Shown: in pieces, positions 1 to 64,000 of the stretch | How positions within the stretch are numbered: the stretch's first letter is position 1 | How the letters are laid out: every line of letters begins with the position of its first letter | Assembly (NCBI RefSeq): GCF_030252425.1 | Contig: NZ_CP126994.1 | Span: forward strand, 1,798,001-1,862,000 | From: Acidisoma sp. PAMC 29798 | GTDB lineage: Bacteria; Pseudomonadota; Alphaproteobacteria; Acetobacterales; Acetobacteraceae | DNA length: 64,000 nt | Direction: 5' to 3' | Program-made: the position numbers and the translations under genes | Notes under the pieces: generated by a model | What the model was told of the DNA's origin: nothing | Database searches by the model: none | The model's input: the letters and a program-made list of their open reading frames with translations, nothing else

Positions 1-1
1 C

Positions 2-2677
2 TCGCCGGCCGAGGCCGAAGCACGGCTCTATACGATCTGGGAAGAAAGCGGCGCGTTCAGCGCCGATCCTGCGGCTGCGGCCGAACCCTTCACCATCATG
101 ATCCCGCCGCCCAATGTCACGGGCAGCCTTCATATGGGCCATGCGCTCACCTTCACGGTGCAAGACGCGCTGATCCGCTTCCGCCGGATGCAGGGGCGCG
201 ACACGCTGTGGCAGCCCGGCACCGACCATGCCGGCATCGCGACGCAGATGGTGGTCGAGCGGCTGCTCGGCGCCGAAGGCACGACCCGGCAGGCCCAGGG
301 GCGTGACGCGTTCCTGGAGCGCGTCTGGCAATGGAAGGCGGAATCGGGCGGGTCCATCACCCGCCAGCTGCGCCGGCTCGGCGCCTCGCTCGATTGGCCA
401 CGCGAACGCTTTACGATGGACGAGGGCCTCAACCGTGCCGTGCGACGCGTCTTTGTCAGCATGCATGCCGAGGGGCTAATTTATCGCGACCGGCGCCTAG
501 TGAACTGGGACCCGAAGTTCCAATCCGCGGTTTCCGACCTCGAAGTCGAAAATCGCGAAATGGACGGTAGCCTTTGGTATCTTCGTTATCCGATCGACGG
601 CCTGGACGGACGCAGCATCACGGTCGCGACGACACGGCCCGAGACGCTGCCGGGGGACGTGGCGGTCGCGGTCAATCCCGCAGACGAGCGCTACAAGGAC
701 CTGATCGGCCGCTTCGCGATCCTGCCTCTGGTGGGGCGGCGCATCCCCATCGTGGCGGATGAGTATTCGGATCCCGAAAAAGGCACCGGTGCGGTGAAGA
801 TCACGCCCGCGCATGACTTCAACGATTTCCAGGTCGGCGCGCGGCACAATCTGCCAATGCCCTCCATCCTCGATCGCCGCGCCGCCTTCATGATCGAGGA
901 GATCGAAGACGAGCTGGTGATGGTGCCCGGTATCGCCGATCCCGCCTTCCTGCGCAGTCTTGTGGGGGAAGACCGCGTGCCGCTGCGCGCCGCCATCGTC
1001 GCGGAATTGGAACGGCTGGAATTGCTGGTTCAGGTCGAGCGTCACCGCAATCAGGTGCCGCATGGCGATCGCTCCGGCGTGCCGATCGAGCCGCTGCTGA
1101 CCACGCAATGGTTTTGCAACGCCGCCGAACTCGCCAAGCCCGCCATCGCGGCGGTGGAGGAGGGGCGCACGGTCTTCGTTCCCAAGCAGTGGGAGAATAC
1201 CTTCTTCGCCTGGATGCGTGACATTCAGCCCTGGTGCATCAGCCGCCAGCTTTGGTGGGGGCATCGCATTCCGGCCTGGTACGGGCCCGATGGGCATGTC
1301 TTCGTCGCCGAGGACGAGGCGGTTGCCCGCGTTCAGGCCCTCAATCATTACGGCCGGGAGGAGATCCTGGCGCAGGACGAGGATGTGCTGGACACTTGGT
1401 TCAGTTCCGGCCTCTGGCCCTTTTCGACGCTTGGCTGGCCGGAAGAGACCGCGGAACTCGCGCGCTACTATCCGTCCGACGTGCTCGTCACCGCCTTCGA
1501 CATCATCTTCTTCTGGGTGGCCCGGATGATGATGATGGGCCTGCATGTCATGAAGGATGTGCCGTTCCGCACCGTCTATATCCACGGCCTGGTGCGTGAC
1601 GAGCGCGGCCAGAAGATGTCCAAGTCCAAGGGCAATGTCATCGATCCGCTGGACCTGATCGACCAATTCGGCACCGATGCGCTGCGCTTCGCGATTTGCG
1701 CACTGACCGGGCCGGGGCGGGATGTGAAGCTCGGCGCGGCGGCGGTGGAGAGCCAAAGATCCTTCGTCACCAAGCTGTGGAACGCCGCGCGCTTCTGCGA
1801 AATGAACGCCGTGCATCCGGTTCCGGGTTTTGACCCCGCAACCGTCAAGCTCCCCCTGTCGCGCTGGATCATCGCCAGCGCCAACCAAGCCGTTATGGAT
1901 GCGACAACGGCGCTGGATGCCTATCGCCTGAACGATTATGCCGCCGCCTGCTACCGCTTCACCTGGAACAGTTTCTGCGACTGGTTCCTGGAATTCGCGA
2001 AACCCGTGTTCGCACAAGGCGAGTCCGAGGACGCGGCCGAGGTACGTGCCGTCGCGGCGCATGTGCTGGGCACAATTCTGCGCATGCTGCATCCCGCCAT
2101 GCCCTTCGTCACTGAGGAGTTGTGGGGCGCCTTCGGCTTCGGCGCCGAAGGCACGCTCATTCGCGCGCCGTGGCCGGTGCCGGTTGCGGTGCCGGAGGCT
2201 GAGGCCGCGCGCGCGGAACTCGACTGGGTGGTCGGCCTGATCACCGAAGTGCGCGGCGTGCGCTCCGAAATGCGGGTGCCGCCATCGGTGCTCGCGCCGA
2301 TTTTGCTGCGCGATGCCGATGACATCGCACTCGGGCGCGCCGACCGCTGGATCGACGCCATCCGTCGCCTGGCACGTGCCTCCGAGGTCCGGGCGCTGAC
2401 GGGTGATGTGCCAAAGGGTTCCGCTCAAGCGGTGCTCGGGCCGATCACCATCGTGCTGCCGCTGGCCGAACTCATCGATCTCTCGGCGGAGCGTGCGCGG
2501 TTGGAGAAGGATCGCGCCAAGGCTTTGGACGAGGCCCGGAAGGTTGCCGGCAAGCTCGCCAATGAAAGCTTCGTCTCGCGCGCCAAGCCCGAGGTCGTGG
2601 AGGAAAACCGCGAACGTCTGGCAGCCTTCGAGGCGGAGGCATCGCGTTTGGAGGCGGCGATCGGCCGCCTTGGGTGA
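2..2677 (+). CDS. valS: Valyl-tRNA synthetase, 5' end outside the window
   Basis: Class I aminoacyl-tRNA synthetase that charges tRNA-Val and edits mischarged Thr, in the cytoplasm. The frame is open from base 2, upstream of the first ATG at 98, and those extra codons read as normal ValRS N-terminal sequence ending FTIMIPPPNVTG. The gene therefore begins before the window and 891 residues are visible. The HIGH-type motif GSLHMGHAL is at visible residues about 41-49 and KMSKS is in GQKMSKSKGNVIDP near residue 538. The Rossmann core is interrupted by the editing domain. The tail is Lys/Glu/Ala-rich and matches the C-terminal coiled coil of ValRS. Size fits the family. A likely terminator follows at once. 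Confidence 0.97.
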   Translation, partial: SPAEAEARLYTIWEESGAFSADPAAAAEPFTIMIPPPNVTGSLHMGHALTFTVQDALIRFRRMQGRDTLWQPGTDHAGIATQMVVERLLGAEGTTRQAQGRDAFLERVWQWKAESGGSITRQLRRLGASLDWPRERFTMDEGLNRAVRRVFVSMHAEGLIYRDRRLVNWDPKFQSAVSDLEVENREMDGSLWYLRYPIDGLDGRSITVATTRPETLPGDVAVAVNPADERYKDLIGRFAILPLVGRRIPIVADEYSDPEKGTGAVKITPAHDFNDFQVGARHNLPMPSILDRRAAFMIEEIEDELVMVPGIADPAFLRSLVGEDRVPLRAAIVAELERLELLVQVERHRNQVPHGDRSGVPIEPLLTTQWFCNAAELAKPAIAAVEEGRTVFVPKQWENTFFAWMRDIQPWCISRQLWWGHRIPAWYGPDGHVFVAEDEAVARVQALNHYGREEILAQDEDVLDTWFSSGLWPFSTLGWPEETAELARYYPSDVLVTAFDIIFFWVARMMMMGLHVMKDVPFRTVYIHGLVRDERGQKMSKSKGNVIDPLDLIDQFGTDALRFAICALTGPGRDVKLGAAAVESQRSFVTKLWNAARFCEMNAVHPVPGFDPATVKLPLSRWIIASANQAVMDATTALDAYRLNDYAAACYRFTWNSFCDWFLEFAKPVFAQGESEDAAEVRAVAAHVLGTILRMLHPAMPFVTEELWGAFGFGAEGTLIRAPWPVPVAVPEAEAARAELDWVVGLITEVRGVRSEMRVPPSVLAPILLRDADDIALGRADRWIDAIRRLARASEVRALTGDVPKGSAQAVLGPITIVLPLAELIDLSAERARLEKDRAKALDEARKVAGKLANESFVSRAKPEVVEENRERLAAFEAEASRLEAAIGRLG

Positions 2678-2681
2678 CAGC

Positions 2682-2720
2682 GCGGCTGACATCGTTTTGT
2701 AACAGCGTCGCCGCTTTTTT
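2682..2720 (+). terminator. Likely Rho-independent terminator of valS
   Basis: The arm GCGGCTGAC (2682-2690) pairs with GTCGCCGC (2707-2714), with one bulged T, across a 16-base loop. A run of six T follows at 2715-2720. It starts four bases after the valS stop codon. Confidence 0.5.
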
Positions 2721-2781
2721 GCCGCGTCGGAATGGCGTTGTTGCGTGGTCGAAGGTTCAACGCGACCTAGGAGAATCTATC

Positions 2782-3117
2782 ATGAAGCGTCGAGGTTTGA
2801 TCGGCCGTTTGGGCCTTCTCAGCCTAGCCGGCATCGCGGCCGCCGGTGGCATGCTGGCGACAACATCCGCGCCCGCTCAGGCGCAGCAATATCCCTACCC
2901 GCCGCTGCCGCCGCCGCGGTTCGAGCGGATGCCTCCGCCGCCGCCGGCCGGGCCACGCATGGTCTGGCAGCCGGGTCATTGGCGGTGGGACGGTTACCAC
3001 TATGCGTGGTTTGCCGGCCACTACGTCGCCTGGGGTCCGCACTATGCCCATTTCGTTCCGGGTCACTGGGGTCGGCGCGACGATCGGTGGGTTTGGATTC
3101 CGCAGCACTGGCAATAA
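2782..3117 (+). CDS. Secreted YXWGXW/WXXGXW-repeat small protein
   Basis: Small exported protein of 111 residues and unknown function. The start at 2782 is chosen because AGGAG lies ten bases upstream and a signal peptide follows directly: MKRRG, a hydrophobic segment, then a cleavage site near APAQAQ (residues 30-35). The mature part has a Pro-rich linker and then repeated aromatic motifs (WQPGHWRWDGYHY, FVPGHWGRRDDRW, WIPQHW). These match the WXXGXW repeat family of proteobacterial periplasmic or outer-membrane proteins. A longer frame reaching back to 2674 would add sequence before the signal peptide and is not credible. A hairpin at 3133-3162 follows. Role not known. Confidence 0.8.
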   Translation: MKRRGLIGRLGLLSLAGIAAAGGMLATTSAPAQAQQYPYPPLPPPRFERMPPPPPAGPRMVWQPGHWRWDGYHYAWFAGHYVAWGPHYAHFVPGHWGRRDDRWVWIPQHWQ

Positions 3118-3132
3118 GGGGCTGACGGTGTG

Positions 3133-3162
3133 ACCGCGTCACTCAGCTTTGATTGACGCGGT
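3133..3162 (+). terminator. Hairpin after the YXWGXW-repeat gene, no U-tract
   Basis: A perfect 9-bp inverted repeat, ACCGCGTCA (3133-3141) and TGACGCGGT (3154-3162), has a 12-base loop and lies 15 bases after the stop at 3117. There is no T-run after it, so it may protect or pause rather than terminate. Confidence 0.4.
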
Positions 3163-3216
3163 AGCCGCCCTCATTTAGAGCCAGCACATCTTCGTAACCT
3201 TCTGTAGGTATTGAAA

Positions 3217-3621
3217 ATGCGCTGGCTCGTCGGGCTTCCTCTGGTCTTTTCGCTCGGCGCCTGCGCCTTGATCATGCCCAAGTCGGCGGGGCAGGGCTTT
3301 CCGGTGTTCTTCGACCCCACCTCGGCGGCCATCACCAATGGCGCGCTCGGCACGATCGATGCGGCGGCGAAATTTGCCAATGCGCATGCCGATGAGCCGG
3401 TCATCCTGTCGGCCTATATGGCGCCTGCGGGCCATCACTATGTCGAAGTCCCTGGCATCGACACGCAACGCGGCGAGGCCGTGACCGCGCGACTCGTAGC
3501 CGATGGCGTCGATCCCGCGCGCATTTCCATCAAGCCGAACGGCGCGGTTCAGCCGGACGTGCCGATGTCCAAGATCGAAGTCCGCCGCGTGGACATCATC
3601 GTCGGCGTGCCCGCCCGCTGA
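3217..3621 (+). CDS. OmpA-C-like small lipoprotein
   Basis: Probable envelope lipoprotein of 134 residues. The N-terminus is a lipoprotein signal ending in the lipobox LGAC, so the mature protein would start at that Cys. The rest resembles a compact OmpA C-terminal (peptidoglycan-associated) fold: a phase rich in 'FFDPTSAAIT', a helix 'DAAAKFANAHADEPVIL', and an R-G-E-A-V-x-x-R-L segment with 'VDPARI' typical of that domain. An in-frame TTG lies two codons upstream at 3211. The ATG at 3217 is preferred because AGG sits eight bases before it. The domain call rests on motif resemblance only. Confidence 0.7.
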   Translation: MRWLVGLPLVFSLGACALIMPKSAGQGFPVFFDPTSAAITNGALGTIDAAAKFANAHADEPVILSAYMAPAGHHYVEVPGIDTQRGEAVTARLVADGVDPARISIKPNGAVQPDVPMSKIEVRRVDIIVGVPAR

Positions 3622-3637
3622 GCCATTGCGCTGAGGC

Positions 3638-3976
3638 TCACGCCTTCCAGACCGTCATCACCAATCCGCCTGCGATGATGAGGGCGCCGCCCACGATGAC
3701 CGGCATCGTGGGCGCGACGCCGAACACCACACCATTGATGATCTGGGCGACGAGAAAGAACAGCGTCACGTAAATGCCCAGCAGCCGCCCGAAATCCCAG
3801 GGCGGCAGATTGACCGTGACGCCATAGGCGAGAAGCACCAAGCCGCCGACCGCGATCAACCCGAGTCGCAGGGCCGGGGTGTACGCGCCGTGCAACCCGC
3901 GCCGGACGATGGCGTCTCCGCCCGCTTCCAGCACCGCTGCGCCAAGCAGAACCAGAAATGCGAGCCAGGGTCGCAT
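3638..3976 (-). CDS. Small four-helix membrane protein, SMR/EamA-like
   Basis: A 112-residue protein made almost entirely of four hydrophobic helices (about residues 3-20, 36-54, 66-86 and 90-108), the layout of small multidrug resistance and half-size EamA proteins. The segment 'VLEAGGDAIVRRGL' in the first helix region resembles the SMR Glu-containing start. Substrate unknown. The start codon shares one base with the stop of the PdeM gene on the same strand, so the two are probably co-transcribed. That is a recurrent neighbour arrangement rather than proof of a repair role. Confidence 0.65.
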   Translation of the reverse strand: MRPWLAFLVLLGAAVLEAGGDAIVRRGLHGAYTPALRLGLIAVGGLVLLAYGVTVNLPPWDFGRLLGIYVTLFFLVAQIINGVVFGVAPTMPVIVGGALIIAGGLVMTVWKA

Positions 3977-4665
3977 TAAGCGGCCACGCGTGAGCGGGCG
4001 AGCTGGAAATGGTACAAGCGGTCTTTGCCCAGCAGAAAAATACGTCCACCACGGGGGAAGAGGCCGGCGATGGCTTTATCCGCCACGTCTAAGCCGCCCG
4101 TGTAGCTCCCAAAGGCCGGCATGATGAGACGGCGATGCCCGTCCGTCACAAAGCACGGTCGAGTGACACTGGCGCCCCGCACCGGCACTGTCGCCTTGGG
4201 GTGATGGTGGCCGCAGATTTCGGCGTCGTTGCTGGTCGCTCGCGCCTCATGCCGGAAGGTCAGCGGCAGATCGGCGAACTCCTCCGCGACCTCGCCCGGC
4301 AGATCGGCCGGCAAATGGGGGTCGTGATTGCCCAGGACCCAGAGGAAATTGACCGTCTTGGCCATAGTGGCGAGGCGCGCGCGGTCTGCCGTCTGGAGGC
4401 GATCGGCGCCGCCGCAATCATGAAAGCTATCGCCCAGCGCGAGCACCGTTTTGGGCGAATAATGCCGCAGGAGCAGGGCCATGCGGTCGAGCGTGGTGCG
4501 GCTGTCATAGGGCGGCAGCAGCCTGCCACGACTGGCGGCGGCGGAGCCTTTTTCCAGATGAAGATCCGCGAGGATCAGCATGTTCCGCGCCGGCCAATAG
4601 GCGGCGCCAGACGGGTCTAGCATCAGGCGCTCACCGGCGAGGTGAAGCGGCGCGGCGTTGGTCAA
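3976..4665 (-). CDS. pdeM: Ligase-associated DNA repair endonuclease PdeM-like metallophosphoesterase
   Basis: Calcineurin-like phosphoesterase of the bacterial Lhr/ligase repair cluster, presumed to process DNA ends. All metal-binding blocks are present: ADLHLEKGS, LALGDSFHD, VLGNHDPH and CGHHHPK. The open frame extends to 4719, but its first 18 codons lie inside a short palindromic repeat (4689-4758) and give a translated-repeat N-terminus. The TTG at 4665 yields the expected family start (TNAAPLHLAGERLMLDPSG) and 229 residues, a normal length. It is transcribed after the Lhr helicase, with the repeat between them, and is followed by a small membrane protein. Confidence 0.88.
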   Translation of the reverse strand: MTNAAPLHLAGERLMLDPSGAAYWPARNMLILADLHLEKGSAAASRGRLLPPYDSRTTLDRMALLLRHYSPKTVLALGDSFHDCGGADRLQTADRARLATMAKTVNFLWVLGNHDPHLPADLPGEVAEEFADLPLTFRHEARATSNDAEICGHHHPKATVPVRGASVTRPCFVTDGHRRLIMPAFGSYTGGLDVADKAIAGLFPRGGRIFLLGKDRLYHFQLARSRVAA

Positions 4666-4688
4666 TTGAACACCCCGACACCCCTTAC

Positions 4689-4758
4689 CGTCATCCACGG
4701 GCTTGACCCGTGGATCCATGGGCGCCCATGGATCCGCGCATCGAGTGCGCAGATGACG
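4689..4758. repeat. Intergenic palindromic repeat, family A (copy 1)
   Basis: Outer arms CGTCAT (4689-4694) and ATGACG (4753-4758) enclose nested palindromes: CACGGGCTTGACCCGTGG at 4695-4712 and a perfect one around CCATGGGCGCCCATGG. The pattern 'cgggcttgacc ... atcgagtgcgc' recurs in degenerate form at 22116-22208. It matches a class of short repeats common between alphaproteobacterial genes, whose minus-strand translation begins MDPRVKP. Confidence 0.75.
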
Positions 4759-4822
4759 ACAGAACGAGTAGGTCTTGAAGACGTCATCGGGAGCGGAAAA
4801 CCTCAGTGGAAAACTTCATATC

Positions 4823-7330
4823 TCAGGTCAACTTCGGGTCTGATCGTGATGTTCGTGCAAGCACGTTCTCAGGATGTTCCTCCCCCGTCGCTTCGCTGAC
4901 AAGAGCCTCCGCCTCGGCGAGAAGATCCTCCACGCCCATGCCCTGAACCTGCTCGCGTCCGATTTCCAGCAGAACGGGCACCGCGAGGGGCGACACCCGG
5001 TCGAGCCGCACTTGCCGCACCCGGCCGCGCACCCGCTGCAGCATGCCCGACAGTCGGCCGAGATCGGTCAAGCCGCCCGCCGCATCCGCCCAGGTCGCGC
5101 GCAGCAGAATATGGTCCGGCTGGTGGCGACGCAGCACGTCGTAAATCAGGTCGCTGTTCACCGTCACCTGGCGCCGGTTGCGCTCGGCCCCCGGCATCTG
5201 CCGGTCGATCAGCCCGCCGATGACCGCGACATTGCGAAATGTGCGGCGAAGCATGGAGCTTTCGGCCATCCAGGATTCGAGATCGTCGCCCAGCATGTCT
5301 TCGTGGAACAGCGCGTCCATGTCATGCGGCTCATGCGCGGACCAGACGGCGATGACGTAATCGGTCGCGACATAGCCCAGCGGACCCATGCCGAGCCGCT
5401 CCATCCGCCGGGTCAGCAACATGCCAAGGGTCTGGTGTGCGTTGCGGCCCTCAAAGCAATAGGCGACCAGAAACCAACGCCCGCCGCGTGGAAAGGTCTC
5501 GACCATCAGGTCATCCTCACCGGGCAGGGAAGACCGCGCCTGCTGGATCGCGAGCCATTCGCGCACCGGGCCCGGAAAGGCCGGCCATTGTGCGGGGTCG
5601 TGCAGCATGGCGCGGACACGGGCGGCGAGGCCCGTCGTCAAAGGCAGGCGCGCGCCGGCATAGGTCGGCACCTTCGGCGTACCGGATCCGCCATCCGCGA
5701 CCTCTGCCGTCATTTCCCGCAAGCGCATGAAGCGTAAAAGCCGGCCGGCGAAGATGAAGGTGTCGCCCGGCGTCAGGCTGCTGACGAACCATTCCTCGAC
5801 CTCGCCCAGCATCGGCCCGCGCCCGAGGCGCAGCTTGATCATCGGCGCTTCGACGATGGTGCCGATATTCATGCGGTATTGCCGGGCGACGCGGGCGTTA
5901 CGGACATGGACCAATCCCTCGGCGTCGCGGAACAGTTTTCGATAACGCTCATAGGCTTGCAGGGCGTAGCCGCCATCTTCCACGAAGCTCAAAACCGCCG
6001 TGAACGTTTCGCGATCGAGCGTCGCATAGGGCGCGGCGGAGGTGACTTCCGCAAAGGCGTCATCGGGGTGAAACGGCCCGGCACAGGCGAGGCCCAATAG
6101 GTGCTGCGCCAAGACATCCAGGCCGCCAGGCCGGGGCGCGTCGCCGTCCAGCTCGCGGGCCGCAACGCCCTGGCGCGCCGCTTCGCATTCCAGCACCTCG
6201 AAGCGATTGGCGGGCACCAGGATGGCGACGCTGGTTTCATCCATGCGGTGATTGGCGCGGCCGACGCGCTGCAGCAGGCGGGACACGCCCTTGGGCGCGC
6301 CGACCTGGATGACCTGATCGACACCGCCCCAATCGATGCCGAGATCGAGGGAGGAGGTGGCAATGACGGCACGCAGGCTGCCCGCTGCCATCGCGGCCTC
6401 GACCTTGCGGCGCTGCGCGATGTCCAGGCTGCCGTGATGGATGGCGATCGGCAGCGTGTCCTCATTGATGCGCCAGATGTCCTGGAACAGCAGCTCGGCC
6501 TGGGCGCGGGTATTGACGAAAATGATGGTGAGGCCGGCGGCTTTCACCTTTTCTAGGATGTCGGGCGCGGAGGCGAGGCCCATATGCCCGCCCCAGGGCA
6601 GATGGCCCTGCGGCAGCATGATGGTGAGGTCGGGCGGGGACGGATCGGCGACCTCGATCAACCGCAAGTCGTCGCGCATTTCGCTGCCGGAGACATAGGT
6701 TGCCAGCGCCTCCTTGTGGGCGACGGTGGCGGACAGGCCGATCCGCCGGGCTTGCGGCGCCAGGCGGGACAGGCGCGCAAGGCCTAACGCGAGCAGATCG
6801 CCGCGCTTGGTGCCCGCCAGGGCATGAACCTCATCGATGATGACGGAGCGGAGGTTGCGGAACATATCGGACGCGCCGTCGAGCGACAGCAGCAGAGCGA
6901 GGCTCTCCGGCGTCGTCAGCAGGATATCGGGCGGCATCTCCCGCTGCCGGGCGCGACGGTTCTGCGGCGTGTCCCCGGTCCGCGTCTCGATGCGGATGGG
7001 GAGTGCCATCTCCTCCACCGGCTCGGTCAGGTTTCGGGCGATATCGGTCGCAAGCGCCTTCAGCGGGCTGAGATAGAGGGTATGGACGCCCGGCAGCGGC
7101 GCGTCAGCCGCTAAAGGCGGCCGCTCGGACAGTTCGATCAGGCTCGGCAGGAAACCTGCCAGCGTCTTGCCGCCACCGGTGGGCGCGATGAGCAGGACGT
7201 GATGGCCAGCCTGTACCTCCGCCAGCACATCGCGCTGATGGCGTCGCACCGACCAGCCACGCGCCGCGAACCACGCTGAAAAGCGCGCGGGAATGGGCGT
7301 CGCTTGGGGAGGGAGGCGGCGTCGGCTCAT
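4823..7330 (-). CDS. lhr: Ligase-associated Lhr-type DNA helicase (LHR-Core)
   Basis: Superfamily 2 DNA helicase of 835 residues, the LHR-Core form associated with DNA repair ligases. RecA-like domain 1 carries Walker A (APTGGGKTLAG), the TTPESLALLL block and the DEVH box (IIDEVHAL). Domain 2 has HHGSL, ATSSLDLGIDWG and the arginine-finger motif QRVGRANHR. A winged helix and a C-terminal Lhr domain follow. The start at 7330 (MSRRRLPP) is preferred to a frame reaching 7402, whose added codons look non-coding. It forms a module with the PdeM, exonuclease and ligase genes, the last two divergent from it. The gene ends about 65 bases before repeat copy A1. Confidence 0.95.
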   Translation of the reverse strand: MSRRRLPPQATPIPARFSAWFAARGWSVRRHQRDVLAEVQAGHHVLLIAPTGGGKTLAGFLPSLIELSERPPLAADAPLPGVHTLYLSPLKALATDIARNLTEPVEEMALPIRIETRTGDTPQNRRARQREMPPDILLTTPESLALLLSLDGASDMFRNLRSVIIDEVHALAGTKRGDLLALGLARLSRLAPQARRIGLSATVAHKEALATYVSGSEMRDDLRLIEVADPSPPDLTIMLPQGHLPWGGHMGLASAPDILEKVKAAGLTIIFVNTRAQAELLFQDIWRINEDTLPIAIHHGSLDIAQRRKVEAAMAAGSLRAVIATSSLDLGIDWGGVDQVIQVGAPKGVSRLLQRVGRANHRMDETSVAILVPANRFEVLECEAARQGVAARELDGDAPRPGGLDVLAQHLLGLACAGPFHPDDAFAEVTSAAPYATLDRETFTAVLSFVEDGGYALQAYERYRKLFRDAEGLVHVRNARVARQYRMNIGTIVEAPMIKLRLGRGPMLGEVEEWFVSSLTPGDTFIFAGRLLRFMRLREMTAEVADGGSGTPKVPTYAGARLPLTTGLAARVRAMLHDPAQWPAFPGPVREWLAIQQARSSLPGEDDLMVETFPRGGRWFLVAYCFEGRNAHQTLGMLLTRRMERLGMGPLGYVATDYVIAVWSAHEPHDMDALFHEDMLGDDLESWMAESSMLRRTFRNVAVIGGLIDRQMPGAERNRRQVTVNSDLIYDVLRRHQPDHILLRATWADAAGGLTDLGRLSGMLQRVRGRVRQVRLDRVSPLAVPVLLEIGREQVQGMGVEDLLAEAEALVSEATGEEHPENVLARTSRSDPKLT

Positions 7331-7561
7331 GGCAATGAGAACATAGCGCGAATTCTTTTGAACCCAAGGGCGGTGATGAACCAGGGACAACTCTATCCAC
7401 AAGCACGTGGGGCGGAGAGCGTTCGCAGCCTGTGGATGAATGGGGATAAGGGCACTTCCGTCATACTGACGTCTATATTACGTTTTATAACGCACACGCG
7501 TTACCGCTTGCACGCCCAAAGAAGCCGCCGTAAGACGGATGTAACGCAGGAAAACCGCACG
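7331..7561. promoter_or_regulatory. Divergent control region with stacked inverted repeats
   Basis: A 231-base region between the minus-strand helicase gene and a plus-strand uncharacterised gene. It holds two DnaA-box-like 9-mers in opposite orientation (CTATCCACA near 7392 and TGTGGATGA near 7431), an inverted repeat CGTCA-TAC-TGACG (7459-7471), an AT-rich stretch with TATATT, and a perfect inverted repeat TAACGC-ACAC-GCGTTA (7488-7503). The last two look like operator sites. No protein can be assigned to them from sequence. Confidence 0.4.
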
Positions 7562-8230
7562 ATGGCGCGCAGTCGAAGCCCCAATTACCCGCAGATTGGC
7601 CTCAAGGAGGCGTTGCAGCGCGTCTCAAGCGTTTACAAGCGCGATTACCAGAGCACGCTGACGCGTGATCTTGCGGCCGAGCGGCTGGGCTATTCCGGCC
7701 TCAACGGCAAGTCGCTCGCGGTGCTGGCGGCGCTTGGAAAGTTTGGATTGCTGGAGGGCAGGGGCGAGGACACCCGCGTTTCGGACCTCGCCGTGCGCAT
7801 TCTGGCCTTTCCAGCGGGCGCACCGGAGCGTGTGGCGGCGCTGCGGGAGGCCGCATCCCGCCCGGAATTGTTCGGCGAGTTGGACCAGCGGTTCGCGAGC
7901 GGCCAGGCGAGTGATGGCTCCATCCGCGCCTGGCTGGTGACGCGGGGCTTCATTCCCCCGGCCGCCGAGGCGGCTGTGCGCGCCTATCGGGAAACGAAGC
8001 AGCTTCTGGAGGCTGAAATAGGGTCCGAGCCGCCACCCTTCTCCGCGCCTGTCGCGGTCTCCTCGCCGAAACCGGATGGCGGCACGCGCCGGGCGGTATT
8101 TGGCCTCGCCGAGGGTGAGGTGGTGATAACCGCGCCGGTCTTTCTCTCGGCCGAAAGCGTCAACGACCTGCGGGATTTCCTCGACGTCTTCATGAAGCGG
8201 GCGTTGCGGGAGGCGGGGCTTCCGACGTAA
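7562..8230 (+). CDS. Uncharacterised protein, possible winged-helix regulator
   Basis: A 222-residue protein with no motif I can name confidently. It starts at 7562 (MARSRSPNYPQIGLKEAL); a frame running back to 7304 passes through the control region and is rejected. The first half (about residues 10-100) is helical and reads like a DNA-binding or winged-helix protein, with 'YSGLNGKSLAVLAALGKFGLLEGRG' as a helix-turn-helix-like core followed by 'RVSDLAVRIL'. A Pro-rich linker leads to a C-terminal part with two short beta strands and a terminal helix rich in Asp/Arg. It sits between the two halves of the repair module and just behind two inverted repeats, so autoregulation or control of the module is possible. 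Confidence 0.6.
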   Translation: MARSRSPNYPQIGLKEALQRVSSVYKRDYQSTLTRDLAAERLGYSGLNGKSLAVLAALGKFGLLEGRGEDTRVSDLAVRILAFPAGAPERVAALREAASRPELFGELDQRFASGQASDGSIRAWLVTRGFIPPAAEAAVRAYRETKQLLEAEIGSEPPPFSAPVAVSSPKPDGGTRRAVFGLAEGEVVITAPVFLSAESVNDLRDFLDVFMKRALREAGLPT

Positions 8231-8256
8231 GCGCCGCGATCCCATATACTGCGCCA

Positions 8257-9315
8257 ATGGCCGCACCTCACCCCGAGACCTGGATGCGCGTGCTACCGCA
8301 AGGCCTGTATTGCGAGCCGGGCGACTTCTTCATCGACCCGCTGCGCGCGGTGCCCCGCGCCGTCATCACCCACGGCCATTCCGATCATGCCCGCGCCGGC
8401 CATGGCGCCGTCATGGCGACGCCGGAAACCCTGGCCATCATGCGGTCGCGCATGGGCGAAGGCCGCGCCGGTGAGCGCCAACAGGCGCTCGGCTACCACC
8501 AGCCCCTCACCATCGGCGAACTCACCGTCACCCTGGTTCCCGCCGGCCATGTGCTCGGCTCCGCCCAGATCGTGATGGAGTGGCGGGGTAGCCGCGCCGT
8601 GGTCAGTGGCGATTACAAGCGCCAGCCTGATCCTACCTGCGCGCCCTTCGAGCCCGTGGAGTGCGATGTCTTCGTGACAGAAGCGACCTTCGGTTTTCCG
8701 GTCTTCCGGCATCCGCCGCCCCAGCATGAGATTGCGAAACTCCTCAAGAGCCTCACGATCTTTCCCGAACGCACCCACATTATTGGCGCCTATTCCCTCG
8801 GCAAATCGCAACGCGTGATCGCGGAACTGCGGGCCGCCGGATGGGACGCGCCGATCTATATCCACGGCGCCCTGGCGGCGCTGTGTGCCCTCTATGAGGC
8901 GAGTGGCATCCGCCTCGGCGATCTCCGCCCCGCGACGGTCGCGAAGAAGGAGGCGTTCAAGGGCGCCATCGTGGTCGCACCGCCGGCAGCCTGCGCCGAT
9001 CGTTGGGCGCGGCGGTTCAACGACCCGGTGATCGCCCGAGCCTCGGGCTGGATGCGCGTGCGGCAGCGCGCCAAGATGGCCGGCGTGGAACTGCCCATGA
9101 TCATCAGCGATCACGCCGATTGGGACGATCTTCTGCGCAGCATTGCCGAAACCCGCGCGCCGGAAGTCTGGGTCACTCATGGCTCGGAGGAAGCGCTGAT
9201 CCATGCCCTCACGCTGCGCCAGATTCGCGGCCGCGCGCTGCGCCTTGTGGGCTATGAGGACGAGGAAGCCGCCGAGGAAGCACCGGACGACTTAGCAGCG
9301 GCAGTGCCCGCATGA
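8257..9315 (+). CDS. Ligase-associated beta-CASP metallo-beta-lactamase exonuclease
   Basis: Predicted DNA exonuclease of 352 residues with the fold of mRNA 3'-end processing enzymes. The metallo-beta-lactamase motif is ITHGHSDHARAGH (about residues 29-41), followed by the second histidine block around 'AGHVLGSAQIVME' and the Asp of 'VVSGDYKRQ'. The beta-CASP region includes 'GAYSLGKSQRVIAEL', and the terminal histidine block is 'VWVTHGSEEALI'. The stop overlaps the start of the ligase gene by four bases (ATGA), which indicates translational coupling. The family is the Exo component of the Lhr/PdeM/Exo/ligase cluster. Confidence 0.93.
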   Translation: MAAPHPETWMRVLPQGLYCEPGDFFIDPLRAVPRAVITHGHSDHARAGHGAVMATPETLAIMRSRMGEGRAGERQQALGYHQPLTIGELTVTLVPAGHVLGSAQIVMEWRGSRAVVSGDYKRQPDPTCAPFEPVECDVFVTEATFGFPVFRHPPPQHEIAKLLKSLTIFPERTHIIGAYSLGKSQRVIAELRAAGWDAPIYIHGALAALCALYEASGIRLGDLRPATVAKKEAFKGAIVVAPPAACADRWARRFNDPVIARASGWMRVRQRAKMAGVELPMIISDHADWDDLLRSIAETRAPEVWVTHGSEEALIHALTLRQIRGRALRLVGYEDEEAAEEAPDDLAAAVPA

Positions 9316-10928
9316 CGCCCTTCGCGGCTTTGCTGGAACGGCTGGTGTTCACGCCCGGACGCCTCGCCAAAATCGCGCTGCTGCGGGATTATTTCAGCCA
9401 TACGCCCGACCCCGATCGCGGCTATGCGCTGGCCGCGATCGCCGGCGATCTCAGCTTCGTCGCCGCGAAACCCGCCATGATCCGCCAGATCACCGCCGAG
9501 CGCGTCGATCCCACGCTGTTCGAATGGTCTTATGACTATGTCGGCGACCTGGCCGAGACGGTGTCGCTGATCTGGCCCGATACGGCACCGGGCGCGGCGC
9601 CACGCCTATCGGAGGTTGTGGACGCGCTGCACGAGACGACAAAGACGGAGATGCCGGCGCGGGTCGCGGCTTGGATGGATGTCTGCGACCCCTCCGAGCG
9701 GTTGGCACTGCTGAAACTCATCACCGGCGGCTTGCGGGTCGGTGCCTCGGCGCGCCTCGCCAAGATCGCCTTAGGGGAAATGGCCGGCCTTCCAGCCGAT
9801 GACATCGAAGAAGTCTGGCACGGCTTGCTGCCGCCCTACCAACCGTTGTTCGACTGGCTGGAGGGGAGGGCGCCGAAGCCGGACGCCGCAGGCGCGCCGG
9901 TGTTTCGCCCGACGATGCTCGCCCATCCGCTGGAGGAAGCGGACGCCGGCAGCATCGATTGGGCGGCCTATCGCGCCGAATGGAAATGGGACGGCATTCG
10001 CGTGCAACTCGTGGCCACGGCCGGTGGTCACCGCCTCTATACCCGGACAGCGGAAGACATCTCCCACGGTTTTCCCGAAATCCTCGCGGCGATGGAGTTT
10101 CAGGGCGTGCTGGACGGGGAGCTGCTGGTGGTGCGGGACGGCCAGGTCGCGCCCTTCGGCGATTTGCAGCAGCGCCTCAACCGCAAATCGCCCGGCGCGA
10201 AGATGCTCGCGGAGTTTCCGGCCGCCGTGCGGCTGTATGACATCCTGTTCGATGGCGACGCGGATTTGCGCGCGCTGCCCTTCGACGAACGGCGTGTGCG
10301 GCTGGAGCAATGGGTGGAGCAGCATCACCCCGAGCGGATGGATATCTCGCCGCTCATTCCCTTCGCAGGGCCGGAAGATCTCGCCGAACTCCGCCTCGGC
10401 GCGCGGGCCGCGAGCATCGAGGGTTTGATGCTCAAGCGCGGCGACAGCCCCTATCTCGCCGGCCGCCCGAAAGGGCCGTGGTGGAAGTGGAAGCGCGATC
10501 CGCTGTCGATCGACGCGGTGCTGATGTATGCCCAGCGCGGCCATGGCCGACGGTCGAGCATCTATTCCGACTATACCTTCGGCCTCTGGCGGGAGGATGG
10601 CGTATTGGTGCCGGTGGGCAAAGCCTATTCCGGCATCACCGACCAGGAGCTGGGGTTTCTGGACAAATGGGTTCGCAGCCACACCACGGGCAAATTCGGC
10701 CCGGTGCGGGAGGTGGAGAAGGCCCTGGTGCTGGAGATCGTCTTCGACGCCGCGCAGCTTTCGACGCGGCATAAGTCTGGCGTGGCACTGCGCTTTCCCC
10801 GCATCAGTCGCATTCGCGCCGACAAGCCGGCGGCCGAGGCCGATCGGCTGGATAGTCTCATGGCCCGCGTGCCGCCGTCAGGCGCCTTGCGCGCCGAAAC
10901 CCTTGTCGAGACGGACGTGGCGGGATAA
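9312..10928 (+). CDS. ATP-dependent DNA ligase of the Lhr-associated repair cluster
   Basis: DNA ligase of 538 residues that would seal nicks using ATP. An N-terminal DNA-binding domain (about residues 1-190) precedes the adenylation domain. The nucleotide-accepting lysine is in motif I, EWKWDGIRVQL (about residue 230). Later blocks are ILDGELLVV-like 'VLDGELLVVRDG', 'EGLMLKRGDSPY', and the motif V segment 'KGPWWKWKRDPLSID'. The OB-fold domain ends with 'ALRFPRISRIR'. Known relatives are called cisplatin-damage-response ATP-dependent ligases. It overlaps the exonuclease gene by four bases, so both come from one message. Confidence 0.95.
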   Translation: MTPFAALLERLVFTPGRLAKIALLRDYFSHTPDPDRGYALAAIAGDLSFVAAKPAMIRQITAERVDPTLFEWSYDYVGDLAETVSLIWPDTAPGAAPRLSEVVDALHETTKTEMPARVAAWMDVCDPSERLALLKLITGGLRVGASARLAKIALGEMAGLPADDIEEVWHGLLPPYQPLFDWLEGRAPKPDAAGAPVFRPTMLAHPLEEADAGSIDWAAYRAEWKWDGIRVQLVATAGGHRLYTRTAEDISHGFPEILAAMEFQGVLDGELLVVRDGQVAPFGDLQQRLNRKSPGAKMLAEFPAAVRLYDILFDGDADLRALPFDERRVRLEQWVEQHHPERMDISPLIPFAGPEDLAELRLGARAASIEGLMLKRGDSPYLAGRPKGPWWKWKRDPLSIDAVLMYAQRGHGRRSSIYSDYTFGLWREDGVLVPVGKAYSGITDQELGFLDKWVRSHTTGKFGPVREVEKALVLEIVFDAAQLSTRHKSGVALRFPRISRIRADKPAAEADRLDSLMARVPPSGALRAETLVETDVAG

Positions 10929-10952
10929 CCCTTGAGCCGTCTGGAGCATCAC

Positions 10953-11255
10953 ATGCGATCGCGGACTATTTTCCTATTACTGTTGGCCCCATGCCTCCTC
11001 GCGTCTCCGGCGATGGCGGCGCCCGCAAAGGTGGGGCTGTGTGCCTCCTGCCATGGCGACGCCGGGCGCTCGCCCTATGCGACCTTCCCCAATCTCGCCG
11101 GGCAGAATGCCGGCTACATCGCCTATGCCCTCGGGCAGTACCAGCAGCATCATCGGCTCGGGCAGCAGGCCGATACCATGAGTGGAATCGCCGCGCAGTT
11201 GACGCCGGACGATATTCAGGCGCTCGCAGCCTATTACGCATCGCTGAAGCCGTAG
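10953..11255 (+). CDS. Periplasmic mono-haem cytochrome c
   Basis: A 100-residue class I c-type cytochrome. Residues 1-23 form a signal peptide (MRSRTIFLLLLAPCLLASPAMA) with cleavage after AMA. The single haem site is CASCH, and the distal Met is likely that of 'ADTMSGIAAQLT'. The C-terminal helix is 'DDIQALAAYYASL'. The ATG at 10953 is chosen over a TTG at 10932 because GGAG lies seven to ten bases before it and the signal peptide starts there. The electron partner is unknown. The stop TAG is in frame with, and two codons before, the next gene's start. Confidence 0.88.
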   Translation: MRSRTIFLLLLAPCLLASPAMAAPAKVGLCASCHGDAGRSPYATFPNLAGQNAGYIAYALGQYQQHHRLGQQADTMSGIAAQLTPDDIQALAAYYASLKP

Positions 11256-11261
11256 CGATCC

Positions 11262-11702
11262 GTGCCCGCACCGTTCATGGCCTGCATGATCGCGGCTGCC
11301 TTCGCGAATCATCTGCCGGCGCGGGCCTTGCCCGCGATTCACGCCGTAGAAGGCGGTTATGTCGGCTCCGTCCATCCCAATAGCGATGGTAGCCACGACC
11401 TCGGCATGATGCAGGTGAACACGCTGTGGGTGCGGCCGATTGCTCAGGCGACCGGTCTGCCGCCGCAGACGGTCACGGTGCGGCTGATCACCGACGGCTG
11501 CTTCAACATTGCCGTGGCGGGCCGGATTCTTCGCATCTATCTCGACGAGACGCATAACAATATCTGGGCGGCGATCGGCGACTACCATTCGCACACGCCT
11601 GGGCTGAACACGGCGTATCGGATGAAAGTTTTTGCGCAAGCGATGGCAATGCCCGGCGCCAAGGCCGCCATGATGCGGCGGCTACGCCGGGCGGAGCGGT
11701 AG
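11262..11702 (+). CDS. Lytic-transglycosylase-like protein
   Basis: A 146-residue goose-lysozyme/SLT-type domain. The putative catalytic Glu lies in 'IHAVEGGYVGSV' (about residue 30), followed by the family block 'DGSHDLGMMQVN' and a C-terminal 'AIGDYHSHTPGLN' (equivalent to the Y-N-x-G element). The start is a GTG six bases after the cytochrome c stop; ATG 11277 is an alternative. No signal peptide is visible from either start, which is odd for a peptidoglycan enzyme. The cytochrome gene upstream is in the same frame with only one TAG between. It resembles the short VirB1/TrbN-like enzymes, but no secretion genes are nearby. Confidence 0.75.
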   Translation: MPAPFMACMIAAAFANHLPARALPAIHAVEGGYVGSVHPNSDGSHDLGMMQVNTLWVRPIAQATGLPPQTVTVRLITDGCFNIAVAGRILRIYLDETHNNIWAAIGDYHSHTPGLNTAYRMKVFAQAMAMPGAKAAMMRRLRRAER

Positions 11703-12122
11703 CCAGAGGCGTTGGTCGAAGGCGAACGGGCGGATCTCGACGATGGCGGCGCCTGCCGCTGCAGGATGAGCGACATTGAGAACGATGTTCGTGCTTTCGG
11801 GCACGATTGCGGATGGAACCCTCAGCAAGGGCGTTCGCTGGTCACGCAGCCACTCGTCACCAAAGGCCTGCGGGTTGGACGGCCAAGACATGACATCCTC
11901 GATGGCCAAGTCGTTGAGATCTATCGTCATCAGAACATAATCGGCAGGCAGAAGTTCAGGCGGCAGATCAAGATGCACGCGGACTTCCAGGACGGCGAGT
12001 GCCGCTGTCGATCCACAATAGAGAACCGGGCGTCCGGGCGTATTCCAGCGGCCCCCATAGAGCCGCGCCCCGTCACCCCCGATATCAGCGAAAGGCTTTC
12101 GGCAAATCCTCCACGCCAGCAT
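11682..12122 (-). CDS. RES-domain toxin (NAD+ phosphorylase family)
   Basis: Toxin component of a RES/Xre type II module, 146 residues. Family members degrade NAD+. The typical conserved residues are visible: the N-terminal Arg in 'AWRICRKPFADIGGDGARLYGGRWN', 'GRWNTPGRPVLYCGSTAALAVLEV' including the Tyr and Glu expected in the active site, and a Ser/Asn-rich C-terminal block 'VPESTNIVLNVAHP'. It is the second gene after the antitoxin (gap 9 bases). Its 3' end overlaps the convergent transglycosylase-like gene by 21 bases. Confidence 0.9.
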   Translation of the reverse strand: MLAWRICRKPFADIGGDGARLYGGRWNTPGRPVLYCGSTAALAVLEVRVHLDLPPELLPADYVLMTIDLNDLAIEDVMSWPSNPQAFGDEWLRDQRTPLLRVPSAIVPESTNIVLNVAHPAAAGAAIVEIRPFAFDQRLWLPLRPA

Positions 12123-12131
12123 CAGGAACGG

Positions 12132-12569
12132 TCAGGCCGCCAAACCATGATCAATGCGCCCGAGTAGACGCTCAACCTCTCGCGTCCCTTCATCGGTATC
12201 GAGCAATGACAGGGGCTGTTCGCCCGCCAGTGCCGTCGTCGGTCGCCGCAGCCAAATTCCAGCTTTGTCCCGATCGCCAAAGGTTTCCTCGGCGCTTGCC
12301 AAGATGCGAGCCACTCGTATCAGCCGATCGGATTGTTCGGCCGTCAGCGTCCCGAGCTTCCGTCGATTTGCCAAAGTCTTCCGAGGCATAACAATCTTGT
12401 CTAGCTCAGCGAGCGTCAGTTTGCCGGTGTCGAGCAGGAATTGAACGGCTGCAACAGGAAGGCCGCGGCGCACGCGCGTTACGGTGTCGAGGCCGGGAGC
12501 CACATCGCTGCCCATGACGGCAACGCCACCGACAACCTCGAAAACGCTCATCTGTACGTGTCCGGCCAT
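12132..12569 (-). CDS. Xre/MbcA/ParS-type antitoxin
   Basis: Antitoxin partner of the RES toxin, 145 residues. An N-terminal Xre-like region (about 20-75, 'AVQFLLDTGKLTLAELDKIVMPRKTLANRR') is followed by the MbcA/ParS toxin-binding domain: 'LTAEQSDRLIRVARILASAEETFGD', then 'AGIWLRRPTTALAGEQPLSLLDTDEGTREVERLL'. The start at 12569 overlaps one arm of an inverted repeat. An in-frame ATG six codons later (12551) is an alternative. Autorepression through that repeat is likely. Confidence 0.9.
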   Translation of the reverse strand: MAGHVQMSVFEVVGGVAVMGSDVAPGLDTVTRVRRGLPVAAVQFLLDTGKLTLAELDKIVMPRKTLANRRKLGTLTAEQSDRLIRVARILASAEETFGDRDKAGIWLRRPTTALAGEQPLSLLDTDEGTREVERLLGRIDHGLAA

Positions 12570-12607
12570 ATGCCGATCTTATAGCGGCGTATGGCCTGAT
12601 TGTCCAA
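12564..12607 (-). promoter_or_regulatory. Promoter and operator-like inverted repeat of RES/Xre module
   Basis: On the minus strand a -35 TTGGAC (12602-12607) and a -10 TATAAG (12578-12583) are 18 bases apart. The inverted repeat GGCCATA (12564-12570) / TATGGCC (12590-12596) flanks the -10, and its inner arm contains the antitoxin ATG. If the promoter is used, transcription begins at or within a few bases of that ATG, giving a nearly leaderless message. Confidence 0.5.
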
Positions 12608-12800
12608 TATCGAGGCATCGGTACAGGAAGAATCGGATCCAAGAGATCATCTTTTAACATAATATATCTTCTGCGATCTTTGGGCGTGACGATCATCGAT
12701 CGACGAGAACAACCCTAAGGCACGGTACGGCGCTGTCATCTCTTCCGGAAGACCCGCTTCAATCACCAGGGCGGCGATCTCCTGCTGCTCCAGCACAACC
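12570..12800. other. Intergenic region with an unconvincing 49-codon frame
   Basis: Apart from the RES/Xre promoter at its left end, the region holds a minus-strand frame from GTG 12796 to 12647 (VLEQQEIAALVIEAGLPEEM at its start, 49 codons). It begins five bases after the stop of the methyltransferase gene. It has no clear ribosome binding site and I recognise no family. It may be a coupled small gene, a gene remnant or chance. Confidence 0.25.
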
Positions 12801-13370
12801 TTACGGTCGTGACAGCAGGTCGATACGGTAGCCCTCACCCCGCTCCTGCCGTGCCACAGCAAGGCCCGATGCGGCGATGAAGCCTCCGGCCGCGTCGTCA
12901 CCCTGCTGCGGATCGTCCAGTTTGCCGGTCCAGTTGACGAGCAAAATGTGGCCCCCAGGCGCCAGGCTCGTGCGCGCGAGGGCGGCCGTCTGGTGGAGGT
13001 CCGTATCGCTCAGGAAATAGAGCACTTCCGAGAACAGGATGAGGTCGAAGCTGCCCTCCGGCCACTCCGCCGGCACCGCAAGTCGCGCGAAGCGTGCCTG
13101 CGGGATGTCGGCGCATCGCGCACGCGCCGCGACCAGAGGCGTCTCAGTGATGTCGAGGCCGAGGAAAGCGTCACAGAGGGGCGCAATCTGGCGCGACAAC
13201 ACGCCGATGGAGCAGCCCACCTCCAGAGCCGTGCCGTAATGCCGGTCCGCGATCATCGCCAAGGTCGCGGCATATTTCGCCTGCTCATAGGCGCTGGTGG
13301 CAAACTTCCAGGGATCCGGGTCGGCGGCGTAGAGGCGCTCGAAATGCGCCGCGTCCCGGGACGCCGTCAT
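12801..13370 (-). CDS. NodS-like SAM-dependent methyltransferase
   Basis: Class I methyltransferase of 189 residues. The N-terminal signature 'YAADPDPWKFATSAYEQAKY' (about 14-33) is characteristic of the NodS group, whose named member N-methylates a deacetylated chito-oligosaccharide. The SAM-binding motif I is 'ALEVGCSIGVLSRQI' (about 48-62), motif II 'FLGLDITETPL', and 'FDLILFSEVLYFL' is the post-motif. It is the last gene of a four-gene operon and overlaps the PIG-L deacetylase stop by four bases (ATGA). In some genomes the same two domains are annotated as one bifunctional protein (recalled, not checked). The natural substrate is unknown. An N-methylation of a freed amine is the inference from context. 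Confidence 0.88.
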   Translation of the reverse strand: MTASRDAAHFERLYAADPDPWKFATSAYEQAKYAATLAMIADRHYGTALEVGCSIGVLSRQIAPLCDAFLGLDITETPLVAARARCADIPQARFARLAVPAEWPEGSFDLILFSEVLYFLSDTDLHQTAALARTSLAPGGHILLVNWTGKLDDPQQGDDAAGGFIAASGLAVARQERGEGYRIDLLSRP

Positions 13371-14098
13371 GAGACCAAAAAGGTCTCGACAGGTCGGCGG
13401 AAGATATCGAGCAGACCATCCGGCAAGGTAAAGCCCTCAGGATCGTCCAAGACGACACCGCCATATTGCGTCGCATGGGTCGCGATTGCCTGCTGCTTGA
13501 GGTCGATTTCACTGCTGATGTCCAAGCGCCAGCCGCGCGGCTGCGGCTCATCCACCACCTGGTCGTCAGGCAAGGTCCAGCCCCAGACGGGGTAGCTGAG
13601 CAGCGCGATGCCTTCGCGCACGGCCACATGCTCACCCAAGGTCGCGGCAGCCTCGTGATCGCAATGGGGATCGTGGCGCCAGGTGGTGATGATCACCTTG
13701 CAGTCGTGGTTCTCACAAATCCCCGCGATGCGGCGGGCAGCGAACTGAAAGCTCGGGCCGGCGCTCGGCACATCCGAGTCCATCAGGCCCATAAACCAGC
13801 TATGGCCATGCGGCAGGCCCAGGAGAAGAAGCGCGTCACGCGCCTCCTGCTCCCGCAGATTGCGCAATCGTTCCGGGGGATGGGTCACCGAACCGGGATG
13901 GGAATGACAACCATCGGTCAGGATCACGACATGCGGCGGAATGCCGGCTGCGCAGCATTGCGCGATCAAGCCGCCGCAGCCCAGGCTTTCATCGTCGGGG
14001 TGCGGCGCGATGATGAGAGGCACCCTGCCCTGCAAGACCTCATCGAGCGTCGCCAGCGGCAATTCGTTCCAGGCCTGTCGCACCTCGTCCATTCGCAT
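13367..14098 (-). CDS. PIG-L family deacetylase
   Basis: Zinc-dependent N-deacetylase of the LmbE/PIG-L family, 243 residues. The signature is 'IIAPHPDDESLGCGGLI' (about 29-45), where HPDD supplies metal ligands and the catalytic Asp. The second histidine block is 'WRHDPHCDHEAAATLGE' (about 155-172). Relatives remove acetyl groups from GlcNAc conjugates such as GlcNAc-inositol. It lies eleven bases after the acyl-CoA-dehydrogenase-like gene and overlaps the methyltransferase gene. Between a GT2 enzyme upstream and a methyltransferase downstream it would expose the amine of an N-acetylated sugar or similar intermediate. Confidence 0.92.
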   Translation of the reverse strand: MRMDEVRQAWNELPLATLDEVLQGRVPLIIAPHPDDESLGCGGLIAQCCAAGIPPHVVILTDGCHSHPGSVTHPPERLRNLREQEARDALLLLGLPHGHSWFMGLMDSDVPSAGPSFQFAARRIAGICENHDCKVIITTWRHDPHCDHEAAATLGEHVAVREGIALLSYPVWGWTLPDDQVVDEPQPRGWRLDISSEIDLKQQAIATHATQYGGVVLDDPEGFTLPDGLLDIFRRPVETFLVS

Positions 14099-14109
14099 GC
14101 TCGGGCTCC

Positions 14110-15234
14110 CTAAATCGGTGGCAATCCTTGTAGCATGAAGTAACCGGCTGCGTGATGCAGCACCTCATCGCCTGCCGGCTGGCGCAGATATGTTTGCAAA
14201 TCGCGGCTCATGCGTTCAACCGGATTATCCGTCACGAAGGCGCTGAGCCCGAGGGAGCGCTGGGCCAATTCGATGCCGTCCAGACAGGCCCGCTCCACCG
14301 CTGTACGCGCGAGCCCGACCATCGCCACGATACGAGCGGGGTCCTCGACCAAATCCTCGGCCGCCGCCCCTGCCCGTTCCAACCATAGCCAGCCGCTTTC
14401 ATGCGCGAGCAGCGCCTGCCCGAAGCGGGCGCGCTGATGCGGATCGTTCTGCCGACCACGGGCCGAAAGTTGGAGCCGCATCTGGTCGAGAATGCCGTAC
14501 AGCCCGCCTAACGCGGCAGCCGAGCTTCGCCATGCACCAGCCGAGAAATCCGGCTCTTTCATGTAATCGCCGGCCTCGCCGATGAGCCGGTCGGCTGTGG
14601 TCGTGACACCAGTAAAATCGACCTGCCCCGTCAGAGCACCGCGCATACCGGAGAGCGACGCGGCCAGCGGCGAGGTTGTCTCGCCCTGGCCCAAGTCGAG
14701 AAACAACAGCCGTGGCGGATCGTCTGTCCCGTCCGATGCTGTGACGACGGCATGGGTGACGCGCCCAGCACCGGAGCAGAATTGCTTGTGTCCCGAGAGC
14801 AGAATTCTGTCGCCATTGGCCACATAGGTGAGACCGCCGTGACTAGGATCCGTCACCCAAAGGCCGAGCAAACCTCCAGAGTGAATTGCTTTAGATACAA
14901 TCGATTGAAGGTCATGGCTTCCGTAACGCATGATGATGCGGATAGCGTTGATATGGGCTTCCACAAGACGCGCGACCGGTAGGCTTGCCTGGCCAATGAG
15001 ATGCAGAAGCGTGAGCAGCGCGTGGCCCTCTCCGGGCGTGACACCGATGCCGTGCCCGCCGAATTCTGCCGGGAAGGGCGCAGAAAAGACACCGATGCTC
15101 CCCAGGAGCGCCATTTCCTCAGTCGGATATTCTTTTTTAACATCAGTCGTCTGCGCAAGCATCCTCAAGCGCGGAAGGAGATCGCGGAGGGCCATGAGCG
15201 TAGAGACAGATGAACCGATGCCGATATCCATCAC
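14110..15234 (-). CDS. Acyl-CoA dehydrogenase-like flavoprotein
   Basis: A 374-residue protein of the acyl-CoA dehydrogenase superfamily. The N-terminal helical domain contains 'FSAPFPAEFGGHGIGVTPGEG' split over residues about 50-70. The middle beta domain has 'LLGLWVTDPSHGGL' and 'HKQFCSGAGRVTHAVV', which bind flavin. The C-terminal helical domain ends in 'QTYLRQPAGDEVLHHAAGYF'. I cannot identify the catalytic Glu with certainty, so a non-beta-oxidation role (desaturation or oxygenation of another substrate) is open. The start is GTG 15234 (overlapping the GT2 stop as GTGA) or ATG 15231. It sits between GT2 and PIG-L genes in a tight operon, which is unusual for a fatty-acid enzyme. Confidence 0.85.
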   Translation of the reverse strand: MMDIGIGSSVSTLMALRDLLPRLRMLAQTTDVKKEYPTEEMALLGSIGVFSAPFPAEFGGHGIGVTPGEGHALLTLLHLIGQASLPVARLVEAHINAIRIIMRYGSHDLQSIVSKAIHSGGLLGLWVTDPSHGGLTYVANGDRILLSGHKQFCSGAGRVTHAVVTASDGTDDPPRLLFLDLGQGETTSPLAASLSGMRGALTGQVDFTGVTTTADRLIGEAGDYMKEPDFSAGAWRSSAAALGGLYGILDQMRLQLSARGRQNDPHQRARFGQALLAHESGWLWLERAGAAAEDLVEDPARIVAMVGLARTAVERACLDGIELAQRSLGLSAFVTDNPVERMSRDLQTYLRQPAGDEVLHHAAGYFMLQGLPPI

Positions 15235-16325
15235 GCGGTTATAAACGCGTCATCGCCTATAGTGGAGGTCGTTTCGGGCCGCATCTGCGCCAAGAGGAAG
15301 CGCGCTTCCTCTATCAGACCTTCCAGAGCCGCCATGGCGACCGGGGCACGACGCAGCACAGGGCTCTGCGCCTCGATAGCGCTCCACCCGGCGCCAAAAC
15401 AGGGGGTGGACAAGGCCTCCGAAATCGTCGCGGGAGGCAAGCGAAGCGCGGCCGCAATGGCCAAGGGATCGCCCAAACCCATCCAGACACGCCTTGCCGC
15501 ACCGCGAAGCCGCGCGCGGCGTAAGGCGGCGGCCGGTCTTTCCAGCCGATCGTCGGCCCACAGATCCTGCACCACGATGCGGCGGGCGATGGTCGCGGCC
15601 ATGCCTCCGTCGGCGCGGCCGACGACACGACCGGAAACCATGACGCGGATGGCGGGATCATGCCTGATCCGGCTGTCTCGGCGCATCAACGCCTCGATCA
15701 GGGCCCGATCCTCCCCCACCGCGACCTGCGGCAAGCCACCGATCGACCGATAGGCCGCCGTGGTCACGGCGATGCTAGCCCCCGAATGATGGGTGTGGCG
15801 CGGCCAGGGATCATCCGCGCGCGGGTCGATGATGCTGTCGATTTCGTCAAGCAAGGCCGTGTATTCGGTCTCTAAAGCATCGTCCGAGATGAGATGGGCG
15901 GGGATCGCGGCCTCATCCACCGGGTCGATCATCGCCATGCCGCAGACCGCATCATAGCCCTCGGCAAGCCAGGTGAGGTTGCGTTCCACCCAATCGCGTG
16001 GCACGCGGCCATCCGCGTCCGTGGTCAGGATCGCGCCTCCGTTGCCAAGCAACTCGGCGGCTGCGTCCATCGCGAGCAGACGCGCATGGCCCGCGCTGGC
16101 CTCGCCGCCTGTCAACACCTGTTCGACCACGTGAACCTGTGCCACGCCATACGCCATGCGGCGGACGATCTGGGCCGATCGATCGGTGCAGTTGTTCAGC
16201 AGAAGAACGATATGATCGGCCGGCTGCGTTTGACCAAGCAACGCCGCGAGACACGCACCGATATGGCTTTCCTCGTCCTTGACCGGAATGGCCACGGCGG
16301 AAGGGCTAAGTGAATGATAGGACAC
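15231..16325 (-). CDS. Family 2 glycosyltransferase
   Basis: GT-A fold glycosyltransferase of 364 residues, first gene of the four-gene operon. The N-terminus 'SAVAIPVKDEESHIGACLAA' is the usual GT2 opening. The metal-binding DXD is in 'LTTDADGRVPRDWVERN' (about 103), and an acceptor-side block 'HHSGASIAVTTAAYRSIGGL' with 'GEDRALIEALMRR' follows. No transmembrane span is evident, so it may act in the cytoplasm on a small or membrane-linked acceptor. The start is GTG at 16325. No ATG in frame gives a better N-terminus. Donor and acceptor are unknown. Confidence 0.88.
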   Translation of the reverse strand: MSYHSLSPSAVAIPVKDEESHIGACLAALLGQTQPADHIVLLLNNCTDRSAQIVRRMAYGVAQVHVVEQVLTGGEASAGHARLLAMDAAAELLGNGGAILTTDADGRVPRDWVERNLTWLAEGYDAVCGMAMIDPVDEAAIPAHLISDDALETEYTALLDEIDSIIDPRADDPWPRHTHHSGASIAVTTAAYRSIGGLPQVAVGEDRALIEALMRRDSRIRHDPAIRVMVSGRVVGRADGGMAATIARRIVVQDLWADDRLERPAAALRRARLRGAARRVWMGLGDPLAIAAALRLPPATISEALSTPCFGAGWSAIEAQSPVLRRAPVAMAALEGLIEEARFLLAQMRPETTSTIGDDAFITA

Positions 16326-16387
16326 GACATTACCGGATTTTGAGACCCGGAAATGGCGTGTCGGTCATTTCGATACAAGATGCGCAG

Positions 16388-17185
16388 TCACCGCAGACGC
16401 GTTTCCGGCCTCAACGTTTCCGCGATGTCCAGCGCCGCCTCGCTCGCGCCGCGCCCCAAAAGACGCAGCAGCCCCCTCGCCCGCTTCGGTCGCAGCCAGA
16501 CGGATTTGGCGCGGGTGCCACCGATCTCACGCAGCAGGCCATCGACATCGCCGAGGCTATCGATGAGCCCGGCCGCCAGGGCCTTGGAGCCGATCATGTA
16601 GCTGCCGTCGAATAGCGTCTCCTCCGGCGCACGCAGCCGGCCGGTCCGGCGGGTGCGCACCCAATCCTTGAAGTGACCGTGGAGGTCTTCGAGCAGGGCG
16701 CGGGTGAATTCCAAATCCTCCGGCCGCTCCGGGCTGAAAGGATCGAGCCGGCCCTTATTGGCGCCGGCGGTATAGAGCCTGCGATCGACGTCTAGCCGGC
16801 GCAGCAGCCGGTCCACGCCGAAGCCGCCGCCGATGACGCCGATGGAGCCCACGATGCTCATCGGATTGGCGCGGATCTCATCCGCTGCGCAGGCGATCCA
16901 ATAGCCGCCCGAGGCGCCGACATCGCCGATGACGGCCGTGACTTTGACGCCCGTCTCGACCGCCCGCCTGCGGATGAACTGGCCGATCAGGTCAGACTGC
17001 ACCGGGGAGCCGCCGGGGCTGTCCACCGCCAGGATGAGCCGTTTACCGCCGGTCTTGGCGAGGGCGAAGCCGCGCTCGATCAAAGGCCCGGCCGATTGCA
17101 GATTAAGAGCGCCGGCGCGGCCAGCAATGACGCCGCGCAGCTCGACGACGGGAATGGGGCGGGCACGCCAGAACAGGAGGGGCAT
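16388..17185 (-). CDS. S49 family (SppA/SohB-like) serine peptidase
   Basis: A 265-residue signal-peptide-peptidase-like enzyme. The catalytic Ser is in 'GDVGASGGYWIACAADEI' (about 95-112) and the catalytic Lys in 'TAGANKGRLDPFSPE' (about 148-162). Flanking blocks 'LAVDSPGGSPVQSDLI' and 'VGSIGVIGGGFGVDRLL' complete the family pattern. There is little N-terminal hydrophobic sequence, so membrane attachment is uncertain. This is the short, single-domain type. It begins three bases after the stop of the MscS-type channel on the same strand, suggesting one message. Confidence 0.9.
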   Translation of the reverse strand: MPLLFWRARPIPVVELRGVIAGRAGALNLQSAGPLIERGFALAKTGGKRLILAVDSPGGSPVQSDLIGQFIRRRAVETGVKVTAVIGDVGASGGYWIACAADEIRANPMSIVGSIGVIGGGFGVDRLLRRLDVDRRLYTAGANKGRLDPFSPERPEDLEFTRALLEDLHGHFKDWVRTRRTGRLRAPEETLFDGSYMIGSKALAAGLIDSLGDVDGLLREIGGTRAKSVWLRPKRARGLLRLLGRGASEAALDIAETLRPETRLR

Positions 17186-17188
17186 GGA

Positions 17189-19606
17189 TCAACTATGATC
17201 CGAAGGCGGTGGCTGGTCGATCTTGGAGGCGGTCGGCGCCGGGGTCGCCTCTGGCGGTTCAATCGTCTCAGGCTGAACAGTGTCGATGCGCACGTCCAGC
17301 GGATGCTGAAAGCTCATGATGGTGGCCGAGGGCATCATGCGAATCCCGTTCTCCTGAAACACCAGCTTGACCCGGCGATTGTATTCCCGTTGCACACCCC
17401 AGCGCGCGCCATCCGTGCAGACGATCTGTCCGGCAAGCGTCGCCGTGGTGCCGTCGATCTTATCCACGCCCCAGTATTGCAGGTCGCTGAGCATCCCGTC
17501 CCTGAAGTCCGCCTCGCCCCGCATATCGAGCGCGATCTGGCTGAGCAGCTTGCCCACCCGGTCGGTATCCTCGTCATAGGAGATGCTGACGGAGACGGAG
17601 GCATTGCCGATGCCGCGATTGGTATTGGTGACGGTCGAGACAGCGCTGAAGGGAATGAGGTGGACCGATCCATCCCCCGCCCGCAGCCTCAGGGTGCGGA
17701 TGGACAGGTTCTCGACCGTGCCGGACAGGCCGGCGGCGGTCACCCAATCTCCCACCTGCATGGCATTTTCGAGCAACAGGAAGATGCCGGTGATGAAGTC
17801 CTGCACCAGCTTCTGGGACCCGAAGCCGATGGCGACGCCGAGGATGCTGGCGCCGGCGAGCAGCGGCGCGATATTGATGCCGATCTCGCTCAGCGCCGTC
17901 AGCGCGATCACCACCAGCAGCGCGATCATCAGGGCGTTGCGCAGCAGCGGCACCACCGTGCGCAGCCGAGCGACGCGAACATGCGCGCCCTGCTGGGACA
18001 GCTCGTCCATATAGACCTGCATGACGAAGTTGATCGTCTCCCACACGATCACCGCAATGACGAGGGTCACCAGGATGGTCGCGAAGGAGCTGACCAGCCG
18101 GCCGCCGAGCGCGCCGACCGCGAACCAGGTCACGGCATCGACACCCCAGAACTGGAACAGGACCAGGAAGAAACCGACGCTCATCACGATATTGACCAGC
18201 ACGCGCAGCGGCCCGTGATAGCGGGCGGCGCGGGTGCCGATCAGCGCGTAACGGCCGTCGGTCTGGCTGACACCGAGCGCGAAAATGCGGTCCAGGGCGC
18301 CAAGGATAATGACGGAGACGATCCGGAACAGGATCAGCAGCCCCATCGTCATGAGGATGACATGGAGCGGACGGCCGAGCCCGTTCTGCACCTGGGTCGC
18401 ATAGACGATCCAGACCAGAACGATGAGGATGATCGCCTGGATATGCCAGGTGCTGGCTGCGCGGACCTTGAGGTCATGCCAGGCGCCGGGCGTGCTTCCG
18501 CTCAGCCATGCTGCGACCTGGGTGCGGCGCTTCAGCACCATGACGATGAGCATGCCATGCACGATCAGCCCCAGGAGCCGCGTGATGGTGAGCTGCATCG
18601 CCTGGTTCATGCCGCATAGAGCGCCGATCTGCGTGATGGCAGAGCCGAAGACGACGACCAAAGCGAGCCTGCGGATCCAGACGGAGAGGAAGCCGGCCGC
18701 GTCGTTGGAGACATGTACCAGCCGCAGCCTGGCGCTGGGCGAGCAGATGACGGCCCGCGCGACGGACAGAAACAGGCGGCATCCGACATAGGCATTGATG
18801 ATGGCGATGATCGCCAGGCGGGTGTTATTGCCCTGTGCCAACGGCGTCGCGAGGATCAGCGTCGCGACGGCTAGAAAGACGGCGGTCGGAAACGCGTCCA
18901 ATAAAAGCGCGAACAGAATGAACGGCAGCCGCTTCAACAGCAGCCAGCCGCTGTGCAGCGGCTTTAGTCCTATCCGGGCCCGTGGCCCGATCCGCTTCGA
19001 CGTCACTCGGGCTGGCGGCGTGGTCGCCTCGGCCTCAGCCTCCGTCTCACCTTGAACCCGCTCGCGCCCCATCCGGTCATACAGCCGGCGGGTCACGCGC
19101 CAGGCCGCGTATTCCGCCAGGAGCGAGGCCACGAGGATGATCGCCAAACGCCAGATGGCATGCAGCACGGTCTGGAGCATGCCCGGATCGCGGCTGACCT
19201 GATCCGCCCAGACCACGAATTCCTGATAGTCGATGATACTGACGGCGGTGGCACTCAGGCTGGTATCGATCTGATCGTACACGCCACCGGCACTGTCGAG
19301 CAGGTCGGAGGCGAGGCTGTCTTTCTTGAGCGCCACGGTTTTCTTGGCGGGCGCGGCGGCCGGCGTCGCAGTCGGTGCCGTGACGACCTGAACCGGAACC
19401 ACGACCCCCGATGCGGGAACAACCTTGCGCAGGCTTTGGAGCGTCGAGATTAGCTGCGCCCGCTTTTGCGGGTTCTGCAACACATCCAACAATTGCTGGG
19501 TTTCCGACGCCGTCAGCCCCGCTGCGGGGGCATCAGCCGCCCGCGCCGAGCCGAAGACGCCAAGGGCGAGACACAGAACCAGGAGAAGCGTGCGGGCAGA
19601 TCTCAT
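17189..19606 (-). CDS. Large MscS-family mechanosensitive channel
   Basis: An 805-residue member of the MscS superfamily, well above the size of E. coli MscS. Order: signal peptide (residues 1-23, cut near ARAADA), periplasmic N-domain with coiled-coil-like stretches (about 30-130), about ten hydrophobic helices (150-560), then the conserved pore and beta domain. The pore helix is in 'LLAGASILGVAIGFGSQKLV' and the beta domain continues 'DFITGIFLLLENAMQVGDWV'. A C-terminal tail after about 740 is Pro/Glu rich. Such proteins release solutes on hypo-osmotic shock. The S49 peptidase gene follows directly. Confidence 0.93.
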   Translation of the reverse strand: MRSARTLLLVLCLALGVFGSARAADAPAAGLTASETQQLLDVLQNPQKRAQLISTLQSLRKVVPASGVVVPVQVVTAPTATPAAAPAKKTVALKKDSLASDLLDSAGGVYDQIDTSLSATAVSIIDYQEFVVWADQVSRDPGMLQTVLHAIWRLAIILVASLLAEYAAWRVTRRLYDRMGRERVQGETEAEAEATTPPARVTSKRIGPRARIGLKPLHSGWLLLKRLPFILFALLLDAFPTAVFLAVATLILATPLAQGNNTRLAIIAIINAYVGCRLFLSVARAVICSPSARLRLVHVSNDAAGFLSVWIRRLALVVVFGSAITQIGALCGMNQAMQLTITRLLGLIVHGMLIVMVLKRRTQVAAWLSGSTPGAWHDLKVRAASTWHIQAIILIVLVWIVYATQVQNGLGRPLHVILMTMGLLILFRIVSVIILGALDRIFALGVSQTDGRYALIGTRAARYHGPLRVLVNIVMSVGFFLVLFQFWGVDAVTWFAVGALGGRLVSSFATILVTLVIAVIVWETINFVMQVYMDELSQQGAHVRVARLRTVVPLLRNALMIALLVVIALTALSEIGINIAPLLAGASILGVAIGFGSQKLVQDFITGIFLLLENAMQVGDWVTAAGLSGTVENLSIRTLRLRAGDGSVHLIPFSAVSTVTNTNRGIGNASVSVSISYDEDTDRVGKLLSQIALDMRGEADFRDGMLSDLQYWGVDKIDGTTATLAGQIVCTDGARWGVQREYNRRVKLVFQENGIRMMPSATIMSFQHPLDVRIDTVQPETIEPPEATPAPTASKIDQPPPSDHS

Positions 19607-19667
19607 ACCCGCTCCCCCATCACGGCGGTGCCCCCGCTGTCAACGTTTGGCACCCACCCGGTTCCAC

Positions 19668-19735
19668 GGCGGTTTACGCTTCGCTCTTCCGCCCTACGTG
19701 ATGTCGTAGGGTGGATCAGCGCAGCGCAATCCACC
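19668..19735. repeat. Palindromic repeat family B, two opposed copies
   Basis: Minus-oriented copy at 19668-19698 and plus-oriented copy at 19706-19735, separated by seven bases. The consensus is GTAGGGYGGA-NN-AGCGNAGCG followed by YAANCCRCC. Each copy can fold by itself because GGTGGAT pairs with ATCCACC. Three more copies lie at 32680 and 47401-47520. It lies between the start of the MscS gene and the end of the gamma-glutamyltransferase gene. Confidence 0.8.
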
Positions 19736-19742
19736 AAACCAC

Positions 19743-21344
19743 TCAATACCCGAGGGCGCAGCCGTCCTTACGGGGCTCGGACGCGCCGAGCAGCACGCCT
19801 TCATCCCAGTCGATCCAAATCGCCTGGGCGCCGCCGATCGGCCCGTCCGCCGGGGTGAGGCTATGGCCCCGCGCCTCCAGCCCTTCCCGGCTGGCGGCGG
19901 GCAAGGTGGCCTCGGCCTCTACCGTCGCCGTTCCGTGCGATGGGAACAGCCGCGGCAGATCGATCGCGGTCTGCGGATCGAGACCGTAATCGATCACCTT
20001 CGTCAGAAGATGGGCATGGCCCATGGCCTGAAAGTGCCCGCCCATGACGCCGAAGGGCATTTGCACGCGGTCGCCCTTCGTCAGCATGCCCGGAATGATG
20101 GTGTGCATCGGCTGGCGACCGGGCGCGAAGGTATTCGGGTGGCCTTCCTCCAGCGTGAAGCTCATGCCTCGGTTATGGAGCAGCACGCCGCTTTCAGCCG
20201 CCACGATACCGCTGCCAAAACTCGAAAAGACCGAGTTGATGAAGCTCGCGACGTTGCGATCCTTATCCACGACGGTGAGGTAAACTGTGTCGCGATGCTC
20301 GGGCCCGGCAAAGGACGGCAGTTCCGTCGCCGCCCGCTCAGGGTCGATCCGCGCCGCGAGGTCGGCGGCAAAGTCCTTCGAAAGAAGCGTGTCGATGGAG
20401 GCCGGGGACCCTTCCGCGAGGATCGCATTGCGGACGGCATAGGCGAGGCGCGCGGCCTCGATCTCCAGATGCAGGCGTGCGGGGTCGAGCGGATCGCCCT
20501 TGCCCGGAAACATCGACAGGATGTTGAGGATCAGCAGGGCGATGATGCCCTGCCCGGGCGGCGGGCATTCATGCACGTGATAGTCGCGAAACCGGGTCCG
20601 GATGGGCGTCACGTAATTGCCGCCGGCCTGGGCGAAATCGTCCAAACTATGGACGCCACCTTCGGCCTTGAGTGTGGCGACCATCTCCGCCGCGACGGCG
20701 CCCTCATAGAAGGCGCGGCGACCCTGGGCGCCGATGGCCTGCAGCGTGTTGGCGAGTTCGGGGAAATAATGGATGGTGCCGGCGGCGGGCGCGCTGCCAC
20801 CCAGCAGATAGCTCGCGCTGGCGGCGGCGCGTTCCCCCAGCAGGGTCTCGCACTCCGCCCAGTCATAAGCGACGCGCGGCGCCACGGCGAAGCCGTCCTG
20901 TGCGAAGGCGATGGCGGGTTCCAGCAGCCGTGCCAGCGGCAATGACCCGTGGTCGGCCGCCAATTGGCACCAGGCATCGACCGCGCCTGGAATGGTCACA
21001 GCATGCGGCGAATTCTCGGGGATGGCGGTGAGGCCGCGCGCACGCAGCTTCGCTGCGTCGGTCGCGGCGGGCGATCGGCCGGCGCCATTGAAGGCATGGA
21101 TGGTCGGACCGCCCTGAGGCGCATAGAGGGCGAAGCAATCCCCACCAATGCCGGTCATGCCTGGTTCGACCACGCATTGCACGGCGCAGGCGGCGATGGC
21201 GGCATCCATGGCATTACCGCCGTCCTTCAGCACCTCGATCGCGGCGAGCGTCGCCGAGGGGTGGGAGGTTGCGGCCATCCCATTCAGGCCCATCACCATC
21301 GAGCGGCGGGGCTGCTCGAAGTCGCGCGACATTCCGTCTCTCAT
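19743..21344 (-). CDS. Gamma-glutamyltransferase family protein
   Basis: N-terminal nucleophile hydrolase of 533 residues, related to gamma-glutamyltranspeptidase and cephalosporin/7-ACA acylases. The large-subunit start 'GGNAMDAAIAACAVQCVVEP' and 'GIGGDCFALY' are typical. The self-cleavage and catalytic Thr is expected in 'HRDTVYLTVVDKDRNVASF' (about 345), and 'SSFGSGIVAAESGVLLHNRG' supplies substrate-binding residues. The C-terminal block 'MPFGVMGGHFQAMGHAHLL' is also characteristic. No signal peptide is seen, so it is likely cytoplasmic, as in the shorter family members. The start could be ATG 21344 or 21332. It precedes a GST gene on the same strand (transcribed after it), which fits glutathione or thiol metabolism. 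Confidence 0.9.
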   Translation of the reverse strand: MRDGMSRDFEQPRRSMVMGLNGMAATSHPSATLAAIEVLKDGGNAMDAAIAACAVQCVVEPGMTGIGGDCFALYAPQGGPTIHAFNGAGRSPAATDAAKLRARGLTAIPENSPHAVTIPGAVDAWCQLAADHGSLPLARLLEPAIAFAQDGFAVAPRVAYDWAECETLLGERAAASASYLLGGSAPAAGTIHYFPELANTLQAIGAQGRRAFYEGAVAAEMVATLKAEGGVHSLDDFAQAGGNYVTPIRTRFRDYHVHECPPPGQGIIALLILNILSMFPGKGDPLDPARLHLEIEAARLAYAVRNAILAEGSPASIDTLLSKDFAADLAARIDPERAATELPSFAGPEHRDTVYLTVVDKDRNVASFINSVFSSFGSGIVAAESGVLLHNRGMSFTLEEGHPNTFAPGRQPMHTIIPGMLTKGDRVQMPFGVMGGHFQAMGHAHLLTKVIDYGLDPQTAIDLPRLFPSHGTATVEAEATLPAASREGLEARGHSLTPADGPIGGAQAIWIDWDEGVLLGASEPRKDGCALGY

Positions 21345-21360
21345 AATCAGGTCAGTCGCC

Positions 21361-22047
21361 TCAGGCCGGGGTTACGATATGGCGGAACATATGACCGCGG
21401 GCTTCTGAGTCCATCTCGGTTTTGAAGGCGTGGCGGTCCTTGAGGGCGGTGGCGCGGACGGCCGCCGGCCGCGCGCTGATATCATCGAACCAGCGCTTGA
21501 GATGCGGCATCGTGGCCCAGGCCTCCGGCGTGCCGAGCAGGAAGGGCACCATGCGGGACCAGCCCCACAGCGCCATGTCGACGATGGTATAGGTCTCGCC
21601 GAGCACATAGGGGCGGTCGGCGAGCCGGTCGTCGAAGATGCCGTAATGGCGCCGCGCCTCAAAGTCATAACGGCCCACAGCATATTCCTTGGGCTCGGGC
21701 GCGAAATGGCGGAAATGAACTGCCTGGCCGGAATAGGGTCCGATGCCGGTCGCGACGAACATCAGCCAAGACAGCATTTCCCCGCGCGCGACCGGCGTCT
21801 GTTCCGGCAGGAAGGTTCCGGTCTTTTCGGCGAGGTAGAGCAGGATGGCGTTGCTATCGAAGACCGTCACCTCCCCATCCTGGATCACGGGCACTTTGTT
21901 ATTGGGGTTGAGGGCGGTCAGGGCGGCAGAAAATTGCTCCCCTTTCCGGCTATCGATGGGAATCGCCTCATAGGGCAGGCCGGACTCTTCGAGAAAGAGG
22001 GCGACCTTCATCGGGTTCGGGGCAAGGTTATAGTAGAACTTGATCAT
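21361..22047 (-). CDS. Glutathione S-transferase family protein
   Basis: A 228-residue GST with an N-terminal thioredoxin-like domain ('MIKFYYNLAPNPMKVALFLE') and the glutathione-binding block 'NNKVPVIQDGEVTVFDSNAI' (about 49-68). The C-terminal helical domain contains 'DRPYVLGETYTIVDMALWGW' (about 143-162), the N-capping box of GSTs. The active residue is likely the Asn in 'NLAPNPMK', as in the YfcG/YghU-like bacterial group with disulfide-reductase activity. That subgroup assignment is tentative. It lies 16 bases upstream of the gamma-glutamyltransferase gene in the direction of transcription. Confidence 0.9.
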   Translation of the reverse strand: MIKFYYNLAPNPMKVALFLEESGLPYEAIPIDSRKGEQFSAALTALNPNNKVPVIQDGEVTVFDSNAILLYLAEKTGTFLPEQTPVARGEMLSWLMFVATGIGPYSGQAVHFRHFAPEPKEYAVGRYDFEARRHYGIFDDRLADRPYVLGETYTIVDMALWGWSRMVPFLLGTPEAWATMPHLKRWFDDISARPAAVRATALKDRHAFKTEMDSEARGHMFRHIVTPA

Positions 22048-22382
22048 GACCGCGTCCTCCGGGTTGGCCGCGTATAGGGCGCCTGCGGCCGGGCTGGAAG
22101 AGGGTGCGCTTCAGTCGTCATGCCAAAAACCTCGGGCTTGACCACCAGGCGGGGCGCTCGGAGGCCCGCACCCCTCGCCGGGTGCATCAAGTGCGCGGGG
22201 GACGATGAAAGGCCAGCTCGCGGAACTGAGATTTCTTCCGGACTAATCCGGCGTCGAACTCTTCCAGCCGTGCAAAAGGGCTGTCGGCGAATAATGAGAT
22301 GTCGAGTTGGCGTCGCCCGCCGCCAAATCGGCCTCATCAGCGGTAGAGAGCGTCACGACGGCGTCCTTGCTTCGGTCGGTCA
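22048..22382. other. Intergenic region with degenerate family A repeat
   Basis: No credible gene. From about 22116 to 22208 the sequence resembles the family A repeat: CGTCAT, then CTCGGGCTTGACC, a GC-rich palindromic middle, then GCATCAAGTGCGCG and GACGATG. The rest shows no feature I recognise. The GST promoter should lie near 22050-22110 but is not obvious. Confidence 0.5.
22116..22208. repeat. Intergenic palindromic repeat, family A (degenerate copy 2)
   Basis: Shares CGTCAT, CTCGGGCTTGACC and GCATCAAGTGCGCG with copy 1 at 4689-4758 in the same order. The right end is GACGATG instead of ATGACG, and the middle differs. Confidence 0.5.
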
Positions 22383-22679
22383 CTAGGCTGCTTCCGCCAC
22401 GCGGATTTCCAAAACCAATCCGGCCGCCGTCGTCATGTTCACTAAAGCGTCCAGAGAGAACTTCCCTAACTTACCGCGAAGAAGGTCGTTGAGGCGCGGA
22501 CGGGTGACGCCAAGCCGCGCAGCCGCTTCCTCCTGTATCAAACCCCAGGACGTCACACGATCAACCAAAGCCGCCAGAAGGGTCGCGCGGGCTTTCATGT
22601 TCGCGGCCTCGGCGGGCGTATCGGCAAGGGCGTCAAAAACATCCTCGAAGCTTTGAGACTCCATCATCATTCCATCCAT
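22383..22679 (-). CDS. HigA-like Xre antitoxin
   Basis: A 98-residue helix-turn-helix protein. The HTH lies in 'LIQEEAAARLGVTRPRLNDL' (about 47-66), followed by 'GKFSLDALVNMTTAAGLVLE', the pattern of the XRE-type antitoxins paired with Gp49-like toxins. It overlaps the upstream toxin gene by 13 bases. The order toxin then antitoxin is the usual HigBA order. Confidence 0.88.
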   Translation of the reverse strand: MDGMMMESQSFEDVFDALADTPAEAANMKARATLLAALVDRVTSWGLIQEEAAARLGVTRPRLNDLLRGKLGKFSLDALVNMTTAAGLVLEIRVAEAA

Positions 22680-22984
22680 GTTCGCAGTCTATTCGTTGCT
22701 AGCTCAAGGTCTCTTGAAGTCGTGCGCGTGGTCTTCTTCTGGAAGGCGTGAAGAACAAGCACGCGATCGGGTAGTGTGGCGAGGTAGATCACGCGAAACG
22801 TACCCGTCGCTTCATGAACCCGTATTTCACGCACACCCTGCCCGACGGTCTTCAACGGTTTCCAGTCCGAAGGGTCACGTCCCTGTTGCAGCTCTCGAAT
22901 CTGGAAACCGACCTCAGACCGCGCTTCCGGGGGGAAGTCACGCACACGGCCGAGGCTGTCACCCAGGAATGTGACGCGCTTCAT
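22667..22984 (-). CDS. HigB/Gp49-like RelE-superfamily toxin
   Basis: A 105-residue ribosome-dependent mRNA interferase candidate. Family blocks are 'VRDFPPEARSEVGFQIRELQ', 'DWKPLKTVGQGVREIRVHE' and 'FRVIYLATLPDRVLVLHAFQ' followed by 'KKTTRT', the classic phage-derived Gp49-like toxin signature. The start at ATG 22984 (MKRVTFLGDS) is chosen because the codons up to 23020 lie in a palindromic control region. Confidence 0.9.
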   Translation of the reverse strand: MKRVTFLGDSLGRVRDFPPEARSEVGFQIRELQQGRDPSDWKPLKTVGQGVREIRVHEATGTFRVIYLATLPDRVLVLHAFQKKTTRTTSRDLELATNRLRTWME

Positions 22985-22993
22985 GATGCGAAA

Positions 22994-23011
22994 TGTATCC
23001 GTTTCGATACA
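22994..23011 (-). promoter_or_regulatory. Operator-like inverted repeat before the HigBA-like pair
   Basis: Perfect inverted repeat TGTATC-CGTTTC-GATACA, ten bases upstream of the toxin ATG. Position and symmetry fit binding by the HTH antitoxin encoded downstream. Confidence 0.5.
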
Positions 23012-23108
23012 GACAGTCACGCGTTTTCGTCACAAGATCAGGCGCCTAACAGATGTAATCTCCCTGCCCGCCCTTAAATCGCGTTAACCTAGCGAGGCGG
23101 ACCAGGGC

Positions 23109-25142
23109 ATGACACGGCGTACCGGCACGAAGATCGGCATTTTTCTCGGCATCCCGGTGCTGATCATCGTTCTGATCATCCTGTTCTGGAGCTGGGACTG
23201 GTTCATCCCGTTCGTCGATGCTCAGGCCTCCGCCCAGATCGGGCGCAAAGTCACCATCTCCCATCTGCATGTTCGCCTCGGCCGCACGACCCGGATCGTC
23301 GCCGACAACGTGGTGGTCGCCAATCCGACCGGCTTCGAGGCCGATGTTCCGCCCCTGGCCCAGATCGCCCATCTCGGCGTCGACCTCGACGTCATGGCCT
23401 ATATCCACACCCGCATCGTCTCAATCCCGCTGATCGACGTCGATCATCCGGTGATGGAACTGCGCGGCCTTGCGGACGGGACCAACAATTACACCGTCAC
23501 AATCAAGCCATCGGCGCCCACCAAGCCCGGCGCGCCACCCGCCGCCTCCCCCAAATTGGGCCGGCTGACGATCGAGGCCGGGCAGCTTCACGCCGAAATC
23601 CCGAATCTGAAGACGGATCTCACCGCCCAGATTGCGACGCAAAGCGCCGAAGGCGTCGTGGCTCAGAATGGTCAAACGGATGAAATCACCGCCCAGGCGA
23701 AGGGCACCTATGCCAAGCAGCCGGTGACTGCCGATCTGCGGGCCGGCGCCATTCTGACGGTCACCGATAAGACCAAACCATTCCCGATCGACCTCAAGAT
23801 CACCAATGGCCAGACCCATGTCGCCCTGGTCGGCACCGTGCAGGACCCGCTGGCCTTCGCGGGCACGGACCTCAATCTGACGCTGTCGGGCGTCGATATG
23901 GAGGACCTCTATCCGCTCACCGGCATCCCGATCCCCAAGACGCCAGCGTATAAGATCACCGGCAAGCTGAACTACGTGCGCGAAACAAAACGCATCCATT
24001 TCGACGATTTCAAAGGCGTCGTCGGCAATAGCGATGTCGAGGGCACGATTACGGAGCAGCCGGAAGGCACGAAGCCGGACGTGACGATGGACCTGAAGTC
24101 GCGCCGGGTCGATCTGGCCGATCTCGGCGGCTTCATCGGCACCAATCCGGGTCGGCCGACGACGAAAGTCTCGACCACGGCGCAGCGCCGAGAGGCCGCG
24201 ACCACCAATGCCCGTAGCAGCAGCCTATTGCCCACCACGCCCTTCAACCTGCCCAAGCTGAATGCCGCCAATATTCACTTGAACTACGTCGGCGACAAAA
24301 TCGAGGGCCGCTCCATCCCGCTCGATAGCCTGATCGTCAAACTCGATATCATCGACGGCGCCATTAACCTGCACCCCCTCACCTTCACCATCGGCAAGGG
24401 CAAGGTCAGCGGCGACATCGCCCTGACACCGGAGGCGGAGAAGCAGATCAAAGCCAAGGCGGATATCCATTTCGATCAGGTCGATCTGTCCCGCATCATG
24501 GCCTCCACCCATCTCTTCAAAGGCAACGGCGCCATCGGCGGTCGCGCCGTGCTGGACGCCACCGGCGATTCTATCGCGACCTGGCTGGGCAACGGCAATG
24601 GCGGCCTCGCAATCTATATGTCGGGCGGCAATCTCAGCGCCTTGCTTATCGATATCTCGGGTCTGGAATTCGGCAATGCCCTGCTGTCCGCGCTCGGCGT
24701 GCCACGCCAGACCAATGTGGAATGCTTCGTGGGCGACTTCGCGTTGACCCATGGTCTGGTCACGACCCGTGCCCTGGTGGTGGATACGGCAGAGGCGCTG
24801 ATCGTCGGCAAGGGCACCCTGGACCTCAAAAGCCAGACGATCGATTTCCAGGCGGCAACCCGGTCGAAGAAGTTCAGCATCGGCTCCCTGCCGACGCCCC
24901 TCACCATCAGCGGCACGCTCAAGCATCCGAGCATCGGCGTGAAGGTGGCGCCGCTGGTCGCGCGTGGCGGCCTGGCGGTCGTTCTCGGCTTCGTCGCGGC
25001 ACCGCTGGCGATCCTGCCGACGATCGATTTCGGCACCGGCGAAGTCCATAAATGTGACCAGCTCGTTGCCACGATCCGGTCTCAGGTGCGCACCGGCACA
25101 CCCGGCGCTCCGGTCAAGGGCGTTCCCGTGATCAAGAAGTAG
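23109..25142 (+). CDS. AsmA family envelope protein
   Basis: A 677-residue inner-membrane-anchored protein. One N-terminal transmembrane helix (about 9-28, 'IFLGIPVLIIVLIILFWSW') is followed by a long beta-rich periplasmic region of the AsmA/YhdP/TamB-like type. The family start 'QIGRKVTISHLHVRLGRTTR' and the late block 'FVGDFALTHGLVTTRALVVD' with 'IVGKGTLDLKSQTIDF' are characteristic. Relatives act in outer-membrane biogenesis and lipid transport between membranes. It is divergent from the HigBA-like pair. A short GC hairpin without T-run follows. Confidence 0.9.
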   Translation: MTRRTGTKIGIFLGIPVLIIVLIILFWSWDWFIPFVDAQASAQIGRKVTISHLHVRLGRTTRIVADNVVVANPTGFEADVPPLAQIAHLGVDLDVMAYIHTRIVSIPLIDVDHPVMELRGLADGTNNYTVTIKPSAPTKPGAPPAASPKLGRLTIEAGQLHAEIPNLKTDLTAQIATQSAEGVVAQNGQTDEITAQAKGTYAKQPVTADLRAGAILTVTDKTKPFPIDLKITNGQTHVALVGTVQDPLAFAGTDLNLTLSGVDMEDLYPLTGIPIPKTPAYKITGKLNYVRETKRIHFDDFKGVVGNSDVEGTITEQPEGTKPDVTMDLKSRRVDLADLGGFIGTNPGRPTTKVSTTAQRREAATTNARSSSLLPTTPFNLPKLNAANIHLNYVGDKIEGRSIPLDSLIVKLDIIDGAINLHPLTFTIGKGKVSGDIALTPEAEKQIKAKADIHFDQVDLSRIMASTHLFKGNGAIGGRAVLDATGDSIATWLGNGNGGLAIYMSGGNLSALLIDISGLEFGNALLSALGVPRQTNVECFVGDFALTHGLVTTRALVVDTAEALIVGKGTLDLKSQTIDFQAATRSKKFSIGSLPTPLTISGTLKHPSIGVKVAPLVARGGLAVVLGFVAAPLAILPTIDFGTGEVHKCDQLVATIRSQVRTGTPGAPVKGVPVIKK

Positions 25143-25206
25143 GGTGATTGGCCCGTCGGGGCTGCCCCGCACTTGACGGCGCGGCGATCCCGGCGAAGCT
25201 CAGGGC

Positions 25207-26237
25207 ATGAACGCTCTCCCGCTCCCGGACCATCGGCTGTTGCATGACGCGCTGCTGACAATCGACAGCCATATCGACATTCCCTGGCCGCCCGGCCCCA
25301 GCCCCTTCCAGGACGGGCCTCGCCGCGTCGATCTGCCCAAGATGCGGCGCGGGGGCATCGGTGCCGGCTGCTTCGCCGCCTATATCCCGCAGGGACGATT
25401 GGATGCCGCCGGCTTCGCCCAGTCGCATGACCGCGCCATCGCCATGCTGAAGGCGATCCGCGCGATGGGCGAGCCTGCCGGGACCGCCATTCCCGGCCGC
25501 ATCGCGACGTCGGTGGCAGAAATCGAAGCCGCCCGGCTCGACGGCGCGGTGGCGATCATTCCCGCCGTCGAGAATGGTCACGCGATGGGGGAGGATGTGG
25601 GTAACCTCGACCTCTACCGCGCCCTCGGCGCCCGCTACATGACCCTCACGCATAATGGCCACAACGCATTGTCCGACTCATCGGTGCCGCGCAAAGACCT
25701 GGAGGACGCGCCGACCTTGCATGGCGGCCTGTCTGCCCTCGGCCACGAGGCCATTGCGCGCATGAATCGCCTCGGCATGATGGTCGATGTCTCCCACGTC
25801 TCGAAGCCCGGGATGCTGCAGGCGGTGGAGGCGTCCCGCACGCCGGTGGTCGCCACCCATTCCTGCATGCGCGCGCTGTGCGATCATCCGCGCAACCTGG
25901 ATGACGAACAGCTTGACGCCCTGGGTGCCAGCGGCGGCGTGGTGCAGGTCACGCTCGTGTCCTTCTTCGTCAAAGCAGGAAAGCGCGAAGCCGAGGTGAC
26001 GCTGAGCGACTTCGCCGACCATATCGACCATGCGGTGGCACGCATCGGCATCGATCATGTCGGTATCGGCTCGGATTTCGATGGCGGCGGCGGCGTGGTC
26101 GGCTGGCGGGACGCGAGCGAGAGCGCCAATGTCACGGCGGAACTCATGCGGCGTGGCTATGACCAGCCCGCCATTGCGGCGCTCTGGGGCGGCAACTTCC
26201 TGCGCCTCATGCGCATCGCAGAAAAGGACGCAGCGGA

Positions 26238-26241
<4 letters not shown>
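25207..26241 (+). CDS. Membrane dipeptidase (M19, renal dipeptidase-like)
   Basis: Zinc amidohydrolase of 344 residues that cleaves dipeptides, often with a D-residue. Metal ligands are visible: H-x-D in '[13 protein letters not shown]', the bridging Glu in '[14 protein letters not shown]' and the histidines of '[11 protein letters not shown]' and '[12 protein letters not shown]'. The block '[16 protein letters not shown]' supplies the Asp near the substrate. No signal peptide is visible. It overlaps the following aldo/keto reductase by four bases (ATGA). Confidence 0.92.
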
Positions 26242-28062
<1,821 letters not shown>

Positions 28063-28086
28063 ATCGACAGGAACAGGAACATCACA

Positions 28087-28947
28087 ATGTCAAACACAGA
28101 CACATCGGTCTGGTTCATCACCGGCTGTTCGACCGGCTTCGGCCGCGAGTTGGTCTTGCTCTTGCGGGACCAGGGCTTTCGCGTCGTCGCGACGGCGCGT
28201 GACGCCTCAAAACTGACTGATCTCGTCACAGGATATGAGGAGAGCGTGATCGCGCTTCCGCTCGACGTGACGGATGGCGATGCCATCAGCCACGCCGTGA
28301 AGCAAGCCGAGGAAAAGTTCGGTCGCATCGACGTTCTGGTCAATAATGCAGGCTATGGCTATCTCGCTGCGATCGAGGAAGGCGAGGATGCGCCGGTCCG
28401 GCAGATGTTCGATACCAATGTCTTCGGCCTCGTGGACATGACGAAGGCGGTGCTTCCGGGCATGCGTGCGCGCAAGACCGGCCACATCGTCAACCTGTCG
28501 TCCATCGGTGGTCTCATCGCCTTCCCCGCGACCGGCTATTACCACGCGACAAAATTCGCCGTGGAAGGCCTCTCCGGATCGCTCGCGCTGGAATTGGCGC
28601 CGCTCGGCATCAAGGTGACTTTGGTCGAGCCGGGGCCGTTCCGCACGGATTTCGCCGGCCGCTCAATCGGCGCGTCCAAGACCGAAATCGACGATTACGC
28701 CGAGACGGCGGGTGTTCGCCGCAAGCAGACCTTCGCGCGCTCCGGCAATCAGCCGGGGGACCCGATCCGCGCGGCCCAGGCTATTATCGACATCGTCGCT
28801 TCCCCCAATCCGCCGCTGCATCTTCTGCTCGGCGCCCCCGCGCTCGATCTGGCGCGGAAGGGTCTGGCCGCCAAGGCGAAGGACTTCGACACATGGGAGA
28901 AGACCACCCTCGGTGCCGACTATCCTGACGCCGTTTCGAACTTCTGA
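28087..28947 (+). CDS. Short-chain dehydrogenase/reductase
   Basis: Classical SDR of 286 residues. The NAD(P)-binding glycine motif is '[15 protein letters not shown]' (about 13-27), '[14 protein letters not shown]' is the structural Asn-Asn-Ala-Gly block, catalytic Ser is in '[13 protein letters not shown]', and Tyr/Lys in '[14 protein letters not shown]'. The C-terminal half has '[17 protein letters not shown]'. Substrate unknown. Flanked on both sides by aldo/keto reductases on the same strand with short gaps, so probably one operon. Confidence 0.93.
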
Positions 28948-28960
28948 GGAATCCCCCGAC

Positions 28961-29941
28961 ATGAAGACACGTAAGCTCGGCCGCAAGGGCCCCGAGGTCG
29001 CGGAGATCGGTCTCGGCTGCATGGGCATGTCCGCCTTCTACGGCGGTCGCGACGAGGCGGAATCAGTGGCCACCCTGGAGAGGGCGGTCGAGCACGGCAT
29101 CACCTTCTTCGACACCGCCGATGTCTATGGCTTTGGCGAGAACGAGCGTCTCGTCGGCCGCGTGCTGAAGCCGATGCGCGACAAGATCGTGCTGGCCACG
29201 AAATTCGCCAATAGCTGGACCAGTGACGGCAAGCGCGGCCCCGTTCGCGGCGACCCCGCCTATGTGCGGGAGGCTTGCGACGCCAGCCTCAAGCGCCTCG
29301 GCTTCGATGTCATCGACCTCTATTACCAGCACCGCGTCGATCCCACTGTGCCGATCGAGGAGACGGTGGGGGCGATGGCCGATCTGGTGAAGGCCGGCAA
29401 GGTCCGTTACCTCGGCCTGTCCGAAGCGGCGCCCGAGACCATTCGCCGCGCCCATAAGGTGCATCCGATCGCGGCGCTCCAGACCGAATATTCGCTCTGG
29501 AGCCGCGACCCGGAAGAGGAAATCCTGGGCGTGACGCAGGAACTCGGCATCGCCTTCGTGCCCTACAGCCCCTTGGGGCGGGGCTTCCTCACGGGACAGA
29601 TCAAGACGCCGGACGACCTCGACGCCGATGACTGGCGCCGCGTCAATCCACGCTTCCAGGGCGAGAACTTCACGAAGAATCTCGACCTCGTCGCCAAGAT
29701 CGGGGAGATCGCGACGGCCAAGGGCTGCACGCCGGGGCAATTGGCCCTGGCCTGGGTTCTGGCGCAGGGCAATGACATAATTCCTATTCCTGGAACCAAG
29801 CGGCGTAAATACCTAGACGAGAATATCGGCGCAGCCGCGATCAGCCTCAGTCCTGAGGAACTTGCGGAGATCGACCGTATTCTGCCCGCCGTCTCCGGTG
29901 AGCGTTATCCGGCCGAAGCCATGCGCGCGGTCGGTCTGTAG
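28961..29941 (+). CDS. Aldo/keto reductase
   Basis: A 326-residue reductase, paralogue of the gene at 27070. The start at 28961 ([10 protein letters not shown]) follows GAGGA nearby; a longer frame beginning at 28712 runs antisense-free through the SDR gene in another frame and is rejected. Tetrad: '[18 protein letters not shown]', '[12 protein letters not shown]' and '[16 protein letters not shown]'. The cofactor end is '[20 protein letters not shown]'. It closes the oxidoreductase run, and a cation antiporter starts 16 bases later. Confidence 0.93.
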
Positions 29942-29957
29942 TTCTTATCTGACACCG

Positions 29958-31211
29958 ATGACCGCTCTCGGCTTCTTCGCCATTCTGCTGACGCTGGCGG
30001 CGGTCTTCGGCACCATCAACTACCGGCTGCTGCGGGTGCATGTCTCAACCGGGGTGTTGATCATCGCCCTTGTTGCCTCGGTCATCGCCATCGCGATCGA
30101 CCCCTGGCTCGCCCCGTTCAGCTTTCGCGCCAGCGCCCTGCGTCTGCTGACAACCGTGAACCTGCCGGCGACGCTGATGAACGGCGCCCTCGCCTTCCTG
30201 CTCTTTGCCGGGAGCCTGCATGTCGATATCGGCGAATTGCTGCGCCGCAAATGGACGGTTTTGGCGCTCGCGACCTTCGGCGTGCTGATCGCGGTCGGCT
30301 TCTTCGGCATCACCATATGGCTCGTGTTTCTGGCCCTGGGCGTGCGCATCGCCCTGATCTGGTGTTTCGTGCTGGCAGCGATCCTGGCGCCGACCGATCC
30401 CGTCTCTGTGGTCGGGCTGCTCAAGCGCCTCGGGCTGCCGCCCTCCTTCCGCGCCATCTTCGCGGGTGAGGCGCTGTTCAACGATGGCGTCGGCGTCGTC
30501 GTCTTCAGCGCAGTGATCGGCATCGCGACGGCCGATGGGCATCTGCAGACGGCCGCCGGCGTCATCGCGTCTTTCCTGGTGGAAGCCATTGGCGGTGGCG
30601 CGCTTGGCCTCGCCACCGGCTGGGTGGCGCTGCGGCTGATGCATCGCGTGGACGACTATAACCTTGAACTCATCATGTCCCTGGCGCTTGCGACCGGCAC
30701 CTATAGCCTCGCCAATGCCATCCATCTGTCGGGACCGATTGCGGTGGTGATGGCGGGCCTGACCATGGGCAGCCCCGCAGGTCGCAGCGCGATGAGCGAA
30801 CTGACCCATGACCATCTCACCACCTTTTGGTCGCTGATCGACGAGTTGCTGAACACCCTGCTGTTCCTGCTGATCGGCTTGGAGGTGGTCTCCATCCCGC
30901 TGCATGGCATTGATCTCGCGGCGGCAGCGGTTGGCATCGTGCTGGCCCTCGCAGGCCGCGCGGTCAGCATCTTCGTGCCCGGAACCCTGCTCCGCCTGCG
31001 CGATGTGACGGGGCGTCACGCACTCGCCATCCTCACCTGGGGAGGATTGCGCGGCGGTATCTCCGTGGCGCTTGCCCTCAGCCTTCCCGCGAGCGCGCCA
31101 CGCGGCCACTTGCTGCCGGTCTGCTACGCCGTCGTGGTGTTCAGCATCATCGCTCAGGGCTTGACGATGCCACGGCTGGTGCGCGGTTTCGGGGGGAACA
31201 AGCCGGTGTGA
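29958..31211 (+). CDS. CPA1-family Na+/H+ antiporter
   Basis: A 417-residue membrane protein with about twelve hydrophobic helices. The ion-binding ND-type motif is in 'AGEALFNDGVGVVVFSAVIG' (about 168-187), preceded by 'ILAPTDPVSVVGLLKRLG'. The late helix 'ILTWGGLRGGISVALALSLP' is another CPA1 hallmark. It would exchange Na+ or K+ for protons at the inner membrane. The start at 29958 (MTALGFFAILL) is chosen over a frame from 29862 that overlaps the reductase gene. Confidence 0.92.
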   Translation: MTALGFFAILLTLAAVFGTINYRLLRVHVSTGVLIIALVASVIAIAIDPWLAPFSFRASALRLLTTVNLPATLMNGALAFLLFAGSLHVDIGELLRRKWTVLALATFGVLIAVGFFGITIWLVFLALGVRIALIWCFVLAAILAPTDPVSVVGLLKRLGLPPSFRAIFAGEALFNDGVGVVVFSAVIGIATADGHLQTAAGVIASFLVEAIGGGALGLATGWVALRLMHRVDDYNLELIMSLALATGTYSLANAIHLSGPIAVVMAGLTMGSPAGRSAMSELTHDHLTTFWSLIDELLNTLLFLLIGLEVVSIPLHGIDLAAAAVGIVLALAGRAVSIFVPGTLLRLRDVTGRHALAILTWGGLRGGISVALALSLPASAPRGHLLPVCYAVVVFSIIAQGLTMPRLVRGFGGNKPV

Positions 31212-31233
31212 CGTTGCATTGCGGCCCCCGAGT

Positions 31234-32130
31234 TCACTGCCCTCTCAACTTGTCTTCCAACACGTCCAAATCGTCTTGTGCCCGTTGGATGCGAGCGGCG
31301 TCCCCCGCCGCCCTTGCAAGCGTGAGCCGTCGTGTCATGTACCGGCGCGCCTCATCCGGCTGTCCGGCCTCGAACGCCAGCACCCCAAGTTGGAACAAGG
31401 CTGAGTCCACATGCTCTGCATCGCCCGCCTGCGTCGCAATGGCCAGGACGCGCTGCAGACCAGCGCGCGCGGCGGCGGGCTGGTGCAGTTCGTAATCGTT
31501 CTGTGCCAGGTTTATCAGCACGGGGATCAGCTTCGGGTCGGCCAGTCCGAACAGGCGCTCGCCGCCAGCCAGAACGGCCGTATTCACGTGCCGTGCTTCT
31601 TCGAACCGCCCCAACTCGTGCAGGCAATACCCGATCGATTCCTGTATCCCCAGGCGCTGGCTCTCTGAGTGGCTCGGGTCCGGCGCCATCAGTGCAGCGG
31701 CAGTTTGATAGAATGGGAGTGCAATCTTGCACTCTCCGTTGTGCTCAGCCTGTTTTGCGGCATTATAATTCGCCATCAGCCGCTCGTCCGCACTCAGGAA
31801 GGGCGTCTTGGCATCGATCCGTAGCGCCGCGGTGTAGTGCCCGATCGACGCGTCCAACCGGTGCGCTTTCCATTCCACGAGTGCGCGAAGGTGATCGACC
31901 CTTCCCCGCTCCACACTGTCCGGCGCGGTATGCGGCTCAATCGTATCGAGCTCAGCCAGGCTGGCGCTGATACTGATCATGCTGTTCGGATCGAGCAACC
32001 GGTCGGCCAACGCTTGCAGCTGAAGTTTCATGGGTGCCGACAGTGCGATTGCCGGCGGCGTCTGCGCCCCAGCACCCGAGATACTGAGAGCCACGAGGAG
32101 TGTCGCGATCCAGCCAACACCATGAGCCAT
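31234..32130 (-). CDS. Exported TPR-repeat protein
   Basis: A 298-residue protein with a signal peptide (residues 1-22, 'IATLLVALSISGAGAQTPP'). The remainder is helical, with repeats of about 34 residues that fit tetratricopeptides, for example around 'WKAHRLDASIGHYTAALRID' (80-99), 'QESIGYCLHELGRFEEARHV' (165-184) and 'FQLGVLAFEAGQPDEARRYM' (250-269). The partner is unknown. The start at 32130 is used because the frame continuing to 32235 enters the DedA gene region and lacks a signal peptide. A convergent antiporter gene lies 22 bases from its stop. Confidence 0.7.
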   Translation of the reverse strand: MAHGVGWIATLLVALSISGAGAQTPPAIALSAPMKLQLQALADRLLDPNSMISISASLAELDTIEPHTAPDSVERGRVDHLRALVEWKAHRLDASIGHYTAALRIDAKTPFLSADERLMANYNAAKQAEHNGECKIALPFYQTAAALMAPDPSHSESQRLGIQESIGYCLHELGRFEEARHVNTAVLAGGERLFGLADPKLIPVLINLAQNDYELHQPAAARAGLQRVLAIATQAGDAEHVDSALFQLGVLAFEAGQPDEARRYMTRRLTLARAAGDAARIQRAQDDLDVLEDKLRGQ

Positions 32131-32144
32131 GTTCACCCCTCGCT

Positions 32145-32657
32145 CTAACCAAAAAGATGGAGGCCGAGGGCACCTGGCGCCAGCAGGGCGGCGGCCCAAA
32201 TCAGACCGGACGCGACATTCGCCACCTGGAACCACACAAAGCCCATGCCCGCGATACCGGCAGCCAGAGGAACGGTGGCGCGGAGGGGACCCAGGAAGCG
32301 GCCGAAGAAGACGCCGCTGACGCCCCAGCGCTCAAAGAAGCGATGGGCGCGGGGCAAAAGGTCTGGGTATAGGCGCAGCGGCCAGACCGCCAGGATGTCT
32401 TTGCCCCAGTGGCGGCCGACCCAGAAGGAGAGCCAATCGCCGACGCAGGCACCGAGGCTTGCGCCCGCCCAGATTGGCCAGAATTCGAGCGCGCCGGCGC
32501 CGATGACCGCGCCGACCCCGAGAAGGATCGCGGAGGTCGGCAGGATCAGGGAAATCACCACCAAGGACTCGCCGAAGGCAAGCAGGAACGCGAGCGGCGC
32601 GCCCCAAGCCGCATGCGCGCTGATAAAGCCCAGAACGTGATGCGTGAGCGCCATCAT
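32145..32657 (-). CDS. DedA-family membrane protein
   Basis: A 170-residue DedA/VTT-type integral membrane protein, linked in other bacteria to undecaprenyl-phosphate recycling, lipid flipping and envelope integrity. It carries the family blocks 'FGESLVVISLILPTSAILLG' (about 27-46), 'LGACVGDWLSFWVGRHWGKD' and 'FGRFLGPLRATVPLAAGIAG' (about 116-135). The Glu and Arg needed for proton-linked function are both in place. Fifteen bases separate it from the TPR gene on the same strand. Confidence 0.9.
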   Translation of the reverse strand: MMALTHHVLGFISAHAAWGAPLAFLLAFGESLVVISLILPTSAILLGVGAVIGAGALEFWPIWAGASLGACVGDWLSFWVGRHWGKDILAVWPLRLYPDLLPRAHRFFERWGVSGVFFGRFLGPLRATVPLAAGIAGMGFVWFQVANVASGLIWAAALLAPGALGLHLFG

Positions 32658-32679
32658 AGCGGCGGCATTGGGCTATCAC

Positions 32680-32709
32680 GTAGGGTGGAAAAGCGCAGCG
32701 CAGTCCACC
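32680..32709 (+). repeat. Palindromic repeat family B, single copy
   Basis: A copy of the consensus described at 19668: GTAGGGTGGAAAAGCGCAGC followed by GCAGTCCACC. It sits between the start of the DedA gene and the end of the ferritin-like gene. Minus-strand frames through it give a translated-repeat peptide (VGGLRCAFPP) that should not be annotated as a gene. Confidence 0.8.
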
Positions 32710-32736
32710 AACCGGCACGTCGCGTGGACGGTAAGG

Positions 32737-33672
32737 TCAGGCGGTGGCGCTCCTGGTCACCGGGGCGCGTTTCGGAACCCGCATGAAGCGGCGCGCGAAG
32801 CGCACCATGTTCGGCATCGTTGTCGGCCGCAGCAGGCGTCTGTCATAGCCCGCAAAGCGGCGGTCATTCTCGGAGAGGCAGATATCCATCAGTTCCGGCA
32901 CGCTGACATCAACATCGCTGACGGCGGCGCTGCCGGTGACGGTGAAGTTATTGTCCTGCTTCTTCTTACCGTCATCCATGCCGCGCGCTATGCCGATCCG
33001 CTCCCATCCCAGGAAGGCCCAAACGGCCAGGACGCGCAGCTCGAACCACGGGCGACGATACCAGGGCATGGTGCGGCGGTGCCAGGCCGCCCAGTTCTGG
33101 AACAGCAGGATATGCCGCGCCTCTTCCTGAATCACCGGCTCGAAAGTGTCCACGAGTTCGGGCGGAAAGAAACCGGAGCGTTTGGCGAGTTCGAACAGGC
33201 CGAAGGCAAAGAAGCTATCGATGCATTCGCTATAGCCGGTCACGAGATAGGCCCATTCCGGGTCGCGGGGCTCGATATAGTCGGGCTCGGGTTCGAGCAC
33301 GATGCCATAGGCCTCCACGAGGTTGGAGAGCACCTCCTTGTGGCGGCCCTCCTCCCAGCCATTCAGGGCGATGGTCTTGTTCATATCGGGGTCCATGCAG
33401 GACCGCGCATAGGACAACATTCTTAGACGCGCCTTGCCCTCGGTCTGGACCGCGATGTCCCAGATGGGCAGGTTGATGATGCGGTTGCGCGTCTCATCAT
33501 CCAGGATCGGCCAGGCGATGACCGAGGGCTTGTAGGGGTTGAAGGTTTCTTGAAACATGCGGCACACTGCTGCCTTATGGGCCTCGCTGCCCAAGGGCAG
33601 TGTGGCGTCCTCCGCCACCCATATGCGGGCGGCGCGGTCAGCGGCCTCGATTGTGGCGGCGTCCGGGGCCAT
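32737..33672 (-). CDS. Ferritin-like putative diiron protein
   Basis: A 311-residue, mainly helical protein. Two E-x-x-H-type metal motifs are spaced as in ferritin-like diiron enzymes: 'NGWEEGRHKEVLSNLVEAYG' (about 104-123) and 'FEPVIQEEARHILLFQNWAA' (about 177-196). Additional acidic residues lie in 'TGYSECIDSFFAFGLFELAK'. The C-terminal 60 residues are basic. It may be an oxygenase or metal-handling protein; I cannot name a substrate. Neighbours (MucR-like fragment and DedA protein) do not define a pathway. Confidence 0.7.
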   Translation of the reverse strand: MAPDAATIEAADRAARIWVAEDATLPLGSEAHKAAVCRMFQETFNPYKPSVIAWPILDDETRNRIINLPIWDIAVQTEGKARLRMLSYARSCMDPDMNKTIALNGWEEGRHKEVLSNLVEAYGIVLEPEPDYIEPRDPEWAYLVTGYSECIDSFFAFGLFELAKRSGFFPPELVDTFEPVIQEEARHILLFQNWAAWHRRTMPWYRRPWFELRVLAVWAFLGWERIGIARGMDDGKKKQDNNFTVTGSAAVSDVDVSVPELMDICLSENDRRFAGYDRRLLRPTTMPNMVRFARRFMRVPKRAPVTRSATA

Positions 33673-33750
33673 AGGTTTTCTTCTACCTGAGCGAATGGAA
33701 GGTCATGATTGGCGCCCACTGACCGATCGGTCAAGGGACCGGGTCATCCC

Positions 33751-34218
33751 TTAGACGTGACCGCTTCCCTCACGGTTTCCACGCCGGGACCGCGGCCGGG
33801 ACGGTCGCTTTCTTTTGGCGCGACCTTCGGTGGGCGCCTGGGTATAAGCCTGTTCGGATTCAGAATCGTCTTCGGGCCCTGCTTCAAGGGGGGCTTCAGC
33901 CATGAGGATCTCGACCGGCGGAATGACCTGTGTCTCCAACTCCACAGAGAGCGGTGCAGCGACGAGAGGCTCGATCGACTCTGCTGCGGGCTCGGGGGGC
34001 GTTTCCCGTTTAATACGTCGCGCGCGCTTGTGAGGGACGGCCTTCACAACCGTCGTTGCAGCCGCAGGCGCCCGATTGAGGGCGGCAAGCGTTTCGGCGA
34101 TGGACAGGCTGAGCCGTTCCGCCTCTTCGGCCGGGAGCCGATGCCGGTTCTGATACGCCGACAGGATCAGCGCCGAGGCGGCGGCGAGCGACAGGGATGC
34201 GGTCGGGCTGGTCTGCAC
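33751..34218 (-). CDS. Protein with MucR-like N-terminus, no zinc finger
   Basis: A 155-residue protein. Residues about 10-50 ('LAAASALILSAYQNRHRLPA' then 'SLSIAETLAALNRAP') resemble the N-terminal segment of Ros/MucR regulators, which mediates oligomerisation. The C2H2-type zinc finger that binds DNA in that family is not visible. Instead the remainder is Pro/Glu-rich and ends in a basic tail (RAKRKRPSRPRSRRGNREGS). It could be a truncated or diverged MucR homologue. The resemblance is by eye and weak. It lies alone between the ferritin-like gene and BrnTA. Confidence 0.5.
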   Translation of the reverse strand: MQTSPTASLSLAAASALILSAYQNRHRLPAEEAERLSLSIAETLAALNRAPAAATTVVKAVPHKRARRIKRETPPEPAAESIEPLVAAPLSVELETQVIPPVEILMAEAPLEAGPEDDSESEQAYTQAPTEGRAKRKRPSRPRSRRGNREGSGHV

Positions 34219-34345
34219 GGGTCGTCTCCGTTGAACGGATGTCTATTATCAACACCTTAGGCTTTTCTGGAAGAGTCCACACCGGCATCGTCTTCGGGAT
34301 TGGAAGCGTCGTATGGTCACCACCCAAGACAAAGACATGCCAGCG

Positions 34346-34648
34346 CTATTTAAGCGCGTTGAGCATTTCGCGCCGCAGGATAGCATTCAAGCGCGCCTGA
34401 TACCCTTTGCCTTGCGACTTCAGCCATTCGAGAACGTCGGCATCGACACGCGCCGTGATCTGCATCTTGACCGGTCTGTAGAAGCGACCGCGGACTCCGG
34501 TCTTCAGTTGCGCATCCGTTATCTCTGGTATGTCGCTATAATCTATTTCGCTATCAGGGCGTGCTGCCAGAGAGGTCAGGCTTGCCCTCTGCTCGTCGGT
34601 GAGGCGAGGCAGCGTGGTTGCAGTAAAACTAACCGTTTTCGTTTTCAT
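34346..34648 (-). CDS. brnA: BrnA antitoxin
   Basis: A 100-residue antitoxin. The linker block 'SDIPEITDAQLKTGVRGRFY' (about 36-55) and the C-terminal ribbon-helix-helix 'QITARVDADVLEWLKSQGKG' (about 62-81) followed by 'YQARLNAILRREM' are the BrnA pattern. The start at ATG 34648 (MKTKTVSFT) overlaps the BrnT stop by 20 bases; a frame to 34705 lies inside brnT and is not used. Confidence 0.93.
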   Translation of the reverse strand: MKTKTVSFTATTLPRLTDEQRASLTSLAARPDSEIDYSDIPEITDAQLKTGVRGRFYRPVKMQITARVDADVLEWLKSQGKGYQARLNAILRREMLNALK

Positions 34649-34937
34649 ACCGTCTTCTTTCCATCCGGTCGGCGCGTCGTGCCGAGATGATGCGAATGAC
34701 GTCAATCGAATCGCCTTCGGCGTCGGTCTCAGTCATCGTGTGGGCGACCATCAGGATCATGAAGCCCCCGATCAGACCCAAAGTACGCCAGCGATATTCA
34801 TGGCCTTCAATCCGATCAAGCACCGAGAAATGCATGGGGTCGTTGAACACCTGACTGGCCTCCTCGAAACTCAGTCCGTGTTTTCTCTGATTAGAACGGC
34901 TTTTCGCCTCATCCCATTCAAAGCGGATGCCTGCCAT
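34629..34937 (-). CDS. brnT: BrnT toxin
   Basis: A 102-residue RelE-fold ribonuclease toxin. The family opening 'FEWDEAKSRSNQRKHGLSFE' (about 6-25) supplies the DxxKxxxNxxKHG motif, and 'DVIRIISARRADRMERRRYE' ends the protein with the conserved RIISAR and catalytic basic residues. It is the first gene of the pair. There is no Shine-Dalgarno: the bases before the ATG are TCCTCC. Confidence 0.95.
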   Translation of the reverse strand: MAGIRFEWDEAKSRSNQRKHGLSFEEASQVFNDPMHFSVLDRIEGHEYRWRTLGLIGGFMILMVAHTMTETDAEGDSIDVIRIISARRADRMERRRYENENG

Positions 34938-34943
34938 GGAGGA

Positions 34944-34972
34944 ATTATAATTATATATTTGTAGTTATACAA
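34944..34972 (-). promoter_or_regulatory. brnTA promoter with inverted repeat; leaderless message predicted
   Basis: On the minus strand TTGTAT (34967-34972) and a consensus TATAAT (34944-34949) are exactly 17 bases apart. Six bases (TCCTCC) separate the -10 from the brnT ATG, so the expected start of transcription is the A of that ATG. An inverted repeat TTGTA-GTTA-TACAA (34959-34972) covers the -35 and is a candidate BrnA operator. Confidence 0.65.
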
Positions 34973-34981
34973 TGCTTACCC

Positions 34982-36496
34982 TTAAAACACTCCATGCAAA
35001 AACCAGTCGAGATTGCCCGTGATGGCCTCGACGCCGTCACCGCTGCGATAGAGCCAGAAACGGTCCCCGGCCTCATCCTCCACCGCCCAGTAATCGCGCA
35101 CCGCTCGTGTCTCGGCCTCGCGCCGCCACCATTCGCCGAAGATGCGCTCCGGCCCATCCGCCCAGCGAATCTTGTGGCGCATCCGCCGCCAGGTGAAGAC
35201 CGCCGGCGGCTGGTCCGGCAACATCGCAATGGCCTGCACCGGCTGCGGCGGCGTGAACAGCCGCACCGGGCGCGGCCAAGCGGTCTGCCAGGCCAAGCCG
35301 CCGGGCGCCGCTAAAGGCCCCACGCGCGTCACCGATCGCTCCGGCACATCGCTTTCCATCGGCTGCATCCGATAGACGCGATCCGCACCGAACCGATTGA
35401 TCAACCGATCCACCAGAGGCCCGAGATCCATCGGCGCGCTGCCATCCGCCAGCACCGCGATCTGATCCGCCGTCATGGTCTCGGCCAGTGGCACCCACAG
35501 CGTCATCGCCTCCACGCCCAGGCCGGGATCGACCGTCTCGATCCGCGCACTCAACAGGTGCGCGAGATGCGGCGGGTCACGCACCGGCCGCGCGGTCGCG
35601 ACCACCACCACCTGCACCGTGCCGTCCACTCTCTCGAAAACCAGATCCAGGCGCCGCGCCCCCTCCCCGCGCCGCTCCAACCCGGCACAGATGGCGCGGG
35701 ACAGACGCGCCATGACGGTCGCAAAGGCTTCGGCAGTCAGCAGAGGCTCCATGAAGGTGAGGCGCTGGCGCAGCAAAGCACGGGACGGCACAGGCTCCAG
35801 CGGCTCAAAAACGCGCCCTGTCGCGGCATCCAGCCGGCGCGCAAGCCCTTCCCCGAAGCGCCGGACCAAGGGCGCGCGGGCGGCGGCAATGAGGTGCTCG
35901 ATAGAATGAAAGCCGAGCCGGTCCAGGCTCGCCGCCGTGTCAGATGGCAGCCGCAGCGCCGCGATCGGCAAGGGGGCCAATGCCGCCACGGTACCGCCCT
36001 CCGGCGCGATCGCCAGAGGGTTACCGCCATAGCGCGCCAGCCCCCAGGCGGCGCCAGGCGTATCCGCCACCGCGACACGCGCGGCCACACCGCTCCGTGT
36101 CAGGCGGTCCCGCAGATCGGCCAGCATCGCGGCCTCTCCGCCATGCAGATGGTCGGCGCCGGTGCTATCGAGGCGAACACCGTCCGGTGGGTCAGCAGCG
36201 GTGAGCGGCGCATAGCGCTGGCACCAGGCGGCAACCTCCTTCAAAGCCGCTGCATCGCCGGCCAGATCGGCATCGATGACGGTGAGGCCCGGCCGCATGG
36301 CCTGAGCCTGGGCCAAGGGCATGCCGGGGCGCAGACCGAGGGCAGCGGCGGCGGCATCGGCGGCCCCGATCACCAATCGCCGCCCGTCATGCAGTCGCGT
36401 GACGACGGGGCTTGCCTTATCCGGCGCGCCGGCGGTGGCCCTTCGCCACCGATCGGTGGGCCACATCGGCAGCCAGACGGAGATGACCCGTCGCAT
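34982..36496 (-). CDS. imuB: ImuB, inactive Y-family polymerase of the mutasome
   Basis: A 504-residue DNA polymerase Y-like protein that bridges ImuA and the clamp in SOS mutagenesis. The N-terminus 'MRRVISVWLPMWPTDRWRR' corresponds to the palm start of Y polymerases but lacks the catalytic Asp, as is normal for ImuB. Other family blocks are 'ADAAAAALGLRPGMPLAQAQ' and 'VAVADTPGAAWGLARYGG'. A C-terminal region with 'QAIAMLPDQPPAVFTWRRMR' carries the ImuB-specific end. The start ATG 36496 overlaps imuA by 80 bases. A frame reaching 36652 is within imuA and is rejected. BrnTA, not dnaE2, follows. Confidence 0.95.
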   Translation of the reverse strand: MRRVISVWLPMWPTDRWRRATAGAPDKASPVVTRLHDGRRLVIGAADAAAAALGLRPGMPLAQAQAMRPGLTVIDADLAGDAAALKEVAAWCQRYAPLTAADPPDGVRLDSTGADHLHGGEAAMLADLRDRLTRSGVAARVAVADTPGAAWGLARYGGNPLAIAPEGGTVAALAPLPIAALRLPSDTAASLDRLGFHSIEHLIAAARAPLVRRFGEGLARRLDAATGRVFEPLEPVPSRALLRQRLTFMEPLLTAEAFATVMARLSRAICAGLERRGEGARRLDLVFERVDGTVQVVVVATARPVRDPPHLAHLLSARIETVDPGLGVEAMTLWVPLAETMTADQIAVLADGSAPMDLGPLVDRLINRFGADRVYRMQPMESDVPERSVTRVGPLAAPGGLAWQTAWPRPVRLFTPPQPVQAIAMLPDQPPAVFTWRRMRHKIRWADGPERIFGEWWRREAETRAVRDYWAVEDEAGDRFWLYRSGDGVEAITGNLDWFLHGVF

Positions 36497-37205
36497 CGCA
36501 AGCCTCCACACTCCAGGTTGCGGGTTCCGCCCCACGGCATCGGATGAGGTCGATCCGCCACACAGCGGGCGCCAGCCCCCGTACCTGAGGGGCGTGGGGC
36601 AAGGGCGGCCCGGCCGATTGCCGCGCGATGCGCCAGCGCGTGAGGGCGGCAATGGGCGTCATCAGGGCGGGATCATCGGGTGTGCGGCTGCGGCGGAGAG
36701 TAAAGACGGTGACACCCGAGGTTTCGGCCGCGAGCTGCAACCGGCGGGACGCGGTGGAGTCCAGCCGCCTCACCTCCCCCACGATGCCGGCGAAACCGGG
36801 ATGACGCAGCCCCTCCTCCATCGCGACCAGAACCGAGCGCGCGGCGTCACGCCCGGCCTCGACATGCAGAACCCGGTTCGGGTCGAGACCGACATGCGCC
36901 AAGGCGGGCGCGAAGAGATCGCGCTGTTCGGTAACCCACAGCACCGGGCCCGGCAAGCGCGCCAGAATGCCCGCCACCATCAGCACGGCGGCGGTGCCAT
37001 GTTCCAGGCCTGGGCCGGCATCCGCGACGTCATGCAGCCCACCCAGACGAAGGCCGCCGCCGGGCAGATGACGGTCGATGGCGTCGATTTCGAAGGGCAG
37101 AACCGCGATCGCGGCTTTGGCGTCACTCTTCCGTTCCAAGCGGCAGACGTCACGCCGCAACCCCTCAAGAGTGAATCCTTTAAGGTGTTGATCATGTTGA
37201 CTCAT
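36417..37205 (-). CDS. imuA: ImuA, RecA-like mutasome protein
   Basis: A 262-residue RecA/SulA-like partner of ImuB. The conserved opening is 'LPFEIDAIDRHLPGGGLRLG' (about 36-55), followed by 'GLHDVADAG' and 'GPVLWVTEQRDLFAPALAHV' (about 85-104), then 'EVRRLDSTASRRLQLAAE'. In alphaproteobacteria it is induced by DNA damage and directs error-prone synthesis by DnaE2. An exact SOS box lies 26 bases before its ATG. It overlaps imuB, which implies coupled translation. Confidence 0.93.
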   Translation of the reverse strand: MSQHDQHLKGFTLEGLRRDVCRLERKSDAKAAIAVLPFEIDAIDRHLPGGGLRLGGLHDVADAGPGLEHGTAAVLMVAGILARLPGPVLWVTEQRDLFAPALAHVGLDPNRVLHVEAGRDAARSVLVAMEEGLRHPGFAGIVGEVRRLDSTASRRLQLAAETSGVTVFTLRRSRTPDDPALMTPIAALTRWRIARQSAGPPLPHAPQVRGLAPAVWRIDLIRCRGAEPATWSVEACDATGHLRLAADVAHRSVAKGHRRRAG

Positions 37206-37230
37206 TTCATGCTACGCTCAATCCGGAGCG

Positions 37231-37245
37231 GAACATAACGTGAAC
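37231..37245 (-). promoter_or_regulatory. LexA SOS box of imuAB
   Basis: GAAC-ATAACGT-GAAC (read GTTC-N7-GTTC on the minus strand) matches the alphaproteobacterial LexA site exactly. Its near edge is 26 bases upstream of the imuA ATG, where repression would block transcription. Confidence 0.85.
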
Positions 37246-37419
37246 ATACAGGACGTGGAAAGGGCCTATTGGCGGCCGAGGCCTCTGCCAAATTGTGCAA
37301 ATCGGCGTGTCATCACCGCGAGTCGGGCACAGAGAGTCCGATTGAGCGGCGAATTCAAATCACTGGAGGAGACGGCTCAGACAGTGGTTCAGTGGCTGCG
37401 GTCGCTCAACTTATCGGCA

Positions 37420-37962
37420 TCAAGCGACGGAGCCGGAGCCTTTGCAGACGCGTGCCCAGAGCACCTGGAACGAGGGGTCCTGTGTTTCGAGCACAGTGCC
37501 GTCGAGGCGACCGAAGACGGAGACATAGCGCTGCCGCCCACTTCTGCTCTGGTAGCCCGTGGTGCCTTGTACAGAACCGCAGAGGCTGACGACCTTGCCT
37601 GCGCCTGTGCTCATGAAGGCGGTGTAGCTTCTCTGGCCGAACAATTGGCCGAGCGATTTCCGGCCATTGACCCAGCTTGCCTGTTGCACAGGATCCGCAA
37701 AGGTGACGACGCGCTGCGGGGCGACGACGACCGCAGATGCCGCCGTTGGAGAGAATTGCGCCACTATTTCGTTGTGCTCACGCTGCGCGGCGAAGGCAAG
37801 GGAGATCATCAAGGGCACGACAAGAACAGCAAGACCAACGGCGATCCGCGATCCATGACGGGTGCGGCGCTTCTGCTCAGGGTTCTCGTAATTGCACTCG
37901 GGGCAAACGCTGAGATTTTTATCGATCGAAACGTCGCACCATAAGCATTTGTAAGAGGCCAT
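37420..37962 (-). CDS. Zinc-ribbon membrane protein of unknown function
   Basis: A 180-residue protein with an N-terminal zinc ribbon (C-x2-C at 'KCLWCDVSI' and C-x2-C at 'VCPECNYEN'), a basic stretch (KRRTRHGSR), one transmembrane helix (about 39-59, 'IAVGLAVLVVPLMISLAFAA') and a non-cytoplasmic C-terminal domain. The start ATG is at 37962. The opposite-strand frame (37240-37944) has no such pattern and is a shadow. The domain behind the helix is not one I recognise. It lies upstream of imuA on the same strand, 214 bases away; the SOS box lies between them. Confidence 0.65.
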   Translation of the reverse strand: MASYKCLWCDVSIDKNLSVCPECNYENPEQKRRTRHGSRIAVGLAVLVVPLMISLAFAAQREHNEIVAQFSPTAASAVVVAPQRVVTFADPVQQASWVNGRKSLGQLFGQRSYTAFMSTGAGKVVSLCGSVQGTTGYQSRSGRQRYVSVFGRLDGTVLETQDPSFQVLWARVCKGSGSVA

Positions 37963-38188
37963 TTGAAACTTCTATGAGAAACCATTTCTCTATCCAGATG
38001 ATGCCCATAATGATTACAAAATGACAACACACAACACCGCGATGTATTTCAATAACTACTTTGGTTATATTTTACTGATCTATCTCATTCATCCCACTGA
38101 CATTTTTTTATTGGTCGATACCTTCTGCACCGAGTCTAGTCACGATTCGGCGGTACTCTGTGCAGCCATGGCTCTGTCCCCACCTGCC
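37963..38188. other. AT-rich intergenic region
   Basis: Markedly more AT-rich than the rest of the window (for example the stretch 38040-38120). It separates the zinc-ribbon gene from the 3' end of the Csu-type operon. No gene or clear hairpin terminator is visible. The promoter of the zinc-ribbon gene is expected here. Confidence 0.4.
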
Positions 38189-39160
38189 TCAGTAATTGAC
38201 GTTGACCGTGACAGTATCGGCGTAGGAGCCGGGCGTATATTGGGCGCTGGCCAGGGAGGCATAGACGGTCAATGACTGCTGCACGCCGGTGCCGGTGCCG
38301 GCCACACCATTTCCGACGCTCGTCGAGGTCGCCGTATTGCCCCATATCGGTCCGGTGCCACTCGTTGCGCGAAGCTGATAGGGCACTTTGTCCGTGCCGC
38401 TGCTCGTGCTGCTCATGACGCCGGCGCCATTGAGGTTCGCGTTCGAAGGTGACAGGCCGACATAATAGGGCGTGCTGGTCGGGCAGGTCACACCGATGGT
38501 GGTATTGCCTTGGATACCGGTGCCATTCGACGGTACGCTGCCGATATTGAGGGCGACGCCGGCACTGACCGTGCACGTTTTGCTCACCACGGCCGTCACG
38601 GGAAGCGTAAAGGTCAGACCGGAGTAACCGGTCAATGCACCGCAGGATATCCCGCTGATGAAGCCGAGAGTCATATTGTAGAAGCTTCCTGAATAGCTAT
38701 CGGCGGCAGAGGTCTGGCTGCCCGGTATGGCGCCATAGAAGGTCAGGGCACCCGTGACGACGTTCCCGATGCCACCCGCGATCGATACCGGGGCGCTGAT
38801 CGGGTTCGTGGTTGTCCACACAATGCCGTTCGGCGCGTTCGTGTAGAGATTGAATTTGAGGACGCCACCGCTGCTGCTTCCCGCCATGGCCGGTTGACTT
38901 ACGGTGCCGGGATAGCTTGGTGTTCCCAACCCCGCGCAGATGGAAAAGTTCGCAGCCGTTGTATTGTAGTTCGTGCAAGTATAGCCGATCGAACCGGTGC
39001 CGGTAATGCCCGTGGCGGGGCTTACGTTAACCGTGCCGAAATTGAGGGCAGGAGATGTGTCACTGCACACAACGACGGCGTGCGCCGGCTTGGATGTGAG
39101 CAGACCAACGCTCAACAGCACCGCAAAAAGCAGGCCAAGGCGCGACAGCGTTCTGATCAT
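38189..39160 (-). CDS. Spore-coat-U-type pilus tip adhesin, two domains
   Basis: A 323-residue exported protein, last gene of a Csu-type pilus operon. Signal peptide about residues 1-28 (cut near AHAVVV). Two SCPU domains follow. The first (about 30-185) contains paired Cys residues, 'CSDTSPALNFGTVNVSP' and 'GYTCTNYNTTAANFSICAG'. The second (about 190-323) begins 'VSKTCTVSAGVALNIGSVPS' and ends in the strand 'YADTVTVNVNY'. Two-domain members at this position act as the tip adhesin (CsuE type). The second domain is very similar to the single-domain pilin at 42268. Confidence 0.88.
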   Translation of the reverse strand: MIRTLSRLGLLFAVLLSVGLLTSKPAHAVVVCSDTSPALNFGTVNVSPATGITGTGSIGYTCTNYNTTAANFSICAGLGTPSYPGTVSQPAMAGSSSGGVLKFNLYTNAPNGIVWTTTNPISAPVSIAGGIGNVVTGALTFYGAIPGSQTSAADSYSGSFYNMTLGFISGISCGALTGYSGLTFTLPVTAVVSKTCTVSAGVALNIGSVPSNGTGIQGNTTIGVTCPTSTPYYVGLSPSNANLNGAGVMSSTSSGTDKVPYQLRATSGTGPIWGNTATSTSVGNGVAGTGTGVQQSLTVYASLASAQYTPGSYADTVTVNVNY

Positions 39161-41547
39161 GGCATTTGCCCTTGTTTGCAGATCAACGGCCCGATCTGCG
39201 GAATATCCGTGCCTTGCTGGTGATAATCGAAACTCACGTGACAGGGTCCAGACGGTGTCTGCACATCCAGGACGTTGTGTAGGGTGAGGTCATCCAGATA
39301 GGCGGCGCCATCGAAGCCGACCAGAACGGGCTCGGCCGGGTCACGGGGCACGCCCTGAAGCTGCACCTGGCTGCCGAGGGGCACCGCCTTGCCGGCGGCG
39401 TCGACCAAAATGATCGCCGCCGCGCGGATCGGCACGATGGCGAATTTGACGATCGTGCCAGCGCGATCCGTGGGCGTGGTGATGGCTTTGACGCGATCGA
39501 CATTGAGATTAGCGGGAAGGTTCATCGGATCGATGCTGATGTGGTTGTCCTGATACGCGTTCAGCGGCGAGATGAGGAGCAGGCCGCGACTGTCGGTCTT
39601 GCCGAATGGATTATTCTCCAGGCTGACGGGCACATCGGCCTTGCCATCGGTGGAGACCACGGCGAAGGCGCTGTTGAGGGTGCGTGTGGCAAAGGGGTGT
39701 CCGCCGATCAGCACCAGCGCGCCATTCACGCTGGTATAAGCCGTGGCCTTGCCGCCAAGATTGCTGACCCCACCCTGGATTGCCGCATCGTCGCCCTGAT
39801 AGTCCAGCTCCGCGAGACCTTGTGGGCGCCCTGCCCCTTCCTCTTGCTCGGCGCGCCAGCCGAAGCCGCCGGTGCTTGGAACCGTTCGATTCTCATTGAG
39901 GGTGATCGAGTTGACACCGTTTTCGTTCTGAACCGATGTGCTGGCATAGGTATCGCTGTCGAGCGACACATTGAGATTCAGCAGAAGGCTGCGCTGGCTC
40001 TGCTGACGAAGATTTTGGTTCGCACTGAAATCCAGCGAGAGGGCATTGCCGATCGGCTTGGACCAATTGACGCTGACATAGCGGCTGCTCTGCTGCGTCT
40101 CGTCCAGAGCGATGTAGCTTGCGCTAATATTGCCCCACCGGCCCAGACTGAGGCCGGCGGTCGCACTGGCACTGAGCGCGGGTGGCGGGCCGCCGTACAG
40201 CGTCGCGACATCGGTATATCCGCTGGTCGCGCGGGTGGCGTTGAGGCCGATATTGTAGCGCGCATTGCTCCAGCTATAGCCGAGGCTGAATTGCGACCCC
40301 AGGACACCTTGGTGATCGCTAGAGGCGAGCGAGCCGGAGAGAATACCGCCAGCGTTCCCCAGCAAAACCGCGCCGCCTATGCCGGCATTGGCCAATCCGC
40401 TGGTACACTCGGCATGCGTTTCGACCGTCAGGTGATTGTTGACGCCGTAGCGAAAGGTGCCGCTGGCGACCGGTTCACCGCCATAGTCGAAGGACTGCAA
40501 GCCGTAGTTCTCACGGACTGCGCCGAGCTCCACGGACCAATCCGCGAGCCCTTTCTGCAGAAGCTGCTCGGCATTGTACAGCGAGAAACTGTAGTTGCTG
40601 ACCTGGCCCAAGGCATTGGTCAACACCACCTGCGCGTTTCCCGCGCCACTGATGCCGGGCACGGAGTTGAGCTGGAAGGGACCCGCCGCGACATCACCGC
40701 TATAGCGCTTGATGCCATTGACGTAGAGCTCGACTTGCGACGGTAGCGTCGCCGAACCGAGGAACTGCGCCAAGGGTGTCGTCACGAGATAGGGCTGCAG
40801 GGCGAAGTTCGTGCCGAACTGGATGCCGCCAATGCGCGTGGCGCGCGACCATGACGTCGCGGCCGTCAACGTGTCGCCAATGCGGAGCGTCAGCAGGTTA
40901 CCGGGAAAGGACGTGCTCCAGCTCGTGTCGAGCCGCGATGTGCGGTCGGTGGCCGGGCCGGCGCCGGTTGTCATTTGCGACAGACCCGTCGAGCTGAACG
41001 TACCGAAACCGTTGAAGGCCCGGAACTCGCTGTAGGCACTCAGGCTTCCGATGCCACCCTGCGACTGGGTTCCAAACAGATTGTAGTTGAGCAAGATGCC
41101 GGGCGCGGCGCTCGCATGGGCTGCCGACGGGGTTTCGTCGACCAGCATCTTGGTGGAGAGACGCAGCGACTTCAGCGGCGCCACGAGGGTCACGGCCTGG
41201 TTTTGCTGATCATAGGCAATGTGCAATCCCTTTAGGCTGTCGAGCCGCATGGGATCGGCGCCACCGCTCGGGAAAACGATGCCGAGTTCGTGCAGAGTGG
41301 TGTGAGAGGCCCAGAGCGCATGATCGCGATATCCGAAATGGATGAGACCACGGCTCGCGCCATTCAGCGTGACGTCGAGATAGAGGTCAATCGCGTGAAT
41401 GGCTGACATCGCATCCGGCGCATCCGCGGTGAGGGTCGGCGGCGGTGCGGCCGGCGGCGGTGCGGGGGCGGCAAGCGCGTTGGACATGGATGCGATCAGA
41501 CCCTGAAGAAGCCACGCTTCAGCGAGGAGTATCGGCCAACGAAACAT
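39157..41547 (-). CDS. csuD: Fimbrial outer-membrane usher, Csu type
   Basis: A 796-residue outer-membrane usher that assembles the pilus. Signal peptide about 1-27 (ending NALAAP), N-terminal periplasmic domain ('LDVTLNGASRGLIHFGYRDH'), a 24-strand barrel region, and the plug and C-terminal domains ('AIILVDAAGKAVPLGSQVQL' and 'GPCHVSFDYHQQGTDIPQIG'). The ushers of the Csu family are shorter and more diverged than PapC, as here. It overlaps the tip gene by four bases and the chaperone gene by 29 bases. Confidence 0.93.
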   Translation of the reverse strand: MFRWPILLAEAWLLQGLIASMSNALAAPAPPPAAPPPTLTADAPDAMSAIHAIDLYLDVTLNGASRGLIHFGYRDHALWASHTTLHELGIVFPSGGADPMRLDSLKGLHIAYDQQNQAVTLVAPLKSLRLSTKMLVDETPSAAHASAAPGILLNYNLFGTQSQGGIGSLSAYSEFRAFNGFGTFSSTGLSQMTTGAGPATDRTSRLDTSWSTSFPGNLLTLRIGDTLTAATSWSRATRIGGIQFGTNFALQPYLVTTPLAQFLGSATLPSQVELYVNGIKRYSGDVAAGPFQLNSVPGISGAGNAQVVLTNALGQVSNYSFSLYNAEQLLQKGLADWSVELGAVRENYGLQSFDYGGEPVASGTFRYGVNNHLTVETHAECTSGLANAGIGGAVLLGNAGGILSGSLASSDHQGVLGSQFSLGYSWSNARYNIGLNATRATSGYTDVATLYGGPPPALSASATAGLSLGRWGNISASYIALDETQQSSRYVSVNWSKPIGNALSLDFSANQNLRQQSQRSLLLNLNVSLDSDTYASTSVQNENGVNSITLNENRTVPSTGGFGWRAEQEEGAGRPQGLAELDYQGDDAAIQGGVSNLGGKATAYTSVNGALVLIGGHPFATRTLNSAFAVVSTDGKADVPVSLENNPFGKTDSRGLLLISPLNAYQDNHISIDPMNLPANLNVDRVKAITTPTDRAGTIVKFAIVPIRAAAIILVDAAGKAVPLGSQVQLQGVPRDPAEPVLVGFDGAAYLDDLTLHNVLDVQTPSGPCHVSFDYHQQGTDIPQIGPLICKQGQMP

Positions 41548-42265
41548 TTTGTGTCAGATTCGAGCCGTTGACCATCGCCTCGAACGTGACATTGCCGGCA
41601 AAATCACTGGCTGGCTGTCGCAACGCGAATCGCATGGTGGCGCCGGGCAAGACATAGCCCAGCAAGCCGGGTGTGATGTCGCCACGGCGACCGGCAGCAT
41701 CGACATAGGTCACACCGGAAAGCTGCGCATGTTCGGTGCCGCTATTGCTGACGTCCAGAAACGCCTTTTCTCCGTCGCTCTCCAGGCTCCAGTGCAGCAC
41801 TGGCGCGAGATGGGTCACGCTGACCGGCTCGACAAAGATTGGTAGGGAATAATGCAAAACGAATTGCAAACCGCTCCGGACGCCTGCGCCTGTCACGGGC
41901 AATTCGTCGATGGAAATGCGGTAGGCATCCTCCACGGCTTGCGGGCCGATCGGGGGTGGCCCGACACGGATAACCCGGACCAGTTGCTCGTCATTCGGCT
42001 GGATCTGCAACATGGGTGGGCTGACCAGAAGGCTGCGCGACAGTGTCAGCTGCTCGACGCCATTCGGTTGCGTCCAGTGGTAGACGCGGACCTGCGCATA
42101 CAAGGCACCATGCCCTGCGTTGCTGAGCCATAACCCATCCGCGACTTGCGACGCCAATAGGCTCAAGGTGATCGGTGAGACTTGTAGGCCGGAGGCCGCC
42201 GCACTTCCACAAACGCTGCAGAAGGCGGCGAGGAGCGCGTAGCCATAGGTCGCCCTGGACCGCAT
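41519..42265 (-). CDS. csuC: Periplasmic pilus chaperone, PapD-like, Csu type
   Basis: A 248-residue chaperone with a signal peptide (about 1-24) and two immunoglobulin-like domains. The first has the donor-strand region 'MLQIQPNDEQLVRVIRVGPP' (about 85-104) and the Arg/Lys anchoring residues expected in PapD-like proteins. The second has 'HLAPVLHWSLESDGEKAFLD' and 'LPGATMRFALRQPASDFAGN'. It would cap pilus subunits until the usher accepts them. The gene starts two bases after the pilin gene stop. Confidence 0.88.
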   Translation of the reverse strand: MRSRATYGYALLAAFCSVCGSAAASGLQVSPITLSLLASQVADGLWLSNAGHGALYAQVRVYHWTQPNGVEQLTLSRSLLVSPPMLQIQPNDEQLVRVIRVGPPPIGPQAVEDAYRISIDELPVTGAGVRSGLQFVLHYSLPIFVEPVSVTHLAPVLHWSLESDGEKAFLDVSNSGTEHAQLSGVTYVDAAGRRGDITPGLLGYVLPGATMRFALRQPASDFAGNVTFEAMVNGSNLTQNVSLADTPR

Positions 42266-42267
42266 GA

Positions 42268-42777
42268 TCAGTAGTTGACGTTGACGGTCACAGTGTCTTT
42301 GTAGGCGTCAGGCGTGTAGTTCGCGCCGGGCGCGGTCGCATAGACCGAGATCGCTTGAACGGCGCCGGTGCCGGTGCCGGCCACGCCATTGCCGATCGCG
42401 GTGCTGGTTGCCGTGTTGCCCCAAATCGTGGTGCCTGTGCCGGAATAGAGTTGATAGGGCACTGTGTCGGTATTGCCGGAGATCGTGCCGGCCATGACGC
42501 CCGCACCGGTGGTGCTCGCGTTGGAAGGCGCCAGACCAATGAAATAGGGCGTCGTTTTCGAGCAGGTCACGTTGATGGTATTGGTGCCCTGGGTATTCGT
42601 CGCGGTCGAGGTAACCGTGCCGATGCTGATATTGGATGTGGATCCTGCTGTGACGCTACAGGCCTTGGTGATGGTCAGCAGGACCTGGAAGGTTGCTGTG
42701 GCGGAGCTGGCGGCATTGGCGGTGACCGCGATCCCATTGGCCAACAGCAGCGCCGCCGCCAGTTTCATCGTCTTCAT
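42268..42777 (-). CDS. Spore-coat-U-type major pilin
   Basis: A 169-residue exported pilin, first gene of the operon. Signal peptide about 1-23 (MKTMKLAAALLLANGIAVTA). The SCPU domain begins 'TFQVLLTITKACSVTAGSTS', has two cysteines, and ends 'YKDTVTVNVNY'. The start at 42777 is preferred to ATG 42792 because the signal peptide starts there. The C-terminal stretch 'IWGNTATSTAIGNGVAGTGT' is shared nearly unchanged with the tip adhesin. Low-complexity Thr/Gly/Ala content is normal for the family. Confidence 0.9.
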   Translation of the reverse strand: MKTMKLAAALLLANGIAVTANAASSATATFQVLLTITKACSVTAGSTSNISIGTVTSTATNTQGTNTINVTCSKTTPYFIGLAPSNASTTGAGVMAGTISGNTDTVPYQLYSGTGTTIWGNTATSTAIGNGVAGTGTGAVQAISVYATAPGANYTPDAYKDTVTVNVNY

Positions 42778-43350
42778 ATGCACGAATCTCATCCTAAAAA
42801 AATCCTGTTGCGACGTTGTGGTGCGGACACACCCGTGAAGGCTGATGCACTCACGTGCGCCGCGCTGAAGTCAGTAACAATGGTCGACGACCGGCGCGGC
42901 TGTCTCTCTATTGTGGCTGCACGGAACTCATAATCTGCAGACATAACCAAAGACTTCGGCAGAGGCAGGCGTGGTCATTAGCGAATAAGCAAGAGTCTCC
43001 GCTTGACATCGGGTATGCGGTCTCAATGCTTAATGACCTGTTAAACGAGTCATGCAGGGCTGCTATCTCACAGCAAAGTGCAGATCGCTTAAGAAACAAG
43101 TTACGAGGGACGGAAACGATTGCATTTTGATCTGCGAGGCGCCTTGATCGACGGGCCAGCCTCAGCAAGACCGTTGATGATCGGAGACCTGTCAGGTTCC
43201 GGACGCCGTCATAATGTTGCTGTAAAATAACGAAAACTTTGCGTTGATCCACATCGATCGCGCGTCCGCATTGTATGCGCGCGTCACATCGGGCCGATGC
43301 TCGCGCGCCCCGGTGTGCCTCAAGGGTCGCCTGGGAGAGGATGGGGATTT
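42778..43350. other. 573-base intergenic region upstream of the pilus operon
   Basis: No gene supported. A frame of 156 codons on the minus strand (42908-43378) runs into the tRNA and reads as a tRNA-derived peptide at its start, so it is rejected. The region must contain the Csu-type promoter, but I see no consensus elements. The composition is less GC-rich than in neighbouring genes. Confidence 0.4.
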
Positions 43351-43427
43351 TGGTCGGGCAGGCGGGATTCGAACCCACGACCCTCAGTCCCCCAGACTGA
43401 TGCGCTACCAGGCTGCGCTACTGCCCG
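43351..43427 (-). tRNA. tRNA-Pro (anticodon GGG)
   Basis: A complete cloverleaf of 77 bases with encoded CCA. Acceptor CGGGCAG/CTGCCCG pairs fully, discriminator A. The anticodon stem TCAGT/ACTGA carries the loop CTGGGGG, so the anticodon is GGG. The T arm GTGGG-TTCGAAT-CCCGC is canonical. It lies downstream of glmS on the same strand. Confidence 0.97.
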
Positions 43428-43514
43428 TTTGTGCGGCCGCCGGGGAAAGGCGCGACCGCCGAGGTGCTTTAGCAGCGAGACCCGCCGGCGGCAACCGCCC
43501 AGGCGGCCGAAGGC

Positions 43515-45344
43515 CTATTCCACCGTGACGGACTTGGCGAGGTTGCGCGGTTGGTCGACATCCGTGCCCTTCAGCAGGGCCACGCGATAGGCAAGCATCT
43601 GCACCGCCACGGCATAGAGAATCGGCGCTACGAAGGGATCGCAAGCCGGCAGCACCACGGTCGCGGCCGCAATGCCCTGAAGCTTCGCCGCCCCGGCGGC
43701 GTCGCTGAACACGATCACCTGCCCGCCCCGCGCCGCCGCTTCCTGCAGGTTGGATGCGGTCTTTTCGAACAAAGGCCCCGACGGCGCGATGGCCACCACC
43801 GGCACATGCCGGTCGATCAAGGCGATCGGCCCGTGCTTCATCTCGCCGGCAGCATAGCCTTCGGCATGGATGTAACTGATTTCCTTGAGTTTCAGCGCCC
43901 CTTCCAGGGCGATGGGGAAGCAGGACCCGCGGCCGAGATACAGCACATCCCGCGCTTCGGCGATGCGCTCGGCGATGCGGCCGATGGCCTCCGCGGCGGC
44001 GCCCTCCAGCACCTCGGCGGCATGGCCTGGTACTTCCATCAGCGCCTGGGTCAGCGCTGCCTCGCGCGCCGCGTCCAGCGTGCCGCGCGCCCGGCCCGCC
44101 GCCAGGGCGAAGCATGCCAGGACCGTCAGTTGCGCCGTGAAGGCCTTCGTGCTCGCGACGCCGATTTCGGGGCCAGCCAGCGTCTCCAGCACCGCATCGC
44201 TCTCTCGCGCCATGCTGCTTTCGGGCACATTGACGATGGACAGCACATGCTGCCCCTCATCCTGCATATAGCGCAGCGCCGCCATGGTATCGGCGGTCTC
44301 GCCGGATTGGCTCACCAGCAGGCCTAGGCCGCCCGCCGGCAAGGGGGGCGCGCGGTAGCGGAACTCGCTCGCGACATCGCCATCCGTCGGCATCCGCGCC
44401 AGGCTTTCCAGCCAAACCCGCCCGACGAGGCCGGCGTAATAGGCCGAGCCGCAGGCGCTGATCGTGACACGGGGAATGGCCGCGAGGTCGAAGGGGAAGT
44501 CCGGCAGAACCACGCTGCGCGTCGCGGGGTCGATCATGCGGCTGAGCACATCGCCGATCACCACGGGATGCTCGTGCAGCTCCTTCTCCATGAAATGGCG
44601 GTAAGCGCCCCGCCCGATGGCGGCCCCGGTCAGGCGGGTTTCGCGAATGGCGCGGTCCACGGTCTGGCCGGCGCGGTTCATGAAGCGCGCGCCATCCCGG
44701 GTGATCACGGCCCAGTCGCCATCCTCCAGATAAGCGATTTGCCGCGTCAGCGGCGCCAAAGCGAGGGCATCGGAGCCCAGGAACATCTCATCCTCGCCGA
44801 AGCCCACGGCGAGCGGCGCGCCGTGGCGGGCGCCGATCATGAGATCGGGATAGCCTGCGAAGATCAGCGCCAGGGCGTAGGCGCCCTCCAGCCGGCGTAG
44901 CGCCTGCCCGGCCGCGTCCTCCGGGGCCATGCCGCGCTTGAGATAGAGGTCCAGCAATTGGGCCACCGATTCCGTGTCGGTCTCGGTCTGGAATTCCTGG
45001 CCTTCGGCCTCCAGTTCGGCGCGGAGGGCGGCGTGGTTTTCGATGATGCCGTTGTGCACGACCGATACCCGGGACGTCCCATGCGGATGGGCATTGCCCT
45101 CGGTCGGGGCGCCATGGGTCGCCCAGCGGGTATGGCCGATGCCCGTGGTGCCCGGAAGGGGCCGGCGCGCCAGCACCGCCGTCAGATTGCCGAGCTTGCC
45201 TTCCGCGCGACGACGCTCAATGTCGCCCTCATGCAGCGTGGCGATGCCGGCACTGTCATAGCCGCGATATTCGAGGCGTCCGAGCGCTTCCAGGATCAGC
45301 GGCGCGGCGGGGCGCGCGCCGAGAATGCCGACGATGCCACACAT
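43515..45344 (-). CDS. glmS: Glutamine-fructose-6-phosphate aminotransferase
   Basis: Makes glucosamine-6-phosphate from fructose-6-phosphate and glutamine, the first step to UDP-GlcNAc. The N-terminal glutaminase starts at the catalytic Cys (MCGIVGILG). Then 'GIGHTRWATHGAPTEGNAHP' (about 71-90) and two SIS domains: 'SACGSAYYAGLVGRVWLESL', 'VSQSGETADTMAALRYM' and 'EKTASNLQEAAARGG', ending 'QPRNLAKSVTVE'. 609 residues, full length. The start codon overlaps the stop of glmU by one base, so both form an operon. Confidence 0.98.
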   Translation of the reverse strand: MCGIVGILGARPAAPLILEALGRLEYRGYDSAGIATLHEGDIERRRAEGKLGNLTAVLARRPLPGTTGIGHTRWATHGAPTEGNAHPHGTSRVSVVHNGIIENHAALRAELEAEGQEFQTETDTESVAQLLDLYLKRGMAPEDAAGQALRRLEGAYALALIFAGYPDLMIGARHGAPLAVGFGEDEMFLGSDALALAPLTRQIAYLEDGDWAVITRDGARFMNRAGQTVDRAIRETRLTGAAIGRGAYRHFMEKELHEHPVVIGDVLSRMIDPATRSVVLPDFPFDLAAIPRVTISACGSAYYAGLVGRVWLESLARMPTDGDVASEFRYRAPPLPAGGLGLLVSQSGETADTMAALRYMQDEGQHVLSIVNVPESSMARESDAVLETLAGPEIGVASTKAFTAQLTVLACFALAAGRARGTLDAAREAALTQALMEVPGHAAEVLEGAAAEAIGRIAERIAEARDVLYLGRGSCFPIALEGALKLKEISYIHAEGYAAGEMKHGPIALIDRHVPVVAIAPSGPLFEKTASNLQEAAARGGQVIVFSDAAGAAKLQGIAAATVVLPACDPFVAPILYAVAVQMLAYRVALLKGTDVDQPRNLAKSVTVE

Positions 45345-46669
45345 TAGGACTTCTTTCCTTTTGTCGCCCAGTTCGCTCGAATGGCGGCGCCCCCGCCGGC
45401 CTTTTCGCTTTGGCGCGCGCGGCCAAAGGCCAGGGCATCGGCCGCCACATCCTGGGTAATGACGCTGCCGGCCGCGATAAAGCTGTTCGCACCGAGCGTG
45501 ACCGGTGCCACGAGTGTGGCATTGGAGCCGACGAAACTGCCCGCCCCGATGATCGTGCGATGCTTCAAATAGCCGTCGTAATTGCAGGTGATGGTGCCGG
45601 CGCCGATATTGCTGCCCGCGCCGATGGTGCTGTCCCCGAGATAGGCGAGGTGATTGGCCTTCGCCCCGGCGCCGAGTTTCGTGGCCTTCAGCTCGACGAA
45701 ATTGCCGACATGGGCGCCCTCACCCACCTCCGCACCAGGCCGCAGCCGCGCATAGGGGCCGATCCGCGCGCCGCTTTCGACCACGCAGCCTTCCAAATGG
45801 CTAAAGGCGAAGATGGTGGCGCCCGACCGCACGATCACGCCGGGTCCGAAGACGACATGCGGACCGACGGTCACATCCGGCTCCAACAGCGTATCGGCTG
45901 ACAGGAAGACCGTGTCCGGCGCCGTCAATGTGGCGCCGCCGTCCATCGCCGCACGGCGCAGGCGACCTTGGACGGCGGCCTCGGCCTCGGCGAGTTCGAC
46001 GCGGGAATTGACGCCGCGCAGTTCGGTGTAATCGGCTTCGACGGCCACCACCCGGCGCCCCTCTGCGACGGCCAGAGCCACCACATCCGTCAAATAGTAT
46101 TCACCCTTGGAATTGTCGGCGCGCACCGCCGCGAGCCAACGGGCGAGATCGGGTCCGGCGGCGCAGAACACGCCGGCATTGCACAGCGTCACGTCCCGCT
46201 GGTCTTGGGTCGCCTCGGCCCATTCGACGATGGCGGTCACGTCCCCCACCGCGTCGGTCAGCACCCGGCCGTATTTGCCGGGCGCGGGTGGGCGCATGGC
46301 CAGCAAAGCGAGGCCGATCTCGCCACTCCGCGCCTCACGCAGCCTGCGCAACGTCTCCGCTGTGATCAGCGGATTGTCGGCATAGAGAATGGCGACCTCG
46401 CCCGCCCCGAACTGCGGCGCGGCCTGCAAGGCGGCATGGGCGGTGCCGAGGCGCGCGGTTTGGACCACGGTGGGATACGGCGCCGCAACCATTGCCACGG
46501 CCTCCATCTCCGGCCCCGTGACGACCACGATACGATCGAAAACGCTCTTGGCCGCATCGAGCAGATGCGTCAGCATCGGCCGCCCGGCGATCGGATGCAG
46601 CGCCTTGGGCAGGGCGGATTTCATGCGGGTCCCGAGGCCGGCGGCGAGGATCACGGCGGTCGTGTTCAT
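45344..46669 (-). CDS. glmU: Bifunctional UDP-GlcNAc pyrophosphorylase / GlcN-1-P acetyltransferase
   Basis: Completes UDP-GlcNAc synthesis. The N-terminal nucleotidyltransferase has 'AVILAAGLGTRMKSALPKAL' (about 5-24), and the C-terminal left-handed beta helix carries the hexapeptide repeats and the acetyltransferase block 'FVELKATKLGAGAKANHLAY' plus 'GAGTITCNYDGYLKHRTIIG'. 441 residues, slightly short but complete. It is the first gene of the glmUS operon; a HAD phosphatase gene is divergent 72 bases away. Confidence 0.97.
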   Translation of the reverse strand: MNTTAVILAAGLGTRMKSALPKALHPIAGRPMLTHLLDAAKSVFDRIVVVTGPEMEAVAMVAAPYPTVVQTARLGTAHAALQAAPQFGAGEVAILYADNPLITAETLRRLREARSGEIGLALLAMRPPAPGKYGRVLTDAVGDVTAIVEWAEATQDQRDVTLCNAGVFCAAGPDLARWLAAVRADNSKGEYYLTDVVALAVAEGRRVVAVEADYTELRGVNSRVELAEAEAAVQGRLRRAAMDGGATLTAPDTVFLSADTLLEPDVTVGPHVVFGPGVIVRSGATIFAFSHLEGCVVESGARIGPYARLRPGAEVGEGAHVGNFVELKATKLGAGAKANHLAYLGDSTIGAGSNIGAGTITCNYDGYLKHRTIIGAGSFVGSNATLVAPVTLGANSFIAAGSVITQDVAADALAFGRARQSEKAGGGAAIRANWATKGKKS

Positions 46670-46741
46670 GGCTCAGCGGTAGCGGCGAAGAGCAAGCCGT
46701 GTCAAAGGCTTCGCGGACAAATCTCGTATCGGAGTGCAACC

Positions 46742-47404
46742 ATGGCCAGATGCGTCGTCTTCGATCTCGATGGCACACTCACCGACAGCCTGCCTGATCT
46801 CGCCGCCGCCCTGAACCGCAGCCTGGGCGGCCACGGTCAGCCGCCATTGCCGCTGGATCAGGTGCGGCCGATGGTGGGGGACGGCATTCGCGCCTTGTAT
46901 GAGCGCGGCTATGCGGCGCGGGGCCTGATGCTCACCGAGGCCGATCTCGCAGCGGGGACCGCCGATTATACCGCCCATGCGACGGTCGAGACGGTGCTCT
47001 ATCCTGGCGCGATGGACGCCGTGCAGGCCTTGGCGGCGGCGGGTTGGCGGATCGCGGTTTGCACCAACAAGCCGGAAGCACCGGCGCGGGTGCTGCTCGC
47101 GCATGTCGGGCTGCTGCCGTTGCTGGCGGCGGTGGGCGGCGGCGATAGTTTCGCGATGCGCAAGCCCGATCCCGAGCATGTCCGGCTGACGCTCGCGGCG
47201 GCCGGTGGCGAGACGGAGACGGCGATCATGGTCGGCGATCACCACAACGACATCGCGGCCGGCCACGGGGCGGGCGCCGCCACCATCTTCGCCGCCTGGG
47301 GCTATGGCACGCCCGAGATGGGCACCCGCGCCGATGCGGTGGCGGAGCGTTTCGCGGACGTGCCGGAGTTATGCCGACGGTTCCTGAAAGTCGTGACGCT
47401 GTAG
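46742..47404 (+). CDS. gph: HAD-family phosphatase, phosphoglycolate-phosphatase-like
   Basis: A 220-residue haloacid dehalogenase-type phosphatase. Motif I 'VVFDLDGTLTDSLPDL' (about 5-20) has the nucleophile Asp; motif II is 'IAVCTNKPEAPARVLL'; the Lys of motif III is in 'AMRKPDPEHVRLTL'; motif IV is 'AIMVGDHHNDIAAGHGAG'. This fits Gph, which clears 2-phosphoglycolate, although other HAD substrates are possible. The start at 46742 follows GGAG; a frame from 45968 is antisense to glmU. A family B repeat begins at the stop codon. Confidence 0.88.
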   Translation: MARCVVFDLDGTLTDSLPDLAAALNRSLGGHGQPPLPLDQVRPMVGDGIRALYERGYAARGLMLTEADLAAGTADYTAHATVETVLYPGAMDAVQALAAAGWRIAVCTNKPEAPARVLLAHVGLLPLLAAVGGGDSFAMRKPDPEHVRLTLAAAGGETETAIMVGDHHNDIAAGHGAGAATIFAAWGYGTPEMGTRADAVAERFADVPELCRRFLKVVTL

Positions 47405-47520
47405 GGTGGATAAGCGCAGCGCAATTCACCGTCTTGGTGTCGGCGTCTACCGCCTGTGAAACATGACAGCTAAAGCCCGATCGCCTTGCGGCGGATAACG
47501 CTGCGCTCATCCACCCTACG
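47401..47520. repeat. Palindromic repeat family B, two opposed copies
   Basis: Plus copy at 47401-47430 (GTAGGGTGGATAAGCGCAGC and the remaining arm) begins on the last codon of the phosphatase gene, and the TAG of the repeat is its stop codon. An opposed copy ends at 47520 (47493-47520, ATCCACCCTACG at its end). About 60 unrelated bases separate them. Together they can form a long imperfect hairpin after the gene. Confidence 0.8.
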
Positions 47521-47696
47521 AGTTCGCAAGGGTGCGGTTGACGCCGCCATCGAAATGGACGCCTATCGCGCCATGACACGCATCCGCCTCATCGCCACGC
47601 GTTACCGCAGGTCGCTCCTCTAGCGGCGGGATGCCTATGTCATCTTTCAACCGCTGCCTCGCCAGCGGTTGAAGCGTCAAAACCACCGCTGGCCTC
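47431..47696. other. Intergenic region between phosphatase and TyrA-like genes
   Basis: Apart from the second family B copy (47493-47520) nothing is recognised. A perfect hairpin-like pair CCGCTGCC/GCCAGCGG lies around 47650-47668 ('AACCGCTGCCTCGCCAGCGG'), of unknown meaning. Confidence 0.35.
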
Positions 47697-48437
47697 GTGG
47701 CTGACCCGAGGTTCGCCGTGCCCCACCATCGCTCCCCTTCCCGTCTTGGACTAATCGGCTTCGGCGCCTTCGGCCGACTGATGGCGACCCATCTTGCCCC
47801 CTATGTGACGCTCGTGATTCATGATCCGGCTTTCCCCTCCGCCAGCCTGGCGGAAGCAGCCGCCTGCCCCATCGTCGTGCTGGCCGTGCCGGTCAATGCC
47901 CTGGAGCAGACGGTGACCGCCATCGCGCCCTTGCTGCAGCCCGGCGCCCTCGTGCTCGACGTCGGGTCTGTGAAGACGCTGCCGGCCGACATCATGCGAC
48001 GGGGCCTGCCCGATCATGTCGCGATCGTCGCGACCCATCCCCTGTTCGGGCCGCAGAGCGCGGCGCAAGGCATCGCCGGCCTCAAGATCGCGGTCTGCCC
48101 CATCCGGGGCAATGCCGGCCCCCGCGTCGGCGCCTTTCTGCGCCATTGCCTGGGCCTGGAGGTGATCATGACCACGCCCGAAGCCCATGACCGGGAGGCT
48201 GCGACCGTGCAGGGCCTCACCCATCTCATTGCCAAGATTTTGGTTCAGATGGAGCCTCTGCCGACGCGCATGACGACGCGCAGCTTCGATCTGCTCATGC
48301 AGGCCGTGGGCATGGTGCGGCACGACGCGCCGGAGGTGTTTCAGGCCATTGAGCATGCCAACCCCTATTCGGCCGAGGTGCGCCGGCGCTTCCTTACCTT
48401 CATGGATGCGGCGGCCGCGACGGCGGATAAGAGTTAA
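47697..48437 (+). CDS. Prephenate dehydrogenase-like (TyrA-type) protein
   Basis: A 246-residue NAD(P)-binding protein. The Rossmann motif is 'RLGLIGFGAFGRLMATHLAP' (about 16-35), followed by 'IVVLAVPVNALEQTV', 'LVLDVGSVKTLPADIM' and 'ATHPLFGPQSAAQGIAGLKI', the layout of prephenate/arogenate dehydrogenases. Catalytic His equivalents are in 'ATHPLFGP' and 'EAHDREAATVQGLTHLIAK'. No regulatory ACT domain follows. GTG 47697 or GTG 47718 may be the start. Substrate could be prephenate, arogenate or a related compound. Confidence 0.78.
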   Translation: MADPRFAVPHHRSPSRLGLIGFGAFGRLMATHLAPYVTLVIHDPAFPSASLAEAAACPIVVLAVPVNALEQTVTAIAPLLQPGALVLDVGSVKTLPADIMRRGLPDHVAIVATHPLFGPQSAAQGIAGLKIAVCPIRGNAGPRVGAFLRHCLGLEVIMTTPEAHDREAATVQGLTHLIAKILVQMEPLPTRMTTRSFDLLMQAVGMVRHDAPEVFQAIEHANPYSAEVRRRFLTFMDAAAATADKS

Positions 48438-49105
48438 GGCGTCGGGCCGAAATCATGGATGGTGTCGGGTTGCACGGTGCGCCGATAGGCGTGACTGAAC
48501 TCGGCCTCCGACACACCGTGTTCGGTCATCAGGGATTGAAGGCGCGCGAACAAATAGGTTTCATCGGTCGCAAGTCGGGGAAATTCCACGCCGATCGTCG
48601 GGATGCCGAAGCGCGATAACAGGAGCATCAATTGGTAGTATTGCGTTGCCAATTTGTTTTCTTGCTCGCTGGGGTCATCGGTCAGCCAAAGCCCGCCGGG
48701 GTGATGCGCCGCCGGATCGCCGCCGGCCTGCACAGCGGCATCGGTGACGCGCCTGCGACTTTGGGCGGCTGCATAGAGGTCGCGGATCGGCACGATGGCG
48801 GTGGATAGGCTGAGCTGGCCCGCTTCCATCGTCGGCAGGAGTTTGTCCACGAACCATGGTGACTTGATGACATACGACGTCGATGGTGTGACTTCATTCA
48901 CTTCCAGGCCGGCTTTGGATATGGGATCGACCTCCGTGATGGCCTGATCAACCGTAAAACCTGTGTCGAAATCAAGCGCCGTTAAGAGTTGAACCAAAAA
49001 AGTGGTCCCTGCTCTACCGGTTCCGGTGATGAGTATATGACCTTGCCCGTTATCTGTTCGACTCTTGATCGTTTTTTCTGTCTTATTCTTTAACCGAAAC
49101 AACAC
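48434..49105 (-). CDS. Sulfotransferase-like P-loop protein
   Basis: A 223-residue protein with a P-loop 'ILITGTGRAGTTFLVQLL' (about 24-41), as in sulfotransferases that bind PAPS, and a second block 'YVIKSPWFVDKLLPTM' plus 'STAIVPIRDLYAAAQSR' that fits the 3'-phosphate-binding site. The open frame extends to 49330, but its first 75 codons look non-coding. GTG 49105 has AAGGA eight bases upstream, and an AT-rich stretch surrounds it. Acceptor unknown. It converges with and overlaps the TyrA-like gene by four bases. Confidence 0.7.
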   Translation of the reverse strand: MLFRLKNKTEKTIKSRTDNGQGHILITGTGRAGTTFLVQLLTALDFDTGFTVDQAITEVDPISKAGLEVNEVTPSTSYVIKSPWFVDKLLPTMEAGQLSLSTAIVPIRDLYAAAQSRRRVTDAAVQAGGDPAAHHPGGLWLTDDPSEQENKLATQYYQLMLLLSRFGIPTIGVEFPRLATDETYLFARLQSLMTEHGVSEAEFSHAYRRTVQPDTIHDFGPTP

Positions 49106-49354
49106 TCGTGTGATCCTTACCTCGTCATCGGTCTGTGCGACAGACAGACTACGCGCACGGCAGGGAAGAAAGAAACTATCTTCATCGCTTGGCCTCTTGA
49201 CCCGCTCGAATTCAACGCGACTCAGACGAACGGGTGCGGGGCGCAGGGCTGGCCCAGGCTGCTGTCGTCCCGCGAACACGGCGGGGGTTGCCACACCGGG
49301 GGACCGGTCCAAGTAAAGGACCTGCGTCACGATACGACCTCAGGAGAGACCATC
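49106..49354. other. Divergent intergenic region
   Basis: Holds the AAGGA ribosome site of the sulfotransferase-like gene (49114-49118) and an AT-rich stretch just inside the coding start. The remainder has no recognised feature. Promoters of both neighbours are expected here. Confidence 0.35.
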
Positions 49355-49675
49355 ATGCCGACATTGACGAAGACCTTGGCTTTGCTGCCCGCGTTGAGCC
49401 TGTTCTGCGCGCTTGGCGCCGCGCCGGCCGCAATGGCCCAGTCGTCCTCCGCGATGAGCGAGGCCGCCGGCGCCACCACGGGCCTCGGCACCCACCATCG
49501 GTTCACTTCGGTAGCCGCCGCGAATGGGCAGTGCCCCGGCGATACCATCGTCTGGCACTCCGGCCCCGGGATGAGCTATGTGATGCCAGGCACGCCTGCC
49601 TATGGCAAAAGCGGCGGATTCTACGCCTGTAAGGCCGAGGCTGACACGGCTGGGTTCCACAATTCCAACATGTAA
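49355..49675 (+). CDS. Small exported protein of unknown function
   Basis: A 106-residue protein with a clear signal peptide (about 1-28, 'LALLPALSLFCALGAAPAAM' then AQSSS). The mature part is about 78 residues with two cysteines that could pair ('NGQCPGDTIVW' and 'GFYACKAEADTAG'). The arrangement of small, Gly/Ser/Tyr-rich, two-Cys sequence is seen in short periplasmic proteins of acidophilic alphaproteobacteria, but I do not recognise a family. A ribosome site GGAGA is seven bases before the ATG. Confidence 0.7.
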   Translation: MPTLTKTLALLPALSLFCALGAAPAAMAQSSSAMSEAAGATTGLGTHHRFTSVAAANGQCPGDTIVWHSGPGMSYVMPGTPAYGKSGGFYACKAEADTAGFHNSNM

Positions 49676-49692
49676 GACTCTGCTCGGGTGAC

Positions 49693-49717
49693 GGCGGAAG
49701 ACGCTACGTTTTCCGCC
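49693..49717. terminator. Possible bidirectional hairpin between convergent genes
   Basis: Arms GGCGGAA (49693-49699) and TTCCGCC (49711-49717) with an 11-base loop lie between the stop codons of the small exported protein (plus strand) and the cupin protein (minus strand). T-runs are short, so termination efficiency is uncertain. Confidence 0.35.
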
Positions 49718-49725
49718 AGCGTGCA

Positions 49726-50160
49726 TCACGGCATCGACTTGAGGACCGTGTTCCGCGTATCCACCTTGGGCACCACGTCGATCACCAGCAGCTTCACCGG
49801 CGTGGTGCCGGTATTCTCCCCGAAATGCCATTGGCCGACGACTTCGACGATGAAATCGCCAGTCTTGTAGTCCCAGCTCTGCCCGGTATCGGTATCCGTC
49901 ACCCGCAGGGTTCCCGCCAGCACGTAACCGTAGCGGGGATAGGGATGCCGGTGGATCGGCAGCGTCGCCCCCGGCGCGATATCATAGGTCGATACCATGA
50001 CCCGGACATCGCCCTGCGGCATGACCAGCGGCTGGCCGGAAGGCGTGGCAATGGCCGACATCAGCTGCGTGACCGTATAGGGCGCATCGGCAGCGGCGGC
50101 CGGCCACGCGGGAAGCGTCGCAATCAGACCGAGAGCGAGCCCTAGCCTGCGGTAAGACAT
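49726..50160 (-). CDS. Exported cupin-domain protein
   Basis: A 144-residue single-cupin protein with a signal peptide (about 1-24, '[20 protein letters not shown]'). Cupin motif 1 includes '[20 protein letters not shown]' (two His and a distant Glu-like position), and motif 2 is '[20 protein letters not shown]'. It probably binds a metal in the periplasm. The ATG at 50160 ([10 protein letters not shown]) is used instead of 50181, which adds a non-signal stretch. Function unknown; it is divergent from cysS. Confidence 0.75.
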
Positions 50161-50222
50161 ACGGCAACTCCCATGAGGCATCCGCGCTTGCCGCGCGGGA
50201 GAAGGGACGGCACAAGGCGCTT

Positions 50223-51581
50223 ATGCACGCCCTGACACTCCATAACAGCCTTAGCCGGCGCCGCGAGGCCTTTGCACCCCTCAATCCGCAGCGGGTTGGC
50301 CTCTATGTCTGTGGCCCGACGGTCTATGACCTCGCCCATCTCGGCAATGCCCGGCCTGTGGTGGTGTTCGACGTGCTGGCCCGGCTGCTGCGCGTACTCT
50401 TCCCGCACGTCACCTACGTCCGCAACATCACGGATGTGGAGGACAAGATCAACGCCCGCGCCGCGGAGCTTGGCGTCCCTATCGCCGAGATCACGGCACG
50501 GACGACGGTGGAATTCCATGCCGATATGGCGGCCCTCGGCGCCCTGCCGCCGGACATCGAGCCGCGCGCGACGGATAACATTCCGCAGATGATCGCGATC
50601 ATCGAAAAGCTCATCGCCAGCGGCCATGCCTATGAGGCCGAGGGCCATGTGCTGTTCTCGGTCGCCAGCGATCCGCATTACGGCCGCCTCTCCGGCCGCT
50701 CGCCCGAGGAGTTGCAGGCCGGGGCGCGCGTCGAAATTGCCCCGTATAAGCGCGATGCGGGGGATTTCGTGTTGTGGAAACCCTCCCCGCCCGAACTGCC
50801 GGGCTGGGATAGCCCTTGGGGCCGTGGCCGGCCGGGCTGGCATATCGAATGCTCGGCCATGTCCTGGCGCTATCTCGGCCAGGATTTCGACATTCATGGC
50901 GGCGGCGGGGATCTGATCTTCCCGCATCATGAGAACGAAATGGCCCAGAGCTGCTGCGCCTTTCCCGGCAGCCATTTCGCGCGCGTCTGGCTGCATAACG
51001 GCATGCTTCTCGTGCACGGCGAGAAGATGTCCAAAAGCCTCGGCAATTTCCGCACCGTGCGGGAAGTGCTGAGCGTTGCACCTGGCGAGGCCGTGCGCTT
51101 CCTGCTGCTGCGCACGCATTACCGCGCGTCGCTCGATTTCACGGAAGCCGGCTTGGTCGAGGCACGGCGCGAGCTGGATCGCTTCTATCGCGCGCTCGCC
51201 AAGCACGCGCCGGGCTTCGCCGAGGAACCGGCGGAGGTGCCGGCCGAGGTCATGGCCGCCCTCTGTGACGACCTCAATACGCCGGGTGCCATCGCCGCAC
51301 TTCACGTCCTCGCCGATCGTGCTTTGGCCGGCGACGCGGCCGCGGCGGCGGGTCTGCATGCCGCTGGCCGCGTGCTCGGCCTTCTGCAAGTGGCGCCAGA
51401 GACATGGTTCCAGGGCGAGGGTGACGCCGGAGTGGACGCTGCCATCGCCGAACGCCTCGCAGCCCGCAAGGCGCGCGACTTTGGCCGCGCCGACGCCATC
51501 CGCGCCGAATTGCTCGCACGCGGCATCGTGCTGGAGGACGGCCCCGGTGGCACCACCTGGCGCCGCGCGGACGCCTCATGA
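50223..51581 (+). CDS. cysS: Cysteinyl-tRNA synthetase
   Basis: Class I synthetase charging tRNA-Cys. The zinc-binding Cys and HIGH motif are in '[20 protein letters not shown]' (about 23-42), and KMSKS in '[20 protein letters not shown]' (about 269-288). Zinc ligands include '[12 protein letters not shown]' and 'HHENEMAQS'. 452 residues, full length. It overlaps the trmJ gene by four bases (ATGA). Confidence 0.97.
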
Positions 51582-52357
51582 CCGGCAAGGATATGGGCGC
51601 GGATATCGCGCCGATCGGCAATAGCCCGGTGGTGATCCTCGTGCGCCCGCAACTCGCCGACAATATCGGCAGCGTGGCGCGGGCCATGGCCAATGGTGGC
51701 CTGTTCCACCTGCGCCTCGTGGCACCTCGGGACGGCTGGCCGCAAGATCGCGCCTGGCGCATGGCCTCCGGCGCGGACCGCATTCTGGATGCGGTGACAG
51801 TGCATGAGACGATCGCCGAAGCGGTCGCCGACTTGCACCATGTCGCGGCCACCTGCCCGCGTCCGCGCCATATCATCAAGCCTATTCTCACCGCGCGTGG
51901 TGCGGCGTCGGAACTCCGCTCCATCACAGGTCGAGGTCTGCGCTGCGGTATTCTGTTCGGACCGGAGCGTGCGGGTTTGGAGAATGACGACATGGCGGAG
52001 GCGGATATGCTGGTGCGCTATCCGCTCAACCCTGCATTCATGTCCCTCAACCTGTCCCAGGCCGTGATGGTGATGGCCTATGAATGGTGGATGGCGGTTG
52101 AGGAGTCATCGCCACGGACCTTGATGACGAACGAGACGCGGGTCGCGACCAAGGGCGAGTTGGAGAACTTCCTCGGTCACCTCACGCGGGAACTGGATGA
52201 TTGCGGTTTCCTGCGCAACTTGCCGAAGCGGCCGGGCATGGTGCGCAACATCCGCCACCTGTTCCAGCGCGGCGAGGTGACGGAGCAGGAGTTGCGGACG
52301 CTGCACGGCGTCATCACAGAGCTAGCGCGTGGCCGGAACGGACGGGTGGTCGGTTAG
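51578..52357 (+). CDS. trmJ: tRNA 2'-O-methyltransferase TrmJ-like
   Basis: SPOUT-type methyltransferase of 259 residues that modifies the ribose at position 32 of tRNAs. N-terminal block '[20 protein letters not shown]' (about 15-34), knot region '[20 protein letters not shown]' (about 126-145) and '[19 protein letters not shown]' (about 152-170). A C-terminal helical extension (about 190-259) is typical of TrmJ. The gene is coupled to cysS. A HigBA-like pair is convergent and overlaps its 3' end by four bases. Confidence 0.92.
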
Positions 52358-52656
52358 GTTCGCTCCGAAGGTCGCAGTGGCCTGATGGACAAATGAAATC
52401 CGAGCGCCTTCGTCACAGCCGTCAAAGTTGACAGCGTCGGATTGCCGTCCGGCGAAAGTGCCCGATACAGTGTCTCTCGCGTAAGCCCGGTCTGTTTGGC
52501 GACCACGCCGATGCTTCGGGCGCGTGCGACCGCACCCAAGGCCGTGGAGATCAGCACAGGATCACCGTCCTCGAAGGCTTCTTCGAGATAGGCAGCGATC
52601 CGATCTTCACTGTTGAGAACATCGGCGACGTCAAATGCTTTTGTTTCGACCGTCAT
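52354..52656 (-). CDS. Antitoxin of a second HigBA-like module
   Basis: A 100-residue DNA-binding antitoxin of the addiction-module antidote type. The N-terminus 'FDVADVLNSEDRIAAYLEEA' and HTH 'SIGVVAKQTGLTRETLYRAL' (about 49-68), then 'LSTLTAVTKALGFHLSIRPL', match the family usually paired with RelE-type killers. It overlaps the toxin gene by 26 bases. Confidence 0.9.
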   Translation of the reverse strand: MTVETKAFDVADVLNSEDRIAAYLEEAFEDGDPVLISTALGAVARARSIGVVAKQTGLTRETLYRALSPDGNPTLSTLTAVTKALGFHLSIRPLRPSERT

Positions 52657-52957
52657 CTCTTATCGTCTTTGCCAACGTTTTCGCGTCATGGATGTCCTTC
52701 GCCTGCGTCGATTTGTCCCCACCGCAGAGTAAGACAATCACCGCAGCACCCAATCGCATCAAATAGACACGATAGCCGGGGCCGTAATGGATGCGGAGTT
52801 CGCTCACGCCGTCTCCAACTGCCGCGACGTCGCCCATATTGCCTGCCGCCACACGGTCAAGGCGCACCGAAATCTTCGCAATGGCGCGGGCATCCCGCAG
52901 ACTATCGAGCCATTCCATGAAAAGCTCGGTTCGACGGACTTCGACACTCTCAGGCAT
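52631..52957 (-). CDS. RelE/HigB-type toxin
   Basis: A 108-residue addiction-module killer protein. Family blocks: 'RRTELFMEWLDSLRDARAIA' (about 8-27), 'ISVRLDRVAAGNMGDVAAVG', 'GVSELRIHYGPGYRVYLMRL' (about 50-69) and 'VIVLLCGGDKSTQAKDI' (about 73-89). The block before the last one is the signature of RelE-like proteins of the Bordetella/Rhizobium type. The start is ATG 52957. No ribosome site is obvious, and the message would have a short leader of about 17 bases. Confidence 0.9.
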   Translation of the reverse strand: MPESVEVRRTELFMEWLDSLRDARAIAKISVRLDRVAAGNMGDVAAVGDGVSELRIHYGPGYRVYLMRLGAAVIVLLCGGDKSTQAKDIHDAKTLAKTIRDDGRNKSI

Positions 52958-52973
52958 TAGGTCGCACGCGGCG

Positions 52974-52997
52974 CCATGTCAATTATAATTGGCATGG
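52974..52997 (-). promoter_or_regulatory. Near-perfect 24-bp palindrome before the second HigBA-like pair
   Basis: CCATGTCAATTATAATTGGCATGG pairs at 11 of 12 positions. The central AATTATAATT contains a minus-strand TATAAT (52982-52987), so the palindrome would overlap the -10 element and start site. It is an excellent operator candidate for the antitoxin. Confidence 0.55.
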
Positions 52998-53004
52998 TCG
53001 GTCT

Positions 53005-54465
53005 TCAATACGCATTGCCCCGCAACACCGACACCAAGGTCATGGCGAGGATCCGCAGATCCAGCCCGACCGACCAATGGTCGATGTAATGCAGATCGAG
53101 CGCCACGCGTCGGCGTAGCTTCTCCACCGTGTCGGTCTCACCGCGACAGCCATTGACCTGCGCCCAGCCCGTGATGCCCGGCTTGACCCGGTGTCGCCCC
53201 GCGTAATCGGCGGCGGCAGCCTCGAAAGGCTGTCCGGCAGCCTCGGTGCCTAGGGCGTGCGGCCGTGGCCCGACCAGCGCCATGCTGCCGCCGATGACGT
53301 TGAAGAGCTGCGGCAGTTCATCGAGGCTCGCCCGCCGCAACAGCCGTCCCAGCGGCGTCACACGGGGATCGTCCCGCACCGCCTGGCACCGCCCGCCGGC
53401 ATCCGACTGCGCCTGATACATCGTGCGGAATTTCCACACCGCGATCACCCTATGGTTGAAGCCAAGGCGTGGCTGGATGAAGAAGGCCGGCCCGGGTGAG
53501 GTGCCGCGAATGGCCAGGGCAATGATCGCCATCGCCGGCGCCGCCAGACAAAGCAGAAGACAGGCGAGCGCCACGTCCTCCGCCCGCTTCAGCCCGACCG
53601 ACACGCCGGACATCGGCTTGTCGAGAAGATGCAGGAACGGCAACCCGCCGATTGAGGAAATGCGCGCGGCCGGCTGGTAGAACCGCGCGACATCGGGCGC
53701 CAGGCGGATATCGACGGCCATGCCCGCCATCCGCCGCATGATGGCGGCGGTGCGTCGCGCCGCCGTCTCCGGCAAGGCGATGATGACGAGATCGACATCA
53801 CCCGACTGGATCATGGCGCGCGCCGCCCGCAGGTCCCGCAAGATCGGCCAATGCGTGAAGGCCGCCGCCGCCGCGCCGCCGCGCCCCAGGAAGCCCACGA
53901 CATGCAGCGGCGCGTCATCTTCACGGAAGAAGCCGGCGAGCCGCGCCGCACCATCCCCACCGCCGATGATGATGGCCCGCCGGCCTTTCGCGGTCGGGCA
54001 GCCGCGCCAGACGGCGCTGGCCACAGCGCCCCGCGACAGCGCGAGCAAGGCGGGTGCTGCCACCGCCCAGGCAAACAGCCAGTTGCGATTGGCCAGGATC
54101 ATGCTGACATCCGGGCCCTGCCAGATCTCGCCGATCCCTTCCCAGACCAGCAATGCGAGCAGCATCGCCCCGAAGGCGTTTAGCACGGTCTGGGCAACCG
54201 CCAGCGTGGACCGCCCGCGCGGGCGGTCATACAGGCCCCGACGCTGGAGAAGGCATGCGGCGAGCGCTGCCGTTCCGGCAATCACCAGCATTTCGCGACT
54301 GGTGTGGCCGGCATGACCGGCGGGGTTAAGCTGCCGGCAGGCGAGTCCCGTAAGCCCGATGATCGCGCCGTCCCAGGCCGCGAGCCAGACCGGCGGACCC
54401 CACAGCGCGGCCAGCCAGGGACTGAAGGCTGAAACGGAGGCTTCGCGCGGTATGCGCTCGGACAT
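53005..54465 (-). CDS. Undecaprenyl-phosphate sugar phosphotransferase (polyprenyl glycosylphosphotransferase)
   Basis: A 486-residue enzyme that starts exopolysaccharide or similar glycan synthesis by transferring a sugar phosphate to the lipid carrier. Several N-terminal transmembrane helices (about 20-150), a Rossmann-like domain ('RRAIIIGGGDGAARLAGFF', about 163-181) and the catalytic sugar-transferase domain: 'GVSVGLKRAEDVALACLLLC', 'VIAVWKFRTMYQ', 'GRLLRRASLDELPQLFNVIG' and 'MALVGPRPHALG', then 'VKPGITGWAQVNGCRGET'. No other polysaccharide genes are nearby, so it is a lone initiating enzyme in this window. Confidence 0.92.
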   Translation of the reverse strand: MSERIPREASVSAFSPWLAALWGPPVWLAAWDGAIIGLTGLACRQLNPAGHAGHTSREMLVIAGTAALAACLLQRRGLYDRPRGRSTLAVAQTVLNAFGAMLLALLVWEGIGEIWQGPDVSMILANRNWLFAWAVAAPALLALSRGAVASAVWRGCPTAKGRRAIIIGGGDGAARLAGFFREDDAPLHVVGFLGRGGAAAAAFTHWPILRDLRAARAMIQSGDVDLVIIALPETAARRTAAIMRRMAGMAVDIRLAPDVARFYQPAARISSIGGLPFLHLLDKPMSGVSVGLKRAEDVALACLLLCLAAPAMAIIALAIRGTSPGPAFFIQPRLGFNHRVIAVWKFRTMYQAQSDAGGRCQAVRDDPRVTPLGRLLRRASLDELPQLFNVIGGSMALVGPRPHALGTEAAGQPFEAAAADYAGRHRVKPGITGWAQVNGCRGETDTVEKLRRRVALDLHYIDHWSVGLDLRILAMTLVSVLRGNAY

Positions 54466-54550
54466 CGCGAAACTCCGGAGTGGCAGGGTTGCCGCCCCGG
54501 TGTAGTTTCATTGCGTTAACGAATCAATAGCGGCTCGCGATGATGAGGCT

Positions 54551-55906
54551 TTAGGCAGCGGGTCCCGTCTCCCCAAAGACACGCTCATACAGCGCGTCCA
54601 GGGAGCGCAGATGGCTGCGCGCCTCCATGGCACCGTCCAGCACCTTTTCCGGCACCCGGCCGGAAACCTCGGGATCCGCTGCGAGATTGTCGCGGAAATT
54701 GCGGCCCTCGGCCGTGCCCAGCTTGGTCCAGGTCTCCATCGCATTGCGCTGCACGATGCGATACGCATCCTCGCGTGAGATGCCGGCGCGCGCGAGGGTC
54801 AGCAGAACCTCCCCGCTATGGACGACACCGCCGAGGCTTTCGAGGTTCTCGGCCATCCGCTCGGGATGGATCATCAGCTTGGCCATCATGCCGGCGAGCC
54901 GTGCCAGGGCGAAATCCAGCGCCAGGCTGGCATCGGGCGCGAAGACCCGCTCGACGGAGGAGTGGCTGATGTCGCGCTCATGCCAGAGCGTGACATTCTC
55001 CAGCGCCGGCACCACGGCGGCGCGCACGATGCGCGCAAGGCCGGTGAGGTTTTCGCTCAGCACCGGGTTGCGCTTATGCGGCATCGCGCTCGACCCCTTC
55101 TGGCCGGCATGGAAGAACTCTTCCGCCTCCCGCACTTCGGAGCGTTGCAGATGCCGCACTTCGGTCGACAGCCGCTCGATGCCGCTGGCGACGATGGCCA
55201 GCGCCGAGAACCAAGCGGCATGGCGGTCGCGCGGAATGACCTGGGTCGAAACCGGCTCGGCAGCGAGGCCCAGCTTGGCGGCGACGTAGTCTTCGACGCG
55301 CGTATCAAGATGAGCGTAGGTGCCGACCGCACCGGAAATGGCGCAGGTGGCGATTTCGGCCCGCGCCGTCACCAGCCGGGCGCGATTGCGGGCGAATTCC
55401 GCGTAATGCCCGGCGAGCTTGAGGCCAAAGCTGGTCGGCTCGGCATGGATGCCATGGCTGCGGCCGATGGTCAGCGTATGCTTGTGCTCGAAGGCGCGGT
55501 CCTTCAGCGCCGCCAGCACGGCATCGACATCGGCGATGAGCAGGTCGGTCGCCTGGGTGAGCTGCACCGCGAGGCAGGTATCGAGCACATCCGAACTCGT
55601 CATGCCGAGATGAACGTAGCGGCTTTCGGGGCCGACGCCCTCGGCGAGCCAGGTCAGGAAGGCAATCACGTCGTGGCGCGTCTCGCGTTCGATCTCATCG
55701 ATCCGCTCGACATCCGCCGGTCCCATGGCGGCGAGCATCGGGGCGCCGCGTTCGCGGATGATGCGGGCGGCTTCGGCGGGGATTTCGCCGATCATGGCCA
55801 TTCCCTCGGCGGCCAGCACCTCGATCTCGAACCAGATGCGATAGCGGTTTTCGGGCGCCCAGATGGCCGCCATTTCGGGACGTGTATAGCGGGGGACCAT
55901 GGCCAT
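54551..55906 (-). CDS. purB: Adenylosuccinate lyase
   Basis: Purine biosynthesis enzyme acting twice (SAICAR and adenylosuccinate). The superfamily signature 'GSSAMPHKRNPVLSENLTGL' (about 270-289) is complete with its catalytic Ser and basic residues. Other blocks are 'HLGMTSSDVLDTCLAVQL' and 'TIGRSHGIHAEPTSFGLKLA' (catalytic His). 451 residues, full length with a short C-terminal extension. It begins at ATG 55906 (or 55900) and is divergent from a TerC gene. Confidence 0.96.
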   Translation of the reverse strand: MAMVPRYTRPEMAAIWAPENRYRIWFEIEVLAAEGMAMIGEIPAEAARIIRERGAPMLAAMGPADVERIDEIERETRHDVIAFLTWLAEGVGPESRYVHLGMTSSDVLDTCLAVQLTQATDLLIADVDAVLAALKDRAFEHKHTLTIGRSHGIHAEPTSFGLKLAGHYAEFARNRARLVTARAEIATCAISGAVGTYAHLDTRVEDYVAAKLGLAAEPVSTQVIPRDRHAAWFSALAIVASGIERLSTEVRHLQRSEVREAEEFFHAGQKGSSAMPHKRNPVLSENLTGLARIVRAAVVPALENVTLWHERDISHSSVERVFAPDASLALDFALARLAGMMAKLMIHPERMAENLESLGGVVHSGEVLLTLARAGISREDAYRIVQRNAMETWTKLGTAEGRNFRDNLAADPEVSGRVPEKVLDGAMEARSHLRSLDALYERVFGETGPAA

Positions 55907-55989
55907 TCTCTCCGGATCGGGCGCGCGCCGCCGCCCTAAACCGCCGCGCCCCTGTTGACAAGGACGATGCTGTTTCCCGATGAAAAGGG

Positions 55990-56616
55990 ATGGTCGATCC
56001 TCTTTTGCTCTCCCAGCTCGCCGCCCTCGCCCAGGTCATGATGATCGACCTCGTGCTCGCCGGCGATAATGCCGTCGTCATCGGCCTTGCCGTCGCTGGC
56101 CTTCCGGCGGCCCAGAAGCGCACGGCGGTCCTGATCGGCGTCGGTTTCGCGGTGGTGGTGCGCATCGCCATGGCCTTCGTGGCGCTCCGCCTGCTCGCAA
56201 TCGTCGGCCTCACGCTCGCGGGCGGAATTCTGCTGCTCTGGGTCTGCTGGAAGATGTTCCGCGAGTTGAAGCGCAAACCGGGTCACGCCGCCGGGGCGCC
56301 GGCCATCGCCAAGACCCCCATGCAGGCGGCGCTGCAGATCGCGCTGGCCGATATTTCCATGAGCCTGGACAATGTGCTCGCGGTCGCGGGTGCCGCTCAC
56401 GCGCATCCGTGGATTCTCATGCTCGGACTGCTGCTGTCGGTGGTTTTGATGGGCGTGGCCGCCAGCCTGATCGCGACACAGTTGGAAAAGCACCGCTGGC
56501 TTGCCTGGGCGGGCCTGCTGGTCGTGCTCTTTGTCGCGCTGCGCATGATCTATGACGGCGCCTTCAAGGTGCTGGATCATTTCGGTATCGACGTCTGGAC
56601 CATGGTGGCGGGGTAG
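55990..56616 (+). CDS. TerC-family membrane protein (YjbE type)
   Basis: A 208-residue integral membrane protein with about seven helices. The two TerC-family acidic motifs are 'MMIDLVLAGDNAVVIGLAVA' (about 17-36) and 'IALADISMSLDNVLAVAGAA' (about 117-136). YjbE-type members are thought to export or handle metal ions such as Mn2+. No yybP-ykoY-like riboswitch is visible in the short 83-base upstream region. The stop is five bases from the convergent VapC stop. Confidence 0.88.
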   Translation: MVDPLLLSQLAALAQVMMIDLVLAGDNAVVIGLAVAGLPAAQKRTAVLIGVGFAVVVRIAMAFVALRLLAIVGLTLAGGILLLWVCWKMFRELKRKPGHAAGAPAIAKTPMQAALQIALADISMSLDNVLAVAGAAHAHPWILMLGLLLSVVLMGVAASLIATQLEKHRWLAWAGLLVVLFVALRMIYDGAFKVLDHFGIDVWTMVAG

Positions 56617-56621
56617 GCCCC

Positions 56622-57029
56622 CTAAGCCAGCCAGTTTTCAACCGTCAGCCCGCGTACCCAACGAAATTCCGAGACGTTGTGGGTGACCAGCGTCACCTGC
56701 AGTGCCAGAGCGTGTGCGGCGATGAAAAGATCGGTCGGCCTGATCGGCGTCCCAGCCGCTTCCAGCGCGGCGCGCAGCTTTCCGTATTCGGCATCAGCGG
56801 GGCTGTCGAAAGGCAGGATATCGAGCGTCCCAAGCACGGCACTCACGCGGGCAGACAGACGGTCGGAGCCTTTTTTCGCCGCGCCGTAACGCAGTTCCGC
56901 CGCCGTAATGATGCTGAGACACAGGCCGTCGTTACCATGAAGCAAAAGTTGCTCCGCGACCCGGCCGACTGGGTTGCGGATCAGATCAGAGACGATGTTG
57001 GTATCCAACATCGTCCGATAGATCGTCAC
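56622..57029 (-). CDS. vapC: VapC PIN-domain toxin
   Basis: A 135-residue PIN-domain ribonuclease. The first acidic residue is in 'YRTMLDTNIVSDLIRNP' (about 4-20), then 'LSIITAAELRYGAAKKGSDR' (Glu, about 43), and the late acidic 'RPTDLFIAAHALALQVTLVT' (Asp, about 101), ending 'HNVSEFRWV'. The full active-site set is present. It overlaps vapB by four bases. Confidence 0.95.
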   Translation of the reverse strand: MTIYRTMLDTNIVSDLIRNPVGRVAEQLLLHGNDGLCLSIITAAELRYGAAKKGSDRLSARVSAVLGTLDILPFDSPADAEYGKLRAALEAAGTPIRPTDLFIAAHALALQVTLVTHNVSEFRWVRGLTVENWLA

Positions 57030-57265
57030 AGATCGATGTCTCGGGCGGGTTGCAGGCCTTCGTCAAAATCCGCGAAATCGTCGTCGATCGGATCCCAGGT
57101 GGCAAGCAATTCGATCAGCCCGCCCTTCCGAATGGGCTCGATCACAAGCCGATTGCCCTCGCGACGCATAAGGGCCGCCTCACCCGGAAGTTCAAACTCC
57201 ACCGGAATGCGGACAGCCTGATTCCGACCATTGCGGAACAACCGAACCTGTCGCGCTTCGGACAT
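57026..57265 (-). CDS. vapB: VapB antitoxin
   Basis: A 79-residue AbrB/MazE-like antitoxin. The DNA-binding swapped-hairpin start 'QVRLFRNGRNQAVRIPVEFE' (about 5-24) with 'GEAALMRREGNRLVIEPIRK' is the VapB pattern, and the acidic tail (DPIDDDFADFDEG) blocks VapC. ATG 57265 is preferred to 57280 or 57292. Confidence 0.93.
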   Translation of the reverse strand: MSEARQVRLFRNGRNQAVRIPVEFELPGEAALMRREGNRLVIEPIRKGGLIELLATWDPIDDDFADFDEGLQPARDIDL

Positions 57266-57276
57266 AACATTTCTCG

Positions 57277-57317
57277 GCATAGGCCTGAGCATAGGCCAAA
57301 TCGTCGCGTCTTATCAA
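57277..57317 (-). promoter_or_regulatory. vapBC promoter with direct repeats
   Basis: On the minus strand TTGATA (57312-57317) and TATGCT (57288-57293) are 18 bases apart. A nine-base direct repeat GCATAGGCC (57277-57285 and 57289-57297, plus-strand reading) with 12-base spacing covers the -10 and is a candidate VapB/VapBC operator. Confidence 0.5.
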
Positions 57318-57324
57318 GACGCCT

Positions 57325-58104
57325 CTACCGCCGCAGTTCCATCTGGATCGGCCCTTCGCGGCGGCCGTGCGTGAACTGATCGACCAGGGGATTGCCGGAC
57401 TCCATCAGCGCCTCCGCCGGGCCTTCCCAAACGATCTTGCCGTGATGGAGCATCGCCGCCCGCCCGCCAATGCGGCGCGCACTCGCCATGTCATGCGTAA
57501 TGGCAATGGCGGTGCTGCCCAGGCGCTTCACGCAATCGACGATCAGCCCGTCGATCACCGCACCCATGATCGGGTCCAGCCCCGTGGTCGGCTCGTCGAA
57601 GAACATAATGGCGGGTTCCGAGGCAATCGCCCGCGCCAGCGCCACCCGCTTCTGCATGCCGCCCGAGAGTTCCGCCGGCGACAACTCGCCCACACTCGCC
57701 GACAGACCCACCTGGGCCAGCACCGCATCGGCCTTCTGCTCCGCCGCCACCCGCGTCTCCAGACCCTGGGCGATGAGCCCGAAGGCCACGTTCTGGCGCA
57801 CCGTCATGCTGTCGAACAGCGCGCCATTCTGGAACAGCATCCCGATTTCGGCCCGCGCCGCTTCGCGCGCCTTGTGGCGGAGCGACAGGATGTTCTGCCC
57901 ATCGATTTCGATGGTTCCGGCATCGGGTTCGATGAGGCCGAGAATACATTTGAGCAGAACCGACTTGCCCGTGCCGGACCCGCCGATGACCACCATGGAG
58001 GTACCGCCCATGACATCGAGATCGATGCCGTCCAGCACCTGCTTGTCGCCAAAAGCCTTGCGCAACCCGCGCACGCGAATCTTGGGGGTGAGGACAGCGC
58101 TCAT
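57325..58104 (-). CDS. mlaF: MlaF-type ABC transporter ATPase
   Basis: A 259-residue ATPase of the Mla phospholipid transporter type. Walker A 'VVIGGSGTGKSVLLKCILGL' (about 38-57), ABC signature 'LSGGMQKRVALARAIASEPA' (about 144-163) and Walker B 'IMFFDEPTTGLDPIMGAVID'. The start ATG 58104 overlaps mlaE by four bases; a frame reaching 58233 lies inside mlaE. No mlaD or mlaC gene follows in the operon: vapB is next on this strand. Confidence 0.92.
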   Translation of the reverse strand: MSAVLTPKIRVRGLRKAFGDKQVLDGIDLDVMGGTSMVVIGGSGTGKSVLLKCILGLIEPDAGTIEIDGQNILSLRHKAREAARAEIGMLFQNGALFDSMTVRQNVAFGLIAQGLETRVAAEQKADAVLAQVGLSASVGELSPAELSGGMQKRVALARAIASEPAIMFFDEPTTGLDPIMGAVIDGLIVDCVKRLGSTAIAITHDMASARRIGGRAAMLHHGKIVWEGPAEALMESGNPLVDQFTHGRREGPIQMELRR

Positions 58105-58886
58105 CGGCTGAAGAAGACCTCGGTCATCACATAATCCAGCGACAGGATGAGCACGGAGGCCATGACCACGGCCGAGGTGGTGGCATTGCCCACGCCCTCG
58201 GCGCCGCCCCGGCTGCGATAGCCGTGAAAGCACCCCGACAGGGCAATGACGAAGCCGAAGACCGCTGCCTTGGCGACGCCGGACCAGACATCGATCGGCT
58301 GCAGGATCTGGAAGGTGCTCTGGATATAGGCCGCCGACCCGAAGCGGAGCTTCACCGTCGCCACGATGAAGCCGCCGAGCACGCCAAGGACATCAGCGAC
58401 CACCACCAGCAGCGGCATGGCGATGATGCCGGCGAGCAGGCGCGGCGCCACCAGGTAGCGCATAGGCTTGGTCGACAGCGTGGTCAGGGCGTCGATCTGG
58501 TCTGTCACGCGCATGGTGCCGATTTCGGCGGCCATCGCGGCGCCGGCGCGGCCGGCCATCATGAGCCCCGCCAGAACCGGGCCGAGTTCCCGCGTGACGG
58601 AGAGCACGACGATGCTCGCCGTCGCCCCCTGGGCCGAAAAGCGCGCGAAGCCGGTATAGGATTGCAGCGCGATCACCATGCCCGCGAAGATCGCGGTCAG
58701 TGCCACGACCGGCAGCGACAGGAAGCCCATCGTGAACAGCGCGCGTCCGACCAGCCGGGGATAATAGGGCGGGAGGAAGATATTCAGCAGACCTTCGGCG
58801 GCGAAGATCAGGAGGCTACCGGCGGACTGGAGGAACGCAAGCGCGCCCCGCCCGAGCGCGGCGACCGCATTCAGGATCAAGTTCAT
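58101..58886 (-). CDS. mlaE: MlaE-type ABC transporter permease
   Basis: A 261-residue inner-membrane permease with about five to six helices. Family blocks include 'LFTMGFLSLPVVALTAIFAG' (about 51-70), 'LGPVLAGLMMAGRAGAAMAA' (about 101-120), 'EIGTMRVTDQIDALTTLSTK' and 'CFHGYRSRGGAEGVGNATTS'. Together with mlaF it would move lipids between the membranes. It overlaps the alr stop by four bases, so it is translated as part of the dnaB-to-mlaF chain. Confidence 0.92.
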   Translation of the reverse strand: MNLILNAVAALGRGALAFLQSAGSLLIFAAEGLLNIFLPPYYPRLVGRALFTMGFLSLPVVALTAIFAGMVIALQSYTGFARFSAQGATASIVVLSVTRELGPVLAGLMMAGRAGAAMAAEIGTMRVTDQIDALTTLSTKPMRYLVAPRLLAGIIAMPLLVVVADVLGVLGGFIVATVKLRFGSAAYIQSTFQILQPIDVWSGVAKAAVFGFVIALSGCFHGYRSRGGAEGVGNATTSAVVMASVLILSLDYVMTEVFFSR

Positions 58887-59950
58887 GCGCCTCGATAAAC
58901 CCGATGGAACCGTCTGCCCAGGGAGGTGAGGATTTCATAGCCATTGGTCCCGGCGAGGGCGGCGAGCCGTTCGACCGGGATGTCTGGCCCGATCACTTCG
59001 CACCAGTCGCCGATGGCGGCGGCCGGGACATCGGTCACGTCGATGGTGATGAGGTCCATCGACACGCGGCCCACCACCGGGCAGAGGCGCCCGTCGACCG
59101 AAACATCCGCGCGCCCGCCGAGCACGCGATGGTAGCCATCGGCATAGCCCACCGGCAGGGTCGCGATGCGCGTCGACTGGGCCGCGACCCATTGGTGGTC
59201 GTAGCCGACACCCGTGCCGGCCGGAACATCCCGCAGCGCCATGATGCGGGCGCGGAGTCTGGCGACGGGACGCATGGGATTGGCGGTCCAGGGAGTCGGG
59301 TTCACGCCGTAGAGCGCTGCGCCGGGCCGAGCGAGATCCGAGGCGAAATCAGCGCCGAGGAAGATGCCCGAGGAGTTGGCAAGCGATGTCGGAACCCCCG
59401 GGAATTTCGCCGCCGCGGCCGCGAACCGCACCTTTTGAGCAAGGTTGAGCGCCGCCGCCGGATCATCGGCCGAGACCAGATGCGTCATGACATAGAGCAG
59501 CCGGATATGGCGAAAATGCTCATCCGTAAGAGCGGCCACCTCAGCCGGGCTCAATCCGGTACGGTTCATGCCCGTGTCGACATGCAGCAGCGCAGGCAGC
59601 GCCCTGCCCCGCGTCGCGCCGGCCTCGTTCCAGGCGATCACCTCCCCGAAGGTCGAAAGGGCGGGCGCGATGTCATGCGCCACCAGCGTCTCGACATCGC
59701 CGGGGCCGACGCCGTGCAACACGCAGATCATCGCGTCCGACAGATGCGGCCGCAGGGTCACGGCTTCGGACAGATGGGCGGTGAAGAAGTGGCAACAGCC
59801 GGCGGCATAAAGCGCGGTCGCGATCTCGACCCCGCCGAGGCCGTAGCCGTCCGCCTTCAACACGCCGGCGGTCGGATGGCCGTGCCGATCGCGCAGCAGG
59901 CGCCAGTTGCTCACGATCGCCCCGAGGTCGATCTCCAGGACGGAACTCAT
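58883..59950 (-). CDS. alr: Alanine racemase
   Basis: PLP enzyme making D-alanine for peptidoglycan, 355 residues. The PLP lysine is in 'GVLKADGYGLGGVEIATALY' (about 29-48), the catalytic Tyr block is 'GTGVGYDHQWVAAQSTRIAT' (about 241-260) and 'RVSMDLITIDVTDVP' (about 290-304) is conserved. ATG 59950 (MSSVLEIDLG) is chosen rather than 60007, whose codons overlap the oxidase gene's end. It precedes mlaE with overlap. Confidence 0.95.
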   Translation of the reverse strand: MSSVLEIDLGAIVSNWRLLRDRHGHPTAGVLKADGYGLGGVEIATALYAAGCCHFFTAHLSEAVTLRPHLSDAMICVLHGVGPGDVETLVAHDIAPALSTFGEVIAWNEAGATRGRALPALLHVDTGMNRTGLSPAEVAALTDEHFRHIRLLYVMTHLVSADDPAAALNLAQKVRFAAAAAKFPGVPTSLANSSGIFLGADFASDLARPGAALYGVNPTPWTANPMRPVARLRARIMALRDVPAGTGVGYDHQWVAAQSTRIATLPVGYADGYHRVLGGRADVSVDGRLCPVVGRVSMDLITIDVTDVPAAAIGDWCEVIGPDIPVERLAALAGTNGYEILTSLGRRFHRVYRGA

Positions 59951-59951
59951 G

Positions 59952-61229
59952 TCAGACAGGATCGTCCGCTCCTCGTTGTAGAATGAGGTCCGCCGCGCGC
60001 CGCCCATCCAGCACCGCGCCGCCGACCGTGCCGGCCATGCCGTCGATGCGGCAGGCCTCGCCCGCGAAGAACAGCCGCTCCCCTACTGGTTCGGCAAGGG
60101 CCGCGCGGGCGCCAGCCCCGCCGGGGCGCGCATAACTATAGGCGCCCAGGTGAAAGGGGTCGGTGCCCCAATCGGTTGCAAAGCTGTCCGCCGCGAAGAT
60201 GCGGTCGGCCTGCGCGCCGAACAGCGCGCGCCACTCCGCACGGGCGAAATCCGCGGCGGCACGCGGATCAGGCGCCAGCGCCCAGGCCGGATCCCCACCC
60301 ACGAAGCCGATGACGTGGTCGGCGCCGCGCGGCCAGGCGATGAAGGACATCAGCGGATCGCCGAACTGCGGCACCATGCGGAAGGCCATGGTGCCATCCT
60401 TCATGCCGAGCCGATCCTCCCCCGCCGCGCGCAGAACCACCTTGCTCAGCAGGCCCATGGGCAGGTTTGCGATGGCGCCCTGGGTCGCGGCCGGCAAGGG
60501 CGGATCGAAGGCGATGAGGCCCGAGGCGAGCACGCCGGTCGAGACCGTGACGATGACGGCGTCGGCCTCGATCACCTCGGTGCCTGTTTCGACCCGCACC
60601 ATCTTCCCGTCCCAGGCGATACGCCGCACTGGCGCATTGCAGCGGATCGGCCCGGCGGAATCCTCCAACAGATCACGCAGCAATCGGCCGAGGCCGTGTG
60701 GCGGATTGAGGTTCTGCCCATCGAGCTGATTGAGCCGGAAGTCGGCGAGGCTCAGATACGGCGCATCGACGGCGTCGATCAGACTGGAATGCCAAGCCTC
60801 GATGGTCGGCACCCAAGGATTTTGGTGCCGGAAGGCGCCCGCGGCTGTTGCCAGATCCGTATCCGGCGCGTCAGGCGCTCCGTCGATGATCGTCATCCAT
60901 TGGGCTTCGGCCGCCTCATACGCCGCGTCCTCCGCCGCTGTCGCCCGTCGATCGCCGATATGCATCAGGCTTTGGCCGCGAAAGGCCTCGGTCAGGCGAA
61001 ACCCCGCGCGCTGCGCCATCGGCACGAGCGGATTGTGCTCGGCCATATGCAGCCAGGCGCCGCCTTCATCCAGCCAGGCGCCGGCGAGTGCCGTCGGCGT
61101 GCTGGTGCGCGCCCGCCCACCCGGTGCGGCCGAGGCTTCGAGGATGAGCGTCGATGTACCGGCGCGACGCAGCTCGGCCGCAGCGGCGAGCCCCGCCGCC
61201 CCCGCACCGACAATGACAACGTCAACCAT
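59952..61229 (-). CDS. Flavin-containing amine oxidase family protein
   Basis: FAD-dependent oxidoreductase of 425 residues. The dinucleotide motif is 'VVIVGAGAAGLAAAAELRRA' (about 4-23) with the R-x-G-G-R block 'LEASAAPGGRARTSTPT' next. The C-terminal FAD block is 'VGERLFFAGEACRIDGMAGT' (about 386-405). Relatives are monoamine or polyamine oxidases; the substrate is not predictable. The start ATG 61229 shares one base with the dnaB stop. It ends two bases before alr starts, so it belongs to the same message. Confidence 0.9.
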   Translation of the reverse strand: MVDVVIVGAGAAGLAAAAELRRAGTSTLILEASAAPGGRARTSTPTALAGAWLDEGGAWLHMAEHNPLVPMAQRAGFRLTEAFRGQSLMHIGDRRATAAEDAAYEAAEAQWMTIIDGAPDAPDTDLATAAGAFRHQNPWVPTIEAWHSSLIDAVDAPYLSLADFRLNQLDGQNLNPPHGLGRLLRDLLEDSAGPIRCNAPVRRIAWDGKMVRVETGTEVIEADAVIVTVSTGVLASGLIAFDPPLPAATQGAIANLPMGLLSKVVLRAAGEDRLGMKDGTMAFRMVPQFGDPLMSFIAWPRGADHVIGFVGGDPAWALAPDPRAAADFARAEWRALFGAQADRIFAADSFATDWGTDPFHLGAYSYARPGGAGARAALAEPVGERLFFAGEACRIDGMAGTVGGAVLDGRRAADLILQRGADDPV

Positions 61230-62725
61230 CAATGCGAATGCTCGTGATCCGTATCCAGATCGGCGAAGCGGGTGAACTCGCCCTCGAAAAAGAGGTCGAT
61301 CTTGCCGGTCGGCCCATGGCGCTGCTTGGCGAGATACAGCTCGGCCACGTTATGGACCCGCTCCATATCCTGCTGCCACTTGTCGAGCGCGGTCTGGAAC
61401 TTGTCCTCCGAATCATAGGCCATCTGCTTGGGGGCCTTCTGCTGAAGGTAATATTCGTCGCGGTAGATGAACATCACCGCATCGGCGTCCTGCTCGATGG
61501 AGCCGGATTCCCGCAAATCGGACAGCTGCGGCCGCTTGTCCTCGCGGCTTTCCACGGCGCGGCTGAGCTGGGACAGGGCGATGACCGGCACCGACAGCTC
61601 CTTCGCCAAAGCCTTCAGCCCCTGCGTGATCATGCTGATTTCCAGCACGCGGCTTTCCGGCCTTGTGCCCGCAGCCGGGCGCATGAGTTGCAGGTAATCG
61701 ATCACCACCAGCCCCAGGCCACGGCTGCGCTTGAGACGCCTGCAGCGGGTGCGCAGCGCCGACAGCGTGATGGCGGGCGTATCGTCGATCTCCAAAGGCA
61801 GGCTGGAGATTTCGCGACTGACTTGCACGAAACGGTCGAAATCCTTGGGGCCAATATCGCCACGCCGGATGCGATCGCCGCTGATGCGCGCGGCTTCGGC
61901 GAGCAGACGCGAGGCAAGCTGCTCGGAACTCATTTCGAGGGAGAAAATGGCCACCGCCTGCTTGGACAGGGCGTTCGGCCCGCCCTCCCGCCTGGCCTCA
62001 TCCTGCAAGGCGCTCGCGGCACCCCATGCGATCTTGGTGGCGAGGGCGGTTTTGCCCATGCCGGGCCGGCCGGCGAGGATGAGCAGATCGGAGGGATGCA
62101 TGCCGCCGGTCTTGGCATCGAGATCGCGCAAGCCGGTGGACAGACCCGACACGCTGCCTGAACGCTGAAACGCACGCTCGGCACTTTCGATCGCGGCGGT
62201 CAATGCCTTTTCGAAACTGACGAAACCACCCTCGCTGCCGCCGCGCGTCGCGAGATCGAACAATTGCTGCTCGGCCGCTTCCATCTGCTGGCGGCCATCC
62301 AGCTCGGGCTCGGCCCCGAAGGCGCGGTTAACCAGCACTTCGCCCACGTCGATGAGCTGGCGGCGTAGCCAGGCGTCATGCACCGTCTGACCGTAATCGC
62401 CGGCATTGATGATGCCGATCATCGCGGTCAGCAATTGGCCGAGATAGGCGGTGCCGCCGACCTCCTCCAGCACGCCCGAATGCTCGAATTCCGCCTTCAG
62501 CGTCACGGCGTCAGCCAGTTGGCCGCCTTCGACCCGGCGGGAGATGGCCTGGTAGATGCGGCCGTTGATCGGGTCGGCGAAATGCTCGGGCGCCAGAAAC
62601 TCCGACACCCGCTCATAGGCCTTGTTATTGGCGAGGAGGGCGCCGAGCAGCGCCTGCTCGGCCTGGAGATTGCTGGGCGGCAGGCGCTGGCTAAGGCCGA
62701 GAAGCGGGGAGTCGATGCTATTCAT
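61229..62725 (-). CDS. dnaB: Replicative DNA helicase
   Basis: Hexameric replication-fork helicase, 498 residues. An N-terminal domain (about 17-120, 'PPSNLQAEQALLGALLANNK') is joined by a linker to the RecA-like domain with Walker A 'LAGRPGMGKTALATKIA' (about 213-229), 'AIFSLEMSSEQLASRLLAEA' and 'LVVIDYLQLMRP' (Walker B), ending 'RFADLDTDHEHSH'. The His/Asp tail is unusual but short. The start is ATG 62725 (MNSIDSPLLG). A frame reaching 63337 includes codons with no homology and crosses the cupin gene. Interrupting intein: none seen. Confidence 0.96.
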   Translation of the reverse strand: MNSIDSPLLGLSQRLPPSNLQAEQALLGALLANNKAYERVSEFLAPEHFADPINGRIYQAISRRVEGGQLADAVTLKAEFEHSGVLEEVGGTAYLGQLLTAMIGIINAGDYGQTVHDAWLRRQLIDVGEVLVNRAFGAEPELDGRQQMEAAEQQLFDLATRGGSEGGFVSFEKALTAAIESAERAFQRSGSVSGLSTGLRDLDAKTGGMHPSDLLILAGRPGMGKTALATKIAWGAASALQDEARREGGPNALSKQAVAIFSLEMSSEQLASRLLAEAARISGDRIRRGDIGPKDFDRFVQVSREISSLPLEIDDTPAITLSALRTRCRRLKRSRGLGLVVIDYLQLMRPAAGTRPESRVLEISMITQGLKALAKELSVPVIALSQLSRAVESREDKRPQLSDLRESGSIEQDADAVMFIYRDEYYLQQKAPKQMAYDSEDKFQTALDKWQQDMERVHNVAELYLAKQRHGPTGKIDLFFEGEFTRFADLDTDHEHSH

Positions 62726-62820
62726 CAAACCATCATAGACTATCCCGCCGCCTTGTGACGCCCCTCCGCCTGTGGAGATCGGGGATAAGGGGGATGTTTC
62801 CCCTCTCGGTAGGGCGGCGC

Positions 62821-63216
62821 TTACCCCTGATATTGCGCGTCCGTCACGTGCTCCAGCCAATCCACAGGTGACCCATTGAGCTTCTCCTGAATGGCGATAT
62901 GGCTCATCGCCGTGGTGGCGGAGGCGCCGTGCCAATGCTTCTCCCCGGGCTCGAACCACACCACATCGCCGGGCCGAAGCTCCTCGATCGGGCCGCCCTC
63001 GCGCTGAGCCCGACCGCTGCCGGTCATGACAATCAGCGTCTGGCCGAGGGGATGGGTGTGCCAGGCCGTGCGGGCGCCAGGCTCGAAAGTAACCAGGGCA
63101 CCCGCCACCCGCGCGGGCTCGGGCGGACTGAACAGCGGATCGATGCGAACCGTGCCGGTAAACCAGTCCGCCGGCCCACGGCCGGACGGCGTCGCGCCGC
63201 TGCGCTTGATGTCCAT
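62821..63216 (-). CDS. Cupin protein, hydroxynitrile-lyase (GtHNL)-like
   Basis: A 131-residue single-domain cupin. It follows the Granulicella tundricola hydroxynitrile lyase pattern closely: '[20 protein letters not shown]' (about 14-33), motif 1 '[20 protein letters not shown]' (about 44-63), motif 2 '[20 protein letters not shown]' (about 83-102), and the end '[11 protein letters not shown]'. Metal ligands H53, H55, Q59 and H94 are all present (residue numbers approximate). The group binds Mn2+ or Fe2+. Its natural role in bacteria is unknown. It is divergent from thiO and its riboswitch. Confidence 0.85.
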
Positions 63217-63302
63217 CGGATATCTCCCTTGATGACGGCGATACAGACTGCGCAGCGGTCATTGTTTTGACGGACCGGCGCACCGCGCCTAACTTCACCA
63301 CA

Positions 63303-63403
63303 ACCAAGGGGAGCCCCGAAAGGGGCTGAGAGGCCATGGCGCGAAACTCCGCGCGGATTGGCGACCCTTAACACCTGATCCAGGTCATGCTGGCGAAGGG
63401 ATG
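63303..63403 (+). promoter_or_regulatory. TPP riboswitch (THI element)
   Basis: The conserved elements appear in order: GGGGAGCCCCGAAAGGGGCT with the CTGAGA box (63327-63332), a variable helix, then GACCC (63363-63367), ACACCTGATC (63371-63380), CAGGTCATGCTGGCGAAGGG (63381-63400). The P4/P5 core CTGATC-CAGGTCATGCTGGCG is diagnostic. It ends about ten bases before the thiO ATG with GGAGG at 63404-63408, so TPP binding would probably hide the ribosome site. Confidence 0.95.
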
Positions 63404-63412
63404 GAGGTTGCG

Positions 63413-64000
63413 ATGCCGATGACAGTGGTGGGCGCCGGCGTGGCTGGGCTCACAATGGCCCTGGCCCTTTCGCAGGGCGGTGCGGATGTGACGGTGCTGG
63501 AGCGTGGGCCGCGCCTGGGGGCTGCGTCCTGCTCGCGCTATGCCGGTGGCATGCTGGCACCCTGGTGCGAAGCCGAAAGCGCCGAACCCCTCGTCACCCG
63601 GCTCGGCCAGGAAGCCCTCATCTATTGGCCGCAGGTTCATCCGGCGACCGTGCAACGCGGCAGCCTCGTTCTGGCGCCGGCGCGGGATGCGCCCGACCTC
63701 GAACGGTTCGCGCGGCGCACGACCGATCACCAAAGGCTCGACGCCGAGGGCATCGCGGCGCTGGAGCCCGATCTCGCCGGACGGTTCCGAGCGGCGGTGT
63801 TCTTCCCGAAGGAGGCGCATCTCGATCCGCGTCGCGCCTTGGTCTCTCTGCATGACACGCTGGTCGCGCGCGGCGTCGAAATCCGCTTCGGATGCGATGT
63901 CGAGATGGCGTCACACGCGCATGAGATGATGGTGGATTGCCGGGGTTTCGCGGCCGCGGACAGGCTGCCCGATCTGCGTGGCGTCAAAGGCGAGATGCTC
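63413..64000 (+). CDS. thiO: Glycine oxidase ThiO, 3' end outside the window
   Basis: FAD-dependent glycine oxidase that supplies dehydroglycine for the thiazole of thiamine. The frame is open from ATG 63413 to the window end (196 codons). N-terminal FAD motif 'VVGAGVAGLTMALALSQGGA' (about 4-23) followed by 'VLERGPRLGAASCSRYAGGM' (about 28-47) matches ThiO. It is preceded by a TPP riboswitch and GGAGG. Other thiamine genes are expected downstream. Confidence 0.92.
   Translation, partial: MPMTVVGAGVAGLTMALALSQGGADVTVLERGPRLGAASCSRYAGGMLAPWCEAESAEPLVTRLGQEALIYWPQVHPATVQRGSLVLAPARDAPDLERFARRTTDHQRLDAEGIAALEPDLAGRFRAAVFFPKEAHLDPRRALVSLHDTLVARGVEIRFGCDVEMASHAHEMMVDCRGFAAADRLPDLRGVKGEML

Follow-up and report, generated by a model that had tools for sequence, protein, structure and literature searches.

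Within the window (the whole 64,000-nucleotide stretch of Acidisoma sp. PAMC 29798 DNA that was analysed), four genes are read from the minus strand as one cassette. The first encodes a GT2 glycosyltransferase (15231..16325, 364 aa, PF00535). It is followed by genes for a flavoprotein of the acyl-CoA dehydrogenase (ACAD) fold (14110..15234, 374 aa), recognized by its ACAD domains and its AlphaFold model, a PIG-L family de-N-acetylase (13367..14098, 243 aa, PF02585) and a NodS-like SAM methyltransferase (12801..13370, 189 aa, PF05401). The junctions, as read from the sequence, are tight. The GT2 and flavoprotein genes overlap by GTGA, with an in-frame ATG immediately 3' of the GTG; 11 bases separate the flavoprotein gene from the PIG-L gene, whose ATG is preceded by GGGAG; and the PIG-L and methyltransferase genes overlap by ATGA. 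Both coordinates and junctions agree with the four-gene operon proposed in the first-pass annotation. Upstream on the same strand are genes for an S49 peptidase and an MscS-type protein; the distance to the GT2 gene is 62 bases, and a transcript shared with the cassette is possible. None of the four window proteins passes an NCBIfam cut-off.

The cassette is a conserved module, kept together in distantly related bacteria. Among 66 distinct loci bearing this flavoprotein clade, which were retrieved with module members as queries, the methyltransferase is present in 63, PIG-L in 58 (one being a 25-bit trace) and GT2 in 51, many flanks being cut. The order flavoprotein, PIG-L, methyltransferase, with gaps below 400 bases, recurs in 53 of the 66, and a chance neighbourhood is therefore ruled out. 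When methyltransferase matches of about 159 bits or more were examined in a 398-genome sample, the flavoprotein adjoined 33 of 34 and PIG-L accompanied 28 of 34. Plasmid records carry the cassette into Deinococcota, Cyanobacteriota and Actinomycetota. Co-occurrence of the families is thus not rare outside close relatives of this strain, and the notion of a conserved pathway is borne out. Eight genomes have a locus that lacks PIG-L. In five of these (G010, G318, G456, G444 and G032) a PIG-L belonging to this clade is present at another site, which for G032 is a second cassette, and it is absent from the other three (G619, G556 and G625); the G625 locus is missing the flavoprotein as well. A search of genome contigs for related loci returned one locus. 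Mirror-tree correlations (rho 0.55-0.77, 0/200 permutations) ignore species kinship and are not used as evidence here.

The window GT2 matches PF00535 at 3.3e-11. Its D103-A-D105 codons lie near 16011-16019 and its E205-D206 codons at 15708-15713, both on the minus strand. Residues D103, D105 and E205 are invariant across 27 rows, with A104 and D206 conserved at 90% or more. The four window proteins, like the 27 GT2 rows, show no strong hydrophobic segment, so the GT2 is predicted to be soluble. Its AlphaFold model (pLDDT 89.8) superimposes poorly and matches only general GT-A structures, which is uninformative on the donor. An alternative reading is that the cassette does not tailor a small metabolite but decorates a surface oligo- or exopolysaccharide that several glycosyltransferases build. 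A larger set of glycosyltransferases (GT4, GT2, GT28-like and GT2b), whole or in part, adjoins the cassette in nine loci, and in G318 and G456 the PIG-L gene sits within this larger set while the flavoprotein and methyltransferase genes lie elsewhere. However, the GT28-like gene is missing from all five searched genomes of the genus of the window, each of which has the flavoprotein, and the lack of hydrophobic segments also speaks against a surface glycan. We regard this explanation as possible, if rather unlikely.

The PIG-L protein is matched by PF02585 at 4.1e-23 (82.7 bits against a cut-off of 28.2). It carries a PHPDDE motif (13988-14005, minus strand) and an HCDH motif (13655-13666, minus strand), and the metal-site residues H33, D35, D36, H145 and H148 are invariant in 36 rows, as befits a PIG-L enzyme. 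Its closest solved relatives are diacetylchitobiose deacetylases. The best-scoring models for PIG-L are the bacillithiol deacetylases; at 0.001 the BshB1 model matches 36 of 36 PIG-L members and the BshB2 model 33 of 36. In the bacillithiol and mycothiol pathways a PIG-L enzyme (BshB, MshB) likewise follows a glycosyltransferase, and a common order of glycosyl transfer and deacetylation would fit a low-molecular-weight thiol-type glycoside as the product. But the window PIG-L scores 50.6, 46.3 and 21.4 bits against BshB/MshB equivalog cut-offs of 182.5, 195.25 and 224.35, far below them. BshA and MshA are GT4 enzymes, whereas the cassette core has a GT2, with a methyltransferase and a flavoprotein added, and there is no cysteine-adding enzyme within the conserved four. 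A thiol glycoside is thus scarcely probable.

For the methyltransferase, PF05401 is matched at 1.4e-16 (61.4 bits against a cut-off of 24), and the EVGCSIG motif is encoded at 13203-13223 on the minus strand. Across 40 rows E50 and G56 are invariant, and G52, C53 and D73 are conserved at 90% or more. The protein scores 66.1 bits against the NodS equivalog cut-off of 300 bits. In the tree, a branch with 98/95 support separates the 42 cassette rows from the NodS side (5 NodS and 6 other NodS-domain rows). Because the methyltransferase falls outside NodS with strong support, identity with NodS is not upheld; judged by sequence, the two are related but distinct. The comparison with nodulation genes made in the first-pass annotation holds at the level of logic. 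As in nodC/nodB/nodS, one operon combines a GT2, a de-N-acetylase and a homologous SAM methyltransferase, and the order nodA-nodB-nodC-nodS-nodU is present in two of our loci. The likeness is strengthened in Rubrobacter, where a PF01522 deacetylase precedes the flavoprotein and stands in for PIG-L; its best NCBIfam match is NodB (113 bits, cut-off 240). The differences are that PIG-L otherwise takes the place of NodB, that a flavoprotein is added, that NodA is absent from the conserved four and that the methyltransferase lies off the NodS branch.

Three ACAD Pfam domains match the flavoprotein weakly (1.1e-5, 8.4e-5 and 4.7e-4, the last under its cut-off), and the ACAD fold is recovered by AlphaFold (pLDDT 94.5) and Foldseek. 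Fold comparison does not discriminate between dehydrogenases and monooxygenases, since both give TM-scores of about 0.74-0.86. In all 35 cassette flavoproteins compared, the two alignment columns that we take to be the usual catalytic-base positions of ACADs are occupied by Gln352 (codon 14179-14181, minus strand) and Gly233, so that none has the catalytic Glu of ordinary ACADs at either position; among controls, Glu occupies the two columns in 13/27 and 12/27. One reading, built on the first-pass annotation, has the flavoprotein serve as a dehydrogenase that oxidizes a chain, acyl or lipid, on a conjugate resembling a Nod factor. The ACAD fold and the presence of a GT2, a deacetylase and a NodS relative in one operon agree with that view, but the conserved four genes include no acyltransferase. 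With the catalytic Glu gone from both columns, and with flavin monooxygenases as the closest relatives by profile, the dehydrogenase reading is unsupported, and we consider chain oxidation very unlikely.

By profile, the flavoprotein appears nearest to the group-D flavin monooxygenases DszC, MsuC and SfnB, with which its sequence kinship is evident. These enzymes share the ACAD fold and have lost the dehydrogenase base. With a profile of 35 rows, the only solved sequences reached at 1e-20 or better are DszC, TdsC and MsuC, and His94, Ser154 and a C-terminal RDLxxYLRQPxxD motif align with DszC/MsuC. The differences are a Gln in the C-terminal motif where MsuC has His, and scores of the window protein below all NCBIfam cut-offs. 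In the NCBIfam ranking of the window protein, 3-sulfinopropanoyl-CoA desulfinase comes first, a CoA dehydrogenase second and SfnB third. This ranking, the match of the desulfinase model to 22 of 44 family members and the absence of a linked reductase in the window would suit a non-redox, desulfinase-like ACAD-fold enzyme or a structural protein, the product then being an N-methylated amino-sugar glycoside. Against this, SfnB (38/44) and DszC (30/44) match more members than the desulfinase model, the best solved relatives are monooxygenases, and the Rubrobacter operon includes an oxygenase-type ferredoxin-NAD (NADH) reductase-like gene. A non-oxygenase role is accordingly an unlikely one. The FadE16 model, for an acyl-CoA dehydrogenase, matches 24/44. 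The genome of the window has three unlinked flavin reductases, a family that occurs in 13 of 14 control genomes.

Other ACAD-fold flavoproteins act on amino sugars: the nitrososynthases, or sugar N-oxygenases, KijD3, ORF36 and DnmZ, whose substrates are nucleotide sugars in antibiotic pathways. Kinship with the cassette flavoprotein is detectable (4e-21 to 1e-19) but no closer than that of ordinary dehydrogenases, and N-oxygenation is therefore not favoured by sequence. A GT2-flavoprotein fusion in Deinococcus radiodurans, suggested at first by an annotated product of 779 residues, is not claimed, because no Pfam family is matched ahead of residue 428 and the flavoprotein gene of Deinococcus sp. 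NW-56 is of normal length.

The neighbouring genes suggest a stress role for the cassette. By our own reading, stress-type genes lie near 9 of 14 annotated loci, a count uncorrected for background frequency. The promoter consensus of the EcfG general stress regulon is GGAAC-N16-17-CGTT; a scan of 900 bases ahead of the GT2 gene in the window finds no copy, and the strict motif precedes 4 of 32 related GT2 genes and 0 of 36 flavoprotein genes. A full-text literature search found no description of the cassette, and the retrieved sections of PMC7660261 and PMC13130816 contain nothing on it. In Sphingomonas melonis, an EcfG-dependent glycosyltransferase operon (#3506-3509) is listed in a top-50 table, and #3505, confirmed by reporter, is termed a putative indirect EcfG target (PMC6599016). 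The gene names of this operon resemble the larger glycosyltransferase set. Since the four cassette genes do not appear in the retrieved sections of PMC6599016, we treat the operon only as a lead.

The reading that we prefer, and to which we give close to an even chance, is a cytosolic pathway in which the four enzymes assemble and modify an amino-sugar glycoside, probably under stress, with the flavoprotein as an oxygenase. The gene order, its conservation, the motifs still intact in the GT2, PIG-L and methyltransferase proteins, the lost dehydrogenase bases and the closeness to flavin monooxygenases are observed; the substrates, the product, the sequence of the steps, the N-methylation, the place of oxygenation and the role are inferred. 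An acceptor would receive an N-acetylhexosamine, probably GlcNAc, from the GT2; PIG-L would strip the N-acetyl group and expose the amine, which the NodS-like enzyme would methylate with SAM. The flavoprotein would not be a dehydrogenase but would work in the manner of group-D flavin monooxygenases, supplied by a separate reductase; the most plausible target of its oxygenation is the amine of the product or a position close by. Such a compound, probably produced under stress, may be a stress protectant. A bolder version, which we put forward as speculation and think unlikely to hold in full, is a widespread, mobile stress pathway to amino-sugar glycosides of an undescribed class, both N-methylated and N-oxygenated (to a hydroxylamine or nitrone), in which an ACAD-fold flavoprotein was recruited as a sugar-amine oxygenase and NodS descends from the older methyltransferase family to which the cassette enzyme belongs.

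Presence in several phyla, and on plasmids as well, makes it probable that the product of the cassette is of use across many habitats. Current annotation is piecemeal, naming an 'acyl-CoA dehydrogenase' and a 'PIG-L deacetylase' and giving the methyltransferase GO terms for nodulation. Viewing the genes as one pathway corrects this misleading annotation and makes the product findable by comparison of a deletion strain with the wild type. The cassette methyltransferase also provides a clue to where NodS came from.

The cassette occupies 12801-16325 of the window on the minus strand and is transcribed in the order GT2 glycosyltransferase, acyl-CoA dehydrogenase (ACAD)-like flavoprotein, PIG-L de-N-acetylase and NodS-like methyltransferase. 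Its genes overlap or nearly touch, as the first-pass annotation had stated in describing the four-gene arrangement. The families of all four proteins were confirmed with Pfam; none of the four passes an NCBIfam cut-off. All are expected to be cytosolic, since none contains a strong hydrophobic segment. In this 4.99-Mb genome, genes for an S49 peptidase (PF01343) and an MscS-type channel (16388-19606, minus strand, 3 bases between them) precede the GT2 gene by 62 bases in the same orientation, and possibly form one transcript with the cassette. Directly downstream of the operon is a RES/Xre type II toxin-antitoxin pair (11682-12569, minus strand), both proteins of which score above their NCBIfam cut-offs (134.1 vs 110 and 106 vs 90). 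Two plus-strand genes (8257-10928) were labelled by eye: one resembles an exonuclease of the metallo-beta-lactamase fold, the other an ATP-dependent DNA ligase. Homologues also occur near the cassette in the Acidisphaera locus L043.

The four genes form a conserved module. The flavoprotein exceeds 100 bits in 17/60 related genomes, including 5/5 of the window's genus and 16/36 of its family. In a 398-genome sample of the phylum, a single flavoprotein query found 18 genomes at 1e-15 and the methyltransferase profile matched 50. Thirty-five methyltransferase matches, the best-scoring ones, reached about 159 bits or more, and 34 were examined (the second match in G572 was left out). The flavoprotein adjoins 33 of these 34, the exception being G625, and PIG-L adjoins 28; it is missing in G318, G456, G444, G619 and G625 and is a 25-bit trace in G556. 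Around the weaker methyltransferase matches examined (L138-L143), neither flavoprotein nor PIG-L was found within the stretch fetched. Taken together, the distinct loci retrieved with the two seeds include 66 with the flavoprotein; of these, 63 have the methyltransferase, 58 PIG-L (one the 25-bit trace) and 51 a GT2. These frequencies are conditional because the search seeds are themselves module members. Flavoprotein, PIG-L and methyltransferase genes follow one another codirectionally with gaps below 400 bases at 53/66 loci; GT2 is codirectional at 38 and opposite at 13.

The cassette moves as a unit. In two loci of the window's genus (L044 and L045) it sits at the same site as in the window, flanked by homologues of the window's ligase/cytochrome/transglycosylase and S49 peptidase/MscS/GGT genes; RES/Xre homologues hold the same place in L044 and were not found in L045. 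In two others (L046 and L047) none of the window's neighbour genes was found in 13 kb, and the four cassette genes keep their order. Plasmid records with the cassette also come from Deinococcus, Nostoc, Rubrobacter and Acinetobacter. A plasmid of Methylobacterium sp. FF17 has the flavoprotein, with the other three absent within 8 kb.

Annotated plasmid tables were read for stress-type genes at 14 loci with flavoprotein, methyltransferase and deacetylase. Such genes lie within about 8 kb at 9/14, a count without background control for genes that are common: a general stress protein (L079), Ku and LigD (L081), catalase (L084, L086, L147), catalase with a starvation protection protein (L148), Mn-catalase with a universal stress protein (L149), DUF892 (L150) and trehalose genes (L178). 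None was seen within that distance at L082, L083, L087, L146 and L151. L178 is on an Acinetobacter johnsonii plasmid typed as mobilizable; the trehalose genes adjoining its cassette are of otsA/otsB type, and an IS30 transposase stands at the edge. The strict EcfG-type motif is present upstream of 4/32 alphaproteobacterial cassette GT2 genes, against expectations of 0.09 (base shuffles) and 0.18 (density in the same loci); it is absent upstream of the window operon and of all flavoprotein genes searched (0/36). The EcfG regulon described for Sphingomonas melonis includes a glycosyltransferase operon that depends on EcfG and has gene names similar to those of the larger glycosyltransferase set beside some cassettes (PMC6599016); this tie of the cassette to the EcfG regulon is a lead, not evidence.

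Eight genomes have a locus without PIG-L. Four (G010, G318, G456, G444) encode a cassette-clade PIG-L at another place, scoring 189-313 bits; it lies about 12 kb off on the same contig in G444 and within a set of glycosyltransferases in G318 and G456. The second cassette of G032 contains one. In G619, G556 and G625 no cassette-clade PIG-L was found at 1e-10. In G444, next to the genes for the methyltransferase and the flavoprotein, L124:3775-6162 encodes a 795-aa fusion of GT4 with a sucrose-phosphate-phosphatase-like protein. PIG-L was not found locally at the Rubrobacter locus. The gene directly 5' of the flavoprotein gene there encodes a PF01522 deacetylase, for which NodB is the top NCBIfam match (113 bits, cut-off 240). 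This replacement, at one locus, is the best single clue to N-deacetylation of an N-acetyl sugar as the conserved step.

The cassette METHYLTRANSFERASE belongs to the Pfam NodS family but, with 66 bits, falls short of the NodS cut-off of 300. Its nearest solved structures are an uncharacterised methyltransferase (4isc, 5e-55) and then NodS (3ofj, 2.3e-28). In an unrooted maximum-likelihood tree of 53 proteins, a 98/95 branch splits the 42 cassette methyltransferases from five nodulation NodS and six other NodS-domain proteins, one of which (L143) falls inside the NodS group; the Rubrobacter protein is the cassette member nearest that branch (86/81). The GO term 'nodulation' borne by cassette methyltransferases in plasmid records is misleading. 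In other Alphaproteobacteria, NodS-type domains in open frames of about 750-1220 codons (L138-L142), some with weak GT2 matches nearby, group beside NodS, not with the cassette.

The flavoprotein is confidently modelled with an ACAD fold (pLDDT 94.5), within which Foldseek did not separate subclasses. We aligned 35 cassette proteins with 27 ordinary ACAD-type ORFs from a class sample and the window's genome. The catalytic-Glu column holds Gln352 in 35/35 cassette proteins (controls: Glu 13, Gly 11, Ala 3), and the second base column Gly233 in 35/35 (Glu in 12/27 controls). The medium-chain enzyme is crippled when a Gln takes the place of this Glu. Among solved structures, profile searches rank DszC (6.9e-28) and methanesulfinate monooxygenase (7.9e-27) at the top; ordinary ACADs start at 1.5e-22, and three sugar N-oxygenases (KijD3, ORF36 and DnmZ, at 4e-21 to 1e-19) are level with them. 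When the 35-row profile is used, DszC, TdsC and MsuC alone pass 1e-20. NCBIfam matches across 44 family members are to SfnB (38), DszC (30), acyl-CoA dehydrogenase FadE16 (24) and desulfinase (22); for the window protein the best models are, in order, desulfinase, a cyclohexanecarbonyl-CoA dehydrogenase and SfnB. In HMMER alignments, the His of the YH stretch and the Ser of the CSG stretch of DszC match His94 and Ser154, and RNLRTQTLHDPLD of MsuC matches RDLxxYLRQPxxD; this His and this Ser have catalytic roles in DszC. A monooxygenase requires reduced flavin. The Rubrobacter operon includes an oxygenase-type reductase gene; the flavin reductases found in the window's genome are unlinked members of a near-universal family.

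The chemistry types of the cassette are already known. GT2 enzymes use nucleotide donors to transfer a sugar, PIG-L enzymes take N-acetyl groups off glycosides, and NodS methylates the amine exposed by deacetylation. No description of this gene combination was found in the full-text literature searched, where absence is not proof. Given a near-constant flavoprotein that has lost the dehydrogenase bases and is kin to monooxygenases, together with what is known of the families, the simplest complete scheme would be glycosyl transfer by GT2, deacetylation, N-methylation and oxygenation by the flavoprotein, the order of steps and the compounds on which N-methylation and oxygenation act being presumed. 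We hold this whole scheme tentatively, at slightly under an even chance. That the module encodes one conserved pathway including N-deacetylation is very probable.
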